The position numbers and the translations under genes are program-made. A stretch of 64,000 nucleotides of DNA from Vulcanimicrobiota bacterium (GTDB lineage Bacteria; Vulcanimicrobiota; Vulcanimicrobiia; Eremiobacterales; Eremiobacteraceae): contig JABCYQ010000012.1 in NCBI GenBank assembly GCA_013290125.1, positions 1 to 64,000 on the forward strand, written 5' to 3'. Position 1 is the stretch's first letter, and every line of letters begins with the position of its first letter. This document shows positions 1-64,000 of the stretch, in pieces. Below the pieces are notes generated by a model. It saw nothing but the letters and a program-made list of their open reading frames with translations, was not told the DNA's origin and searched no databases.

Positions 1-1749
1 GGATTGCGTTTCAGCCAGCGCGTGACCTCACTCTCGGCGGTCGTCATCTCCGCGATCGCGATCTGGGGAACCGTGCACGAATTGGGCCCGTTCGCGGTTG
101 GAACGCTCGACCACCGCGTATCCATCCTCGTGACATTCATGGCTGTGATGGTCGTGACCGGCCTTGCGCTCGGCGCGGTCACGGCAGAGCGTCGGCTCGC
201 CACTACCCATCTCAAGGCCGCCGAGCGCCGCTTCCACGTCCTTGCGGAAATCGTGCCGCAGATGGTCTGGACGGCCGACCCCACGGGCTGGTTCGACTGG
301 TACAACCAGCGCTACTACGATCACACCGGCCAATCGCTCAAAGAATCGGCCGGCTGGGGTTGGCAGGGGGTCGTGCACCCGCAGGACTTGCCGCGCGTCA
401 TGAAAGATTGGCCGCGGTCGATCGCGACCGGCGAGCCGTTTGAGATGGAAGCGCGCATCCGTCACAGCAGCGGCTCATATCGCTGGTATTTGGTTCGCGC
501 GCAACCATCGCGCGATGAGTTCGGCGCGGTTGCGCGTTGGTATGGCACGTGCACCGATATCGACGATCAGAAGCGCGCATTGCAGCAGACGGAAAAAGCC
601 GCCGAGACGTTGCAGACAGCGCTGCTGCCTGGCCGGCTGCCTGTTAGGCCGGACCTTCATTTCGACGCGCTCTATCTCACCGCCGAACGCGAAGCGCTGA
701 TCGGCGGCGACTGGTACGACGCCTTTGAATTGCCCACGGGCCAGCTCGTCGTCTCGATCGGCGATGTCACGGGTCACGGGCTCAACGCGGCCGTCACGGC
801 CAGCCGCATCCGGCAATCTATCTTCGCAGCCGCGATCGAACAGCCGAATCCGGCGATCGTGCTAGCGAACGTCAATCGGATTCTGCGCATCCAAGAGGAG
901 TCGCTTGCGACGGCGCTCGTCGCGGTCATCGACGGAGATCTCTCGGTTTTGCACTACGCCAGCGCCGGGCATCCGCCGCCCATGATGGTGACGCATGCGG
1001 CAAGCGCGCAGTCGCTGCCGCTCGGCGGATTGCCGCTTGGCGTTGCGACCGAACTCGAGCTCGTCGTTCACACCGTGTCGCTGCAGCGCGATGCACTGCT
1101 TCTTTTCTATACGGACGGCGTGACCGAGTTCTCGCGCGACATCGCCGCCGCCGAAAGCGTGCTGTTGCGAACACTGACGCGGTTAGCGCGCGAGGTGACG
1201 CAGGAACGCCCGGCGGTCGTGCTTCAGCGCGCGGTCATGGGCTTCGATCGTCCGACAGACGACGCGGTGCTTATGGTCTTGCAACTCACGCCGCGGCCGC
1301 TTCCCCGGCTATCTGAAGACGGCGATCTGCGCAAGACGTGGACTTTCCACTCGAGCAGCGCGTACTCGGCCCACACGTCGCGCCATGAGCTGATGAGCTT
1401 CGTACGCGGCTTCGTGACATCCGACGACGAGCTCTACCGTTTCGAGCTTTTGATCGGCGAGATACTCGCTAACACCGTCAAGCACGCACCCGGCCTTGTG
1501 ACCGTGGAGATCGATTGGGGCCGCAAGGTGCCGCTGATGACGATCCACGACACCGGCCCTGGACTTGCGGAATTCTCCCCGCAGCTGCCCCAGGATGATC
1601 TTACGGAAAACGGCCGCGGCCTATTCCTCATCAGCGCACTTGCACGGGCCGTGCATCTCGAGACGTCGATCGACGCGGGCACGACGATGACGATCGAGTT
1701 GCCGGCGACCAATCACGTGAATAGTTCGATTCGCGTGACGCCGTCGTAA
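1..1749 (+). CDS. MASE1-PAS-PP2C (SpoIIE/RsbU) phosphatase with C-terminal HATPase domain, 5'-truncated
   Basis: The reading frame is open to base 1, so the true start lies outside the window; the TTG at 4 is only the first possible in-window start. The visible N-terminus has two hydrophobic stretches ending in a TAERR-like boundary, as at the end of a MASE1 sensor. A PAS/PAC domain follows (about 78-190, with WYGTCTDIDDQK), then a PP2C/SpoIIE phosphatase (about 200-430, with GGDWYDAF, IGDVTGHG and YTDGVTE), then an RsbW-like histidine-kinase ATPase domain (about 445-570, EILANTVKHA and GRGLFLIS). The predicted role is a stimulus-controlled phosphatase/kinase acting on an anti-anti-sigma factor. 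The rsbV-rsbW-sigma genes at 36-37.5 kb are possible partners, which is inference. Confidence 0.88.
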   Translation, partial: GLRFSQRVTSLSAVVISAIAIWGTVHELGPFAVGTLDHRVSILVTFMAVMVVTGLALGAVTAERRLATTHLKAAERRFHVLAEIVPQMVWTADPTGWFDWYNQRYYDHTGQSLKESAGWGWQGVVHPQDLPRVMKDWPRSIATGEPFEMEARIRHSSGSYRWYLVRAQPSRDEFGAVARWYGTCTDIDDQKRALQQTEKAAETLQTALLPGRLPVRPDLHFDALYLTAEREALIGGDWYDAFELPTGQLVVSIGDVTGHGLNAAVTASRIRQSIFAAAIEQPNPAIVLANVNRILRIQEESLATALVAVIDGDLSVLHYASAGHPPPMMVTHAASAQSLPLGGLPLGVATELELVVHTVSLQRDALLLFYTDGVTEFSRDIAAAESVLLRTLTRLAREVTQERPAVVLQRAVMGFDRPTDDAVLMVLQLTPRPLPRLSEDGDLRKTWTFHSSSAYSAHTSRHELMSFVRGFVTSDDELYRFELLIGEILANTVKHAPGLVTVEIDWGRKVPLMTIHDTGPGLAEFSPQLPQDDLTENGRGLFLISALARAVHLETSIDAGTTMTIELPATNHVNSSIRVTPS

Positions 1750-1755
1750 GCAGAA

Positions 1756-2562
1756 TTATTTTACGCCGGAGCCTCGCAATTCACCATATGGGTTCTGTGG
1801 ATCTTCTATAGACCAGACGACGTCTTGCAACGGAACGAGGCTTACACGCGTCCAGCCGGTTTGCGGTCGGTCCAAGTCCACTATAGCCATTGTTACGAGC
1901 CCCAAGACGAGTGCAAGCATGAGGAACGCGATACTCCTGCCCCCGCAAAGACCCACGTTGAATCCGGCGACGCCAACCGTCAGAGCGGCGATCGCGAAAA
2001 GGATGAAAAGGATCGCGTCCGGGATGTGAGCGTCCGAAACCGCCGATTCGAGAGCGCGCGCGTCCATGACACCGTTCAAGGATTGGAGGAGCAGTGAGAT
2101 CAGCTGCGGGCGATCGTTGGACGTAGCGGCGCGAACTGCCACCGCCCACATCAGGCGCTGCCAATTCAGCTCTGCACCCAATGAGTAATTCCCTGAATCT
2201 TGCTCCGGCGTGACGCCGATAAACGCCAAGCGGATTTGAGCATAACTGAGAAGGGCGGTGCGAAATAAGCGGCGATCGGCCGTATTGAGGACGTCGGCCC
2301 GCGATGCCGCGGTCGATATCGCGTTGGCCTCTTGGACCACGGCGTCGCGCCGGGCGTCGTAGCGCGAGAGCGCAAGCGAGAACGTGAATGCAAGTAAGAG
2401 CCCGAGTATCGGGAACATCGCGGTTTGAACCGCCTTGAATGCATCGGCGTTGATCGTCCGTGAGCGTGACCGCCGGGCGGCGAAGTAGCCGATCTCGGCC
2501 GCAGCGAGGACCACGACGAACATGATGATCGCCGCGATATCGCCGTAATAATTTTGGAGCAC
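1756..2562 (-). CDS. DUF4239 (bestrophin-like) membrane protein
   Basis: A 268-residue protein with an N-terminal membrane segment (about 9-28), a second after an AMFPILGLLLAFTFSLAL stretch, a soluble middle rich in Ala, Arg and Asp, and two C-terminal membrane segments (about 180-225). The pattern RYDARRDAVVQEANAIS after the second helix is characteristic of DUF4239 proteins. Molecular function is not established. It converges with the preceding plus-strand gene, with only six bases between the stops, and is transcribed away from the S53 gene's end. Confidence 0.7.
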   Translation of the reverse strand: MLQNYYGDIAAIIMFVVVLAAAEIGYFAARRSRSRTINADAFKAVQTAMFPILGLLLAFTFSLALSRYDARRDAVVQEANAISTAASRADVLNTADRRLFRTALLSYAQIRLAFIGVTPEQDSGNYSLGAELNWQRLMWAVAVRAATSNDRPQLISLLLQSLNGVMDARALESAVSDAHIPDAILFILFAIAALTVGVAGFNVGLCGGRSIAFLMLALVLGLVTMAIVDLDRPQTGWTRVSLVPLQDVVWSIEDPQNPYGELRGSGVK

Positions 2563-2593
2563 CGCGCCTCCCGCTATTAGCGAGGCGATTCGA

Positions 2594-4540
2594 TCAGATT
2601 CCCGTCACCGCTCGCACCAGCGCGCGTCCGAACGGCGCGCCGATGCCGGTCGTGAGATCGTATCCCGCGCCCGCGTTGTAACCGGGATCCAGTTGGTTCG
2701 GATTGCTGATGCTGAACACGGCATTGTTGCCGAAGTTGATGTCGTAGACCGTCTGCTGATACTCGGGCAGCGTATATAGGCGATAAAGCAACCCGTCCGG
2801 ATTGCCGAGCCGGTACGGATGCGACGATGGACCAAAGCCGCAGCTTGGATTCAATCGGCACGCTTGGAGCACGAGCGCCCACATCGCGCTTGCGCCTGGC
2901 GCCCCGGCGCTCGTGCCGCCGACCGCGCCCAACGCGACGAGATTCGGATCGAACGCGTCGATCACGACGGCGTCGCCGGTGATGAGGTCGGCGTTGAGCG
3001 CCATGTCTGGTACGCCGCGCACCGATCCGGTGACGCTCGCGACGGGGTTTTGAAAATTCGGCCTGGTGAAGACGGTGGACAATCCGCCGCCCGTCGCGCC
3101 GTTGCTGCCGAGCAGCGCGGTCTGCACGCCCCATGCCGTGATCGGTCCGGCCAATCGTCCGTCGGGCAATATCGGAGTCGTCGTGCCGCCGACGGCAACC
3201 ACATCTGGATCGCTTGCGGGATAGGCCACGCACAGAACGTCTTGGGTTGCCGGAACGCCGTCTTGTTGGCAACTCTCGGCACCGGTGTCACCGGAAGAGA
3301 CGAACGTGGCGATGCCTTCGGTCGCCAACATCGCGAATTCATCCGGCTCCAGCCCTGTGCCATCCGGGTGCAGCAGCGGATTGCCGGGAGAGGCGATATC
3401 GAGTTCGCCGCCGCCGGCGCTCAGACTGACGATGTCTGCGGTGTTGTCGGCGATCGCCTGCTGCAGCTCGTCGTCGGTCTCGCCGATTCCAAGCGCGGGA
3501 GTTGGAGGATTGTGATTGCACGGGCCGGCCGCATTGCATTCGTTCGGATTGTATGCGAGATAGAACAGGACGCTCGCATCCGGTGCGAGTCCTGACGACT
3601 GCTCCGTATCGAGCTGCGCTTCGATGTCTTCGGGATTGCAGACGTTATAGTTTGGCGGATTCGTCTGCTGGCACGGCCCCGTGACCGGCGGCGGCGTCTG
3701 CAGACCCGTGCTGCAGACGGGGCAGACCGCGGTGACGTTCACTTGTTTGACCGTGCCCGCACCGAGCACTTTATACAAGCCGCGGTATGCGGGCACATCC
3801 GCGCTTGAGATCGGTCCCGTGCCGATGACGCCGATCGTGATGCCGCGTCCGGTGATGCCGATGTCGTACGCGCCTATGTAGTCATACGCGGTCGCAAGTT
3901 GCCACGGTGAGTAGCCGAGCAAGAGATTGTTACCGAGTCCGCCGGGAGCGTGCACCGGCGGCGAGACGATCATCATGTGCGAGTGGATCGAACGGAACGT
4001 GACAAGCCGCCCGATCGCTGCGATCCTCACGGACGGCGCGACAGACGGCGGTCCAACAGGCGCGTAGAAAAGCCGTTTGCCGTTTTCGTAGACGCCGAAC
4101 TTTGTGTGTAGTGCGCTTTCGATGCGATGCTGATCGCCCCAGACGCGCAGGCTGCTGCGCTGCGGCCACGCCTGGACTGCGAGGCCTGCTTGTGCGAAGT
4201 AGTTTAGCGCTTTTCCGTACTCGGTAGGATCGGCGCCGTAGAGCGCTCCTATCTGCTGCGGCGTCAGAAAGTGGCGATACGCGGGCGATGCCGGATCACT
4301 GACCGAGCGCGCATATGTGAGCAAACCGGCCTCATTGCGCAGCGGCACGATGACATCCATGCCGAGCGTGCCGAGGCTAGCCGGACCGAGATATCTAGCG
4401 CCGGCGAGCGCACCCGCATCATATTGGATGGCGGGGGTTTGCCCCGCCGGTCTGCGCACGACCGGCAGCGTGACGACGTTTCCGCTTGCCCATGGATGAA
4501 TGCCGCCGAACGACAACAATAACGCCAGCAGGATGCTCAC
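2594..4540 (-). CDS. S53 family (sedolisin/kumamolisin-type) secreted serine-carboxyl protease with prodomain
   Basis: A 648-residue pre-pro-protease. There is a short signal peptide (about 1-19), a pro-kumamolisin activation domain (about 50-190, including SPAYRHFLTPQQ) and a catalytic domain from about 215. Visible catalytic residues are Glu307 and Asp311 (EAQLD), oxyanion Asp418 (SSGDTG) and Ser544 in GGTSAGAP. The C-terminus carries the calcium-site pattern with AGAGYDLTTGIGAP. All key residues are intact, so an active acid-tolerant extracellular peptidase is expected. The start is GTG with a GGAAG element upstream. A second, shorter S53 gene lies immediately upstream on the same strand, separated by a hairpin. 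Confidence 0.93.
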   Translation of the reverse strand: MSILLALLLSFGGIHPWASGNVVTLPVVRRPAGQTPAIQYDAGALAGARYLGPASLGTLGMDVIVPLRNEAGLLTYARSVSDPASPAYRHFLTPQQIGALYGADPTEYGKALNYFAQAGLAVQAWPQRSSLRVWGDQHRIESALHTKFGVYENGKRLFYAPVGPPSVAPSVRIAAIGRLVTFRSIHSHMMIVSPPVHAPGGLGNNLLLGYSPWQLATAYDYIGAYDIGITGRGITIGVIGTGPISSADVPAYRGLYKVLGAGTVKQVNVTAVCPVCSTGLQTPPPVTGPCQQTNPPNYNVCNPEDIEAQLDTEQSSGLAPDASVLFYLAYNPNECNAAGPCNHNPPTPALGIGETDDELQQAIADNTADIVSLSAGGGELDIASPGNPLLHPDGTGLEPDEFAMLATEGIATFVSSGDTGAESCQQDGVPATQDVLCVAYPASDPDVVAVGGTTTPILPDGRLAGPITAWGVQTALLGSNGATGGGLSTVFTRPNFQNPVASVTGSVRGVPDMALNADLITGDAVVIDAFDPNLVALGAVGGTSAGAPGASAMWALVLQACRLNPSCGFGPSSHPYRLGNPDGLLYRLYTLPEYQQTVYDINFGNNAVFSISNPNQLDPGYNAGAGYDLTTGIGAPFGRALVRAVTGI

Positions 4541-4602
4541 GCGGCTTCCGGTTCTTCAAGGCCGTAGTCAGAACCTTATGCACCGCTTGCCGCTTCGTTA
4601 GC

Positions 4603-4640
4603 ACAAAAAAAGTGGGCCGACATAAAGTCGGCCCCTTCAG
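4603..4640 (-). terminator. Palindromic repeat followed by T-run, likely terminator
   Basis: Read on the minus strand, a hairpin with arms GGGCCGAC and GTCGGCCC around a TTTAT loop is followed by a run of seven T. It lies just after the stop of the S53 lipoprotein gene (4689) and before the next S53 gene. This has the form of a rho-independent terminator and is also one copy of the dispersed GGCCGAC palindrome family. Confidence 0.65.
4612..4640. repeat. Dispersed REP-like palindrome, copy 1
   Basis: The unit GTGGGCCGAC-ATAAA-GTCGGCCCC-TTCAG is present. Near-identical units occur at 10864, 40990, 41026, 44633, 45431, 45470, 56819 and 56861, and variants at 15707, 59321 and 63759. Confidence 0.85.
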
Positions 4641-4688
4641 ACGGTCCCTTCCGCGTTACTTCCGCGTTACTTCCGAGTTATTATCTCG

Positions 4689-6116
4689 TCAGAACGCGCC
4701 GATTCCGAAAGGCGTGCCCAAGCCGGTCGGCCCATCGAAGCCGATAGCGGCATTGCAGACGTACGTGTTGCCGGGGCAAGCGCCGTTCGAGCCTGTCGTC
4801 ACGTCAGTTAGATTCCCGCCAACGTGGGTGTACGGATACGAGCCGTACGTCAACGATGCCCCGTTGCCGGCTAGTGCGTAGACGGCGCCGATGATCGGTG
4901 TCGACGCGCTTGTTCCCCCGAAGACGCACCACGTTCCGCAACCTTGACTTCCGCCGAACGTGTCGTAGACCGCGACGCCGGTATTGGGATCGGCGACCGC
5001 GGAAACATCGTTACCGATACGAGTGCCGCAGATGCTCGTGTAGGCTGATCCGAGCGCCGTCTGCCACGCGGGTTGCGCTATGTAGGCACTGCAGATGCTT
5101 CCCGTGCCGGTCCACGCGGACTGCGTCCAGTTCGGTCCGACGTGATTCAGTGTCGTGCCACCCACTGAGGTCACGTATCGCGACCCTGAAGGATAGCCCG
5201 AGTTAGACGGATCGTACCCAAAGTCGCCCGCCGCGAACGCGATCATGACGCCCGGGTGATTAAAATTCACTTCGTCGCTTGCTTCGCTCGGATATTCACC
5301 GCCGCCCCAACTGTTCGAGATGACGCTGGCTCCGCACGTTGTCGCCGCGGTGTCCTCGGCGCCGTATAAGTTGTTGAAGCCTGGGTCGACGGTTTCCATG
5401 AGCACGATCTCGCAGTTCGGGCATACCGCCGAAACCATGTCCAGATCAAGCGACTCTTCGGCTTCCCAGTTGCCGGTCACATCGGTTCCCGGAAGCGGTG
5501 ACGGATTACCGAACTCGTTGACCTTCAGGAAACACCCATTGGCGGTCGTACACGCCGATAGTCCAAACGTACTGCGATATACCCCGAGATCGGCTTCCGC
5601 CATCGGATCATCATAGGCGTCGACGATGACGACGGTCTGATTGCCGCCGTCCGCGCTCGATGCGCTGGCGAGATTGTACGCGGCCTGTAGGTTGGCGGGG
5701 CTATATCCTGACGGGATGATGTTCGGCCTGATGTCGGTTCGAATCCACGCCATGCAACGCATATAACCTAGACCGGCGCTCGGACAGACTTGTCTGGCGG
5801 GGCCAGGTCCGATGCGTCGCGAGATGGCCGCGAGACGACGCGGTCGCTCGCGGGCTCGCCAGTTCACGTGGAGCCCACCTTGCCGCGCGAACAGAGAACA
5901 CGAGACAGGCGACGACGATGGACTTGGTGATGGCGACGGCGATATGCTCGGCGACGGACTTGGCGACGGCGACGCCATTGGGGGCGGCGGGTTCATAGTC
6001 GATCCGCCTCCGCCTCCGCCGCATGCGGCAACGAATGCTGCAATCGATACGACAAAAACAAGCGATAGAGCGACGTACATACGCCGCCCGAATGGGGTTG
6101 CCGATCCAATATTCAT
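4689..6116 (-). CDS. S53-family protease-like lipoprotein with Ser-Pro linker and no classical prodomain
   Basis: A 475-residue protein. The N-terminal hydrophobic segment ends in a lipobox-like FVAAC (Cys32), followed by poly-Gly and a low-complexity Pro/Ser repeat linker (about 43-70). The catalytic domain starts near 110 with a Cys pair and GYSPANLQAAY. The S53 residues are present: Glu220 and Asp224 (EESLD), Asp298 (AAGDFG), Ser403 (GGTSASTP) and a C-terminal calcium-site GFDGPTGLGTP. The roughly 140-residue prodomain of the neighbouring paralogue is missing, so maturation probably differs. The ATG has a GGAG motif about eight bases upstream. Likely anchored at the outer face of a membrane. 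Confidence 0.88.
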   Translation of the reverse strand: MNIGSATPFGRRMYVALSLVFVVSIAAFVAACGGGGGGSTMNPPPPMASPSPSPSPSISPSPSPSPSSSPVSCSLFARQGGLHVNWRARERPRRLAAISRRIGPGPARQVCPSAGLGYMRCMAWIRTDIRPNIIPSGYSPANLQAAYNLASASSADGGNQTVVIVDAYDDPMAEADLGVYRSTFGLSACTTANGCFLKVNEFGNPSPLPGTDVTGNWEAEESLDLDMVSAVCPNCEIVLMETVDPGFNNLYGAEDTAATTCGASVISNSWGGGEYPSEASDEVNFNHPGVMIAFAAGDFGYDPSNSGYPSGSRYVTSVGGTTLNHVGPNWTQSAWTGTGSICSAYIAQPAWQTALGSAYTSICGTRIGNDVSAVADPNTGVAVYDTFGGSQGCGTWCVFGGTSASTPIIGAVYALAGNGASLTYGSYPYTHVGGNLTDVTTGSNGACPGNTYVCNAAIGFDGPTGLGTPFGIGAF

Positions 6117-6154
6117 TTTTGAGCTCCGACGCGAGGGCCAAAATCCCGTATTGA

Positions 6155-7477
6155 TTATATCGGACGGACGAGCGTTAAGGCCGCATTTCGTCGAGACATC
6201 AGTTTCGGGACGCTTCGGAGGTCGCGGAAGCCACGGGAAAAGTCATGGAAGCCGCGGGCGGCGCGCATCCGCATACGGATGCGCAGCCAGGCGGCACCGC
6301 CGCGGACTAGAACGGCCGGGCGTATCGTAGCAACTGCGAGGAGCGATTCGGTTTTCAGCCCTTGCGTCGCATCGAGCGTGGTGTACTGGACGGGTTGACC
6401 TGAAAAAAACGCGAGTCCGTTTTGACCAGTGAAGTCGTAATATGACGTGACCACATCGTGGCTCACGATGCACGCCACGCCGCGGCCTTGCGCGACGTAT
6501 GTGTCGACCGTCGCGGCATCGACTGAACCGAAGATCGCGTCGACGAGCGAGCGCGTTTCAACGATGTGCGTGCCGGACGCGCCGATGGATTTGGGAACGC
6601 CGCACGCCGCCGGTATCGTGGCCGGACCCGAATCGGAGAACGAATCGGAAGCGAGCCCGCCCGGCGGCAACCAATCGGGAACGGTGAAGACGACCGGCGA
6701 CGGCGCCGGCGATACTTGCGGCTCCGTGACGGTGATCGTCAAGTTTCCGCCGGATGGCGCCGTGTATGTGTAGTCGGTTTCCAGCGAACTGCCTTGCAGC
6801 ACTTTGTACGAGCCCGATGCATCGCTATTCTGCACTGCCGTGGCTGTCGTGCCATCGGGGAACGAGTCGGCCTCGGCGTACGATCCGTCTGCGTTGGTCG
6901 TGCGCGCGATCGTCTGTCCGTCCGGATCGGTCTCCGTCGAGACTTGCGCCGCGGTGTTCGCCCATTGCGCGCCGGTCATTTCCGGGAGGATGTCGATCTG
7001 CCCGTCGCCCGCGCCGAGCAGAATGTCGCGGCTCACGAAATTGCTGTCGATCGATGACAAGCCGATCTCGTTCAACGGACCAGTACCGCTCGCAGGGAAA
7101 GAAAGATAGTCGTCGGTCAATGTGACGATCGTCTGCAGGCCCGTGTCGGTCTCGTTGTAGTTGAAATCGGTCAGGCCGGCGAGGCCGTGAAATGTGCGGC
7201 CGGTCTTCACAGTCGCGACGTTGTCCACCGACCAATTCGCGGTGCTCGTCGGTTCCGGCGACGGCGCGTTCGACGGACCGGGCTGCGACGGACGCCAGAA
7301 CGTCTGCGTGAGCGTGCCGCCATAGTGGAAGACGTCACCGTTGCCGGCGGGGCGCGATGAACCGCCCGGCGATGGCTGCGGCTGCGGACCGGGCGAGGCG
7401 GATCCGCCGCCTCCGCCGCACGCTGCGACGCCGACCGCCAGGGCCGCCGCGATGACGGCGAGCGGTCGGAGGTTCAT
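6155..7477 (-). CDS. Hypothetical lipoprotein, Gly/Pro-rich N-terminus
   Basis: A 440-residue protein I do not recognise. It has a lipoprotein signal peptide (hydrophobic core then GVAAC, followed by a glycine run and a Pro/Ser-rich spacer). The body is rich in Thr, Ser, Gly and Asp, with repeated beta-type segments and no catalytic motif that I can name. Its ATG follows directly after the TAG stop of pmbA with no gap, so translation is probably coupled. The C-terminal 60 residues (from about 380) are unusually rich in Arg and Ala, unlike the body. It could be a substrate or partner of the TldD/PmbA pair, or just an operon neighbour. Confidence 0.65.
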   Translation of the reverse strand: MNLRPLAVIAAALAVGVAACGGGGGSASPGPQPQPSPGGSSRPAGNGDVFHYGGTLTQTFWRPSQPGPSNAPSPEPTSTANWSVDNVATVKTGRTFHGLAGLTDFNYNETDTGLQTIVTLTDDYLSFPASGTGPLNEIGLSSIDSNFVSRDILLGAGDGQIDILPEMTGAQWANTAAQVSTETDPDGQTIARTTNADGSYAEADSFPDGTTATAVQNSDASGSYKVLQGSSLETDYTYTAPSGGNLTITVTEPQVSPAPSPVVFTVPDWLPPGGLASDSFSDSGPATIPAACGVPKSIGASGTHIVETRSLVDAIFGSVDAATVDTYVAQGRGVACIVSHDVVTSYYDFTGQNGLAFFSGQPVQYTTLDATQGLKTESLLAVATIRPAVLVRGGAAWLRIRMRMRAARGFHDFSRGFRDLRSVPKLMSRRNAALTLVRPI

Positions 7478-8821
7478 CTAGAACGTGGTGCCGCTTGAGA
7501 AGTGAAAGCCTTCGATCCGGCACGCCGGCACGACGTGGTTCTCCGAGCGCACGAGGTCCTTCGCGAGTTCGCAGCGGCCGAGCGCTCCGACGATGGACTC
7601 GTTGAAGCGCATGTTGCGCAAGCCGCGTGTGATGCGACCGTCTTCGATCAGGAAGAATCCGTCTCGCGTCATGCCGGTGATGATGGTCTGCAATTTGTCG
7701 ACGAGCCGGATGTACCACGTGCGCGAGACGAGCAGTCCGCGCTTCGTCTCGGCGACCAACTGCGCGGCGCTTTTCTGGCCCGGCGAGACGACGACGTTGA
7801 GCGGCAACGGTCCATAGGTGTTCGGCGCCGGCAATGCGTGGCCGGTGTTCGCGTGCTTGAGCTTGGCCGCGTAGTACGAATCGTAGACGACGTCGCGCGC
7901 GATGCCTTGTTCGACGAGCGTCACCGGCCGGCGCGTGACGCCTTCGAAGTCGAACGGCATGCCGTCGCCGAGCGGGTGCGCGAAATCGTCCGCGATCGTG
8001 ACGTTTGGACCCATCACGCGCTCGCCGATGTGCCCGGACATGAACGACGCGCCTTCGGCGAACGGCATCGCTCCGAATCCCGTCCACGAAAGATAGCCCA
8101 GGAATTCACGCACGGCGGGCGGCTCGAGTATGACGGTGTACTCGCCGGGATCGACGGCGCCGGGAGTGCGGCCGGCAACGGCCTTCTGCGCGGCGGTCGT
8201 CGCGAGCGCGTTCGCATCTAAGTCCGCGAAGCGGCGCGCGTGACCTTCGGCGTAGCCGCTCGAGTCGGCGCTCATGGCCTTGATGTTGATCGCCGAGTCC
8301 GTCGAGCGGAAGAACTGTCGGATGCCTTTGGAGTTTGCGATCGCGACGCTGCCCGCGCTTGTCGAGACGTAGCCGGCCGCATCGATCTCGTGCTTGACCA
8401 TCACGCGGACGATCTTCGCGACCGCGGCCGCGCGCTCGGCGGCTGTTGTGGACGCCGTGGCCTCGTCGTACGCGAACTCCATCTCCGCGGTCGCCGGACC
8501 CGACGTGGGCAACCCGGGAAATTCATCATCTGCAGGCGAGAGGCGCGCGATCTCGCACGCCCGTTTGACGAGGGTGCGAATGCCGGCGGCATCGAGTTCG
8601 TTTGATGTGGCGACGCCGACGCGCTTGCCGATCACCGCGCGCACGCTCAGGGTTCGGTTGCGTTCGATGATGTTCTCGTGGATGGTATTGCCCATGATCC
8701 GCGATAGCGCATAGTCTTGCGCCATGACGATCGCTTCGGTCTCGTCTGCTGTGGAATCGCGCAACGCGGCGTCGAGCACCGCATCGGCCGCCGCGCGCTC
8801 GGCCGCAAGATCAGCGCGCAT
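7478..8821 (-). CDS. pmbA: TldE/PmbA family protein, non-metal subunit of TldD/E protease
   Basis: A protein of about 447 residues of the PmbA/TldE family. It lacks the HExxxH zinc motif of its partner, as expected for TldE, but keeps the family fold signatures: the MGNTIHENIIERNRT region near the N-terminus, and GRTPGAVDPGEYTVILEP and NTYGPLPLNVVVSPGQ further on. With TldD it forms a heteromeric peptidase that degrades unfolded or modified small peptides and matures some RiPPs. I chose the ATG at 8821, which overlaps the tldD stop by 11 bases and has a GGGGTGG element upstream; an ATG at 8845 is also possible. Confidence 0.9.
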   Translation of the reverse strand: MRADLAAERAAADAVLDAALRDSTADETEAIVMAQDYALSRIMGNTIHENIIERNRTLSVRAVIGKRVGVATSNELDAAGIRTLVKRACEIARLSPADDEFPGLPTSGPATAEMEFAYDEATASTTAAERAAAVAKIVRVMVKHEIDAAGYVSTSAGSVAIANSKGIRQFFRSTDSAINIKAMSADSSGYAEGHARRFADLDANALATTAAQKAVAGRTPGAVDPGEYTVILEPPAVREFLGYLSWTGFGAMPFAEGASFMSGHIGERVMGPNVTIADDFAHPLGDGMPFDFEGVTRRPVTLVEQGIARDVVYDSYYAAKLKHANTGHALPAPNTYGPLPLNVVVSPGQKSAAQLVAETKRGLLVSRTWYIRLVDKLQTIITGMTRDGFFLIEDGRITRGLRNMRFNESIVGALGRCELAKDLVRSENHVVPACRIEGFHFSSGTTF

Positions 8822-10265
8822 AGCCGACCACCCCGACTTCGACATCTCTGAAGCGCGTCGGCGCAGCGCCCTGCGACGAGCGCGCGGTCTGCATGGGCTC
8901 TCCTTTGCCGCAATTCGGCGTGCCCCACGCCGTCCAAGAATTTCTGTCGCCGATCGCGTCGCACGAGCCCCAGAATTTCGGCGTCATGCCGGCGTACGTC
9001 GGATTCTTGAGCATCTTGCCTTTCTTGCCGTTCTTGATCTCGTAACCGAGCTGACAGCCGAACTGGAAATTGAGCCGCTTGTCGTCGATCGACCACGAGC
9101 GATTGCTCTCCATGTACACGCCGTTGCGGATGCCGTCGAAGAGTTCGGCGCTGGGCGTCGTGCCGGGCTGCAGGTTGACGTTGCCGATCCTGATCATGGG
9201 CAGCCGGCCCCAGTATTCGGCGCGCACGCAGCCGCAAAGCTTGACGCCCGCATCCATCGCGGTGTCGCGACCGGCCATGTAGCCGACCAATATCCCGTCG
9301 CGGATGAGATCGATCGATGAAGCTGGCGTTCCCTCATCGTCGTAGCCGTGCGTTGCGAATGCAAGCGGGCACGTCATGTCGCACACGACGGTCACGAGCG
9401 GACTGCCGTAGCGGAAGCTGCCGAGCTTGTCGAGCGTGGCGAACGAAGTTCCCGAAAAATTTGCTTCCCAGCCGAGAACGCGATCGAGTTCGAGCGCGTG
9501 ACCGATCGATTCGTGGATCTGCAGCGAGACCTGATCGCCGGATAGCACGACGTCCATGGTTCCGCTCGGACAAAGATCTGCGGTGAGCAAAGCCACCGCT
9601 TCCTCGCCGATGCGCCGCGCGTTGCCCGGCAAGTCGGCTTTTTGGATGATCTCGTAGCCGCCCGTCTGATAGAGTCCGCACGTACCCGGAAAGAGGCGGT
9701 CTTGCACGTCGTTCTCGCCGACGGCGAGCGCTTCGCACGCGCTGCCGCATTGCAGCAGTTCTTGCGCGATGCGGCTGCCTTCCGTGTTGGCGAATTCTTT
9801 CGTCGTTCGCCAGATATCCATCCACGCGCGTCCGACCGTGACGCCGCGCGCCCCGCGGATGTCCGCTTCGACGTCCATCAGATACTTGACGCGCTCACCG
9901 GTGGGAATCGTGGCGGGGTCGACCTGAACGGGCGTGCGGTATTCCCCCGTGTGTTTGCCGGCGGGCATGAGTTCGATGCCATGGGCTTTCACAGTCGCGC
10001 TCGCGCGCGCGACTTCGACCGCAAGCGCGGCGATCCGGTCGATCTCTTTTCGCTCGGCGTTCGCGCTGGATGCGAACCCCCATGCGCCGTCCACGATCGC
10101 GCGGACGGAAAAACCGGCGCTCTCGGAATCGCTGAAACCGTTGACAACCCCGTTGCGCACTTCGATGTGTTCGTCGCGAACAACGCCGAACCGAACGTCG
10201 GCATATGAGGCGCCGCGAGCGACGGCGGTATCTAGCGCCGCTTGAGCTTCAGCGTCGAATCGCAC
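8811..10265 (-). CDS. tldD: TldD family metalloprotease
   Basis: A 484-residue protein with the TldD zinc motif HESIGHALELD (His251, Glu252, His256) in the middle of the chain and the C-terminal TldD/PmbA domain. It is the catalytic half of the TldD/E complex. The start is GTG with an AAGGAG Shine-Dalgarno eight bases upstream, which is one of the clearest in the window. It is divergent from a small HTH gene and co-transcribed with pmbA and the lipoprotein gene. Full length for the family, with no disruption. Confidence 0.93.
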   Translation of the reverse strand: MRFDAEAQAALDTAVARGASYADVRFGVVRDEHIEVRNGVVNGFSDSESAGFSVRAIVDGAWGFASSANAERKEIDRIAALAVEVARASATVKAHGIELMPAGKHTGEYRTPVQVDPATIPTGERVKYLMDVEADIRGARGVTVGRAWMDIWRTTKEFANTEGSRIAQELLQCGSACEALAVGENDVQDRLFPGTCGLYQTGGYEIIQKADLPGNARRIGEEAVALLTADLCPSGTMDVVLSGDQVSLQIHESIGHALELDRVLGWEANFSGTSFATLDKLGSFRYGSPLVTVVCDMTCPLAFATHGYDDEGTPASSIDLIRDGILVGYMAGRDTAMDAGVKLCGCVRAEYWGRLPMIRIGNVNLQPGTTPSAELFDGIRNGVYMESNRSWSIDDKRLNFQFGCQLGYEIKNGKKGKMLKNPTYAGMTPKFWGSCDAIGDRNSWTAWGTPNCGKGEPMQTARSSQGAAPTRFRDVEVGVVGYAR

Positions 10266-10353
10266 TATTTACTCCTTCGATCTTGTGTGTCGATGGCGTC
10301 AATTATGCGCCTTCCGAAGGGCGACCTTGCTGGCGTCCGCGAAAGCGGTCGAG

Positions 10354-10833
10354 ATGACTGAACGGGCCTCGCGATGCGCCGCCGGACTGTCCGAACTCGC
10401 ATCCGAACGCGGGCTCTCAGCCGACGCTCTTGCGAAGGCGGCGGGGCTCGATGCGTCCATCGTCGATACGTATCTAGAAGGCTCGAGCAAGCCCCCAGGT
10501 TTGGGCGATCTCGCGCGCTTGTGCGTGGCGTTCGCGCTTGATCCGCTTGATTTCTTGCATCGCTGCGGTTATTTCACCGACGTCGACTACGCGATGGGGC
10601 TGGACCCGCTCTTCTTCCTTAACGAAGGCGGCGTGCGCTCGATGATGCGCATCGCGCTGCGCGAGCGCTTCAACAACCCGAAGCCGATCGAAGGCGAGCA
10701 CGTGATCCGGCGCAATTCGGTCATCCGCGCATTGCAGGATGATCGGCTCCTCGACGACGTCGCGCGCGTCGAGCTGCAGATGCGTTACCTCCTGCTGGCG
10801 GCGAAGAACGGCGGCTGGGTCGAAGACATCTAG
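10354..10833 (+). CDS. Small XRE-like helix-turn-helix protein
   Basis: About 159 residues. The first 60 form a lambda-repressor-like HTH (SELASERGLSADALAKAAGLD, then TYLEGSSKPPGLGDLARLCVAFALDPLDFL, given here in parts). The remainder is helical with no recognised domain and might bind a ligand or dimerise. I placed the start at the ATG at 10354 because the HTH begins there; the frame is open from 10285. Transcribed divergently from tldD, so it could regulate that operon, but no clear operator is visible. Confidence 0.75.
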   Translation: MTERASRCAAGLSELASERGLSADALAKAAGLDASIVDTYLEGSSKPPGLGDLARLCVAFALDPLDFLHRCGYFTDVDYAMGLDPLFFLNEGGVRSMMRIALRERFNNPKPIEGEHVIRRNSVIRALQDDRLLDDVARVELQMRYLLLAAKNGGWVEDI

Positions 10834-10863
10834 TCGAACGAACGTCTCTTTTTGAAGGGCCGA

Positions 10864-10898
10864 TGAAGGGGCCGACTTTATGTCGGCCCTCGTTTTTT
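10864..10898 (+). terminator. REP-like palindrome plus T6: likely terminator of the HTH gene
   Basis: GGGGCCGAC-TTTAT-GTCGGCCC is followed within three bases by six T on the plus strand, 30 bases after the HTH gene stop. This is a good rho-independent terminator form and is also a copy of the dispersed palindrome. Confidence 0.7.
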
Positions 10899-10906
10899 GA
10901 CGGACC

Positions 10907-10925
10907 GGGCAAGCGATGCTTGCCC
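10907..10925. repeat. Second palindrome family, GGGCAAGC/GCTTGCCC
   Basis: A perfect inverted repeat of 8-base arms around GAT, followed by TACTAC. Close copies occur at 59344-59362 and, in part, at 59384-59398. At both sites it sits about 16-20 bases from a GGCCGAC palindrome. Confidence 0.7.
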
Positions 10926-10934
10926 TACTACAGG

Positions 10935-13694
10935 CTAGGGTAGGACGGCTAGGATGGCGATCACGATCGAAACAACTTCGACGACAAGAAAACCGAGCTT
11001 GACGATGACCGGAAGCGATTCGAGAAACGCGATGAAGGTCGCGATGTACTCACCGATCTCACCGCCGCCGCCCTTTGGCTTCGCCTGACCGGGGCTATAC
11101 GGATTTCTGGTCCTGCCGCCGTAGTTACCCCACGTCGTGCCGTTGCCGGTCGGGCTGCCGCCGCCGGGTGCCTGTCGCGGACCCCAGCCGCCGCTATATT
11201 TGTACGAGCCGCCAAGATCCTCGCCTAGCACCGCGCGCATTTGCCCGGTAGTGCCATTGATCTGCCACCATCCGGCGGGTCCGCCGCTCAGCGCAGTCTT
11301 CGGCACGACTAGCGTATCGCCGGCGTCGAGTGCGACTTGCATCCGAGCCGCCGTCTCTTTGTCCGAGCAGACGGAGCTCGCCGCGGTTCCGGGCCGCACC
11401 GCGACTGCGCCGTCGCTGCCGACAAGCGAACTTGTGCTCACCACGGCGGTCGAAGTGTCGGACGGATACGCTGTGAGCTCGTGCTCCAACGCGCCCTCGA
11501 GCGCGCCGAACCACAGCCGGCGCTGCGCCATTTGCGGCTGCATCGATGGATCTCGTGCGATCGCGCGCAGTGAGTCGCGACGCAAATCAGAAGTCAAATA
11601 GATGTGATCGGACGTGCTGTCCGCCGTGGTCTGCGAACTGAAGACGAAGATGCGCGGCGTATCCGCATAAAAGCGCAGACCCGGCGTATCGTTGAGCGAC
11701 GGCACGACGAGCTGATCGCTTGCGATCATCCACGCCATGTCGCGCAACGCTAGCGGCTGGAGCGACTCCGCGATCGTAGCGGATTGCCCCGACGATTGCC
11801 CCGATGCTTGCGGTTGCGGCGGCGGCTGCGTCGCGAGCTGACGCATCATCGCGGCGTATGCAAGCAAATCGTGGCGGCCGGCGCCGAACACCATGTTGTA
11901 AACAGACTGCGGCGCGAACAGGCCGCTCGCATTGCGCTGCAACGGAGCGAGTGCGGCCGGATCATGCGTCGCGCCCGCGCGCCAAGCCGCGCCGGCGCGA
12001 TCGATGATCGGGGTGCGGGTAACGTCGTCGTGGCCGTCGGGTGTGACCGTTTCGAACTCGAGCCACTCGGCGACGAAGATCGGCGACGCCTCCGAATAGC
12101 GCGGGCCAGGGGTTCCCGTGGCGAAGGCATTGACGGCACTGTTGAGTCCGCTCATGCCGCCAGTTCCCGACTTGGTCGCATCGTCGTACGCGATCGGTGA
12201 CCCGCCGACTTCATCGCCGTTCACCGAAAGGACCGGTGTATACGAATCCGGATTGCCGAACAACCCTGCGGCACCTGTATGGATAAGATACACTTGCCCG
12301 TCGACCAGTTGATATGCGGGCACCGTTTCTGCGAGCGCCGTCGCGTGCGTCAGCGTGCCGTTTGCGAGCAGGTCAGTGGTGACGCGGATCGTGACGTTTT
12401 GGAGAAGGTCGTCCGGGATCGTCGTATACGTTTTTGTGGCAGAACAATATGCGGTGCCAGGTTTTGAGTCTGGGAACGAAGGATCGAGGTCGGTCCACGT
12501 GCCGTTGACGTTGGCCTGCACCCATGCGTGGTCTTGGATCTCCTTGATCACGTCATCGCGCGATAGCATCGCTGCATTCGGAACTTGCGCGCCGAGCGCG
12601 CGGCGGACGATTGCGAAATCTCTCCTCGCTCGGTTCGTGATGCGCCCGTATAAGTCGAGCGTGCCCGCCGGCGAAGCAGCATGTGCGGTGCTCGGCGCAC
12701 TCACTGCCCTGGGCGCCTCGAAAATCCTGTCGTAGAGCCGTGCGGCATCGGCGGCATCGAGTTGACCGCGCGCAACACGCACGTCGAAACCTTTGTCTTT
12801 GAGGATGTGTGCGAGCAGCAGCGCACGATCCGCCGCGTTGCCTGACCGGTCGGCAAACGTGCCATCCCAACTGCGCATGATGCCGGAGTACGATTCGAAG
12901 CCGATCTGGTCTCGCACGAAATCAAAGGCCGGTTCCACTCCGGGTCCTAGTTGATCAATGCGCGTGGAAAGGTCGTAGTCCGCCGGCTTCAACCGCGAGC
13001 CTTCGTCGTCGAGCGACTTCACTTCATCTGAAAGCGAACGCTCCGGAGGCGCAGCGGCGAGCGTGGCGTTCGCCGCGCTGTCGGCGGTCGCGTCATTGGG
13101 GATCTGAAGACCCGCAAGCGCTGCACTTGCGTCGGCCGGTGTTGCGCCGCTCGGAGTTGCGCCGCCAGCGGTCTGGCCCTCGAGTGCGACGAGCGTCGGG
13201 GCACCCGACGCGGCTGCGACGACGCCGCTCGCTTGTGCGGCGAATAGCATCGCGAGTGCGAACGCGAGCAACCGTCCGGCTTGAGCGGGGCGCGCCCGAA
13301 TCGCGGCGACGCTGCCCGTCAACGCCCAAATCGCACCGAGCGGAAGGAGCACGCAGCTCGCGATATACGCGCCGCGCAGCCAGAACGGGAACTGCGGGAA
13401 GGGTGCGTTGGTCGCTAGCGCGACGCTGAAACCCTCGCCCTGGACCAAAGCGGCGAGGAGCGGCACGATCGCGTAGGCGACGAGAACGAGAGCCACGATC
13501 CAAACGGCGAGCGGCAGCCAGAGCGGCCGTACGATGATCAGCGCCGCACCGGCGATGAGCAAGCCGGCGAGAAAAGTCGCGGTCAGAACATCGACGATGC
13601 CACCGCCGTGCAAGAAAACGAGCGACGCGCCAACCGCTACGGCAACGAGCGCGAGGACGTTCATCGTGATCGCGTGTATGGCGGCGAGCTTCAT
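10935..13694 (-). CDS. Transglutaminase-like membrane protein, catalytic Cys not visible
   Basis: A 919-residue protein. The N-terminal 160 residues contain about five membrane helices. A Thr/Ala-rich spacer follows, then a transglutaminase-like core at about 255-410 and a long extracytoplasmic region. The C-terminus ends in a hydrophobic anchor (about 890-919) preceded by a Gly/Pro/Lys-rich stretch. The core has the family His and Asp (DHAWVQ with His389; TDLDPSF with Asp402), but the position of the nucleophilic Cys reads GNAADRALLLAHIL with no Cys. A non-catalytic or altered activity is therefore likely. Substrate unknown. Confidence 0.72.
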   Translation of the reverse strand: MKLAAIHAITMNVLALVAVAVGASLVFLHGGGIVDVLTATFLAGLLIAGAALIIVRPLWLPLAVWIVALVLVAYAIVPLLAALVQGEGFSVALATNAPFPQFPFWLRGAYIASCVLLPLGAIWALTGSVAAIRARPAQAGRLLAFALAMLFAAQASGVVAAASGAPTLVALEGQTAGGATPSGATPADASAALAGLQIPNDATADSAANATLAAAPPERSLSDEVKSLDDEGSRLKPADYDLSTRIDQLGPGVEPAFDFVRDQIGFESYSGIMRSWDGTFADRSGNAADRALLLAHILKDKGFDVRVARGQLDAADAARLYDRIFEAPRAVSAPSTAHAASPAGTLDLYGRITNRARRDFAIVRRALGAQVPNAAMLSRDDVIKEIQDHAWVQANVNGTWTDLDPSFPDSKPGTAYCSATKTYTTIPDDLLQNVTIRVTTDLLANGTLTHATALAETVPAYQLVDGQVYLIHTGAAGLFGNPDSYTPVLSVNGDEVGGSPIAYDDATKSGTGGMSGLNSAVNAFATGTPGPRYSEASPIFVAEWLEFETVTPDGHDDVTRTPIIDRAGAAWRAGATHDPAALAPLQRNASGLFAPQSVYNMVFGAGRHDLLAYAAMMRQLATQPPPQPQASGQSSGQSATIAESLQPLALRDMAWMIASDQLVVPSLNDTPGLRFYADTPRIFVFSSQTTADSTSDHIYLTSDLRRDSLRAIARDPSMQPQMAQRRLWFGALEGALEHELTAYPSDTSTAVVSTSSLVGSDGAVAVRPGTAASSVCSDKETAARMQVALDAGDTLVVPKTALSGGPAGWWQINGTTGQMRAVLGEDLGGSYKYSGGWGPRQAPGGGSPTGNGTTWGNYGGRTRNPYSPGQAKPKGGGGEIGEYIATFIAFLESLPVIVKLGFLVVEVVSIVIAILAVLP

Positions 13695-13784
13695 CGTTCG
13701 GTCAACCCCGCGACGAGACTCAATGAATCTTGCCCCTTTCGGGGGGCCGCCGACGCCCGTCCTCTCGTCTGAAGGGCACCGTGC

Positions 13785-14585
13785 TCAGATCTGCGAGGCG
13801 ATCGCCTTTGCTGCGGTTGAGACGGAGGCGGCGATAGCATCCAGCGCGGCCTCATCGATATGCCGCGCGAAACCCGCAACCCAGAGGACGCCCACGGGCT
13901 CGCGATCCGCGCCGACGATGGCAGCCGCAGCCGCGCGCATGCCGTCCACGTATTCGTCAACGTCGATCGCGTAGCCGCGCTGCGCCGCGCGGTCGACCGC
14001 TTTGAGGTAGCGTGTGCGATCCACGAGCGTGCGTCGCGTGAAGCGCGGCAGCTCGCGCGCCGTCACGTACGCTTCGCGGCGCAGCGGCGTCCACGCCGAC
14101 AAGAGCGCTTTGCCGACTGCCCCGGCGAGGAGAGGAACCGACGATCCAATTGGCGCCGAGATGGACATCGCCGGCCGCCCATGGACGCAGTCCACGATCG
14201 TCACGGTATCCGAGCGCGGCATGCCCAAGAATGCGGTCTGTCCGGTCTTGTCGGCGAGCGTCTCTAGGCTGGCGCGCGCGACAGATCGCAAGTCGATGCT
14301 GCCGCTCGACCGCGTCGCAAGGACGTGGAGGCCGCGACCGATCCTGAAGCGACGACTTTCGCCTACGGCATCGATCATGCCGAGCGCTTCAAGCGTGCCC
14401 GTAAGCCCGTGGATGGTGCTCTTGCCCATGCCAAGGCGGCGCGAAAGCTCCGAAATGCCGAGCGGTTCGCCCGATCCGGCGAGACAGTCGAGCACCCGGA
14501 ATGCTTTATCTACGGCCGGCACGATGCGCGGCTGAGATGCGGAACCGTTCGCTGGAGGCGCCGAACCGTTCTGCCGGTTGAACAT
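13785..14585 (-). CDS. IclR family transcriptional regulator
   Basis: A 266-residue protein: an N-terminal winged HTH (about 25-85, including RRLGMGKSTIHGLTGTLEALG) and a C-terminal IclR effector domain (about 100-260) with the usual YDVDEY-like and GxxxxG motifs (GYAIDVDEYVDGMRAAAAAI). Length is normal for the family. Such proteins repress or activate catabolic genes in response to small organic effectors. It is divergent from the MarR-GNAT gene, with a palindrome between them. The effector cannot be told from sequence. Confidence 0.9.
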   Translation of the reverse strand: MFNRQNGSAPPANGSASQPRIVPAVDKAFRVLDCLAGSGEPLGISELSRRLGMGKSTIHGLTGTLEALGMIDAVGESRRFRIGRGLHVLATRSSGSIDLRSVARASLETLADKTGQTAFLGMPRSDTVTIVDCVHGRPAMSISAPIGSSVPLLAGAVGKALLSAWTPLRREAYVTARELPRFTRRTLVDRTRYLKAVDRAAQRGYAIDVDEYVDGMRAAAAAIVGADREPVGVLWVAGFARHIDEAALDAIAASVSTAAKAIASQI

Positions 14586-14662
14586 TTCGCTCGCTTGGCC
14601 AGCAGAGCAAGCTGCGCCTCCTCTGCTCGCAGCTTTTCTGTTGTCGGATACCGCCGGGTGAG

Positions 14663-14685
14663 ATTACTTGACAAAGTCAAGTAAT
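14663..14685. promoter_or_regulatory. Perfect 23-bp palindrome, candidate MarR-type operator
   Basis: Ten-base arms, ATTACTTGAC and GTCAAGTAAT, flank AAA. It overlaps a -35 element for the MarR-GNAT gene 20-40 bases upstream of its ATG. MarR dimers typically bind such sites, so autoregulation is likely. Confidence 0.75.
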
Positions 14686-14696
14686 TTACTTATCGT
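14668..14696 (+). promoter_or_regulatory. Promoter for the MarR-GNAT gene
   Basis: TTGACA (14668-14673), a 17-base spacer and TATCGT (14691-14696). The expected transcription start is only a few bases from the ATG at 14706, so the transcript would be leaderless or nearly so. The -35 lies inside the palindrome. Confidence 0.6.
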
Positions 14697-14705
14697 CTCA
14701 ATCAT

Positions 14706-15656
14706 ATGAGAGGGCCAATAAAGAGCCGCACCGCAGTCGACGCGGATCGCCGAGTGAACGCCGTCCGGCGCTTCAACCGCTTCTACACGCGACAGATCGG
14801 CGCGCTGCGGCGTAGATTTTTAGATAGCCCGTTCCCGCTCGCGGAGGCGCGGATCTACTACGAACTCGCGCACCGCGAACAACCCACAGCCTCCGATTTA
14901 GCGAACGATCTCGGACTCGACGCCGGCTACCTCAGCCGCATGATCCGTGCATTTGAACAGCGTGGGCACCTCACGAGCACGCGTTCGGATCGCGACGGCC
15001 GCCGGAGCGTCCTTGCGCTCACGCTATCTGGGCGGGAGGTATTTCGAGCTATCGACCGGCGTCAGCACGGACAAATCGCCAAACTCTTGACGACACTTCG
15101 GGTCTCGGATCGAAGGCGACTGCTGGATGCGATGCGCACGATTGAAGATGTGTTGGGCGCCAAGGCGGACCACGCCGCGTCGCTGGTCATTCGCGCGCAC
15201 CGTCCGGGCGATATCGGCTGGGTGGTGCACCGACACGGCCTCCTCTATGCGCAGGAATTCGGATGGGACGAGCGGTTCGAGGCGCTCGTCGCAGAGATCG
15301 TCGCCCGATTCATCTCGAAATTCGACCCTACGCGAGAGCGGTGCATGATCGCCGAGCTCGACGGCGAGATCGCCGGCTCGATCTTTCTGGTCACGAAGTC
15401 CGCGAGTGTCGCGCAACTTCGCCTGCTTCTCGTGGAACCGAGCGCGCGCGGTCACGGGATCGGCCATCGCCTCGTCCGCGAATGCATCGAGTTCGCGCGA
15501 AGCTCGAAATACCGTAAAATCGTCTTGTGGACGAACAGCGTGCTGCACGCCGCGCGCCACATCTATGAGCAAGCGGGATTCCGCCTTGTACGCGAAGAGC
15601 GGCACGCGAGTTTCGGCAAATCGCTCATCGGCCAGAACTGGGAACTGACTCTCTAG
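14706..15656 (+). CDS. MarR-type regulator fused to GNAT acetyltransferase
   Basis: A 316-residue fusion. Residues about 15-150 form a MarR winged helix (RRFNRFYTRQIGALRR, ATDLANDLGLDAGYLSRM-like recognition helix, and RSDRDGRRSVLALT wing). Residues about 165-315 form a GNAT domain with the acetyl-CoA loop LLLVEPSARGHGIGHRLV and the LYEQAGF-like motif near the end. This is a known two-domain architecture. The substrate of the acetyltransferase is unknown. An in-frame GTG at 14754 is an alternative start. Control is probably by its own product at the overlapping palindrome. Confidence 0.92.
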   Translation: MRGPIKSRTAVDADRRVNAVRRFNRFYTRQIGALRRRFLDSPFPLAEARIYYELAHREQPTASDLANDLGLDAGYLSRMIRAFEQRGHLTSTRSDRDGRRSVLALTLSGREVFRAIDRRQHGQIAKLLTTLRVSDRRRLLDAMRTIEDVLGAKADHAASLVIRAHRPGDIGWVVHRHGLLYAQEFGWDERFEALVAEIVARFISKFDPTRERCMIAELDGEIAGSIFLVTKSASVAQLRLLLVEPSARGHGIGHRLVRECIEFARSSKYRKIVLWTNSVLHAARHIYEQAGFRLVREERHASFGKSLIGQNWELTL

Positions 15657-15685
15657 GTTTTACTAAGGTCTGTCCCTCGCGTCCC

Positions 15686-17149
15686 CTATAGGAAATCTTT
15701 GGAAGCGGGCCGACTGGCGTCGGCCCCTTCAGTAGAAGTGCGCGACAGCACGATTGGCACGATCAGCACGAAAACGATCGCAGCGGCTTCCCACGCGAAG
15801 CCGAATGGTCCGTGGCCGAGCGCGCCCATGTCGAACGCATAGTGCACGACCGTCAACGCGCCAAGCCACCACGCGTACGCCGACCAACGACCTCCGCACG
15901 CGATCGCCGGCGAGAACCACGCGATATACCACGTGTTGACCGATGGGGCGGACCAGATGAACGCGGCGATCGGCCGCCAGAACGAATGAAGCCAGCGGCC
16001 GCGCACCGCGTCAACGCACGCCGCGATCGCCAACCACACGACGAGAGCGCCGAGAACGAACTGCGGCAATCGGCCCCACGCGATCGCGGCCGGACCATGC
16101 AAGAAGAGCGGCGCGAGGAGAATCGACGTCGGCGAAAAGCCCAGCGACGAGGCGGGCTCTTGCAGCGATCGAAACATCGCGGCGCCAGCCCAAAAGGGTG
16201 CGAAGCTCAGGAGCGGGATCGCCAGCGCGATCGCGGCGCACGCCGCGGCCATGCCCAGTCCCCCGGAACGAAAAGCGCGGCCCGCCAGCGCCGGCAGTAC
16301 GACCAAAGGAACGTATTTGATTCCGATAGCCACGCCTAGCAGCGCGCCCGCGATCATCGGATACGCTTCGACCAGCGCAAAGGCCCACACGACTGCGGCA
16401 AGCATCACGAAGTCGTTGTGGCCTCCGACAGCAGACTCCCACAAGACGAGCGGATGAAACGCGAACAACGCCACGCCGAAGTTCCGAGCTGACGCCGAAG
16501 CGTCGCCGCGCAAGCGCAGGAGCCCCCACGAACAAACGCACGCTCCAAAAACGGCGAACAACCGCTGCGTCCAGACCTGCGTCCACAGACTTGCATGCGT
16601 TTCCGCGCGGCCGACGATACCCGCGCCCACCGTCCAGAGCGGACCGTAGTCGTCGCGCAGCGGTGGATCGCCGAAGAAGTTCAAGATCGGTGCGAGCACG
16701 TCGTCGTTCAGCACGCGCATCGGTCCCGCGAGAATGTACGGATTGAGTCCGAAGACGCCATGCGCGCGGCCGAAGAGCACGTAGGCGTACGCGTCGCTCG
16801 AGAACGTGACGGAAAAAAACGAGAGCGATAAGCCGACGATCGCCTGCGCGGCGACAAGCGTCCAACCCGGCATAGCAGGCGCATCACGTAAGACGCCCGC
16901 CAAGCGCCAGCCGGCAAAACCGAGAGCGCAAAAGACGACGACAAAACCAAAGAACAGCGGCAACGCACCATCGGCGCCGTTGATCACCGGCAGCGGCAGC
17001 GCGGCGCCCGCTGTGAACGAGAATGGTCCGGGCAGATTAGACGCCGCGCGAGTCAAGCGCGCGAGCGCGCCGCACAGCGCGGACCCGGCAAAACTTATGA
17101 AGACGAGCGCAGCGGTCCAGGCGACGACGCGAGCGCGCGGGTCCTTCAT
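15686..17149 (-). CDS. GT-C fold polyprenyl-phosphate-sugar glycosyltransferase (MptB/GT87-like)
   Basis: A 487-residue protein with about 12 membrane helices. The first extracytoplasmic loop has SSDAYAYVLFGR, an acidic motif typical of GT-C enzymes, and a later loop has GGHNDF, typical of the mannosyltransferase MptB and GT87 relatives. It probably transfers a sugar from a polyprenyl-phosphate donor outside the membrane. The last residues, EGADASRP, are encoded by a dispersed palindrome, which also sits just before the stop. It is last in a six-gene operon and starts 10 bases after the cystathionine gene stop. Confidence 0.78.
   Translation of the reverse strand: MKDPRARVVAWTAALVFISFAGSALCGALARLTRAASNLPGPFSFTAGAALPLPVINGADGALPLFFGFVVVFCALGFAGWRLAGVLRDAPAMPGWTLVAAQAIVGLSLSFFSVTFSSDAYAYVLFGRAHGVFGLNPYILAGPMRVLNDDVLAPILNFFGDPPLRDDYGPLWTVGAGIVGRAETHASLWTQVWTQRLFAVFGACVCSWGLLRLRGDASASARNFGVALFAFHPLVLWESAVGGHNDFVMLAAVVWAFALVEAYPMIAGALLGVAIGIKYVPLVVLPALAGRAFRSGGLGMAAACAAIALAIPLLSFAPFWAGAAMFRSLQEPASSLGFSPTSILLAPLFLHGPAAIAWGRLPQFVLGALVVWLAIAACVDAVRGRWLHSFWRPIAAFIWSAPSVNTWYIAWFSPAIACGGRWSAYAWWLGALTVVHYAFDMGALGHGPFGFAWEAAAIVFVLIVPIVLSRTSTEGADASRPASKDFL
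15707..15732. repeat. Dispersed REP-like palindrome inside coding sequence
   Basis: GGGCCGAC-TGGC-GTCGGCCCC-TTCAG, here translated on the minus strand as part of the C-terminal tail of the glycosyltransferase gene. Confidence 0.8.
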
Positions 17150-17159
17150 CGGCCTGAGG

Positions 17160-18311
17160 TCAGACCGCCGCCAATGCCTGCTCGATATCCGCGATGATGT
17201 CCGATTCGGCCTCGATGCCGACCGAGAAGCGCAGCAGATTGTCCGTGACGCCGCGCGCCTCGCGTATCTCCTTCGGAATGCTCCCGTGCGTCATCGACAC
17301 GGGATGACACAGGAGCGACTCAACGCCGCCCAGACTTTCCGCGAGCGAGAACACGCGCACCGCGGATGCGAACGCGCGCGCGCGCGCTGGCCCGCCTTTC
17401 AAAACGCACGACACCATGCCGCCGAAGCCGCGCATCTGGCGTTTCGCTAGTTCGTGCTGCGGGTGCGACGGCAGACCCGGATAATACACGCGCTCGACCG
17501 ACGGATGACCGTCCAGATATGCGGCAACGGCACGCGCGTGCCGCTCGTGCTCGCGCATGCGCACGGCGAGCGTCTTCACACCGCGCAAGGTCAAGAAGCA
17601 ATCGAACGGTCCGGGAATCCCGCCGACCGCGTTCTGGTGGAACTTGACGATGTCGTGCAGCGTCTTGTCGTTTGTCCCCACGAACCCGCCGACCGTATCG
17701 GAGTGGCCGCCGATGTACTTCGTCGTGGAGTGCACGACGAAATCCGCGCCGAGATCGAGCGGATTCTGCAAGAACGGCGTGGCAAACGTGTTGTCGACGG
17801 CGACGCGAACGCCGCGCTCCTTGCACAAAGCGCCGATCACGCGCAGATCGCAGAGTTTTAACAGCGGGTTCGTGGGCGTCTCGAGCCAGACGAGTTTCGT
17901 GGCCGCGGTAATCGCGGCGGCGACGTTTTCCGAAGACGACGCGTCGACATAGTCGAAGCGCACGCCGTAGCGCTTGAAGACTTTGTCGAAAAGTCGGAAT
18001 GTGCCGCCGTAGAGGTCGTCGCCGACGACGACGTGATCGCCGGCCGAGAGCATGTTGCAGACCGCCGACGTCGCCGCCATGCCTGAAGCGAAGCAGGAGC
18101 CGTACTCCGCGTTTTCGAGCGACGCAAGACAGCGCTCGAGCGCCACGCGCGTCGGATTGACCGTGCGCGAATAGTCGTAACCCTTGTGCACGCCCGGCGC
18201 GGACTGCGTGTACGTGGACGTCTGGAAGATCGGCACGATCGTGGCGCCGGTGATCGGCTCCGCATCCTGTCCGACGTGAATGGCTTTGGTCGCGAATTCC
18301 ATGCGTCCCAT
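17160..18311 (-). CDS. Cystathionine gamma-synthase / gamma-lyase (PLP-dependent trans-sulfuration enzyme)
   Basis: A 383-residue Cys/Met-metabolism PLP enzyme of normal length. Visible are the substrate and cofactor motifs YSRTVNPTR, SGMAATSAV, WLETPTNPLLK and DNTFATPF, and the PLP-lysine motif HSTTKYIGGHSD. The immediately upstream gene is a cystathionine beta-synthase (seven-base gap), which favours a gamma-lyase role in reverse trans-sulfuration (homocysteine to cysteine). Sequence alone does not separate synthase from lyase. An ATG nine bases further in (18302) is an alternative start. Confidence 0.92.
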   Translation of the reverse strand: MGRMEFATKAIHVGQDAEPITGATIVPIFQTSTYTQSAPGVHKGYDYSRTVNPTRVALERCLASLENAEYGSCFASGMAATSAVCNMLSAGDHVVVGDDLYGGTFRLFDKVFKRYGVRFDYVDASSSENVAAAITAATKLVWLETPTNPLLKLCDLRVIGALCKERGVRVAVDNTFATPFLQNPLDLGADFVVHSTTKYIGGHSDTVGGFVGTNDKTLHDIVKFHQNAVGGIPGPFDCFLTLRGVKTLAVRMREHERHARAVAAYLDGHPSVERVYYPGLPSHPQHELAKRQMRGFGGMVSCVLKGGPARARAFASAVRVFSLAESLGGVESLLCHPVSMTHGSIPKEIREARGVTDNLLRFSVGIEAESDIIADIEQALAAV

Positions 18312-18318
18312 CGTCCTC

Positions 18319-19719
18319 TTAGGTGGCGGACAGGTAGTTGATGATGTCCATCTTCGTGATCACACCGACCGGAGTGCCCAGCTTTGCGACCAGCACTGCG
18401 GCGTGGCCGAGCGAAAGCTGCTTGTACGCGTGTTCGACCGGCTCGCGATCGTCGAGCACCGCGAACGGTCGGCCCATCACATCCCGCACTTCGCTGTGCA
18501 CGACGTCGGCCTTGTCGTAGACCATCTGCATGACCGAAACTTCGTTCACCGAGCCGACGATCTCGGGCCCATCGACTACGGGGATCTGCGAGATCTGATA
18601 CTCGCGCATGAGTTCGACCGCGCGCTTGACGGAGTCGGTGGGCGAGAGCGTGATCAGTTGCGGAATCGGTCCCTTGGCGCGAAGCACCATGCCGATGGTC
18701 GCAGCGCGACCCTCTTCGCCGATGAATCCGTTCGCGCGCATCCACTCGTCGTTGAAGATCTTCGACATATACCCACGCCCGCTGTCCGGCAGCAGCACGA
18801 CCATGACCGCGTCCGCCGGCAGTTCGTGTGCGACGCGCTGCGCGGCGACTGCTGCCGTGCCCGACGAACCGCCGACCAAAAGGCCCTCCTCGCGACAGAT
18901 GCGCCGCGCCATCAAGAACGAATCTTTGTCCGAGACGCGCTCCATGCGGTCGATGGCTTTGAGGTCCACGGTCGCCGGAAGAAAATCTTCGCCGATACCT
19001 TCGACTTTGTACGATTTCGCGGTGTCGCCGGAATAGATCGACCCTTCCGGATCCGCGCCGACCACCACGACTTTTGGATTCATTTTCTTCAAGTAGTGCG
19101 CTATCCCAGAGATCGTGCCGCCGGTGCCGACACCGCCGACGTAGTGCGTGATCTTGCCCGACGTCTGCTCCCAGATCTCGGGCCCGGTCGACTCTTCGTG
19201 CGCTCGCGGATTCACAAGATTGGCGAATTGATTGGGCTGGAACGCACCCGGTATCTCAGCGGCAAGTTTCGCCGACACGCCATAGTACGATTCCGGACTG
19301 CTCGCCGGCGCCTTAGTCGGTGTGATGACCACTTCCGCGCCGTACGCCTTCAACAGAGAGACTTTCTCGTCGCTCACCTTGTCGGGCATGACGAGGATGC
19401 AGCGGTATCCCTTGATCGCGGCGACCATGGCCAAGGCAGAGCCGGTGTTGCCCGACGTGGCTTCCACGATCGTGCCCCCGGGGCGAAGCAAGCCGCGCTC
19501 TTCAGCATCGCGCACCATCGCGAGCGACGGCCGATCTTTCACCGAACCGCCGGGATTGACGTACTCGATCTTGGCCAGCACCGTGCATTTCGGACCGTCC
19601 ATCACGCGCCGGAGTTTGACGAGCGGCGTCCGCCCGACGACGTCGAGCGCCGAGTCGTAGTAGCGCATCCCGTCTGCGCGCATAGGTCCGAGCGGTGACT
19701 GCATCGGTTCGGTCTTCAC
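18319..19719 (-). CDS. Cystathionine beta-synthase (PLP domain plus CBS pair)
   Basis: A 466-residue protein. The N-terminal cysteine-synthase-like fold carries PLP Lys in GSVKDRPSLAM, the TSGNTGSALA substrate loop and GGSSGTAAVAA. The C-terminal 130 residues are two CBS domains (for example QISQIPVVDG and HAAVLVAKLGTPVGVITK), which usually bind adenosyl ligands. The reaction is serine plus homocysteine to cystathionine. It is 10 bases downstream of the Pst-like ATPase gene and seven bases upstream of the gamma-lyase gene, so it is part of the same operon. Confidence 0.93.
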   Translation of the reverse strand: MKTEPMQSPLGPMRADGMRYYDSALDVVGRTPLVKLRRVMDGPKCTVLAKIEYVNPGGSVKDRPSLAMVRDAEERGLLRPGGTIVEATSGNTGSALAMVAAIKGYRCILVMPDKVSDEKVSLLKAYGAEVVITPTKAPASSPESYYGVSAKLAAEIPGAFQPNQFANLVNPRAHEESTGPEIWEQTSGKITHYVGGVGTGGTISGIAHYLKKMNPKVVVVGADPEGSIYSGDTAKSYKVEGIGEDFLPATVDLKAIDRMERVSDKDSFLMARRICREEGLLVGGSSGTAAVAAQRVAHELPADAVMVVLLPDSGRGYMSKIFNDEWMRANGFIGEEGRAATIGMVLRAKGPIPQLITLSPTDSVKRAVELMREYQISQIPVVDGPEIVGSVNEVSVMQMVYDKADVVHSEVRDVMGRPFAVLDDREPVEHAYKQLSLGHAAVLVAKLGTPVGVITKMDIINYLSAT

Positions 19720-19729
19720 GAAACGTCCC

Positions 19730-20509
19730 TCAATCTATGCGGCCTGCGAGAAAGTCTTCGGTGCGCGCGTCCGACGGACGGCTGAACAACGACGGCGTGT
19801 CGCCGATCTCCACCACCTCGCCGCGCGCCAGATAGCACGTGACGTCCGAGAGCCGCGCGGCCTGCTGCAAGTTGTTCGTCGCGACGAGCAGCGTGCACTC
19901 GCGCCGCAGCCGGCTCAAGACGTCCTCGAGCACTTGCGTCGCGACGGGGTCGAGTCCGGCAGCGGGTTCGTCCAGCAGCAACGCTTCCGGTTCCAACGCG
20001 ATCGCGCGAGCGATGCAGATGCGCTGGCGCGTCTCGTGGGGAAAGCTCTCAGGCTTCTTCTTCGGCCGGGCGCCGAGCGGTTCCCAGAGCAAGACGCGGC
20101 GCATCGCGCGCTCGTACGCCTCGTCGAGAGCGCGCTCGCTTTGGACCCCCATCGCGCGCAATCCGAATACGACGTTTTCGAAGACGGACATCGGCAAGAG
20201 CGCGGGTGTGGGGAAGACCAAGCCGAGCCGGCGCCGCACGCGCGCGACGTCGGCAGAAGCGCTGAGGATCTCTTCGCCGTCGAGGATCACGCTGCCGGCG
20301 ACGCGCCAGAGCGGATCCAATTCGAGCAGGCGGCACAAGGCGCGAAGAAGGACCGACTTACCCGAACCGGCGGCACCGATGAACGAGAGCGATGTGGCCG
20401 CCGGCAGTGAGAACGAGACGCCGCGCAAAACCTCGACGTTTTCGCGCGAAACCCGGAGGTCCGCGACCGCCAGCTTCGGCTCGAGTCCGGCCGATCGCAT
20501 CGCACTCAT
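19730..20509 (-). CDS. Divergent PstB-like ABC ATPase with degenerate motifs
   Basis: A 259-residue protein, closest in layout to PstB. Walker A (GAAGSGKS, 45-52) and Walker B (LLLDEP, then AGLD) are intact. However, the Q-loop Gln is Pro100 (VFPTPALLPMS), the LSGGQ signature is replaced by FPHETRQ (156-162), and the H-loop His is Asn212 (VATNNLQQA). The C-terminal TEDFLAGRID matches the PstB end. It would be expected to bind ATP but hydrolyse it poorly. The bona fide pstB at 24527 keeps all motifs. The ATG at 20509 overlaps the preceding permease stop; 20500 is an alternative. Confidence 0.88.
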   Translation of the reverse strand: MSAMRSAGLEPKLAVADLRVSRENVEVLRGVSFSLPAATSLSFIGAAGSGKSVLLRALCRLLELDPLWRVAGSVILDGEEILSASADVARVRRRLGLVFPTPALLPMSVFENVVFGLRAMGVQSERALDEAYERAMRRVLLWEPLGARPKKKPESFPHETRQRICIARAIALEPEALLLDEPAAGLDPVATQVLEDVLSRLRRECTLLVATNNLQQAARLSDVTCYLARGEVVEIGDTPSLFSRPSDARTEDFLAGRID

Positions 20510-21213
20510 GCGCGGCTGAGCGATTCGTGCGGTTCGCCCTCGATCAGCCGCGAGGCCGCATGCATGGCGAGAACCAGCGCGACGAGCGCGATCGCTCGCC
20601 ACGCGACGACCGGCGCATCGGGATCCGCAGCCGACGCGAAGAACTGGACGACGGCGAACGGGGCGTGCGGCGCCACGATATTCGTCAGCGCCGGTCCACC
20701 TGTGAACGCGCCGGCCACGCCCGCCAGGGCGACGACGATCGCGGCCGTTTCGACGCACATGCGAGCCGCAGTGCGAAGCGCCACGGCGCCGATGAGGCGC
20801 ACCGAGCCGCGGATGTGCACGGCAAGCGCGATATAGCGGGGCGACGCGCCGGCTGCTGCCGCTGCGTACAGCCGGCGGCGCGCATAGCGCGAGTTGAAGG
20901 TTTCGACAAGGGTAGCCGCCGCCGCCGGCAGACACGCGATGAAGAGCGCGAGGACCGTGATTCCGATGATGCTCGTGGCACCGCTCGCGGCGGCGATGAC
21001 CGCCACCGCACACCCGGTCACGACGGGCGGCACGGCGCGCGCACTCCTACCCGCGGAACGCACGAGCGAGCTCGCCGCGCCCGCCGCTTCCGCCGCGACG
21101 GTGAGCGCGGCCATAAGCGCCACGATCATCGTGATGGGCAGTGCGATCGCGACCGAGAACACCGTCGTCAACGCACCGTCGAACGCTCCCACGGGTAGGA
21201 CGCTCATGTCCAT
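20506..21213 (-). CDS. Divergent PstA-like ABC permease
   Basis: A 235-residue inner-membrane permease with about six helices. An EAA-like loop is visible (AAAAAGASPRYIAL), but where PstA has a Gly-Glu-Ser-Ala-Pro motif this protein has CVETAAIVV. It is shorter than the canonical PstA in this window (280 residues). The start is ATG 21213 or 21207, overlapping the upstream permease stop. It is operonic with the neighbouring PstC-like and PstB-like genes. The transported substrate is unknown. Confidence 0.78.
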   Translation of the reverse strand: MDMSVLPVGAFDGALTTVFSVAIALPITMIVALMAALTVAAEAAGAASSLVRSAGRSARAVPPVVTGCAVAVIAAASGATSIIGITVLALFIACLPAAAATLVETFNSRYARRRLYAAAAAGASPRYIALAVHIRGSVRLIGAVALRTAARMCVETAAIVVALAGVAGAFTGGPALTNIVAPHAPFAVVQFFASAADPDAPVVAWRAIALVALVLAMHAASRLIEGEPHESLSRA

Positions 21214-22028
21214 GCGATCCGCCGATCGAAGCGATTCGCGACGAGCACCGCGACGAATCCGAACGAAGTCAGCACGAGTCCGGCGGCCGCCGCCTGGCCA
21301 AGCAACAGAAGATCGCCGGACGAACCGGCAGCAGCCGCGCCGGTAAGACTGGTTCCGAGCGCTACGCCGGCGAGCGGCCACTGAAAGAACGCGCCCGCGA
21401 TGAAGACGAGCGTAACCGCGGTAGCTTCGCCCGCGGCCCGCGCAAAGCCCATCGCGATCGCCGCCCAAAGAGTCCGCTCGACCAGCGGAACGAGAACTTG
21501 AAACGCCACTTGCACTCGACTCGCTCCTGACGCCGCGGCGGCGGCACGTATCTCTTCCGGCACGCGGTCGAGCGCATGCAGCACCGCGGCGAACGACGGC
21601 GGAACGACGAGCACGGCTAGGACTGTGATAGCGGCGGCGACCAGCACCCACGTCTGTGGCGGCGTTTTCGCCCCGAGCGAATATGTGGTCGGCATGATGA
21701 TGAGCCAGGCAAGCCAGCCGAGCACGAGCGGCGGGACCGAACGGAGGACCGCGATGCACATCCGGACGACGCGAGCGAGACGCGGCTGGCCAAGCTCTGC
21801 GCTTGCAAATGCTAGCGCGGCTCCGAGCCCGCCGCCGACCGCGGCGGCGACCGCGGCGATGACGACCGTCATCGCGATCGGCGCGACGTAGGAGATGTCA
21901 GCGGGCCGGTCGCGCACTTCCATCGCGGCGTACGCGATGACTGCGACGACCGACACCGGCGCGAAGACCACGAGCCACGCGCACAAGCGGCCCGACGTGA
22001 TGATGAGCCGTTCCGCCAATCCGGTCAT
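21204..22028 (-). CDS. Divergent PstC-like ABC permease
   Basis: A 274-residue membrane protein with about six helices. FARAAGEATAV corresponds to LGRALGEAMAV of the canonical PstC, and an EAA-like stretch (AAAAASGASRVQVAF) precedes it. It is the first gene of the run at 22.0 to 15.7 kb. There is no substrate-binding protein gene next to it, so it might borrow PstS or serve as a sensor. The gap to the upstream phosphoesterase stop is 57 bases, with no clear promoter. The start is not strongly supported by a ribosome site. Confidence 0.8.
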   Translation of the reverse strand: MTGLAERLIITSGRLCAWLVVFAPVSVVAVIAYAAMEVRDRPADISYVAPIAMTVVIAAVAAAVGGGLGAALAFASAELGQPRLARVVRMCIAVLRSVPPLVLGWLAWLIIMPTTYSLGAKTPPQTWVLVAAAITVLAVLVVPPSFAAVLHALDRVPEEIRAAAAASGASRVQVAFQVLVPLVERTLWAAIAMGFARAAGEATAVTLVFIAGAFFQWPLAGVALGTSLTGAAAAGSSGDLLLLGQAAAAGLVLTSFGFVAVLVANRFDRRIAWT

Positions 22029-22085
22029 GCCGGTCGGCGTTCGGCGCGATTCCTCGGGGGACCCTTGTGCGCGCGCTGCCCGCTG

Positions 22086-24497
22086 CTAGCGCTTGCCTTC
22101 GGTTTCGCGGTCGTCACGCGTTTCGGCCACACGAACGAATCCGAGTTGACGCAAATACGCGAGATGGACCGCAAGCGAGGCATCACCTTTTATCGAGAGC
22201 CATTCCTGATCCGGTATCAGTGCCGAACCGGGGCCATCGAGCATGAAGGCCATGCTGGTCGCCTTCCCAGGATTCTTCGTCATCGGGATGTTCGCGGGAA
22301 TCGTGGTGTAGGTCTCGACGTCGGGAGTCATCGAGAACGCGTCGAGCATCGGCGGGGCCGCCGCGTCGTTCATGTTCAGCGGATCGATGCCGAAGAGCAC
22401 TTCTACCGTTCGCAGGATCGACGGGATGCTGTAGTGCGTGTGGTCGATGAAGCTCTTACGCACGTACGGGCCCATCACGAACGCCGGCTGACGGTGCGAG
22501 TCGACGTGATCGCCGCTGCCCTGCGGGTCGTCGGTCGTGACGAAGACGATGGTATCGCGCCATTCGGGCATGTGCGACAGCCCGTCGATGATCCGGCCGA
22601 GCGCTTCATCGTTATTCGCGACGTAAGACGCCGGCGTGTAGAACCCCGACTTCGTTCCCGCGGTGTGATCGGTCGGAAGCGTGAGGTACGAGTACGCCGC
22701 GAGACCGTGCGCCTTCACGTCGGCGAGGAACAACTCCGCGCGATGCGTGTCGGAGACGGCGAAGTCGATGTGTGCGCCTGGGTACTCGCGGTCCGCGTTG
22801 GCGGCGAGCCCCGGGGCGATGTTCCCTCCGCGCACGACGGTCATCTGCTCGCCGTACACGCGATACGAAAGACCCTTGCGCTGGAAACCGTCGATCAACT
22901 CGCCTTTGGGACCGAATATAGCGCTGACATCGACGCGCGGTCCGCTTGGCAATTCGCTGCGATCTTTGTACCAGTCGAAGTTCATCGTGGCGACCGAAAC
23001 GCGATCTTCACCCATCTCGGCGTACGGCCAGATCGAATAGGGGACGCGCCGATCGGTCTTCAACGCCGGATCGTCGGGCGTGTGCGCGTTGCGCACGTGG
23101 TAGTCGTTGACCATGCCCTGCGTCGTCCACGAGTGTCCGTAGATGCTCGCCTGTCCGTTCCCCATGAAATCGTCGAAGAGCGTGTAGCGTTCGGCAAGCG
23201 CGTGCGCGTTTGGCGTGAAATGGCGGCCGTAGAGCAAGAGCGCGGGATCCGCGTTTGCCGTCGGCTCGTCGCCGAACTCTTCATCGAAATGTTTGTTCTC
23301 GCGCACGATGAACAGCACGTGTTTGATCGGCGGCAGTTGGTCGGTCGTTGGCTGCGCGACCGCGAAATGGTTGTCAGCGGCCACTTGCGCCGTCCATTCC
23401 GGAAGGCGAGCGGGCTCGAAGACCAGATGTTGGAGGAAGCCGGTATACCAGCCGTTCCATTCAGAGCCGGGGTCGGCTTGCGTGCCGAGCCCCTGAGCGC
23501 TCACGATCCAGAGCTGCTGCTTGGGGCGCGGATCGTCGTCGATGGTCGACGACGTCTTCGAGATCACCGCCATCGGATACCAGCCGGTCGGAATTCTGCC
23601 GAGCAACTGGCCGCTCGCGCGGTCCAACACGGCGACGTCGTCGAATCCCGACTCCGCGACGAAGAGATCGTGCCCATCGGCAGAGACCGCCATCCCCGAT
23701 GGAGTCTGACCGGTCGACGGCAGCGGCGAAAGTGAGAGGTCGAAGCGCCTTGTCACGGCGAGCGTCGGGAGACCGATCTCCGCGACATCGGAACCGTCGG
23801 CGTTGGCCACAAACGCGCTCTGCCCGGCGATGAGCAACGCGGTGGGGTGCGCGCCTGTCTGGATGCGCACGGGCGTTGCGGCGCCGCCGGACCAGACGTC
23901 GATGTGGTCGCTATCGTAGAGCGTGGCGATGATGCGGCCGCCGCTCATGCCTACGGAAAACGGCTGACCGCTTGCGTTCAGATGCCCGAGCTCTGCTCCG
24001 CTCGTGTCACTGACCACATCCACTTCTTGGAGCGCGGTGCGGGCGACGATGATGCGGTGTGTCGCAGGATCTTCGACGATGCCGTTGAGCAGCCCGCCGA
24101 TATGCAGATCGGCCCGTTTGGTGAACGCTGGTCCGTCGACGGAAGCCGCCGAGTCGTAGCGATAGCGCGAGATCATTCCGGTGAAGCCGCGCGTGACGTA
24201 CAATCCGTCGTTCGTCCAGGTCATGCCCGACGCGAACGGTGCGGCAAGGCGGTCGACTTGCCTTGCGTCTTCACCGGTCGCGATGACGTCGATGGCGTTC
24301 CCATCTTGCGAGAGCACGGCGATCCACTGTCCGTCCGGCGACATGGCGGCCGACGTGGCGAAGCCTTCGACCGGAATGGTGAAACCGGTCGGCGTGACCG
24401 AGCGGCCGTCGGGGAGCAACCCGAACGCCTTCGCGGCGGAGCCGGACGCTACGAATGCCGCGGCAAGCGCGACAATGGCGAACACACGCATCTTCAC
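22086..24497 (-). CDS. YncE-type beta-propeller fused to phosphoesterase (PF04185-like)
   Basis: About 803 residues. After a signal peptide (hydrophobic segment ending in SGSAAKAF), an N-terminal seven-bladed propeller of YncE/YVTN type runs to about 370. A phosphoesterase domain follows (HVLFIVRENKHFDEEFGD, later TTDDPQGSGDHVD), in the family of phospholipase C and acid phosphatases. It probably releases phosphate from organic esters in the periplasm or outside. It lies 29 bases downstream of pstB, so it is Pho-cluster linked. I chose the GTG at 24497, which has an AGGAG 10 bases upstream; the ATG at 24491 is an alternative. Confidence 0.85.
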   Translation of the reverse strand: MKMRVFAIVALAAAFVASGSAAKAFGLLPDGRSVTPTGFTIPVEGFATSAAMSPDGQWIAVLSQDGNAIDVIATGEDARQVDRLAAPFASGMTWTNDGLYVTRGFTGMISRYRYDSAASVDGPAFTKRADLHIGGLLNGIVEDPATHRIIVARTALQEVDVVSDTSGAELGHLNASGQPFSVGMSGGRIIATLYDSDHIDVWSGGAATPVRIQTGAHPTALLIAGQSAFVANADGSDVAEIGLPTLAVTRRFDLSLSPLPSTGQTPSGMAVSADGHDLFVAESGFDDVAVLDRASGQLLGRIPTGWYPMAVISKTSSTIDDDPRPKQQLWIVSAQGLGTQADPGSEWNGWYTGFLQHLVFEPARLPEWTAQVAADNHFAVAQPTTDQLPPIKHVLFIVRENKHFDEEFGDEPTANADPALLLYGRHFTPNAHALAERYTLFDDFMGNGQASIYGHSWTTQGMVNDYHVRNAHTPDDPALKTDRRVPYSIWPYAEMGEDRVSVATMNFDWYKDRSELPSGPRVDVSAIFGPKGELIDGFQRKGLSYRVYGEQMTVVRGGNIAPGLAANADREYPGAHIDFAVSDTHRAELFLADVKAHGLAAYSYLTLPTDHTAGTKSGFYTPASYVANNDEALGRIIDGLSHMPEWRDTIVFVTTDDPQGSGDHVDSHRQPAFVMGPYVRKSFIDHTHYSIPSILRTVEVLFGIDPLNMNDAAAPPMLDAFSMTPDVETYTTIPANIPMTKNPGKATSMAFMLDGPGSALIPDQEWLSIKGDASLAVHLAYLRQLGFVRVAETRDDRETEGKR

Positions 24498-24526
24498 GAT
24501 CGAGTCTCTCCTCTTCAAATTGGGCG

Positions 24527-25303
24527 TCAACCGAATCGTCCGGTTATATAGTCTTCCGTCCGCGGATCTTTGGGCGTCGTGAAGATCGACGACGAATCGC
24601 CGAACTCCACCAGTTCGCCCGGGGTCGCTTCGCCGGCGAGCATGAAACCGGTGTAGTCCGAACAGCGTGCGGCCTGCTGCATGTTGTGCGTGACGATGAC
24701 GATGGTGTACGTCTTCTTGAGATCGCGCATCAGCTCTTCGATCTTCATCGTCGAGATCGGATCGAGGGCAGACGCCGGCTCATCCATCAACAGCACTTCC
24801 GGTTCGACGGCGAGCGCACGCGCGATGCAGAGCCGCTGTTGCTGGCCCCCCGAAAGCGACGTGCCGGATTGATTGAGTTTGTCTTTCACTTCATCCCAAA
24901 GCGCGGCCTGACGCAGACTCTTCTCCGCGATCGCGTCGAGCGCGCTGCGTTGCGTCACCTCGCCTGCGAGGCGCACGCCTGCGACGACGTTCTCTTTGAT
25001 CGTCATCGTGGGAAACGGATTTGCGCGCTGAAAGACCATGCCGATGCGGCGGCGTAACGCCGTCGGATCCACGCCGGGATCGTAGAGATTCTCTCCGTCT
25101 AGCACGACTTGCCCTTCGACTCGCGTGTTCGCGATGACCTCATGCATGCGGTTCAGGCAGCGCAAGAGCGTGGATTTTCCACAGCCCGACGGACCGATGA
25201 GCGCCGTGATGGCGTTCTTCTCGAAATTGATCGTGATGTCGCGGACGGCCATATGCTTGCCGTAGTACGCGTTGAGCGACTGCGTGCGAAGGTCGACCGT
25301 CAT
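24527..25303 (-). CDS. pstB: Phosphate ABC transporter ATP-binding protein PstB
   Basis: A 258-residue ATPase with all motifs: Walker [11 protein letters not shown]-loop VFQRANPFP, signature LSGGQQQR, Walker B VLLMDEP and H-loop VTHNMQQA. It energises high-affinity phosphate uptake at the inner face of the cytoplasmic membrane. I placed the start at the ATG at 25303 because the reading frame upstream lacks family sequence. It follows pstA and precedes the phosphoesterase gene. Confidence 0.97.
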
Positions 25304-25325
25304 GCGGCCTCGATGCTTGGCCGGC

Positions 25326-26168
25326 TCATCTGACGGGCATCCGCGATGGCAGCGCGAGCCGCGCCGCAAGATTCAAAAGAAAGACGAAGATGATCAACAC
25401 GAGCGCGCCGCCCCACGCGAATTGCTGCCAATCTTTATATGGCGAAATCGCGTAATTGAAGATGATGAGCGGTAGTGCCGCCGTCGGTGAGTTGATGCCT
25501 CGGCCCCAGAACAGACTGCCGAAAGCGGTGAAGAGCAGCGGTGCGGACTCTCCCGCCACGCGCGCGATTGCGAGCAGCGTTCCCGTGACGATGCCGGCTC
25601 GAGCGCACGGTAGCGTCACGAGCAGCACGGCTTTCCACGAGGGGATGCCGAGCGCGAGCGCCCCTTCGCGGATCGAGTGCGGAACCAACCGCACCGCTTC
25701 TTCGGTCGTGCGGACGATGATCGGCAGCATGATGATGGCGAGCGCCACCGACGCGGAGAGCGCCGAAAAATGTCTGCTCGGCAGCACGACGAGTGCGTAT
25801 GCGAAGACGCCGATCGCGATCGAGGGTACGCCGGTCAGCACGTCGCTCAAGAAACGCACTGCGGTGGCGGTCTTCCCGCGGCCATACAGAGCGAGATAGA
25901 TCCCGGCAAGGATGCCGATAGGAATCGCTGCGAGCGATGCCATCGCGATGACAAGCGCCGAGCCCGCGATCGCATTTGCGATTCCGCCGCCGGAAATGCC
26001 GATCGGCGCTGGCAGTCGCGTGAAGAACGAGGGCGTCAACGCTCCGGCGCCATTCTGGACGACGTAGAAGATGACGGCGGCGAGAACGCCTGCGGCGAGC
26101 AGGGTGCACAATCCGGCGACGACGACCATGAATCCGCTGTACGCGCGGCGCAGCGCAAGATTGGTCAT
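25326..26168 (-). CDS. pstA: Phosphate ABC transporter permease PstA
   Basis: A 280-residue permease with six helices and the PstA motif [16 protein letters not shown], in which the Gly-Glu-Ser pattern is intact. Its ATG overlaps the pstC stop (ATGA). It forms the membrane channel with PstC. Confidence 0.96.
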
Positions 26169-27154
26169 CGGGTGCGCGATCGCGAGCCGCTCGCGACTCC
26201 CCAGACCAATGTGCGAGCGATGACGTTGACCACGAGGCTCACGACGAAGAGCAGTAGGCCGATCTCGATCAGCATCGCCACGTACTGACTGCCCGTCGCT
26301 TCCGTGAATTCATTTGCAAGAACGCTGGCCATCGAATATCCGGGGGCGAATAGCGAGGCTGCGATGGCTGGCTTGTTGCCGATGACCATCACGACAGCCA
26401 TGGCTTCGCCGAGCGCGCGGCCCAGGGCGAGCACGAGTGCGCCTATGACGCCGGAGCGCGCATATGGAATGACTGCTTTGGCGAGCACTTCCCATTTTGT
26501 CGCCCCGAGCGCAAGCATCGCTTCGCGCTGCTCGTTCGGGACCGCAAGAAATACGTCGCGGGATATCGCCGCGACCGTCGGCAGGACCATGATCGAGAGC
26601 AAGACGCCGGCCGCGAGCATGCCGACACCGTAGAACGGACCTTGGAACAGCGGCAAGAATCCCAGCGTTTTGTTCAAGAACGGCTCGACCATCGTGCGCA
26701 TGATCGGCGCGAGCACGAACAAGCCCCAAAGACCGTAGACCACGCTCGGCACTGCCGCGAGCAACTCCACGAGCATGCCGAGCGGACCGGCGAGCCGGCG
26801 CGACGCGAGTTCCGCCAGATAGAGAGCGCAAGCGACGCCGATCGGACCGGCGATCGCGAGCGCGATAGCCGACGTCACGAGCGTGCCGAACACAAACGAG
26901 AGCACGCCGTACTTGCCGTTGGTCGGATCCCACGCCGTGCTGATGATCGACGAGAGCGGAACCGTTTTGATCGCGGGCAGCGACGCGAGGAGCAAGACGA
27001 TGAAGAGGCCGGCGACGACGAGCAGCACGAGCCACGCTGCTCCGGTCACGGTCGCAAGGAATGCGCGATCGCCGACGGGCGAAATCGCGCGTCGCAATCG
27101 CGTTGACGTTAGGCTCAAGCCGGCGGTTGCGATGTCGACGGTTTGCTGCGACAC
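26165..27154 (-). CDS. pstC: Phosphate ABC transporter permease PstC
   Basis: A 329-residue permease with the conserved motif GRALGEAMAVVMVIGN and an EAA-like loop (LALGATKWEVLAKAVIP). Length and topology match PstC. It follows pstS with an 85-base gap, in which I see no clear hairpin or promoter, and overlaps pstA. Confidence 0.96.
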   Translation of the reverse strand: MSQQTVDIATAGLSLTSTRLRRAISPVGDRAFLATVTGAAWLVLLVVAGLFIVLLLASLPAIKTVPLSSIISTAWDPTNGKYGVLSFVFGTLVTSAIALAIAGPIGVACALYLAELASRRLAGPLGMLVELLAAVPSVVYGLWGLFVLAPIMRTMVEPFLNKTLGFLPLFQGPFYGVGMLAAGVLLSIMVLPTVAAISRDVFLAVPNEQREAMLALGATKWEVLAKAVIPYARSGVIGALVLALGRALGEAMAVVMVIGNKPAIAASLFAPGYSMASVLANEFTEATGSQYVAMLIEIGLLLFVVSLVVNVIARTLVWGVASGSRSRTR

Positions 27155-27239
27155 GACGCTCTCTGGGCGGATGACGAAGGCGATGCGGAACTCAGGTTTG
27201 TCGCCTGCTGCCGCACCGCCTTTCGTCGCGGTTTGTTGT

Positions 27240-28289
27240 CTAGTGGATGGTCGCTAGCGCTTGGCGGGCACCGTTTTGGACGTTCGAGGGCAGCGGCACG
27301 TAGTGCACGTTTTTCGCATAGGATTGTCCCGAGCTCACAACCCAGTTGAATAGATCGACGAGCGCATGTCCGCGACCGGCGTCGGATTGGGCCTTCCAAA
27401 GCATGACCCACGAGTAGCCGCAGATCGGATAGCTCGACGCTCCGTTTTGGTCGACGATCGAGAAATCGGTGGGGCTTACGTTCGGCTTCTGGGCTGCTGC
27501 TGCGCGAACGGTGTCGAGCGTTGGGGAGACAAATCTGCCGCTCTTGTTCTGGATCGCTGCGTACGTCATACCGTTTTCGAGCGCGTACGCGAGTTCGACG
27601 TAACCGAGCGCGCCCGGATTGTTGCGGACCTGGCCAGCGACGCCTTCATTGCCTTTTGCACCTAGCGATGCTGCCGCAGCCGGCCAGCTCACGGTCTTGC
27701 TCGTACCGACACTTGTGTTCCAATCGGAACTGACGTGGCTCAGATAGTCGGTGAAGATGTACGTGGTGCCGCTGCCATCGGCGCGGTGCACGGTGACCAC
27801 CGGCAGGTTCGGCAGATTCGCGCCGGGATTGAGGGCCGCTATCGCCTTGTCGTTCCAATTCGAGATCTTGCCTTCGAATATGCCGACGAGCACGTCGGGC
27901 GTGAGACGGAGGTTGGCCGGTGCGCCGGGCACATTGTAGGCTATCACGACGCCGCCGAGCGCGACCGGAACTTGCACGACATCGCCGTTCGATGCATTGG
28001 CGGCGGCTAATTCTTTCGCGTTCATCGGAACGTCGCTCGCGCCGAAGTCGACGGTCTTGGCGGTGAATTGCTGGATGCCGGCGCCGGAACCGATGCTCTG
28101 GTAGTCGACTGAGACGTCGGTGTGGACTTGCGAATACTGGTAGAACGCGCGCGAGAAGAATGGATAGTCAAAGGACGAGCCGGCGCCGACGAGCTGCGAG
28201 TCGGCTCTGACGATCGCCGTGCCGAACAGGCCGGCGAGCGCAACGGCCGCGACCGCGACCGCGCTCAGAACGAGGGGGCGTGTGCGCAC
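27240..28289 (-). CDS. pstS: Periplasmic phosphate-binding protein PstS
   Basis: A 349-residue protein with a signal peptide (about 1-29) and PstS ligand motifs GAGSSFDYPFFSRAFYQY, GSGAGIQQF, DFGASDVPM and HRADGSGTTYIFTDYLS. The start is GTG with AGGAG about 14 bases upstream. It binds phosphate and hands it to PstCA. Located between phoU and pstC. Confidence 0.96.
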   Translation of the reverse strand: MRTRPLVLSAVAVAAVALAGLFGTAIVRADSQLVGAGSSFDYPFFSRAFYQYSQVHTDVSVDYQSIGSGAGIQQFTAKTVDFGASDVPMNAKELAAANASNGDVVQVPVALGGVVIAYNVPGAPANLRLTPDVLVGIFEGKISNWNDKAIAALNPGANLPNLPVVTVHRADGSGTTYIFTDYLSHVSSDWNTSVGTSKTVSWPAAAASLGAKGNEGVAGQVRNNPGALGYVELAYALENGMTYAAIQNKSGRFVSPTLDTVRAAAAQKPNVSPTDFSIVDQNGASSYPICGYSWVMLWKAQSDAGRGHALVDLFNWVVSSGQSYAKNVHYVPLPSNVQNGARQALATIH

Positions 28290-28389
28290 GATGATCTTCT
28301 TTGCTCCTATCTTCGAGCGAAAATACTATGGATGGACACTTGCTTGGCCATCATATCATGACGGCCCTCAAGCCTGGGTTATCGCAACC

Positions 28390-28405
28390 TTAAGGAAGAT
28401 TAAGG
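28390..28405 (-). promoter_or_regulatory. TTAAGG direct repeat, candidate Pho box upstream of pstS
   Basis: TTAAGG occurs at 28390 and 28400, one helical turn apart. The second copy includes the TAA stop of phoU. TTAA-type repeats of about 10-11 bases are PhoP/PhoB sites in Bacillus and cyanobacteria. A similar pair occurs upstream of phoB, so this is inferred. Confidence 0.4.
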
Positions 28406-29140
28406 AGCGCCGGTGGCGCCTTCCACACGCGCAGCCCGTATGAGCTCGTCGCCGTGCGCCGCGACGTCGTTGATCTCGACGACCGATCGCTTGAGCTTCT
28501 TCGGAACGCCTTCGACCATGTACGCGACGCGCTCGCAGACGTTGGTGGCGTGGTCTGCGATGCGTTCCAGATAGAGCGCGACGAGTATGAGATTGCTGCC
28601 GCGGTTTATGGCCTTGGGATCTTTGGCCATGAATTCGATGAGCTCTTTGAACACCGTGCGGTAGAGGCGATCGACTTCGTCGTCTTTGGCGGGGATGCGA
28701 TGTGCTGCAGTGGCGTCTCGATTTGCGAACGCGTCGAGCGCTTCGCGCAGCATCTCTCTCGCGCGCGCGGCCATGCGCGGGATGTCGATCATCGGCTTGA
28801 GTTGCGGTTCGTTCGCCAGATGCTTTGTGATCTGCGCGATGTCGCAGGCGTGGTCACCGATGCGTTCTAGGTCGATGATGATGTCGAGCATCGCCGCGAT
28901 CGTGCGCAGGTCGGACGCCATGGGCTGCTGCAGGGCGAGCAGGTTCAGGCAGTTGGTCTCGATGCGGACGTTCAAATCGTCGATATAGTCGTCGAAATTG
29001 AGGATCTCTTCAGCTAGGGCGATGTCGGACCGCGCCAATGCATCGACTGCCTTGGTGATGGCTTCCTCGACGAGACTGCCCATGCGCAGGACGTCCTGCT
29101 GGGTCTCGTTGAGTATGCGGTGGAAGTTCTCGCGAGCCAA
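28400..29140 (-). CDS. phoU: Phosphate signalling regulator PhoU
   Basis: A 246-residue all-helical protein with two PhoU repeats, each with a metal-binding acidic/His pattern (DLERIGDHACDIAQ and LERIADHATNVCE). PhoU restrains the PhoR kinase when phosphate is plentiful, through the Pst transporter. Normal length. It lies between phoR and pstS. Confidence 0.96.
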   Translation of the reverse strand: MARENFHRILNETQQDVLRMGSLVEEAITKAVDALARSDIALAEEILNFDDYIDDLNVRIETNCLNLLALQQPMASDLRTIAAMLDIIIDLERIGDHACDIAQITKHLANEPQLKPMIDIPRMAARAREMLREALDAFANRDATAAHRIPAKDDEVDRLYRTVFKELIEFMAKDPKAINRGSNLILVALYLERIADHATNVCERVAYMVEGVPKKLKRSVVEINDVAAHGDELIRAARVEGATGAP

Positions 29141-29251
29141 TCAATTCCTCAATATCGCTGTGTGCGGCGATTTTATTGCATTATAGGGCCCACACGCCCG
29201 TTTGTAAACCTTAGACGGTCGAAACCGCCTTCGCGCATCGCTTTTTTCGAT

Positions 29252-30418
29252 CTAGATGCTGAAGGTGCAGCGGAATGTCGTTCCTCTATTCAGCTCGCTC
29301 TCGACCGTCACCGATCCGCCGTGCGCTTCCACGATATGTTTGACGATCGCAAGTCCGAGACCCGTGCCGCCGGCGCTGCGCGATCGCGATTGGTCCACGA
29401 CATAGAAGCGCTCGAAGATGTGCGGCAGCGCATCGTACGGTATCCCCGGCCCGTCATCTTTGACATAGAGAGTCGCAAGACCCGGAGCAGAGCTCAGTCC
29501 AGCGTCGATGTGACCGCCCGACGGCGTGTGCCGAAGCGCGTTGTCGAGCAGATTCACCATGACTTGCACGAGCTTGTCGCGATCGCCGATAATCGTGACT
29601 TTTCCATCCGGCAGCGTGGCCAGGAGCGAAATGCCCAAGCGCCGCGCCCGCGGCAGATGCGATGCGACCACGTCGCGGCACAGTTCGACCAGATCGACGC
29701 TGCCGAAACGCATATCGAGTTTGCCGCTTTCGAGCCGCGCAAGGTCGAGCAGATCTTCGACGAGTACGACCATTCGATCGGTCTCCGCCGCAAGACTTCG
29801 AAGGAAACCGGCGGCCGCTTCGCCACCCGCACCGGACTGCAGCGTTTCGATCATGATCTTCATCGCCGAGAGCGGGGTCCGCAATTCGTGCGAGACGTTG
29901 GAGACGAAATCGCGGCGCATCGCTTCGAGATCGCGCACGCGCGTGAGATCTTCGACGATGGCGATCGCCTCGGTCGATCCGTCGGCGGCGTGCACGGCTT
30001 TCGTGGTGATGCGCAGATTGCGATCGGACGCCGCATGCAACGGCACGTCCGCTGTGCCTTCCACGCCCTCGCGCAGCGCCGCAAGGAGCCGGCGGTCAAG
30101 ATCGTAGCTGCGCACGCTCTCGATGAGAGCGCGGCCGACCGGACGCTCCGCCTGCACCCCTAAGATCTCGGTGGCGCCGGCGTTGAAGGCGACCACGCGC
30201 GCGTCGTCGTCGATGACGATGACGCCGACGGGCAGGGCATCCAGCAGCGCGCTCAGGCGCGCCATCGCTGCGAGGTCACTGTCCGATGAGACCGCCGCGC
30301 GATCTGTCGCCGCGGCGAGTTCGGCGCGCACCGCCTCGAGGCGGCGGCGCGTCACCCAGTAGGCGATGATAAAAGCGATGGCGAGCGCCACCGCTGCCGC
30401 GAGAAACGGCGAGATCAT
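29252..30418 (-). CDS. phoR: Sensor histidine kinase PhoR
   Basis: A 388-residue protein with one N-terminal membrane helix (about 4-24), a PAS domain (about 50-160), a HisKA domain with phospho-acceptor His in [12 protein letters not shown], and a HATPase domain with [18 protein letters not shown] and GGTGLGLAI. It phosphorylates PhoB under phosphate limitation. Four bases follow the phoB stop. Confidence 0.95.
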
Positions 30419-30422
30419 CGGT

Positions 30423-31154
30423 TCACTCGCGGAAGAGATAACCGCGGCTGCGCACAGTGATGATGTGCTTCGGATCGTTGGGATCGTCTTCGACTTTTTC
30501 GCGCAGCCAGCGGACGTGGACGTTCACCGTCTGCTGGTCACCGTAGAAATCGTAGCCCCATACGCGATCGAGCAGCGTCTGTCGCGTCACGACGCGGCCG
30601 CGGTTCTCGAGCAGCACGTGCAGCAGCGAGAATTCCTTGGGGGCGAGCTCCACGACCTTGCCGCCCTTCGTGACCCGTTGCCGGGCGACGTCGAGTTCGA
30701 TGTCGCCGCCGGTCAAGACGGTCACGTCCTGCGCCGCCTTTGCGGCGTTGCCGAGGCGGCGCAGATGCGCCTTGACGCGCGCCAGCAGCTCGTAGATGGA
30801 GAACGGTTTTGTGATGTAGTCGTCAGCGCCGATCTCGAGCAGCAGCACCTTGTCGATCTCTTGATCTTTCGCGCTGAGCATGAGAACGGGCATGTTCGAG
30901 CGCTTGCGGATCTCGCGGCACACTTCCGTGCCATCGAGTTCCGGCAGCATGATGTCCAGCACGCAGAGATCCGGCTTCTCGATCTCGAGGATGCTCAGCG
31001 CCTGACGTCCGTCACCGGCCGTGCAAACCAAGTAACCGTTCTTCTCGAGATTGTAGCGGAGCGTCTGAAGTATATGCACTTCATCGTCCACGACAAGGAT
31101 CTTCCACTGCTTCGAGGGCGCGCGCTCAACGCTGGCCTGCGACATTTCGATCAT
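30423..31154 (-). CDS. phoB: Response regulator PhoB
   Basis: A 243-residue OmpR-type regulator. The receiver domain has phospho-acceptor Asp in CVLDIMLPE and Lys in LTKPFS-like TKPFS. The winged HTH C-terminus has LAPKEFSLLHVLLENRG and VHVRWLREK. First gene of the Pho cluster; a TTAA repeat pair lies 71-86 bases upstream. Confidence 0.95.
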   Translation of the reverse strand: MIEMSQASVERAPSKQWKILVVDDEVHILQTLRYNLEKNGYLVCTAGDGRQALSILEIEKPDLCVLDIMLPELDGTEVCREIRKRSNMPVLMLSAKDQEIDKVLLLEIGADDYITKPFSIYELLARVKAHLRRLGNAAKAAQDVTVLTGGDIELDVARQRVTKGGKVVELAPKEFSLLHVLLENRGRVVTRQTLLDRVWGYDFYGDQQTVNVHVRWLREKVEDDPNDPKHIITVRSRGYLFRE

Positions 31155-31224
31155 CGTTTCTTAAGGTTTGCCTCAATAGCCTTGAAGAGCGTGCGCGCAG
31201 CGCGTCGCGATGGGCATCGACCGG

Positions 31225-31240
31225 TTAATGTTTCTTAATG
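31225..31240 (-). promoter_or_regulatory. TTAATG/CATTAA direct repeat, candidate Pho box upstream of phoB
   Basis: On the minus strand, CATTAAGAAACATTAA comprises two CATTAA units 10 bases apart, 71 to 86 bases before the phoB start. A third TTAAGG lies at 31161. The spacing and core match TTAA-type Pho boxes; this is untested. Confidence 0.45.
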
Positions 31241-31253
31241 CGATGGTCTTCGG

Positions 31254-32438
31254 CTACGGCACGACGTGATACGCATGATACGCCCACGAATACCAGACGC
31301 CGAAGAAGTTCGCGGCGATCGAAAATGCGACGAGTGCGCCTGAGAAAGTGCGAGGAGTCCGTTCGATGCCGCGCGCGACGAGCGGCACCAAAAACGGAGT
31401 GAAGTCGAGCGAATGCCGCATGCCGAATTGTTCGAAGCCATTGACGTAGTAGAGCAGCGATGGAATCGCCGTGAGAACCGCTGCGCTCCAGAGCGCGTAG
31501 GACTCGCGTCCGCGCGATGCCGCGAATGCCAGTACGAGCGCCGGGCTCGTCAACGTGAGCGAGACGCCCAGTGCGCCCGGCTTCAAGAACGGGAAGTAAT
31601 CGGTGAAATCGGGCGCAAGGACGAAAAAGCTGTACAGGTTGAACGGGAGATATTGCAGCTGGAACGGGCTTCCCGTTGGTGAGCCCACGGAGTCCTGATG
31701 ATACCAGACGGTATACCCGATGTCGTTAAACGTGCCCCACCGCGCGAAATTGTACCACGCATATAAGAGGAAGAGCGGCGCCACGCCGAGGGCCGCCGAA
31801 CCGAGCGCGCGCCAGCGTCGCTCGGGCGGCGTCTCCACCAAAAGCCATACGACGAACGGCACCGCGGCGAGCACGATGGGAAAGCGCGAGAGCGTGGCGC
31901 AGGCGATGAGAAGTCCCAAAAGCCAAGGTCGTCTGTGGCCGTACCATTCGGCGAGGAAGAGCAAGGCGAACATCGCTCCCGCAACGTGCGCGTACATCCA
32001 CACCGCACCGAACGCCGTGCACCACCAGAGCACGGTGCCCGCTGCGAGGAACGCGAGCGTCGCATCGCGAGCGCTGTCGGATACGCCCATACGGCGTAGA
32101 ACGACGTCGGCCGCCGTCACCGCCACAGCGCCGCACAGCACGCAGGCCAGCGTCTCGTTCGCGTTTGCGCCGAAGAGCAGCGCGAGCGGGAGCATGATCA
32201 CGGCCGGCATCGGCGCCTCGATGATGAAGAACTTGCCCATGTATTTGAGAGCGTCGATCGCAGGACCCGGATCGGGGATCGCGATCGAACCGTGCAGCCA
32301 CGCGTTTGCGAGCAGCGTGTAGTTGTCGTAGAACGATTGTTTGCCTCCGGACGAGACCAAATAGAATATCAGCGAACTCACGAACACGATCCACGTTCGT
32401 GGGCCGAAGGCGCTCTCGACGCGACGGACGTCGCTCAC
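31254..32438 (-). CDS. Multi-pass membrane protein, GT-C glycosyltransferase-like
   Basis: A protein of about 394 residues with roughly ten membrane helices. I cannot assign a family firmly. An early loop (YDNYTLLANAWLHGSIAIP) followed by a helix-rich body and a conserved-looking aromatic loop (YDNYTLLANAW then SFPEAPMP-type region) resembles lipid-linked-sugar GT-C transferases. The GTG at 32438 overlaps the upstream stop (GTGA), which supports it over an ATG further upstream. Function unknown. Confidence 0.65.
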   Translation of the reverse strand: MSDVRRVESAFGPRTWIVFVSSLIFYLVSSGGKQSFYDNYTLLANAWLHGSIAIPDPGPAIDALKYMGKFFIIEAPMPAVIMLPLALLFGANANETLACVLCGAVAVTAADVVLRRMGVSDSARDATLAFLAAGTVLWWCTAFGAVWMYAHVAGAMFALLFLAEWYGHRRPWLLGLLIACATLSRFPIVLAAVPFVVWLLVETPPERRWRALGSAALGVAPLFLLYAWYNFARWGTFNDIGYTVWYHQDSVGSPTGSPFQLQYLPFNLYSFFVLAPDFTDYFPFLKPGALGVSLTLTSPALVLAFAASRGRESYALWSAAVLTAIPSLLYYVNGFEQFGMRHSLDFTPFLVPLVARGIERTPRTFSGALVAFSIAANFFGVWYSWAYHAYHVVP

Positions 32439-33226
32439 GGACCGAGCGACCCTGCGCCCGACGGAGCGGGCGTTGGCACGATGCCGAAGACCTGCGGCGG
32501 AATCGCGGTCGGATACGAATACGCGGTGAAACGGATCGTGTCGCGGATCGGCGGCGACGACGGCATCGCGACCGACAAAGGCTGAGCTGGAGCCGCCGAA
32601 GTCTGCGCCGGGCCGGCGGCGACAGCACATGAGACGCCGACGATCGTGGGCATCCAGTACGCACCGCTGCGTCCGAACTCGATCGTCCCCGTCGCATCAC
32701 ACGTGTCGGAGCTTGCGGTGAACCGTTCGAGCAATGGCAATGCATTGCGGACGTCGAGCTCTATAGCGGTCACGGCGAAAGCCGCCGGTTCCTTGAGGAC
32801 GACGGCATACGTGTAAGCCTTCCGGCCATTGACCAGATCGACGCCGTTTGGTTCGACGGCGTAAGAGTTTTCGTCCACGAGGAACTTGTCGACTCCGTAC
32901 GGCCATTCGGGGCGCGCGTACGTGATGAAGTGCGGCGGGACCAGCGGCGAGCCGTTGACGGCGGTCGTCTCATTGCGTTCGTGGCCGGCTTCGTCGCGAT
33001 ACACGCGGTGGTTCTCAGTCACGACGTGCGTCGGTCCGCTTCGCGTGCGCGTGTATTCGAAGACCATCACGGGCGGCTGCTTGATCGCGAGCATGCGTAC
33101 CTGATAGCGGCTGAAGAGAGCGAGCGCGCCCGACGGCGGCGCCGCGATCGGCGTGGCGCCCGCGGATACTTGTGGGGGCACCATCGCGAAAAGCGCCGCG
33201 AGAGCAAGCGCGACCAGCTCAGCCAC
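32435..33226 (-). CDS. Hypothetical secreted protein, LolA-like in layout
   Basis: A 263-residue protein with an N-terminal signal peptide (about 1-22). The mature part has beta-rich patterns (MVFEYTRTRSGPTHVVTENHRVY, ELDVRNALPLLERFTAS, AYWMPTIVGVSC) similar in order to outer-membrane lipoprotein sorting domains, but no diagnostic motif, and ends in a Pro/Ala-rich tail. Its start overlaps alaS by eight bases and its end is coupled to the downstream membrane protein. Function unknown. Confidence 0.6.
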   Translation of the reverse strand: MAELVALALAALFAMVPPQVSAGATPIAAPPSGALALFSRYQVRMLAIKQPPVMVFEYTRTRSGPTHVVTENHRVYRDEAGHERNETTAVNGSPLVPPHFITYARPEWPYGVDKFLVDENSYAVEPNGVDLVNGRKAYTYAVVLKEPAAFAVTAIELDVRNALPLLERFTASSDTCDATGTIEFGRSGAYWMPTIVGVSCAVAAGPAQTSAAPAQPLSVAMPSSPPIRDTIRFTAYSYPTAIPPQVFGIVPTPAPSGAGSLGP

Positions 33227-35873
33227 GCAGCGACTCGCGGATCAACGGCGGTACGCTCGCAAACCCGGCATCGATGCCCGCTTCGTTCTTTCCCGCGCCT
33301 TGCGCCCATGCCGGATTCCCGCCGCCTTTGGCGTCCACGTGCGCCGCGATCGTGGCGAACACGTCCTTCGCAGAGAGACCGCGTTTGACCAGATCGGAAC
33401 TCACGCTCACGACGATCCCGACTTTGCCGTTCTCTCTTCCGGCGACGGCGAGAACGCCGCTCTTGAATTTCGCGCGCAGCGATTCGGCGAGGTCCTTGAC
33501 GGCGATGCCCTCTTCGCCGGCTGCGTGGACCGCAAGATACGCGACGCCTTCGATGTTTTGCACGTTTTCGAGATGCGCGGACGCGCGGGTCTCCGCGAGC
33601 TGCGCCTGCAGCATGGCGATCCGCTTTTCTAATTCTTTTCGATCGCGGTTGAGTTTCGCGACCGATTCCGGCAGCTGCTCCACCGTGGAGGCGAGCATCG
33701 AACCCGCGTCCTCCGCCGCGTCACGGACGCGCTCGACGTAGGCATCGGCCGCCTGAGAGACGAGCCCTTCGACGCGCCGGATTCCCGCGCCGATGGCGCT
33801 CTCCGAAAGCAAGACGAAATGGCCGATCTCGCCGGTCGAGTCGACGTGCGTGCCGCCGCAGAGCTCAACGCTCGGACCGAAAGTGACGACACGCACGACA
33901 TCGCCGTAGCGTTCGCCCTTCATGAACACCGCGCCGCGGCGCGCCGCCTCTTCGAACGACATCGTCTGCACGCCGATATGATGATCGGCGCGGATCAAAT
34001 CGTTCACTAGGCCGACCACCTGACTGCGCTGCTCCTTGGCGAGCGCACCGACCGGCGACTCGAAGTCGAAGCGCGTCCGATCGGGAAAGACGGCGCTCCC
34101 GCGCTGCGACACGCCTTCTCCCGCGACGTCTTTGAGCGCGCGCTGCAGCAGATGCGTCACGGTATGATGGCGTCGGATCTCGCGCCGCCACGCGGGATCG
34201 ACAAAGGCATCGACGACGTCGCCGACGGCGATGCGCCCTTCGCGCACGCGTCCCTTGTGCAAGATGTGGCGGTGCGATTTGTCGCGATACTGCGCGTCTT
34301 GCACCGCAAACGATGCGCCGCTTCGCGCCAGCTCGCCGCGATCGCCCACCTGACCGCCGCGTTCGGCGTAGAACGGTGTGCGCGCGAGCAAGACGACGCC
34401 TTCCTCTCCTGCCTCGAGAGCCGCGACCGAGGCGCCTGTCACGTCATAGAGCGCAACGACGGGGCTCGATCCCGCGAGCGACTCGTAGCCGATGAATTCT
34501 GAATCCGGCAGCGTCGGGCCGGCGTCGGCCTCGGCGCCGACCCGAAGATCGAGCCTTTTCGATTGCGCGTCGCGGCGCGCGCGTTCGCGTTGCTCTTCCA
34601 TGGACGCGCGATAGCCGTCCATGTCGACGCCCATCCCAGCTTCGCCCGCCATCTCAGCCGTGAGTTCCGGGGGGAACCCGTACGTATCGTGGAGCTCGAA
34701 CACATCGCGCCCCGAGAGCACGTCGGCGCCTTGCGCACGCAGTGCCGCGATCGCTTCGGTCAAGCGGCGGGTGCCGCGCTGCAGCGTCTCATCGAACTGC
34801 CGTTCCTCGCCCGCGAGCACGGCTGCGATTCGTTCGGCAGCGGGCGTCAGTTCGGGATAACCGTCGGCGAGCGTCTGCACGACCGGCGGCACGAGCGCGC
34901 TCAAGAAACCGGACGCGAATCCGAGCATGCGACCGCTGCGCACCGCGCGCCGGATGAGATAGCGCAGTACGTATCCGCGATCGGTGTTGCTCGGGCTGAC
35001 GCCGTCGGCGATCAAGAACACCGCTGAGCGCGCGTGGTCCGCGATGATGCGCCGATGGACCGCCTGTTCGCCCGCCTCGAGCGGCGATTGCGTGCCGTGC
35101 GGCAACGCCGCGATGATATCCTGATACAGATCGGTGTCGAAAATAGATGTCTTGCCGGCAAGCACCATACAGAGCCGTTCGAATCCCATACCCGTATCGA
35201 TGCAGCGCTTCGGGAGTGCGTGCAAGACGCCGTCGCGATCGCGGTCGAACTGTTGGAACACGAGATTCCACAATTCGATGTGACGGTTGCAGTGCGCGCA
35301 GCCGACGCCGCAGTCGGCCCGGCCGCAACCTGCGGCTTCACCGAGATCGAAGAATATCTCAGAGCACGGGCCGCAGGGACCCGTCGGACCCATATCCCAG
35401 AAGTTATCTTCGACAAAGCGCGAGATGCGATCGCGCGTGAGCCCGATATCGCGGTGCCAGATCTCGGCCGCTTCGTCGTCGTCCACGTGAACGGTGGCCC
35501 GTAGGCGATCCGCCGGAAGACCGAGCGCGACGGTCAGATATTCCCACGCGTACTGAATGGCTTCGCGCTTATAGTAGTCGCCGAACGAGAAGTTGCCGAG
35601 CATCTCGAGGAACGTGCCGTGGCGGCCGCTGCGACCGACATTTTCGATATCGTTTTTCCCGCCGGCAACGCGCAGACAGCGCTGCACGGTCACCACGCGA
35701 AGCGCCGGCGCAGGTTCATTCCCCAAGAACACGGGGACGAACGGTTCCATGCCGGCGATCGTGAAAAGCGTGGTGGACATCGCGTCGGGCACGAGCGAAG
35801 CGCCAGGCAGATGGATGTGGCCCTTTGCCTTGAAAAAGTCGACGAACGAACGGCGGATCTGCTGCGATGTCAT
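33219..35873 (-). CDS. alaS: Alanyl-tRNA synthetase
   Basis: An 884-residue class II synthetase of normal length. The N-terminal motif is FKAKGHIHLPGASLVPD. A tRNA recognition/catalytic core follows, then the editing domain with zinc-site HHTVTHLL and CGGTHVDSTGEIG, and a C-terminal DHHA1 domain. It charges tRNA-Ala and clears mischarged Ser/Gly. The middle has a Cys-rich CGRADCGVGCAHCNRHIELWN stretch, which is common in AlaS. Confidence 0.98.
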   Translation of the reverse strand: MTSQQIRRSFVDFFKAKGHIHLPGASLVPDAMSTTLFTIAGMEPFVPVFLGNEPAPALRVVTVQRCLRVAGGKNDIENVGRSGRHGTFLEMLGNFSFGDYYKREAIQYAWEYLTVALGLPADRLRATVHVDDDEAAEIWHRDIGLTRDRISRFVEDNFWDMGPTGPCGPCSEIFFDLGEAAGCGRADCGVGCAHCNRHIELWNLVFQQFDRDRDGVLHALPKRCIDTGMGFERLCMVLAGKTSIFDTDLYQDIIAALPHGTQSPLEAGEQAVHRRIIADHARSAVFLIADGVSPSNTDRGYVLRYLIRRAVRSGRMLGFASGFLSALVPPVVQTLADGYPELTPAAERIAAVLAGEERQFDETLQRGTRRLTEAIAALRAQGADVLSGRDVFELHDTYGFPPELTAEMAGEAGMGVDMDGYRASMEEQRERARRDAQSKRLDLRVGAEADAGPTLPDSEFIGYESLAGSSPVVALYDVTGASVAALEAGEEGVVLLARTPFYAERGGQVGDRGELARSGASFAVQDAQYRDKSHRHILHKGRVREGRIAVGDVVDAFVDPAWRREIRRHHTVTHLLQRALKDVAGEGVSQRGSAVFPDRTRFDFESPVGALAKEQRSQVVGLVNDLIRADHHIGVQTMSFEEAARRGAVFMKGERYGDVVRVVTFGPSVELCGGTHVDSTGEIGHFVLLSESAIGAGIRRVEGLVSQAADAYVERVRDAAEDAGSMLASTVEQLPESVAKLNRDRKELEKRIAMLQAQLAETRASAHLENVQNIEGVAYLAVHAAGEEGIAVKDLAESLRAKFKSGVLAVAGRENGKVGIVVSVSSDLVKRGLSAKDVFATIAAHVDAKGGGNPAWAQGAGKNEAGIDAGFASVPPLIRESLRG

Positions 35874-35916
35874 GCGCTGCGGTACTTCAGCGCGCGGCCG
35901 TGCGCCGCCCTTTGCG

Positions 35917-36696
35917 TCAGGCGCTTTGGAAATACTGCTGCAGCTTCGCCAGAGCGCGCTGCTGCAGGCGCGAGACGTGCATCTGAGAGACGTTCATGCG
36001 CCGGGCGATATCCGCTTGCGATAAGTTCTCGAAAAAACGCAAGAAGATGATGACGCGCTCGCGTTTGTCGAGCACGGTGAACCCGCGTTCGAGGCCGGCT
36101 CGATCGTCGAATGCCGAGAATCCGCCGTCTTCCGTTCCGACGTAATCGAGAAGGGTCGCTCGCGCCTCACCGTCTTGCCCAAGTTCTGTATCGAGGGAGA
36201 GCAGGTTGTACGCCTGCCCGAGTTCCTGCGCTTCGATGATCTCTTCGTCGGTCGCACCGAGACGTTCCGACAGGTCGCGCACGGTTGGCGAGCGGCCGAG
36301 TTCGACTGCGAGTTTTTCAACGGAACGATTGACGGCGAGGTTGAGCTCTTGGAGGCGCCGGGGCACTTTGACCGCCCAGCCCTTGTCGCGGAAGTGGCGC
36401 TTGATCTCGCCGATGATGGTCGGGGTGGCGTACGTCGTGAACTCGACGCCGCGCCCCACATCGTAGCGGTCGATGGCCTTGATCAGACCGAGCGTGCCGA
36501 CTTGGATGAGATCGTCGGCCAGTTCGCCGCGATTGGCGAACCGGGCGGCGAGGTAGCGGACGAGATTGACATGCGCGAGTACGAGCTCCTCGCGGATCGC
36601 CGGATCGCGCGACTCGGCGAAAGAACGGAAGAGCGTTCTCGCGCGTTCGCGGTCGAAGCGTTCTTCGGAGCGCTCCGTGCTTCGTGCGCCGGACAT
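35917..36696 (-). CDS. SigB/SigF-type RNA polymerase sigma factor
   Basis: A 259-residue group-3 sigma-70 protein with region 2 (FANRGELADDLIQVGTLGLIKAIDRYD), region 3 and region 4 (ERVIIFLRFFENLSQADIARRMNVSQMHVSRLQ). It is third in an rsbV-rsbW-sigma run, the order found in stress/sporulation regulons. Its targets cannot be read here. Confidence 0.93.
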   Translation of the reverse strand: MSGARSTERSEERFDRERARTLFRSFAESRDPAIREELVLAHVNLVRYLAARFANRGELADDLIQVGTLGLIKAIDRYDVGRGVEFTTYATPTIIGEIKRHFRDKGWAVKVPRRLQELNLAVNRSVEKLAVELGRSPTVRDLSERLGATDEEIIEAQELGQAYNLLSLDTELGQDGEARATLLDYVGTEDGGFSAFDDRAGLERGFTVLDKRERVIIFLRFFENLSQADIARRMNVSQMHVSRLQQRALAKLQQYFQSA

Positions 36697-36702
36697 CGCG
36701 GA

Positions 36703-37143
36703 CTACAGCCCAAGCATTTTGGACATAGTGAGTTTCGTACCCGTCAGCGGATCGAAATCGTAGTCCACCTCATCCATGAGAGACCGGATCAGAAAGACGC
36801 CTAGACCGCCGACCTTGGGCTCACCGAGCGGTTCTGGAGCGAGCGCGCGGCCGTCGAAGCCTTTGCCGCCATCTTCGACGACGACCGTGATGCGCCGTCC
36901 AGAAATCTCAAAGGTGACCAGCACCTCTTCGTTGCCTTGCGCGTGCTGGATGCAATTCGTGCACGCCTCGGCCACCGCGAGCTTCAAGTCTTCGACTTCG
37001 TCGATCGTCGCGTCGATGCGGTGGGCGATGCCGGCCACGGCTAGGCGTGCGACGCTCACCCACTCTGCGCGGCTAGGGATGCGAAGCTGCAGGTTCCCGT
37101 CGAGCGTGTGCCCCGATCCTTCCGCAGTCAGATGCTCTCGCAT
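36703..37143 (-). CDS. Anti-sigma factor/serine kinase RsbW-like
   Basis: A 146-residue protein of the GHKL ATPase fold with AVAEACTNCIQHA (N box) and VEDGGKGFD plus GGLGVFLIRSLMDEV (G boxes). It would bind and inhibit the sigma factor next to it and phosphorylate the anti-anti-sigma factor. The start overlaps the rsbV-like gene by 16 bases, and the stop is six bases before the sigma gene. Confidence 0.9.
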   Translation of the reverse strand: MREHLTAEGSGHTLDGNLQLRIPSRAEWVSVARLAVAGIAHRIDATIDEVEDLKLAVAEACTNCIQHAQGNEEVLVTFEISGRRITVVVEDGGKGFDGRALAPEPLGEPKVGGLGVFLIRSLMDEVDYDFDPLTGTKLTMSKMLGL

Positions 37144-37475
37144 GCCGCTTTCTCGTCGTCGTAGATGCCGAAGATCTTGACAAGTCCTGTGATGTCGAAG
37201 ATCTTGCGGATCTGCGGGTTGTTGCAGACGAGATTGACGCTGCCGCTATGTTCTCGCACACGCTTCAATCCGCCGATGAGCACGCCCAGGCCGGTCGAAT
37301 CGATGTAGCGGACGTTTTCCAAGTTGATCACGAGACGATAGTGCTGCTGATCGATCAATTCGGAGATCGTCTCTTTGACCTTGGGTGACGTGTAGACGTC
37401 GATCTCACCGTTGAGATCGACGACCGTCGGCCCGCTCGCGCCATCCGATTGCCGTACGCTGACTTTGATATCCAC
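37128..37475 (-). CDS. Anti-anti-sigma factor RsbV/SpoIIAA-like
   Basis: A 115-residue STAS domain. The phosphorylation site Ser is in YIDSTGLGVLIGG. In the unphosphorylated state it releases the sigma factor from RsbW. It starts the three-gene module, 17 bases after the YtxH-like gene stop. Confidence 0.93.
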   Translation of the reverse strand: MDIKVSVRQSDGASGPTVVDLNGEIDVYTSPKVKETISELIDQQHYRLVINLENVRYIDSTGLGVLIGGLKRVREHSGSVNLVCNNPQIRKIFDITGLVKIFGIYDDEKAACESI

Positions 37476-37492
37476 AGTATCGAATGTCCCCG

Positions 37493-37840
37493 TCAGTCGT
37501 TCTTGAGTTCGTCGATCTTGCTCCGCGCCGCTTTGCGGCCGGATTCGATCGCGTCGCTCACTTGCGAGCGGGTCGAGTCGGCAAGATCGCGCCCTTTGCG
37601 GACGAGCTCGTCCGCTTGCGTGCGCAGATCCTCGGCGACCGATGCCGCATGATCCTTGATATCGTAGGCCATGTCGAGCGCCTTCCCTTTGGCTTCATGC
37701 GCTTTGCCGCGCAGATAGTCGCGCGTCTCTTCGCCAGTCTGCGGCGCGAGCACGAGTGCAAGCACGGCGCCCGCGAAACCGCCGATCACGAGGCCCGAGA
37801 GAAATCCCAGTCCAGAATCGCCACTGTTGTTGTCAGACAT
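37493..37840 (-). CDS. YtxH-like protein
   Basis: A 115-residue protein with an N-terminal hydrophobic segment (FLSGLVIGGFAGAVLALVLAP) and a long charged helix with GKAHEAKGKALDMAYDIKDHAASVAEDL. These are typical of the YtxH family, often stress-induced and sigma-B controlled in Bacillus. Located directly upstream of the RsbV-like gene. Confidence 0.82.
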   Translation of the reverse strand: MSDNNSGDSGLGFLSGLVIGGFAGAVLALVLAPQTGEETRDYLRGKAHEAKGKALDMAYDIKDHAASVAEDLRTQADELVRKGRDLADSTRSQVSDAIESGRKAARSKIDELKND

Positions 37841-37888
37841 AACTTTGCACGTCTCCGTTGGTTGCGTTTGCTTTAGTGACGGCGGCGA

Positions 37889-38287
37889 TCAGGGACGGCC
37901 GTTGCCGCGCCTGTGCGCGCCGAAAAATGTTTTCGCCCCCTGTGCCACGCCGGCGACGACGCCAGCGATCGTTGCCACGGTCGGGGATACCGCGGCTTGG
38001 GCTGCATCGGCGGTTTTCGCGAGTGCCGCCGCAGAGCTCTCCGCGAGTCCGGCCACGCGTTCCACTCGATCGCTGACTTTCTCTGCGTTCGACGCGATGC
38101 CGCTCACATGAGTGAGTGTCTTACTCACCGGGATGACGAGCGTCGTGAGCTCGGCATCTACTTTGTTCAGCGCGCCTGTGGCTCGGTCGATCAACCCGCC
38201 GAGTTTGATCAGCGCGAAAAGGAGCCCGCCTGCCACCGCCAAGCACGACAATCCGATTGCCAGCCACATCAGGTCTTGCGGGGACAT
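37889..38287 (-). CDS. DUF948-like membrane protein
   Basis: A 132-residue protein with one N-terminal helix (about 7-29) and a coiled, Ala/Asp/Val-rich body (KVSDRVERVAGLAESSAAALAKTADAAQ). This resembles DUF948 proteins, which are commonly found with YtxH. The C-terminus is basic. Function unknown. Confidence 0.7.
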   Translation of the reverse strand: MSPQDLMWLAIGLSCLAVAGGLLFALIKLGGLIDRATGALNKVDAELTTLVIPVSKTLTHVSGIASNAEKVSDRVERVAGLAESSAAALAKTADAAQAAVSPTVATIAGVVAGVAQGAKTFFGAHRRGNGRP

Positions 38288-38401
38288 TTAACAGGCCGGT
38301 CTCCTTCTTCGGGACGATTGTGGACCTTGGCTCTTCTGGGGGCCGCGAACTCGCGCCTCCCCTCTAAAGGGCGTGGGCGCTTGTGGGGTGCTCGCTTGGC
38401 G

Positions 38402-39568
38402 TCACGAGCCTGCGACTAGGGTACGCGACATCGCCCGCAGCTTCTCTATCATACCCGGAAGCACGGCGAGCAAACGGACTATCTCGTCCTTGGTGGTGGT
38501 TCGCCCAAGCGAAAAACGCACGGTTCCGCGCGCGGTCTTCGTGTCCAGACCGATCGCGGTCAAGACGTGCGACGGCTCGAGCGAGCCCGAGGAACACGCG
38601 CTGCCGGTGGATGCTTCGACGCCTTCCATGTCGAGACCGATGATCAGCGTGTCAGCCTCGATATCGGCAAAGCGCAGGCTGGCGTTGTTCGGAATGCGCT
38701 GCTCGCGCGCGCCGTTGACTGACGAGCCCGGAATCGTACGTAAGACTCCGTCGATCAGCATGTCGCGCAAAGAAGCTGTGCTCTGCCTGGTCTGTTCCAA
38801 TTCGGCGATGCTTAGCTCGAGAGCAGTCGCGAGCGCCGCGGCGCCGGCCACGTTCTCGGTTCCCGCGCGCCTGCCGTTCTCTTGGCCGCCGCCGACGACG
38901 AGCGGCGAGATGCGCACACCCTTGCGGATGTACAGCGAGCCGATGCCTTTCGGACCTTCAAATTTGTGCGCCGACAGCGAGAGCGCGTCGACGCCGAGGA
39001 CTTGCACGTCGGCGCTGATATGGCCGACGGTCTGCACCGCGTCCGTGTGAAAATATGCGCCGCGCTCGTGGGCGAGCGCCGCAAGTTCCGCGATCGGTTG
39101 GATCGTGCCGATCTCGTTGTTCGCGTGCATGATGCTCACCAGTACCGTCTTGTCCGTCAACGCGTTTCCGAGGTCTTGCGCGCGGACGAAGCCGTCGCCG
39201 TCCACCGGGAGTATCGTCACCTCGGCGCCGTCGCGGCGGAGCCTGTCGGCCGCGTGCGTCACGGCATGGTGTTCGATGGCGCACGTGATGAAATGGTTGC
39301 CGCGCTCCGCGTTGGCGTGCATGATACCGAAGATCGCGAGGCTATCAGCTTCGGATCCGCTTCCCGTGAAGATGATCTCCCCCGGCCGAGCGTTGAGCGC
39401 CGCCGCAGTCTGATTGCGAGCGCGTTCGAGCGCGGTCTTCACGCGCTGACCGCTGCGATGCGGGCTGGACGGATTGGCGAATGCTTCCTTTAGAAAAGGC
39501 AGCATCGCATCGACCGCCTCTTGGCGCACGGCAGTTGTCGCCGCATTATCCAAATAAATGCGATCCAT
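38402..39568 (-). CDS. Cysteine desulfurase (NifS/IscS family)
   Basis: A 388-residue PLP enzyme. It has IYLDNAATT at the start, PLP-Lys in LSAHKFEGPKGIG and the active-site Cys in STGSACSSGS. It mobilises sulfur from cysteine for Fe-S clusters, tRNA thiolation or cofactors. I placed the start at the ATG at 39568, where the family homology begins; the open frame extends further. It is divergent from rarA. No iscU or mnmA neighbour is seen. Confidence 0.95.
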   Translation of the reverse strand: MDRIYLDNAATTAVRQEAVDAMLPFLKEAFANPSSPHRSGQRVKTALERARNQTAAALNARPGEIIFTGSGSEADSLAIFGIMHANAERGNHFITCAIEHHAVTHAADRLRRDGAEVTILPVDGDGFVRAQDLGNALTDKTVLVSIMHANNEIGTIQPIAELAALAHERGAYFHTDAVQTVGHISADVQVLGVDALSLSAHKFEGPKGIGSLYIRKGVRISPLVVGGGQENGRRAGTENVAGAAALATALELSIAELEQTRQSTASLRDMLIDGVLRTIPGSSVNGAREQRIPNNASLRFADIEADTLIIGLDMEGVEASTGSACSSGSLEPSHVLTAIGLDTKTARGTVRFSLGRTTTKDEIVRLLAVLPGMIEKLRAMSRTLVAGS

Positions 39569-39655
39569 CGCCGGCTTGGGTTCGCTGACCTTGCGATTTC
39601 TCCCCACCGCACTTTTGCGGCGGGCCTTGATCTGCTTGCGTAGAACGTCGCAGGC

Positions 39656-40963
39656 ATGAACGACGAGCCGACGCTCTTCGGCGAGCGCGCGTTCGATGAT
39701 ACGTCGCAAGAAGCATTGCCGATCGGCGCGCCGCTGGCAGCGCGGATGCGGCCGCGCTCGCTCGCCGAATTCGTCGGCCAGTCGCATGCGCTTGCGCCCG
39801 GGTCGGGCTTGCGAACCGCGCTCGAACGCGGCAGTCCGCCATCGATGATACTCTGGGGTCCGCCGGGCACCGGCAAGACGACGCTAGCACGTCTCGCCGC
39901 CGCTGCCGGCGACGCACGCTTGGTGCAGCTCTCGGCCGTCAGCGCAGGCGTCGCGGACCTTCGGCGGGCTGTGGCCGACGCCAAGCGGCTGCTTTCGGCG
40001 TCGGGCAGACGCACTGTGCTGTTCATCGACGAGATCCATCGGTTCAACAAGGGTCAACAAGACGCCATCTTGCCGTATGTGGAGCGCGGCGACGTCACGT
40101 TGATCGGCGCCACGACCGAGAACCCATCCTTCGAAGTCAATAGCGCGCTGTTGTCGCGAACGCGGGTTGTGGTGCTGCGGCCGCTCGAGGATGCCGACAT
40201 CCTCACGATTCTCGATCGCGCTCTCGCAGACGAGGAGCGCGGATTGTCCGGCCGTGTGAGACTTGATCCGCCCGCGCGTGCGCAGCTGGCCGCTGCTTCG
40301 GGCGGCGACGCTCGCATCGCGTTGAACGCGCTTGAACTGGCCGCGGAGATCGCGCTGACGCGCGACGGCGAAGGCGCTCTTGTGAAGTCCGCGGACGTGG
40401 AAGAAGCGCTCCAGCGGCGCGCGCTTCGGTACGACAAAGCGGGCGATGAACACTACGACGTCATCTCCGCCTTCATCAAATCGGTGCGCGACAGTGACGC
40501 CGATGCCGCAGTCTACTATCTCGCGCGCATGCTGGAAGCAGGCGAGGATCCGCTGTTCGTGGCGCGGCGGCTCGTCGTGCTGTCTGCGGAAGATGTCGGG
40601 CTCGCCGATCCGCACGCACTGCCGCTCGCCATGGCGGCCTTTCAAGCCACGCACGCGATCGGTATGCCCGAGGCGCTCTATCCTCTGACTGAGGCGACGA
40701 TCTACCTCAGCCGAGCTCCGAAAAGCAATTCTGGTCTGCGTGCGTACTTCGGCGCGAAGGATGCGATCGATGAGACCGGCGCGTTGCCGGTGCCGCTGCA
40801 CCTGCGCAACGCGGTGACCGGTCTCATGCGCGAACTCGGATACGGCGCCGGTTATAAATACGCGCACGACTTCGAGAAAGCGCATGTCGACCAGCAGCAT
40901 TTGCCGGACGAGCTGGCCGGCCGCACATTCTACGTCCCCGGCGAGATGGAAGACAAACCTTGA
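39656..40963 (+). CDS. rarA: Replication-associated recombination protein A
   Basis: A 435-residue AAA+ ATPase with Walker A GPPGTGKTTLARL, Walker B LFIDEIHRFNKGQQDAILP and sensor ATTENPSFE, plus the C-terminal MgsA domain (DEHYDVISAFIKSVRGSD-like). It handles stalled replication forks. Normal length, intact. Confidence 0.96.
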   Translation: MNDEPTLFGERAFDDTSQEALPIGAPLAARMRPRSLAEFVGQSHALAPGSGLRTALERGSPPSMILWGPPGTGKTTLARLAAAAGDARLVQLSAVSAGVADLRRAVADAKRLLSASGRRTVLFIDEIHRFNKGQQDAILPYVERGDVTLIGATTENPSFEVNSALLSRTRVVVLRPLEDADILTILDRALADEERGLSGRVRLDPPARAQLAAASGGDARIALNALELAAEIALTRDGEGALVKSADVEEALQRRALRYDKAGDEHYDVISAFIKSVRDSDADAAVYYLARMLEAGEDPLFVARRLVVLSAEDVGLADPHALPLAMAAFQATHAIGMPEALYPLTEATIYLSRAPKSNSGLRAYFGAKDAIDETGALPVPLHLRNAVTGLMRELGYGAGYKYAHDFEKAHVDQQHLPDELAGRTFYVPGEMEDKP

Positions 40964-40989
40964 CTATTTTTCTTAAGGGGCTATTTCTC

Positions 40990-41054
40990 TGAAGGGGCCG
41001 ACGCTAGTCGGCCCCGCGAAAGAACGTGGGCCGACATAAAGTCGGCCCCTTCAG
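40990..41054. repeat. Inverted pair of REP-like palindromes (BIME-like)
   Basis: Two GGCCGAC palindromes in opposite orientation (40990-41015 and 41026-41054) are separated by GCGAAAGAAC. A partial third copy, GCTAGTCGGCCCCC, lies at 41067-41080. They occupy the convergent gap between rarA and the PilB-type gene. Confidence 0.85.
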
Positions 41055-41104
41055 GGTTGCAGACGAGCTAGTCGGCCCCCGATTATCCGGCGTCGAATCA
41101 TCCG

Positions 41105-42793
41105 CTAGTCGACGGCGACGCGCAACACTTCTTCGAGCGTCGTGATGCCCTGAGCCACTTTCAGCAGGCCGTCATGATATAACGTGCGCAGGCCTTGGTC
41201 GAGCGCCAGCTTCTTCAACTCTTGCGGCAATCCACGCTCGAGCACGAGGCGGCGCATCTCGTCCGTCATCGCGAAAAGTTCGTGGACGCCCGCGCGGCCT
41301 TTGTAGCCCGTGCCGTTACAGTTCTCGCAGCCTTCGCCCTTGACCAACTTCAGCGATTCCCCAGGAATGCCGTATTCCTCGAACTTCGCCGCAACGGCTT
41401 TGATCGTCTTGACGCTGCGTTTGCAATTCGAACAGACGGTACGAACGAGTCGCTGGGCCATGACGCCTTGCACCGACGATGCGAGCAAGAAGGGTTCGAT
41501 GCCCATGTCGATGAGGCGCGTGACCGACGAAACGGAGTCGTTGGTGTGCAGCGTGGAGAGCACGAGGTGGCCGGTCAACGCCGACTGGACGGCGATGAGC
41601 GCAGTCTCTTGGTCGCGGATTTCACCGACCATCATGACGTCGGGGTCCTGGCGCAAGAACGAGCGCAAGCCCATCGCGAAGGTAAGTCCGACTTTTGGAT
41701 TGACCTGCACCTGATTGATGCCGGTGATATTGTACTCGACCGGGTCCTCGACGGTCACGATCTTCGTCTCGCTGTCGTTGATCGCGTTGAGGGTCGCATA
41801 GAGCGTCGTGGATTTACCGGAACCGGTCGGACCGGTCACGAGCAGCACGCCGTTCGGGAGCGCGATCAGTTTCTTCCACACTTCGAGCAGCTGTGGGTGG
41901 AAGCCCAACTTGTCGAGTTCGACGTTCACGCTCTTACGATCGAGAATACGCATGACGACCGACTCGCCGTAGATGCAAGGCAGCACGGAGACACGCAAGT
42001 CGTAACGATCGCGCTTGAGATTGACCTGAATGCGGCCGTCCTGCGGAATGCGCTTCTCGGCGATGTTGAGGTTCGACATGATCTTGAAGCGCGAGATGAG
42101 CGCGGGCTGGATGGCCTTCGGCGGATTCATCACGACTCGCAGCACACCGTCGATACGATAGCGCACGACGATCTCGCGTTCGAACGGCTCGATGTGGATG
42201 TCGGAGGCCTTCTGTTGGATGGCTTGCGTGACGATGAGGTCGGCAAGCCGCACGATCGGCGCGTCGACGACGATGTCGTCGGGCATCTCCTCGGATTCTT
42301 TGACGATGTCGACGCCTTCTTCGGTCTCCGTGATCAGCGACTGCCATTTGCTGTCGCCGCTGGAGTAGATGCCGTCAAGCGCGCGTTCGATGTCATCGAT
42401 GTACGAGAGAACGGGCTCCGGTGTCAGCCCGGTTTTGAGGCGTACGTCATCGAGGGCGAAGATGTCGGTCGGGTCGGCCATGGCCAACGTGACCTTCTTG
42501 TCCATCTTGCCGATGCAGATGAGGTGGTGGCGCCGCGCGATGGATTCGGAGACGATGTTCGCGATGTCGGCGTCGATCTTGCGGTTCGCGAGGTCGACGT
42601 AGATCTTGCCCAACTCCTCGGCGCGCGCCCACATGATCTCTTCTTTGGGCGCGACGCGCATCTCGACGAGCACTTTTTCGAGCGGGTCTTTGCGGCGCGC
42701 TGCTTCGGCCGTCGCGGTGCCGAGCTGCTCTGCGGTCAGCACGCCCTTCTCGATCAGGATGTCGGTGAATTTTTTGTCGATGAAGTCCAACAC
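41105..42793 (-). CDS. PilB/GspE-type secretion or pilus assembly ATPase
   Basis: About 562 residues. The N-terminal MshEN-like domain has the LTAEQL... and ADPTDIFALDDV pattern. The T2SE core has Walker A GPTGSGKSTTLY, an Asp box and a His box. Tetracysteine CSNC...CENCNGTGYKGR binds zinc. It drives type IV pili or type II secretion. I prefer the GTG at 42793 (GGGG nine bases before it) over the TTG at 42811. No pilT, pilC or pilin neighbour is found in the window. Confidence 0.92.
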   Translation of the reverse strand: MLDFIDKKFTDILIEKGVLTAEQLGTATAEAARRKDPLEKVLVEMRVAPKEEIMWARAEELGKIYVDLANRKIDADIANIVSESIARRHHLICIGKMDKKVTLAMADPTDIFALDDVRLKTGLTPEPVLSYIDDIERALDGIYSSGDSKWQSLITETEEGVDIVKESEEMPDDIVVDAPIVRLADLIVTQAIQQKASDIHIEPFEREIVVRYRIDGVLRVVMNPPKAIQPALISRFKIMSNLNIAEKRIPQDGRIQVNLKRDRYDLRVSVLPCIYGESVVMRILDRKSVNVELDKLGFHPQLLEVWKKLIALPNGVLLVTGPTGSGKSTTLYATLNAINDSETKIVTVEDPVEYNITGINQVQVNPKVGLTFAMGLRSFLRQDPDVMMVGEIRDQETALIAVQSALTGHLVLSTLHTNDSVSSVTRLIDMGIEPFLLASSVQGVMAQRLVRTVCSNCKRSVKTIKAVAAKFEEYGIPGESLKLVKGEGCENCNGTGYKGRAGVHELFAMTDEMRRLVLERGLPQELKKLALDQGLRTLYHDGLLKVAQGITTLEEVLRVAVD

Positions 42794-42928
42794 GGAGCGA
42801 TCCCCATTCAAAAAAGCGCGACGCGGCGAAGCCGGCTCACGCCGCTGCCATCAATTATTATATCGGAATGGAGAGCGCGCCGGACCACCGCGCACGGCCG
42901 TTCGTTGTGACGGCCGTCACGCTACCCG

Positions 42929-43687
42929 TCAGGTATGCGTCGGGGTGGGAGAGGGTCGCGGTGCGCGTGGGGATGCCGAAGACGACGGAAGCGGCGCGGC
43001 GGTGGGCGGCGGCGCTGGAGTCGGCGACGACTTCAGCGGGAACGTGGCTTGTACGCCGCCGAGCGCCTTGAAATTCTCCGACTTCGTGTTGTAGAGAACT
43101 TCAGCTGCGTCAAATGTGCGGTCGGGCGGTTCCTCGGCGTGGACGCCGCCGGTGAGCGAGGCATCGTGCGACGTGTCGTCAAGCCGCATGAGCGGCGCCG
43201 TCAGCGTCTTGTCGCCCTGTACGACTTTCACGTGGCCGGTCGCGACATATATCTTGCGCTTGTTGTAGATCTCAAGCTTGTCGCACGTCAGCGTGACGGG
43301 TTCGCTTGGCTTCTTACCGTTGCCGCCGACACCGCCGAGCTTGTGGACGAGGACGTGGCCGATCAGCGTGACTTCGTCGCGCTTGCTGTTCCCAAACGCT
43401 CGATCCCCTCGAAAGGTACCATCGCTTGAATGTCCGGTAACCGTTGACGGCATGACGAAATCGCCCGTCTTGAGGTTGCCTTCCCCTTCGCTAAAATTGA
43501 CGGTGAGATCGCCGAAGCGCGTCTGCGCGGGGCCGGAACTCACGATGGAGCCGCCCGACGAAGCGGTGGGAGAAGGCGTGGGCGAGGTTGCGGACGCGCG
43601 CGGACGAGGCGTGGGCGCAGCGGCGGCTGCCGCGATCGCGGCGGCCAAGAGAGCGCAGGAGATCGCTGCGACTGCGCGGTGGTTCAT
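42929..43687 (-). CDS. OstA/LptA-like periplasmic protein
   Basis: A 252-residue protein with a signal peptide and a Pro/Ser/Thr-rich spacer, then a beta-jellyroll region in the OstA style (VTGHSSDGTFRGDRAFG, VTLTCDKLEIYNKRKIYVATG and TLTAPLMRLDDTSHDASLTGGV). LptA/OstA proteins bridge the periplasm to carry lipopolysaccharide. This supports a diderm envelope. It starts three bases after the Sua5-like gene's stop. Confidence 0.75.
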   Translation of the reverse strand: MNHRAVAAISCALLAAAIAAAAAAPTPRPRASATSPTPSPTASSGGSIVSSGPAQTRFGDLTVNFSEGEGNLKTGDFVMPSTVTGHSSDGTFRGDRAFGNSKRDEVTLIGHVLVHKLGGVGGNGKKPSEPVTLTCDKLEIYNKRKIYVATGHVKVVQGDKTLTAPLMRLDDTSHDASLTGGVHAEEPPDRTFDAAEVLYNTKSENFKALGGVQATFPLKSSPTPAPPPTAAPLPSSSASPRAPRPSPTPTHT

Positions 43688-43690
43688 GCG

Positions 43691-44341
43691 TCAAGATTCC
43701 AGTTCGGCGATGCCGGCCAGCGCGGAGCGGATGCTGTCTGCGGGAAGTGCGCCGCAGCGTAATATTTTGGCGGTCGCAGCGGTGCAATCAAGAACCGTGC
43801 TTTCTCGCCGCCAACGAGTCGGCCCTTTGACGAGCGCGAGCGTCGCATCGGGCAGAAGATCGTATTCATCGCTCATCCCATCATATGGCGTCATGCCGGA
43901 GATATTCGCAGAGGTCGCGGCGAGCGGACCCGTCGCGGTCAGAATCGCGCAGCACGCGTCGTCGGCCGGACATCGAATGCTGATCGTCGCTGCGCCTGCG
44001 ACCGCGGCTGCAGCGCGTGCGGGGTTGCGCGCAACGACGATCGCGATCGGGCCCGGCATGAGTTTCTCCATGATGATAAGCGCCGCGGGCGTCAATTGTG
44101 TGACATACGGAAGTGCGTCGACGCTCTTCGCGACGTGCAATGACAATGGTTTGTCCGGCGGACGGCGCTTCGCGGCGTATACCGCGGCCACTGCGACCGC
44201 ATCGGACGGATCGCAACCGATTCCATACACGGTATCGGTCGGAAAGATCAACGTGCCGCCGTCTCGCACGCACGCGCGCGCGTCCGATAACGTCGCGCTA
44301 TCCGGAATGCCCGTAAATCTGCGCAACGCGTGAGGTCGCAT
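43691..44341 (-). CDS. L-threonylcarbamoyladenylate synthase (Sua5/YrdC/YwlC)
   Basis: About 216 residues. YrdC motifs: FPTDTVYGIGCDP, KRRPPDKPLSLHV and TSANISG. It makes threonylcarbamoyl-AMP for the t6A37 modification of tRNA. I placed the start at the ATG at 44341; the frame extends to a TTG at 44401 without a ribosome site. In B. subtilis ywlC neighbours ywlE, rpiB and glyA; here those genes are about 18 kb away. Confidence 0.92.
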   Translation of the reverse strand: MRPHALRRFTGIPDSATLSDARACVRDGGTLIFPTDTVYGIGCDPSDAVAVAAVYAAKRRPPDKPLSLHVAKSVDALPYVTQLTPAALIIMEKLMPGPIAIVVARNPARAAAAVAGAATISIRCPADDACCAILTATGPLAATSANISGMTPYDGMSDEYDLLPDATLALVKGPTRWRRESTVLDCTAATAKILRCGALPADSIRSALAGIAELES

Positions 44342-44418
44342 CGTGACAAGCAGGTCCTGCGGAATGAAAAGCGGTAAGTCGTTTGCGGGTGGCGTTTCCA
44401 ATCGCTAGAGTACGGAGA

Positions 44419-44613
44419 ATGCCTTTGTCGCGCCTTCGGGAACGACTTTTTCTCGGCGGATTGATCATCGCAACCGTTGTGTTTCAATCGGCACTTATTC
44501 CGTTGTCCATCGGACAACGGCTTCGCGCACGAGCGGCGGACCGGGGCCGGCGCCTGATGGCGTCCACTCGGCATCGCATCGCGCGGGCTCGGCTTCTCCT
44601 CTGGTCGCGCTGA
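44419..44613 (+). CDS. Possible small membrane protein
   Basis: A 64-residue frame starting at ATG with GGAGA four bases upstream. It has one hydrophobic segment (LFLGGLIIATVVFQSALIPL) and an Arg-rich C-terminus. It is divergent from the Sua5-like gene. I do not recognise it, and a chance frame in GC-rich DNA cannot be excluded. Confidence 0.35.
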   Translation: MPLSRLRERLFLGGLIIATVVFQSALIPLSIGQRLRARAADRGRRLMASTRHRIARARLLLWSR

Positions 44614-44632
44614 TCCGTTGAATAACGGCTGA

Positions 44633-44664
44633 CTGAAGGGGTCGACGCCAGTCGGCCCCTTCAG
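44633..44664. repeat. REP-like palindrome, single copy
   Basis: CTGAAGGGG-TCGAC-GCCA-GTCGG-CCCCTTCAG; it forms a 14-base-arm hairpin just before the metallophosphoesterase gene. Confidence 0.85.
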
Positions 44665-44689
44665 AACCAATGTCGAGGTTTGATCGGCC

Positions 44690-45433
44690 ATGCGGGTCGC
44701 AGCGCTGTATGATATCCATTCGAACCTTCCGGCGCTCGAGGCGGTTGTCCGCGACGTCCATCGCGACAAGATAGATCGGATAGTCGTCGGCGGCGACGTG
44801 TTTCCGGGCCCGATGCCGCGTGAAACGATCGCGTATTTGCGAGGCCTGGATATCCCGGTGGAATATATCCGCGGCAACGGAGACCGCGAAGTGCTCGCAT
44901 CGCTCGACGGCGATGAAACGGGCGGCGTCCCCGAAAAGTTCCGACACCTCGTGACCTGGACTGCGCACCAGCTTCGGCCCGAAGATGCCATGATGGTCGC
45001 CGAGTGGCAGCCCACGCTTCGCATCGAGATCGCCGGAATTGGCGACGTTTTGTTCTGCCACGCGACGCCGCGTAACGACACTGAGATGTTCACGCGCGAA
45101 ACGCCTGAGGCGAATCTGCTGCCCGTCTTCGCCGGAGTCGGTTCGTCACCGGTCGTCTGCGGTCATACGCACATGCAATTCGACCGGATGATCGGAGCGA
45201 CTCGTGTCGTCAATGCCGGGAGCGTCGGCATGCCTTTCGGCGAGCGCGGCGCGTACTGGCTTCAGCTCGGACCTGACGTCCGGCTTCGGCGCACGGAATA
45301 CGATTATGCGGCGGCGGCAGAGCGGATCAGGTCCACGAAGTATCCGGAGGCCGACGACTTCGCGGAACGCAATGTTCTGCGCCCGCCGTCGGAGCATGAA
45401 GTGCTTGAACAATTCCGCCGCGTCGAAATATGA
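44690..45433 (+). CDS. Metallophosphoesterase (YfcE/MJ0936-like)
   Basis: A 247-residue calcineurin-fold phosphoesterase with YDIHSN, GGDVFPG, RGNGD, CHATPRND and GHTHMQF metal motifs in the right order. It probably hydrolyses a phosphodiester; the substrate is unknown. Its TGA stop is the first three bases of a palindromic repeat (45431). Confidence 0.88.
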   Translation: MRVAALYDIHSNLPALEAVVRDVHRDKIDRIVVGGDVFPGPMPRETIAYLRGLDIPVEYIRGNGDREVLASLDGDETGGVPEKFRHLVTWTAHQLRPEDAMMVAEWQPTLRIEIAGIGDVLFCHATPRNDTEMFTRETPEANLLPVFAGVGSSPVVCGHTHMQFDRMIGATRVVNAGSVGMPFGERGAYWLQLGPDVRLRRTEYDYAAAAERIRSTKYPEADDFAERNVLRPPSEHEVLEQFRRVEI

Positions 45434-45498
45434 AGGGGCCGACTTTATGTCGGCCCGGGCGAAAACAACGTGGGCCGATATAAAATCGACCCCTTCAG
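45431..45498. repeat. Inverted pair of REP-like palindromes at the gene end
   Basis: Copy one at 45431-45457 starts with the stop codon TGA. Copy two at 45470-45498 (with two base changes) is inverted. The spacer is GGGCGAAAACAAC, similar to the spacer at 41016. Confidence 0.8.
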
Positions 45499-45522
45499 TG
45501 AAATCGTAAACGTTTGCATCGG

Positions 45523-48149
<2,627 letters not shown>

Positions 48150-48171
48150 CTACTGCGCGACTAGCGGTGGA

Positions 48172-49527
48172 TCATGAAGCGCGAAACGGCGTGACGATGC
48201 GGGGCATCCGGATCGTCTCGCCGAGGTCTTGACGCGGCATCACCGGCTCGACCGCACTCGCGCGCGCGATCGACGCACCGAGCGTCGCGAGTTGTTCTTC
48301 GAAGAATTCGTAGCCGCGGTCGATGAACTCAAGCCCACCGATCTGTGTGGTGCCTTCGGCCGCGAGCGCGGCGAGGACGAGAGCGCCGCCGGCTCGGATA
48401 TCCGGCGCTTCGACCACCGCATCCTTGAGCCGTTCGACGCCAGTGACGATTGCTGTGCGCCCAGCCACGCGGATGTCGGCGCCCATGCGTGCGAGTTCGC
48501 TCACGTAGACGAAGCGCGCGTCGAATATCGTCTCCTCGACGGTGGAGGTGCCGTGCGCGAGGCTCAAATACGCGACGAATTGCGGCTGCAAGTCGGTGGG
48601 AAATCCGGGAAACGGCGAGGTGACGATATCCACCGGCTTGCGGGCCGCGTTGCCCTGCACGCGAACGCTCACACCCGAGGCCGTGACCTGCGCGCCGCTT
48701 GCCGAGAGCGCGTCCGTGAGCGCGGTGAGGAACGCCGGGTCCAACCCTTTGACGGTCACATCGCCGCCGGTGATCGCCCCCGCCAGCAGATACGTTCCAG
48801 CCATGAGACGATCCGGGATGATCGTGTACTCGACGCCGCGCAGCTTGCGGACGCCTTCGATCGTGATCGTCGAGCTGCCGTGACCGCGCACGCGTCCGCC
48901 CATCGCGTTGACGAATTCCGCAAGATCGCAGACTTCGGGTTCGCGCGCCGCGTTGCGGATGGTCGTCGTGCCCTTGGCGCGCGTCGCGGCCAGCATGATG
49001 TTCTCGGTCGCGCCGACGCTCGGGCGATCGAGCGTGATGTCCGCGCCCGTCAGCGATTCGGCGCTTGCGATGATGGAGCCGTGTTCGAGCGTGACCGCGG
49101 CGCCGAGCGCTTCGAAACCTTTGAGGTGGAGATCGACTGCGCGCGGACCGAGCACGCAGCCGCCCGGCTGCGGAACTTGCGCGCGGCCGAAGCGCGCGAG
49201 CAGCGGGCCGGCCACATCGAACGACGCGTTTAGTTTGCTGACAAGCGCGTACGGCGCGGCGTGCGAAGCGATGGAAGACGTGTCGATGACGAGCGTGCCG
49301 CCGGGCTGTTCGCGCACGCGCGCGCCGAGGCTCTCGAGGATGGACGCCATCACGTCGACGTCGGTGATGCGCGGCACGGCGTGCAGAACGACCTCGCCTT
49401 CCGCGAGAATCGCCGCCGCCATGATCGGAAGCGCCGCGTTCTTAGCGCCGGGCACCTCGACCGAACCCTCGAGGCGCCGGCCGCCGTCAACGACGAGCCG
49501 AGTGCGCAAGCCGTCTAGGTGGTCCAT
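48172..49527 (-). CDS. murA: UDP-N-acetylglucosamine 1-carboxyvinyltransferase
   Basis: A 451-residue EPSP-type enzyme with the fosfomycin-target Cys in QPGGCVLGPRAVDLHL and the N-terminal GAKNAALPIMAA motif. First committed step of peptidoglycan. It follows atpC by about 43 bases, as in Firmicutes-type clusters. Confidence 0.96.
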   Translation of the reverse strand: MDHLDGLRTRLVVDGGRRLEGSVEVPGAKNAALPIMAAAILAEGEVVLHAVPRITDVDVMASILESLGARVREQPGGTLVIDTSSIASHAAPYALVSKLNASFDVAGPLLARFGRAQVPQPGGCVLGPRAVDLHLKGFEALGAAVTLEHGSIIASAESLTGADITLDRPSVGATENIMLAATRAKGTTTIRNAAREPEVCDLAEFVNAMGGRVRGHGSSTITIEGVRKLRGVEYTIIPDRLMAGTYLLAGAITGGDVTVKGLDPAFLTALTDALSASGAQVTASGVSVRVQGNAARKPVDIVTSPFPGFPTDLQPQFVAYLSLAHGTSTVEETIFDARFVYVSELARMGADIRVAGRTAIVTGVERLKDAVVEAPDIRAGGALVLAALAAEGTTQIGGLEFIDRGYEFFEEQLATLGASIARASAVEPVMPRQDLGETIRMPRIVTPFRAS

Positions 49528-49570
49528 CGATATCCTTGTGACGTCGCGTCAGTCGAAGACGCGACCGCGG

Positions 49571-49987
49571 TCAGACGTGTGGGGCTCGCGCGACCTCGAG
49601 CTGGGCCGCCGCCCACGCCACGGCTTCACGTTCTCTCACATCGTCGGCACCATGCTTCTGCGCAAGGCTCTCCGCGGCCCGCCTGGCGTCGGCTTGCGCC
49701 GCCTCGATATTGATGTCGGCCGCGCTTAGCGCCATGTCTGTGAGCACGACGCACTTGTTCGGTGTGATCTGCATGAACCCGCCGTTGACGGCGAACTCGA
49801 TACGGCGCTTCTCGCCGTCCGCCACCGTGGCGCGAAGGACGCCGATGCGCAGCGTCGTCAGCATGGGCGCGTGATTGGGCAGGGCGGCGAGGTCGCCGGC
49901 GCCGCCCGGAGCCACGACGATCTCGACTTTGCCCTGGAATTTGACGGCGCCCGGCGTGACGACGTCGAGGTCTATGGATGCTGCCAT
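49571..49987 (-). CDS. atpC: ATP synthase epsilon subunit
   Basis: A 138-residue protein with the N-terminal beta-sandwich (LDVVTPGAVKFQGKVEIVVAPGGAGDLAALPNHAPMLT, given in part) and a helical tail. It has the usual position at the end of the atp operon, five bases after atpD. Confidence 0.95.
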   Translation of the reverse strand: MAASIDLDVVTPGAVKFQGKVEIVVAPGGAGDLAALPNHAPMLTTLRIGVLRATVADGEKRRIEFAVNGGFMQITPNKCVVLTDMALSAADINIEAAQADARRAAESLAQKHGADDVREREAVAWAAAQLEVARAPHV

Positions 49988-49992
49988 CGGCG

Positions 49993-51411
<1,419 letters not shown>

Positions 51412-51446
51412 TTATCCTTTATCGATTGAATTTCTCGTAGTATATA

Positions 51447-52304
51447 TCAACCCTTGAGCGCCTCCGCGCCGCCGACGATCTCCAAGATCTCCTTTGTGAT
51501 CGCAGCCTGGCGCGTCTTGTTCATCACGAGCGTCAAGTCGTCGATGAGCTTGCCTGCGTTGTCGGTGGCGTTGCTCATCGCGAGCAGTCGCGCTGCGAAT
51601 TCGGATGCTTGCGTTTCGAGCAGCGCTTGAAACACGGTGAACTCGACATACTTCGGAAGCAGCGCCGCGAGCACGCTTTTGGTATCGGGCTCGAACTCGT
51701 AGCTGTTCTGCGTCGGCGACCGGCGCACCGCGCCCTCGCCGCTCGAGACCGGAAGCAGACGCACTGGCGTCGGCCGCTGCACGATCGTGGAGACGAAGCG
51801 GCTCGACACGAGCGTGACGTCGTCGACCAGGCCTGCCAGAAAATCGTCCGAGACTTTTCTTGCGACCGCTCGGCCCAGTTCGGCGAACGGCGTGCCTAGG
51901 AGCGGCCAGTATTCCGCGATCTCGTACGGCGACTTGCGCAGCTGCACGCGACCCTTGAGCCCGACGAGGTACAGACGCGTCTGCGGCCCCGCGGTCTTCG
52001 CCGTGTTCAGCGCCGATCGCACGAGATTGGAATTGAACGCCCCGCACAACCCTTTGTCCGCCGTCATCAAGAGCACCGCCGGCGTGCGCACTTCGCGCTC
52101 TTGCAGAAGCGGATGATCCTTAGCGCCCCCATTCGCCAGCTCGCGCAGCATGTCGCCCACGGCAGTCGCGTACGGCCGCGCAGCCTTCATCGCAAGCTCC
52201 GCGCGGCGGATGCGCGCGCCGGCCACCATTTTCATGGCGCGCGTGATCTGCTGCGTGTTCTTCAGGCTCTTGACGCGGTCGCGCAGTTGGCGGAGCGTGG
52301 GCAT
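51447..52304 (-). CDS. atpG: ATP synthase gamma subunit
   Basis: A 285-residue shaft subunit with long N- and C-terminal helices. N-terminal PTLRQLRDRVKSLKNTQQITRAMKMVA and C-terminal ATDNAGKLIDDLTLVMNKTRQAAIT are hallmark motifs. Confidence 0.97.
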   Translation of the reverse strand: MPTLRQLRDRVKSLKNTQQITRAMKMVAGARIRRAELAMKAARPYATAVGDMLRELANGGAKDHPLLQEREVRTPAVLLMTADKGLCGAFNSNLVRSALNTAKTAGPQTRLYLVGLKGRVQLRKSPYEIAEYWPLLGTPFAELGRAVARKVSDDFLAGLVDDVTLVSSRFVSTIVQRPTPVRLLPVSSGEGAVRRSPTQNSYEFEPDTKSVLAALLPKYVEFTVFQALLETQASEFAARLLAMSNATDNAGKLIDDLTLVMNKTRQAAITKEILEIVGGAEALKG

Positions 52305-52308
52305 GTCG

Positions 52309-53820
52309 TCAGGCGCTCTTGCTGAACCGCTGTTTGAACTCCGCGATACTCGAGTTCAATTGCTTCTTCGTGTCGTCGGAGAGCGTCTTCGAGTCGGCGA
52401 TCGTGCTCAAGATGCCGGGCGCGGTGGTCTTGAGGAATTCGTAGAAGCGCTTGTGGAAGCGATGGATATCCGTGGTGGGCACGTCCGCGAGCTGGTCGTT
52501 GACGGCCACATAGATCTGGACGACCTGCTGATCCAAGTCCAGCGGCTCGAATTGCGGCTGCTTGAGCGTCTCCGTGATCTTCTCGCCGCGCGAGAGCTGC
52601 GCTTGCGTCGCTTTGTCGAGATCCGACGCAAGCTTCGAGAACGCGGCGAGGTCGCGGTACTGCGATAGTTCCAATCGCAGCTGACCGGCGACGGCCTTCA
52701 TCGCTTTGGTCTGGGCGTTGCCGCCGACGCGCGAGACCGACAAGCCGACGTCGATCGCCGGACGGATGCCGTTGAAGAACAAGCCCGTCTCCAGATAGAT
52801 CTGGCCATCCGTGATCGAGATGAGGTTCGTCGGGATGTAGGCCGAGACGTCGCCCTGCTGCGTCTCGATGATCGGCAGCGCAGTAAGCGATCCCGCCCCG
52901 AGTTCATCCGAAAGTTTTGCCGCACGCTCTAAAAGGCGCGAGTGTAAATAGAAGATATCGCCGGGGTACGCCTCGCGACCCGGCGGCCGACGCAGGACCA
53001 GCGAGATCTCGCGGTACGCTTGCGCGTGCTTGGAGAGATCATCGTAGATGATGAGCACGTGCTTGCCCGCATACATGAGCTCTTGACCCATCGCGCAGCC
53101 GGCGTACGGGGCGATGTAGCGCAAGCTCGCGGGGTCGCCTGAGTTGGCGGCGACGATTGTCGTGTAATCCATCGCGCCGGCGTCGGTGAAGATCTTGTAC
53201 AGCTGCGCGACGGTTGACGCTTTCTGGCCGATCGCGACGTAGATGCAGATGACGCCTTTGCCCTTTTGGTTGATGATCGAGTCGATCGCGAGCGCCGTTT
53301 TGCCGGTCTGCCGGTCCCCGATGATCAACTCGCGCTGGCCGCGGCCGATCGGCACGAGGCCGTCGATGGCTTTGATGCCGGTCTGCATCGGTTCGTGGAC
53401 CGGCTGACGCTGAACGACGCTCGGCGCCTGCGTTTCGATGGGCCGAGTGCGAGTGGTCTTGACCGGACCTTTATCGTCGAGCGGCTGACCGAGCGGATCG
53501 ACGACGCGTCCGATCACGCCGTCCCCGACCGGCACCGAGATGATCTTGCCGGTGCGCCGCACCGTCGCGCCTTCCTTGATCTCGACGTCGGGGCCCATGA
53601 TGACCACGCCGACATTGTCTTCTTCCAGATTGAACGCGATGCCGAACAAGCCGTTCGGGAACTGGACGAGTTCGTTCAAGCCGACGGCGGAAAGCCCGTA
53701 GACGCGTGCGACGCCGTCGCCCACCTCGATGACGGTGCCGACTTCATCCTCTTGCACCTGCGTGCGGGCATTGAGTATCTGCGCCTTGAGAATGCCGGCT
53801 ATTTCATCCGCGTTGATCAT
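52309..53820 (-). CDS. atpA: ATP synthase alpha subunit
   Basis: A 503-residue regulatory subunit with P-loop [13 protein letters not shown], signature [14 protein letters not shown] and the [19 protein letters not shown] region. Normal length. Confidence 0.98.
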
Positions 53821-53823
53821 CTT

Positions 53824-54405
53824 CTAGGTTCCTTTTCCGTTCGGCGAAGTCGATCCGGTGCTATCGACGTGCGCGAGCAAATGGCGGCGAACCGCTTCGA
53901 GTTTGCCGGCGATGCTGGCGTCGACATATTTATCGCCGACCTGCACGACGGCGCCGCCCAGGATGCCGGGATCCACCTTCGCCTGGGGCACGATGGTGCG
54001 CTTGTACACGTTTGAGAGGCGCCGAGCGAGGTCGGCGAGTTCGGCGCGATCCAGCCCTGCGGGGGTTGCGATGTGCGCCGTCGCCCGCTGTGCGTCTTCG
54101 TCAGAGAGTTCGTGCATCTGGCGCGCGATCGTCTCGACGAGGTTCTCGCGCCGCTTGGCGATCAACAGTGTGAGAAATCCACTGATGAGTTCGCTCGCGC
54201 GCCCGGAGATGGCGCTCTTCAGCAATCCGGTCTTGCGCGCGCGCTCGATCACCGGAGAGCCGAAGAACTCGGCGATGGCAGGATCGCTCTTGAGCGCCGC
54301 GACGAACGTGTCCAGTTCGCGCACGGTTGCATCGATCGTGCCCGCATCTTTCGCAAGTGCGAAGAGCGCGGCCGAATAGCGTCGCGCGACGGTCTCTTTA
54401 AACAC
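53824..54405 (-). CDS. atpH: ATP synthase delta subunit
   Basis: A 193-residue OSCP-type stator protein, with VARRYSAALFALAKDAG at the start and the C-terminal VDPGILGGAVVQVGDKYVDASI. Overlaps atpF by eight bases. Confidence 0.94.
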   Translation of the reverse strand: MFKETVARRYSAALFALAKDAGTIDATVRELDTFVAALKSDPAIAEFFGSPVIERARKTGLLKSAISGRASELISGFLTLLIAKRRENLVETIARQMHELSDEDAQRATAHIATPAGLDRAELADLARRLSNVYKRTIVPQAKVDPGILGGAVVQVGDKYVDASIAGKLEAVRRHLLAHVDSTGSTSPNGKGT

Positions 54406-54895
54406 GGCTGCGCTCTAAATCTGAGAGCATGCGTTCGACGAGCGCGCGCTGCCGAGCTGGCGTCAGACCGCGCTGCACTTCTTCACGCGCTTCGGCGTGC
54501 GCGCGGTCCACCGTCTCTTCGAGAAGTTCGCGACGGACGCGGAATCGTTCGCGTTCGAGTTCGCCCGCGGCGTGAGCGACGACGCGGTTCGCACGTTCGC
54601 CGGCTTCGGCAAGCTCGTCGGCCACCACACGCTTCGCTTGCGCGTCGGCGGTCGTCTCCATCCGTTGCGCATCCGATGCGGCTTGCTTGAGCGCGCGTTC
54701 GGCCACCTGTACCGCTTCGCTGCAGTGTTGCCGGTAGACTTCTGCGTCGGCCACCGCTTTGTTCTGCGCTTCCTGCACCGCGACGAGCTGCGGCTTGAGA
54801 AACTTCTGAAAAATGTAGACGATCGCTATCGCGAACACGATGAAATCGATGACTTTCGCGATGAAGACCGGATCGGTGAGATCGGGGATGCTCAT
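54398..54895 (-). CDS. atpF: ATP synthase b subunit
   Basis: A 165-residue protein with an N-terminal membrane helix (VIDFIVFAIAIVYIFQKFL) and a long charged helix. It is one of two b-type subunits. It follows b' by three bases. Confidence 0.92.
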   Translation of the reverse strand: MSIPDLTDPVFIAKVIDFIVFAIAIVYIFQKFLKPQLVAVQEAQNKAVADAEVYRQHCSEAVQVAERALKQAASDAQRMETTADAQAKRVVADELAEAGERANRVVAHAAGELERERFRVRRELLEETVDRAHAEAREEVQRGLTPARQRALVERMLSDLERSRV

Positions 54896-54898
54896 CGT

Positions 54899-55333
54899 CT
54901 ATGCCACGCTCTCAAGATCGGTCGCCTTGGCGACCATCGCGCGCGCTAGCTCCGCAATGAGCGGTCCTTGCTTGGCGACTGCCTCAGCACGCTCGGTTGC
55001 AACCGTTGCATGGGCGATCTGGACGGACGCGGCAGCGTCGGCGGCTGCGCGGCGGCTGATCGCGTCCGCCTCATCGGCGGCCTTGGCAGCGCCGGCACGC
55101 AGCAATTCGTCTGAGCGGCGGCGTGCTTTGTCCAAGAGCGACTCCGCTTGCGCGTTCAGATCCTCGGCGCGTTTGCGCATCTCTTCGGCGGCCCGATTCA
55201 CTTCATCGATCGCCCGTTGTCGAGCCTCGATCGCACGCCTCGTCGGCCTGATGAACACGTAGTTCAGCAGCATCCAGAACACGACGAAGTTCAGGATCTG
55301 GACGAGGAACGTGCCGTCGATCGAGAGCAGCAT
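54899..55333 (-). CDS. ATP synthase b' subunit (second b-type stalk)
   Basis: A 144-residue protein with an N-terminal helix (QILNFVVFWMLLNYVFIRP) and a charged helical remainder. The presence of both b and b' points to a heterodimeric stator, as in cyanobacteria and some proteobacteria. Confidence 0.9.
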   Translation of the reverse strand: MLLSIDGTFLVQILNFVVFWMLLNYVFIRPTRRAIEARQRAIDEVNRAAEEMRKRAEDLNAQAESLLDKARRRSDELLRAGAAKAADEADAISRRAAADAAASVQIAHATVATERAEAVAKQGPLIAELARAMVAKATDLESVA

Positions 55334-55346
55334 CGAGAGTCGTCGA

Positions 55347-55631
55347 CTACTTCGGCAGAATGGGTTTGAGCAGCGCCATCACGCCGAGGCCGCCGCCGCC
55401 GATCAGCAGGAAGAAGGCGAGCGCGATCGCGATGATCGGGAACGCCTCCAGGATGCCGAATCCGAGGAAGTAGAAGAAAAAGATGTTCGGCCTGGCTTCC
55501 GGTTGGCGCGCGATCGATTCCACAGCCTTGCTGCCGATGATGCCGTCGCCGATCGCAGACCCGAACGCTGCGAATCCGACCATGAGCGCGAACGCTATGA
55601 TGACGGCTGATACGAGAATGGCGTTTTCCAT
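55347..55631 (-). CDS. atpE: ATP synthase c subunit (proteolipid)
   Basis: A 94-residue two-helix proteolipid. The ion-binding carboxylate is Glu in GILEAFPIIAIAL and the loop has ARQPEARPN. There is no Ser/Thr directly after the Glu, so proton coupling is likelier than sodium coupling. Confidence 0.95.
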   Translation of the reverse strand: MENAILVSAVIIAFALMVGFAAFGSAIGDGIIGSKAVESIARQPEARPNIFFFYFLGFGILEAFPIIAIALAFFLLIGGGGLGVMALLKPILPK

Positions 55632-55643
55632 AAGGTACTCCCT

Positions 55644-56372
55644 TTAGTGAGCTTCGTCAGAGGTCGGAGTGATCAGGTATGCGGCGGTGAGCAGCGTGAA
55701 GACTACCGCCTGGATGAGGCCGATGAGCATGTTGAACACGTAGATAAAGATGGGCCCGGCGTTTGCCAGAGCCGAGATGAGCCCGAGATGTGCGGCGATT
55801 ACGACCGAGACCACAACGAGCAATATCTCACCGGCGAAGATGTTGCCGAACAACCGCATCGCGAGCGTGACGGGGCGCGCGAGCTCGTCGATGATCATGA
55901 TCGGCAGCATCGGGATACCGAGTCCGAGCGGCCGGATGACGAGATGGCCGAAGTAGCCCAGGCCTTTGCGCGCGATGCCGACGCCTTGGATCAGGAGAAT
56001 CGTGAAGATCGCCAAGGCGGCGGTCGTGTTCAGATCAGACGTCGGCGACATGCCGATGAACGGGAACAACCCGATCTCGTTGAGGACGAAGATGAACAGG
56101 AAGAGCGAGAGGATGAAGGGGACGAACGGCAACCCGTTCTTTCCAAGAATCGTCTCGACCTGACTGCCGATGCCTGTGACGAGCAACTCCAGGAACGAAT
56201 AGCGCTTTGAAAGACGCGTTACGGGATGCATCTGCGCGAGCACGCCGACCGCCACGAGCACGATCGCCATGGCGATCCACGTGATTGTCACCGTGTCCGC
56301 GTGTACAGTATTGAACGGCGCGGGCATGAACGGAATCATCCAGAGCGGATGAGTTCCGATGGTCTCGTGCAT
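55644..56372 (-). CDS. atpB: ATP synthase a subunit
   Basis: A 242-residue membrane protein with the essential Arg in VTLAMRLFGNIFAGE and the C-terminal helix hairpin. Starts the atp catalytic/stator run, 12 bases before atpE. Confidence 0.95.
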   Translation of the reverse strand: MHETIGTHPLWMIPFMPAPFNTVHADTVTITWIAMAIVLVAVGVLAQMHPVTRLSKRYSFLELLVTGIGSQVETILGKNGLPFVPFILSLFLFIFVLNEIGLFPFIGMSPTSDLNTTAALAIFTILLIQGVGIARKGLGYFGHLVIRPLGLGIPMLPIMIIDELARPVTLAMRLFGNIFAGEILLVVVSVVIAAHLGLISALANAGPIFIYVFNMLIGLIQAVVFTLLTAAYLITPTSDEAH

Positions 56373-56380
56373 CGTTTCCT

Positions 56381-56770
56381 TTAGGCGCTCGCGTTATCGC
56401 GACCGTCAACGATTTGTTTATGATATACCAGAATCGCTACTGCCAACGGTGCGACAAATCCGGCAAGGTACGTGAAGTAGCCGAGCCAAGGTCCGCGTCC
56501 GACGATCAGAAAAGGCGCCGCGCCTGCCAAGAGCACGCGCAGTACGCCTTCAATCGAGAGGAACGGAAGATAGCGTTTGCCGCCTTTCACCAATCGGTTG
56601 AAACTTCCAGCGATGTGGAATTGGCAGGCGAGGCCGATCAAGGTCCCTGCAATCAGCGCGAGCGCAGGGACGTATGCCTGCCAGATCAACGACAGCAGTG
56701 CAGCCGCCACGAGTGCGATCGCCGCACTGCGCGATGCGACCGCTGCCTGAAAGGGGCGGTAGCTTTCCAT
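56381..56770 (-). CDS. AtpI-like ATP synthase assembly protein
   Basis: A 129-residue membrane protein with about four helices (AIALVAAALLSLIWQAYVPALALIAGTLIG and VLRVLLAGAAPFLIVG). Size, topology and position before atpB match AtpI, whose role is ring assembly. Sequence similarity is weak. Confidence 0.7.
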   Translation of the reverse strand: MESYRPFQAAVASRSAAIALVAAALLSLIWQAYVPALALIAGTLIGLACQFHIAGSFNRLVKGGKRYLPFLSIEGVLRVLLAGAAPFLIVGRGPWLGYFTYLAGFVAPLAVAILVYHKQIVDGRDNASA

Positions 56771-56818
56771 CGGAACGACCGGGTTCGCGCCGTCCCAAAT
56801 GCCGACCTCCGCTCAACG

Positions 56819-56886
56819 CTGAAGGGGCCGACTTTATGTCGGCCCACGTTACGTTCGCTCGGGCCGACATAAAGTCGGCCCCTTCG
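56819..56886. repeat. BIME-like inverted pair of REP palindromes between atpZ and atpI
   Basis: Two near-perfect GGCCGAC palindromes in opposite orientation with spacer ACGTTACGTTCGCTC, whose complement carries GCGAACGTAACGT, like the other pairs. Confidence 0.85.
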
Positions 56887-56898
56887 AGTCGTCGGCCC

Positions 56899-57093
56899 TT
56901 AAGAAGACGTGAAGCGCCGATACGCTGAAACGATGCCCGCTACGAAGCCGAGAATCAAACCGACGGGCGCGGCCCATTCCCAGTGCAGATATTTCGCCGC
57001 AGCCAACCCGAGCAGAAGACCTATGATGAGCGTGCCGACGATGCTGCTGCCGGCGCCGGCGAGTTGCAGATAGTTCGAGGCCTTCGGCTTCAC
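56899..57093 (-). CDS. AtpZ-like F1F0 accessory protein
   Basis: A 64-residue protein with two membrane helices (LAGAGSSIVGTLIIGLLLGLAA and PVGLILGFVAGIVSAYRRF). It corresponds to the small AtpZ/AtpI type. Overlaps the wecB stop by four bases. Confidence 0.8.
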   Translation of the reverse strand: MKPKASNYLQLAGAGSSIVGTLIIGLLLGLAAAKYLHWEWAAPVGLILGFVAGIVSAYRRFTSS

Positions 57094-58256
57094 CGCGCGT
57101 TGGGCAGCGTCGGCGGAAGTGACGGATCGAATTCCGGCGCAGGGTCGCCGCCGCGATAGTGCGCGAGGAGCGCGCGCGCGATCCGGTCAGCCGCCTTACC
57201 GTCGCCGTACGGGTTGCTAGCCTTGGCCATCGCGTCGTACGCCGCGCGATCGTCGAGCAATTCGTTGAGCGTTCTCGTCACGAGCGCTTCGTCCGTTCCC
57301 ACGAGTCGCAGCGTGCCGGCCGCCACACCTTCCGGCCGCTCGGTGACTCGCCGCAACACCACGACGGGTCTGCCAAGACACGGCGCTTCCTCTTGCAGTC
57401 CGCCCGAATCCGTCGCGATCAACGTGGAGCGGCCGATCGCAGCCACGAGCGCGCGGTACGACATCGGCTGCACGAGCCGGACGCGCGGCACTCCATCGAG
57501 CGTCCTTCGTACGACTTCGACCACCGCGGGATTCGGATGCACGGGCCACAAGAGTGTGAGATCGTCGTGCGCTTCTACGACGGACTTCAGCGCTCTGCAG
57601 ATCGCCTCCATCGGCGCGCCGAGATTTTCGCGCCGATGGGCTTCGACGAAGAGCAGTCGCTTCGTCTGTATGTGCGGCGCGTCGCCCGGCTGCAATCGCG
57701 CGTGCACCCACAGAAACGCGTCGATCACCGTATTGCCGGTGACGACGATGGAAGAAGGCGCCTTGCCTTCAGCGAGCAGATTCGCTTTGGCCGTGGGAGT
57801 CGGAGCGAAATGGTGCGTCGCGATCACGCCGGTCAAGCGCCGGTTCATCTCCTCGGGAAAAGGCTCGTAGATCGTGTCGGTGCGCAGCCCAGCCTCTACG
57901 TGGCCGACGGGTATCTTCTTATAGTATGCGGCTAACGCCGACGCGGTCGACGTCGTCGTGTCGCCGTGCACGAGGACGACATCGGGGCGCGCGTCGTCCA
58001 ACACGCTCGCCATCCGCTCGAGCACGCGCGTCGTGACGTCCGTGAGCGTCTGGCCTTCGGTCATCACCGCGAGATCGTACTCGGGGGTCACGCCGAACAG
58101 CCCGAGCACTTCGTCCAGCATCTCGCGGTGCTGCGCGGTTGCGACTGTGATGCATGCGATGCCGGCATCTGCCGAAAGCCGGTGGACGAGCGGTGCCATC
58201 TTCACTGCGTCGGGGCGCGTGCCGAACACGACGCAGACGCGCAGTTTCTGATTCAA
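57090..58256 (-). CDS. wecB: UDP-N-acetylglucosamine 2-epimerase (non-hydrolysing)
   Basis: A 388-residue enzyme with VVFGTRPDAVKMAPLV, GHVEAGLRT, PEEMNRRLTG and TDSGGLQEEAP motifs. It makes UDP-ManNAc for surface polymers. The start is a TTG at 58256 that overlaps the wecA stop (TTGA) and gives the family length; upstream frame lacks family sequence. Confidence 0.95.
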   Translation of the reverse strand: MNQKLRVCVVFGTRPDAVKMAPLVHRLSADAGIACITVATAQHREMLDEVLGLFGVTPEYDLAVMTEGQTLTDVTTRVLERMASVLDDARPDVVLVHGDTTTSTASALAAYYKKIPVGHVEAGLRTDTIYEPFPEEMNRRLTGVIATHHFAPTPTAKANLLAEGKAPSSIVVTGNTVIDAFLWVHARLQPGDAPHIQTKRLLFVEAHRRENLGAPMEAICRALKSVVEAHDDLTLLWPVHPNPAVVEVVRRTLDGVPRVRLVQPMSYRALVAAIGRSTLIATDSGGLQEEAPCLGRPVVVLRRVTERPEGVAAGTLRLVGTDEALVTRTLNELLDDRAAYDAMAKASNPYGDGKAADRIARALLAHYRGGDPAPEFDPSLPPTLPNAR

Positions 58257-59422
58257 AATAGGTGCGGGCCACCGGGTCGCGCGAGAACCAGCACGATGGC
58301 GCAAAGCGCTCCGCATACCGCGTAGATCACGTTGACGGCGGCGCGCTGCGAAAGGCCGAGATCCAGCAGGCGGTGATGCGTGTGGCTGCGATCGGCCGCG
58401 AACAGCGGCGTGCCGGCGCGCAACCGTTTGACGATCACGTTCGCGGTGTCGAGGATCGGAAACGCTAAGATGATGAGGAACGGCACGACGAGCGAGATCG
58501 CGATCGCGCCCTTTGCTTTGCCTTCTACGGCGGCACTGGCGAGTACGAACCCGATGAAGAGCGATCCGCCGTCACCCATGAAGATGCGCGCCGGGTTGTA
58601 GTTGAACGGCAGAAATCCGGCCGCGGATCCCGCGAGGGCGGCCATCGTGATCGCGACGAGATATTGCCCCTTCCAGATCGAGACGACGAGCATCGTGAGC
58701 GACGAGATCAGGGTGACGCCGGCCACGAGCCCGTCCAGGCCATCGAGGAAATTGATCGCGTTCACCATGCCCATGTACCAGAAGATCGAGAACGGCACGG
58801 CGAACCAGCCGAAATCCACGAGCCCGAAGTGAGGCACTTTCAGTTGGTCGATGGTGAAGCCGTACATGACGACCGCAACGAGCGAGACCACGAGCTGCGC
58901 CAGGAACTTATGTCGCGGGCGCATCGCCATGATGTCATCCCACAACCCGACGCCCATCATCAACGTTCCGCCGAACAACAGGCCGATGAGATGCGCGAGG
59001 TCGGGCGTATCCAAGTAGTGATGGATGACGTACGAATGCGTCAGCGCGAAGTTCAGGGTGGTGAACAGCGCGAGCATGAAACCCAAGAAGATCGCGATGC
59101 CGCCTAGTCGCGGCGTTGGCTCGGTGTGCACGCGGCGATCGCCGTCGGGCTCGTCGAACACGCCGACGCGAAATGCCATGCGGCGCACGAGCGGCGTGAC
59201 CACGGCGCATGCGACCGCCGCGAGCACGAACGTTATCGCGCACAGCCAGCCGATGTCGACGTTGCCGGGCAGCGACTGGATGCCTGGCGCTGCGTGGTGG
59301 ACGACGGCCGTTTTGATGTTGGGCCGACCTTTATGGTCCGCTGGGGCAAGAGTTGCTTGCCCTACTACGCGGTCCGCCGTGGAAAGCGATGCTTGCCCTA
59401 TTACGACCGCGGCAGCGATCAC
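58253..59422 (-). CDS. WecA/TagO/MraY-family undecaprenyl-phosphate sugar-phosphate transferase
   Basis: A 389-residue integral membrane enzyme with motifs LWDDIMAMRP, INFLDGLDGL, MGDGGSLFIG and HTHHRLLDLG. It starts surface polymer synthesis by adding GlcNAc-1-P to undecaprenyl phosphate. The ATG overlaps the dCMP deaminase stop (ATGA). The N-terminal 35 residues are encoded by palindromic repeats of two families, translated in frame. Confidence 0.93.
   Translation of the reverse strand: MIAAAVVIGQASLSTADRVVGQATLAPADHKGRPNIKTAVVHHAAPGIQSLPGNVDIGWLCAITFVLAAVACAVVTPLVRRMAFRVGVFDEPDGDRRVHTEPTPRLGGIAIFLGFMLALFTTLNFALTHSYVIHHYLDTPDLAHLIGLLFGGTLMMGVGLWDDIMAMRPRHKFLAQLVVSLVAVVMYGFTIDQLKVPHFGLVDFGWFAVPFSIFWYMGMVNAINFLDGLDGLVAGVTLISSLTMLVVSIWKGQYLVAITMAALAGSAAGFLPFNYNPARIFMGDGGSLFIGFVLASAAVEGKAKGAIAISLVVPFLIILAFPILDTANVIVKRLRAGTPLFAADRSHTHHRLLDLGLSQRAAVNVIYAVCGALCAIVLVLARPGGPHLF
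59321..59404. repeat. Cluster of palindromes inside the wecA-like gene
   Basis: A degenerate GGCCGAC palindrome (59321-59338), a GGGCAAG.. palindrome (59344-59362) and a partial third (59384-59398), all within the N-terminal coding region. Confidence 0.75.
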
Positions 59423-59853
59423 GAGAACCGGTCCACTTGTATCTGCGCCTCGCGGAACATCGCGACGGCCAAGTCGTCGGGATACGGATCATCGTAGACG
59501 ACGCGCGTTATGCCGGCGTTCACCAACAGCTTCGCGCACGTCAGGCACGCGCTAGCCGTGCAATAGAGCGTGCTGCCCGAGATCGCGACGCCGTGCCGGC
59601 TGGCTTGGACGATCGCGTTCTGCTCGGCGTGCGTCGATCGCGCGCAGTGGCCGTGCAGCATGTCGCCGCCGTCGGTGTGATCGCAGTGGCGTAATCCCAC
59701 CGGCGCTCCGTTGTAGCCGGTCGTGAGGATCCGCTTGTCCTTCACGATGATCGCGCCGACGGAGCGGCGCGAACACGTGGAGCGCGTCGCGACCGCGCGG
59801 GCGATCGCCATGAAGTAGGCATCCCACGATGGCCGCGCATTGGCCGCCGTCAC
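59419..59853 (-). CDS. dCMP/cytidine deaminase (ComE-type)
   Basis: A 144-residue zinc deaminase with HAEQNAI and a CLTC zinc site. It makes dUMP (dCMP) for thymidylate synthesis; ComE-like paralogues act in DNA uptake. The GTG at 59853 overlaps the upp stop (GTGA). Confidence 0.9.
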   Translation of the reverse strand: MTAANARPSWDAYFMAIARAVATRSTCSRRSVGAIIVKDKRILTTGYNGAPVGLRHCDHTDGGDMLHGHCARSTHAEQNAIVQASRHGVAISGSTLYCTASACLTCAKLLVNAGITRVVYDDPYPDDLAVAMFREAQIQVDRFS

Positions 59854-60569
59854 GTCGCTCGGCCGCCTTGCGCCTCTGGCTTGCGGCCGTGCGTCTCAGG
59901 CTTGCGCCCGGCGCCGCGCCCGAACAGCCGGTCGCCCGCATCACCTAAGCCCGGAACGATATAACCGTGCGCGTTGAGATGCCGATCGAGCGCGCATGTG
60001 AAGACCTTGACGTCGGGATGCGCTTCGGCCACGACGCCGCATCCTTCCGGCGCGGCGATCAGCGTGATGACCACGATGTCCGTCGCGCGCGCGCCGCGAT
60101 CGATGAGCAGATCGATCGTCGCGACCGCGGAGCCGCCCGTGGCGAGCATCGGATCGAGCACGAACGCGCGCCGGCCGCGCAGGTCGTCGGGCAGATTCGC
60201 ATAGTATGCCACCGCTTGGAGCGAATCCGGATCGCGATACATGCCGACATGCGCGACTTGCGCTTGCGGCATGAGCGCATGGAAGCCCGGCACGAGACCG
60301 AGCCCGGCGCGGAGGATCGGCACGAGCAGCGGAACGCTTACGAGCGACTTCGCCGCCGCCCAATCGACCGGCGTCGCGACGCGCGTCTCGCGCGTTTCGA
60401 GATCGGCGGTTGCCGGGTACGCAAGCAGCGTCGCAAGCTCCGTGCACAGTTCGCGGAATTCTTTATGCGATGTGGCGGCATCGCGCAGTCTGCCGAGCTT
60501 GTCGTCGACGAGCGGGTGCGAAAGCACCGTGAGATTGGGGAACTCGCGCGGCTCCACGATTTGCGTCAC
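59850..60569 (-). CDS. upp: Uracil phosphoribosyltransferase with C-terminal extension
   Basis: A 239-residue PRTase. FVLDPMLATGGSA is the PRPP-binding motif, and the uracil-binding end YIVPGLGDAGDR is intact. The family usually ends near residue 209. Here 30 residues extend further, including the tandem RKPETHG/RKPEAQG. Confidence 0.95.
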   Translation of the reverse strand: MTQIVEPREFPNLTVLSHPLVDDKLGRLRDAATSHKEFRELCTELATLLAYPATADLETRETRVATPVDWAAAKSLVSVPLLVPILRAGLGLVPGFHALMPQAQVAHVGMYRDPDSLQAVAYYANLPDDLRGRRAFVLDPMLATGGSAVATIDLLIDRGARATDIVVITLIAAPEGCGVVAEAHPDVKVFTCALDRHLNAHGYIVPGLGDAGDRLFGRGAGRKPETHGRKPEAQGGRAT

Positions 60570-60586
60570 TCCCGTTCGCGCGTGCG

Positions 60587-61840
60587 CTACGGCACGCCGA
60601 ATTGCGACGTCAGCTCGTACACGCGCGAGCGCAACGCATTGACGCGCGCGCGGCTGTTCATGTCGTCCATCGCGGCGATCATGATCGCGCCGATCTCGCG
60701 CATCTCCGTCTCCTTCATTCCGCGCGTGGTCACGGCGGGTGTGCCGACCCGCACGCCGCTCGCGACCGAGGGCGGATTCTTATCGAAGGGTATCGTGTTC
60801 TTGTTGACGGTCACGCCGATCTCGTCCAGATAGACTTCCACATCTTTGCCCGTCAGGCCGCGCGACGAGACGTCCACGAGCATGAGGTGATTGTCGGTTC
60901 CGCCGGTCACGATGCGCACGCCGCCGGCTTGCAGCGTTTCCGCCAGGGTGCGCGCGTTTACGACGACCTGCCGCGCGTATTCCGTGAACTCCGGACGCTG
61001 CGCTTCGGCGAACGCGACGGCTTTGGCCGCGATGATGTGCATGAGCGGCCCGCCCTGGATGCCTGGAAACATCGTCTTTGAGATTCCTTTGCCCAGTTCG
61101 CCGTTGCACATCACGACACCGCCGCGCGGTCCGCGCAGCGTCTTGTGCGTGGTCGTGGTGACGTAGTCGGCGTGGCCTACAGGAGACGGATAGAGGCCGG
61201 TGCAGACGAGACCGGCGACGTGAGCGATGTCGGTGAAGAGCAGCGCTCCTACCTCGTGCGCGATGTCGGCGAACGCTTTCCAATCCACGCTCCGTGAGTA
61301 CGCGCTCCACCCGGCCACCAGCATCTTGGGCTTTCGTTCGCGCGCAATGGCGCGGATCGCGTCGTAGTCGAAACGCTCCGTCTTGGCATCCACCATGTAC
61401 GGCACGACGTCGTACAGCTTACCACTGAAGTTGACTTTGCTGCCGTGCGTGAGATGGCCGCCGTGATCGAGCGCCGTGCCCATGATGACGTCGCCCGGTT
61501 TGAGCGCCGAGAAGTAGACAGCCATGTTGGCCTGGGCGCCCGAGTGGGGTTGCACGTTCCCGTACTCGACGCCGAATAGTTGCTTCAGCCGCTCCATCGC
61601 CAAGTTCTCGACGACGTCCACGTGTTCGCAGCCGCCGTAGTAGCGCTTGCCCGGATAGCCTTCAGCGTACTTGTTGGTCAGCACGCTCCCCGCCGCTTCG
61701 CGGACCGCGGCGCTGACGTAGTTTTCCGATGCGATCAGCTCAAGATTCTTGCGTTGGCGATCTTCTTCTTTGACGATGGCGTCATAGACCGCCGGATCTT
61801 GCGCTGCGAGGATACCGGCCTCGAGCAGGCGCGCGTTCAC
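60587..61840 (-). CDS. glyA: Serine hydroxymethyltransferase
   Basis: A 417-residue PLP enzyme with [24 protein letters not shown] and the PLP-Lys motif [14 protein letters not shown]. Converts serine to glycine and methylene-THF. Confidence 0.97.
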
Positions 61841-62319
61841 TCGCTCTCGCCCCGCGCGGCGGTGGCCGTCTGATCGTAGTCGTCGAGCTCTTTGACGCGG
61901 CGCTCATGCCGGCCGCCCTCGGCTTCGGTTTCGAGCCAGACGTTCAGACACTCCACCACCATCTCCCAACCGGTGAGGCGCTCGCCGAAGCAGATGATGT
62001 TCGCATGGTTGTGTTGGCGGCTGAGGCGCGCGGAATACGGTTCGCCGATACAGACGGCGCGCACGCCGTGCACTTTGTTGGCCGCGATCGCGATGCCGAG
62101 ACTCGAACCGCACACGAGCACCCCGCGCTCGAATTCGCCGCGCCCGACCGCTTCGCCGACTTTGAAACCAATGGGCGGATAGTCGACCGGGTCGGTGGAG
62201 TAGGTGCCGAAGTCCACGACTTCGTGTCCGAGTTCGCGCAAGCTCGCGGCGATCTGCGTCTTATAGAGGAAGCCCGCGTGGTCGGCGCCGACGGCGATGC
62301 GGAAGTGTTTTGCGCTCAT
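61837..62319 (-). CDS. rpiB: Ribose-5-phosphate isomerase B
   Basis: A 160-residue enzyme with [13 protein letters not shown] and the catalytic Cys in [14 protein letters not shown], plus the NHANII loop. Overlaps glyA by four bases. Longer than usual at the C-terminus (about 10-15 charged residues). Confidence 0.95.
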
Positions 62320-62331
62320 ATATTAGGGTCG

Positions 62332-62841
62332 CTACGTTCGCTTGCGTCTGTGGGAGCGACCTTTTTGACCGGTCAATGCGGCGACGATTTTCGGCATGCC
62401 CTTCGCGAGTTGTTCGCGCACGTCGCGATAGTCCGACTCGCTTCCGCCGTAGGGATCCGGAATATCTCCCATGCCGGTGGCGTCGTCGAAGCTGACGATC
62501 TTCGCCTTCGCTTCGGGGAAGAAGCGGTGGAGATAGTCGCGATGGCGATCGCTGACGCAGACGACGAGCGAGGAACTGGCGATCAAGTCACGCGATACGG
62601 GCTGCGCGCGATGCGCGTCAAGGGATAACCCGATCGACTCAGCTTGCCGCCGTGCGCCGGTCTCGGCAGACAGACCTTCGATCGCCGCTGTGCCGCAACT
62701 CTCAACCAACGCGTCGACTTCGGCCTCGCGCAACGCCGCCTGCGCCATGACTTGCGCAAGCGGACTCCTGCAGATGTTGCCGCTGCACACGAAGAGTAGA
62801 CGAACGGGATCTCCAGTCACCGGCCGACCGTTCGTATCCAC
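62332..62841 (-). CDS. Low-molecular-weight protein-tyrosine phosphatase
   Basis: A 169-residue protein with the P-loop FVCSGNICRSP (CX5R) and the acidic DP..G motif of the family (IPDPYGGSE). It may act on wall polymer kinases or protein-arginine phosphate as YwlE does; this is inferred from the neighbourhood. Confidence 0.92.
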   Translation of the reverse strand: MDTNGRPVTGDPVRLLFVCSGNICRSPLAQVMAQAALREAEVDALVESCGTAAIEGLSAETGARRQAESIGLSLDAHRAQPVSRDLIASSSLVVCVSDRHRDYLHRFFPEAKAKIVSFDDATGMGDIPDPYGGSESDYRDVREQLAKGMPKIVAALTGQKGRSHRRKRT

Positions 62842-62900
62842 AGCGCGCGTGACCTATGGTGCGGTTAGGAGAACGCACTCGGCGCGCAGAACGCGCCCGC

Positions 62901-63641
62901 ATGAAGCTCTGCTGCAGCACCGCGGCGTTTGGTCGCGCGATAGACCTGGGCGAGCTCACGCAGTTGGAGTGGATCGACGCCTGCGCCAACGATCTGGACG
63001 TCGACGGCGTCGAGTTCGACGGACGATATTTCCCACGCACGGACGACGACTATCTCGCGCAGTTGAAGAAGCTCTGCGCGGATCGATGCCTAACCGTGGC
63101 CTGCGTGCGTTCGCCCGTGGCGCTTGGCGGTGCGGATGTCGATGCTTCGCTGCTAGAGTTTCTGCCCTGGATCGCGCACGCGGCCGGGCTGGGCTCGCCG
63201 CTGCTGCGTTTTTCGTGCGCTGGCGTACCAGACGGATCGCCTGGCATCGCGTGGCGCGAACTGATTCGCGGTTTGAAAGCGGTGTGCGTCGACGCCAAAA
63301 CCGCGAATATCACGCTCGCGCTCGAACGCGGTGAACAGGGATCGCTGGTCTCCACGCCTGCCGATATCAAACGCGCACAGAAAGAGTGCGACTCCGCGTG
63401 GCTTCGCACCGCAACACGCGCGGAGGATCTAATCGGCGCGGATGGCGCCGAGTACCGCGCGCTCATCGATGAGACTCTGATCGTGACCGCGCAGTCGGGT
63501 GATCGGCAATCCAGTAAGGCCGTTGAAGAACTTAGTTACCGCGGATTCGTCTCGATGTGTGGATGCTTCGAACCGTCCAGCGCCGCGGACCTCAAAGCGA
63601 TTGTCGCCGCGTGGCGCGAATCGACCGCGCCAGTACTCTAA
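62901..63641 (+). CDS. Sugar phosphate isomerase/epimerase-like TIM-barrel protein
   Basis: About 246 residues with layout of the AP-endonuclease-2 superfamily (TAAFGRAIDLGELTQLEW, GVEFDGRYFP, TLALERGEQGSLVSTPADI-like). The metal ligands are only partly recognisable. Start chosen at the ATG at 62901; the frame is open from 62856. Substrate unknown. Confidence 0.72.
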   Translation: MKLCCSTAAFGRAIDLGELTQLEWIDACANDLDVDGVEFDGRYFPRTDDDYLAQLKKLCADRCLTVACVRSPVALGGADVDASLLEFLPWIAHAAGLGSPLLRFSCAGVPDGSPGIAWRELIRGLKAVCVDAKTANITLALERGEQGSLVSTPADIKRAQKECDSAWLRTATRAEDLIGADGAEYRALIDETLIVTAQSGDRQSSKAVEELSYRGFVSMCGCFEPSSAADLKAIVAAWRESTAPVL

Positions 63642-63758
63642 GGTCTTATGTGATAGGGCGCCAGTTCTTCCACTTGTGGTGGGGAGACTCTGGCTGGGGC
63701 TGGAGAGCGCGGCGCGCGACTTCGACAGCAGAAATCGGTCCTCTTAAAAGTAGCGACA
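63642..63758. other. Intergenic region without recognised feature
   Basis: A 117-base gap between the isomerase-like gene and the strong hairpin at 63759. I see no clear promoter, gene or repeat in it. Confidence 0.5.
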
Positions 63759-63791
63759 AAGAAGGGGCCGGCATAGGGCCGGCCCCTTCTT
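63759..63791. terminator. Strong 14-bp-arm hairpin, probable terminator
   Basis: Perfect arms AAGAAGGGGCCGGC and GCCGGCCCCTTCTT around ATAGG. It is a variant of the dispersed palindrome and lies at the 3' side of the structured RNA candidate on the minus strand; the T-rich side is weak. Confidence 0.55.
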
Positions 63792-64000
63792 CGCGATCGA
63801 GCTCCCCATTGAGCCGTTGCCTGCCGGAGATTCGAACCCGCTTTAGCAGGTGGGTGCTGACCCAAGCGCCGGAAGGCTTCCCTCTTCGAGGAGGGCTTGC
63901 TCAAGACGCCCGGAGTTCGGCTCCCTCTCGTGTTGTTTGTGGTTCAAACACGAGACAGGCTGACGCACACCGCAGGGAGCGCAAGCGCGCTTTAGGGCTC
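63792..64000 (-). ncRNA. Unidentified structured RNA candidate, cut by window end
   Basis: No plausible reading frame. Several stems are visible: GCTCCCT (63920) with AGGGAGC (63974); CTCGTGTT (63927) with AACACGAG (63947); CCCTC (63880) with GAGGG (63891) around TTCGAG; and GGGT (63852) with ACCC around GCTG. A further stem at 63837-63850 pairs fully only in the minus-strand transcript, by a G.U. A GGGTTCGAATC stretch near the 3' side resembles a T-loop, but its stem does not pair canonically, so I cannot call tRNA or tmRNA. No family is assigned. Confidence 0.3.

Follow-up and report, generated by a model that had tools for sequence, protein, structure and literature searches.

A PstB paralogue lacking conserved ABC ATPase motifs is encoded with its own permease pair in the pho-pst cluster of Eremiobacteraceae

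The window analysed here is a 64,000-nucleotide stretch (contig JABCYQ010000012.1, positions 1 to 64,000) from a Vulcanimicrobiota bacterium of the family Eremiobacteraceae. It contains a phosphate gene cluster that lies entirely on the minus strand and is ordered phoB, phoR, phoU, pstS, pstC, pstA, pstB, a phosphoesterase gene, pstC2, pstA2, pstB2, cbs and cgl. The first three ORFs, named from sequence and conserved in synteny, encode a PhoB-like response regulator (30423..31154), a PhoR-like histidine kinase (29252..30418) and PhoU (28400..29140). These are followed by a canonical transporter composed of pstS (27240..28289), pstC (26165..27154) and pstA (25326..26168), which score above the cut-offs of TIGR00975, TIGR02138 and TIGR00974 respectively, and pstB1 (24527..25369), which scores 379.3 bits against TIGR00972, also above the cut-off, and has its true start inside the ORF. 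PstB1 is canonical at all motifs, as the preliminary description of this DNA had reported. A phosphoesterase with a propeller-like N-terminus (22086..24530, PF04185) separates this transporter from a second set of three genes, pstC2 (C2, 21204..22028), pstA2 (A2, 20506..21213) and pstB2 (B2, 19730..20509). The final two ORFs, also named from sequence, encode a cystathionine beta-synthase/cysteine synthase with CBS domains (cbs, 18319..19719) and a cystathionine gamma-lyase/synthase (cgl, 17160..18311).

The B2 gene encodes a degenerate PstB paralogue of 259 amino acids, and translation of the minus strand gives an ATG start and no internal stops at the coordinates noted earlier. The best NCBIfam family for this protein is TIGR00972 (phosphate ABC transporter ATP-binding protein), to which it scores 231.9 bits and does not reach the curated cut-off of 343.2. 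The AF2 model of B2 (pLDDT 92.8) has E. coli PstB as its best match in the PDB (9k3x_C, TM 0.90), and the first two ranks of a structure search with this model are both PstB. B2 is accordingly predicted to have the PstB fold, and it retains many structural residues together with a PstB-type C-terminus (TE..GR; RTEDF-AGR), a feature in common with E. coli PstB.

The nucleotide-binding motifs of the window's B2 are partly kept. Walker A (GAAGSGKSV, residues 45–53, 20351..20377), Walker B (LLLDEP) and the catalytic Glu181 of the DEP motif (19967..19969) are present. The Q-loop position is occupied by Pro100 in place of Gln (20210..20212), the signature position by FPHET (residues 156–160, 20030..20044) in place of LSGGQ, with Glu159 at the second glycine, and the switch position by Asn212 in place of His (19874..19876). 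FPHET is followed by RQR, as against QQR after the canonical LSGGQ. All three replacements had been noticed before, the second as FPHETRQ, and each is borne out by translation. In the family alignment, the adenine-stacking loop of the window's genus reads VSREN as against A-Y-Y-G-K, and its aromatics are gone.

A homologue search identified B2 in all 14 examined genomes of Eremiobacteraceae, which span nine genera, and the homologues were aligned with the columns conserved in 45 canonical PstB. This control set comprises canonical PstB of the class together with E. coli PstB, and all 45 members have the Q-loop Gln as well as the two glycines of the signature. The three losses seen in the window recur among the B2 homologues, with the Q-loop Gln lost in 14/14, the signature glycines lost in 14/14 and the switch His replaced by Asn in 12/14. 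A signature Ser is retained in four of the 14. The second signature glycine (position 159) is Asp or Glu in 13/14, and the flanking positions 158 and 160 hold nine and seven residue types; the only B2 without an acidic residue at 159, from genome G006, has Asp at 158 instead. The catalytic Glu is replaced by Asp in 11/14 and is kept in the three B2 of the window's own genus. Walker A and B had been described as intact, which holds for the window's protein; across the family an intact Walker B is found in this genus only, the other 11 having DDP, although the Walker B Asp (D180) itself is present in 14/14. Four residues are newly fixed in 14/14 (V210A, Y253F, I254L, T255A). As judged from the alignment, the motif replacements in B2 are not random. 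The earlier reading had allowed for sequencing error or a lineage-specific loss if close relatives proved canonical; all 13 other family genomes share the loss and 45/45 canonical PstB are intact, so that chance, sequencing error and species-specific decay are ruled out. When other ABC ATPases of the window's genome were sampled, a simple motif match, which missed some, gave standard signatures for most of them.

Two variants within the family were also observed. The B2 of genome G001 (8399–9169 of its locus) keeps the switch His (ATHN) and has neither the Q-loop Gln nor the glycines of the signature, and it may represent an intermediate or reverted state. The Walker A Lys (K51) is kept in 12/14 and is Arg in the B2 of two species (GATGSGRS), in which nucleotide binding may also have been lost. 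The proposal that B2 is nucleotide-binding is therefore uncertain, being supported by the Lys kept in the 12 proteins and weakened by the Arg of the other two and by the loss of the adenine-stacking aromatics in the window's genus.

Taken from the sequences, ATP hydrolysis by B2 has very probably been lost. Exchange of the catalytic Glu for Asp, replacement of the switch His and an altered signature are also features of degenerate-site ABC proteins such as TM287/288, BmrCD, TAP and CFTR, and the E to D and H to N changes of B2 resemble the degenerate sites of heterodimeric exporters. Known heterodimers of this degenerate type retain one complete composite site. By this likeness B2 could pair with PstB1 in a heterodimer that serves PstCA or C2A2, and a second PstB near the pst locus is found elsewhere. 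Tandem pstB pairs are known from Firmicutes, and three loci of the sister family carry such pairs after pstSCA, both members having full motifs. In Enterococcus faecalis, the tandem genes encode PstB1 and PstB2, which have unequal roles (PMC12096839). Both members of the E. faecalis and sister-family pairs are canonical, unlike B2. B2 has lost the signature as well as its own catalytic residues, which leaves both composite sites of a PstB1-B2 pair incomplete; whereas TM287/288, BmrCD, TAP and CFTR retain one canonical composite site, no pairing of B2 gives a complete one. B2 is moreover accompanied by its own permease pair in every family genome, and a heterodimer is considered unlikely.

The two permeases of the second module are divergent. 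C2 contains PF00528 and scores 66.8 bits against TIGR02138, below the cut-off of 196.45. A2 has no match in Pfam or NCBIfam, including TIGR00974, and its alignment has only four invariant columns. The AF2 model of A2 (pLDDT 77.7) has E. coli PstA as its best PDB match (9k3x_A, TM 0.70), a fold prediction of medium confidence only. The A2 of the window's genus, in the window and at two further loci, lacks the N-terminal membrane helix seen in other genera. The glycine of the EAA coupling loop is invariant in both permeases (G122 of A2, G166 of C2). Transport-specific residues were mapped on E. coli PstA and PstC, with the numbering checked on 9k3s. The equivalent of PstA Arg220 is lost from A2 in 9/14 (eight Gln, one Gly) and is Arg in five, including the window's genus; the equivalent of PstC Arg237 is lost from C2 in 4/14 and kept in ten, again including the window's genus; and the equivalent of PstC Glu241 is kept in 14/14. 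The second module resembles E. coli PstSCAB-PhoU (9k3s, 9k3x, 9k3y) in the predicted folds of B2 and A2 and in the type of locus. It differs in the absence of the Q-loop Gln, LSGGQ and switch His from B2, in the frequent absence of Arg220 and Arg237 from A2 and C2, and in family scores that do not reach the cut-offs.

At the level of sequence there is strong support for the earlier suggestion that this complex is no standard pump, and the disappearance of transport-specific arginines from the partner permeases adds to it. Transport of an unusual kind, slow or ATP-independent or of another anion, would fit the retention of PstC Arg237 in ten C2 and of Glu241 in all, the Glu181 kept in the window's genus, and a second PstS encoded just upstream in three genomes. 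No active site is complete, however, the PstA Arg220 is lost from nine of the 14 A2 and the first helix is missing from those of the window's genus, and continued transport has a low probability. Two tandem PstS-like lipoproteins are encoded on another contig of the window's genome (contig C6, 7330–10279 of the locus examined). They were not assigned to C2A2B2 as its second binding protein, as they adjoin a TonB-type receptor and no Pst permease is among the ORFs listed there.

The gene order around the second module is conserved. C2-A2-B2 and the pst cluster share one contig in 11/14 genomes, and a contig end intervenes in the other three. The genes between pstB and C2 vary by genome and encode the phosphoesterase, a second PstS (in three genomes) or outer-membrane proteins; the phosphoesterase immediately precedes C2 in 6/14. 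On the other side of the module, cbs directly follows B2 in 14/14, with a gap of 10 bases in the window, and cgl follows cbs in 13/14, the contig of the remaining genome ending at that point. C2 and A2, as well as A2 and B2, overlap by a few bases, and these overlaps together with the 10-base gap indicate that B2 and cbs are probably co-transcribed. The co-location with cbs and cgl in all genomes allows for a role related to sulfur, in which C2A2B2 would be, for example, a sensor or residual transporter adjusting the cbs-cgl pathway of cysteine metabolism. A full-length cbs homologue lies away from the pst loci in the seven sister-family genomes tested, which favours this role. The Pst families TIGR02138 and TIGR00972 nevertheless score above CysT/ModB, the module lies within the phoBR-phoU-pst cluster, and what is inserted before it is a phosphoesterase gene, a second pstS or genes for outer-membrane proteins; a tie to sulfur metabolism is therefore rather improbable.

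No B2-type protein was found in the other 135 genomes of the phylum examined (search at E <= 1e-97). Single-protein patterns run against a named genome collection returned nothing but ordinary ABC ATPases (two had 39–40% identity), a search that tests absence beyond the phylum weakly. In a tree of 59 PstB sequences, B2 forms one clade with support of 100/100 on a long stem, which points to a single origin; its placement relative to the two canonical PstB clades is uncertain, given the long stem and neighbouring support of 87/54. The profile score of B2 points to the sister family's HDL-type PstB. The sister-family PstB nearest to B2 have fully canonical motifs and adjoin phoR, with or without permeases. 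One sister-family genome (G078) encodes a phoB-phoR-C-A-B module whose motifs are canonical, and C2 (117.6 bits) and A2 (93.2 bits) both have their best profile match in the permeases of this module. Unlike C2A2B2, the G078 module has complete motifs and no link to cbs-cgl, and it is likely related to the active form that was ancestral. The most probable course of events, put forward tentatively because it draws on one genome and on long branches, is a single loss of ATPase function from an active second Pst module ahead of the radiation of the family.

The sister family also contains six loci at which a lone canonical pstB directly follows phoB-phoR with no adjoining permease genes. The lone-pstB genomes that were checked encode a pstC-pstA pair elsewhere, which is divergent in most. 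A lone PstB linked to PhoR may itself be a signalling arrangement.

In four species pairs, a simple count after Nei-Gojobori gives B2 a dN/dS of 0.066, 0.145, 0.035 and 0.144, similar to the ratios of pstA and canonical pstB; figures are approximate where dS approaches or exceeds 1. Judged by these ratios, B2 is under purifying selection. C2 and A2 are looser, with dN/dS of 0.09–0.38, the upper value being across the genus. Their fast evolution and the many substitutions of B2 are what would be expected of a duplicate that is decaying towards loss. The module is nonetheless intact in 14/14 genomes and nine genera with its order conserved, the B2 ratios are 0.035–0.145, position 159 is constrained to acidic residues, and the residues newly fixed in 14/14 argue for a changed function and not decay, which is most improbable. 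Maintenance of B2 by selection suggests regulating or sensing and not pumping.

In E. coli, replacement of PstA Arg220, PstC Arg237 or PstC Glu240 (numbering of the source) with Gln blocks transport and keeps signalling (PMC5775613). The PstB signature mutant Q160K signals phosphate sufficiency with no transport, and PstB E179Q signals starvation (PMC5775613). The lesions of PstB Q160K, PstA R220Q and PstC R237Q lie at the signature and at the same permease positions as those of the family (PMC5775613). The mutants carry single engineered changes in the only Pst system of the cell, whereas the changes of the family are natural, combined, and affect a second complex that accompanies a functional one. 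That C2A2B2 reports to PhoR/PhoU, as first proposed, is plausible on two grounds, its phoBR-phoU-pst location and the signalling without transport of E. coli mutants that carry matching lesions (PMC5775613).

From these parallels we infer a complex that would not transport, the conformation of its nucleotide-binding domains (NBDs) being read by PhoU and PhoR. B2 would still dock on its permeases, where the EAA-loop glycine is invariant, and nucleotide binding may persist. Asp or Glu in place of the second signature glycine, a position that we take to be that of CFTR G551, would repel the gamma-phosphate across the dimer interface. The CFTR mutant G551D likewise has an acidic signature residue, and in it bound ATP is made inhibitory via charge repulsion (PMC4956468). 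The missing Q-loop Gln, switch His and, in most members, catalytic Glu would prevent hydrolysis. With this repulsion and without the catalytic parts, the NBD dimer would be unable to close on ATP, and the complex would therefore rest in an NBD-open, inward-facing state. By analogy with E. coli PstB Q160K, PhoU and PhoR would read this state, the output would be biased towards 'phosphate-sufficient', and C2A2B2 would, alongside the functional PstSCAB, act as a brake or set a threshold.

A role in regulating the Pho system is given about an even chance. Against it, the window's own genus keeps Glu181, Arg220 and Arg237, so that the permease argument rests on the relatives; there is no second PstS at the locus outside the three genomes; and the two permeases diverge rapidly, with dN/dS reaching 0.38 across the genus, which is unusual in a dedicated sensor. 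The preferred reading, of C2-A2-B2 as a second Pst-type ABC complex that neither hydrolyses ATP nor pumps phosphate and that selection maintains for regulation of the Pho system, is given the same even chance. It is possible, and put forward tentatively, that this is a dedicated phosphate-signalling complex, a transport-dead importer with no complete nucleotide site, fixed family-wide, such that the transport and signalling functions of Pst are split between two paralogous complexes encoded within a single operon cluster. A literature search leaving out most subscription journals found no published description of such a complex.

The way in which Pst signals phosphate to PhoR, and the need for transport in this signalling, have been argued for decades from point mutants of E. 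coli. In Eremiobacteraceae, the same lesions have apparently arisen by evolution in an additional complex of its own and been retained there, which would provide a natural separation-of-function system for conformational signalling without transport. If this is true, C2A2B2 would go further than the heterodimers known to have one dead site, as an ABC complex in which no pairing yields a complete catalytic site.
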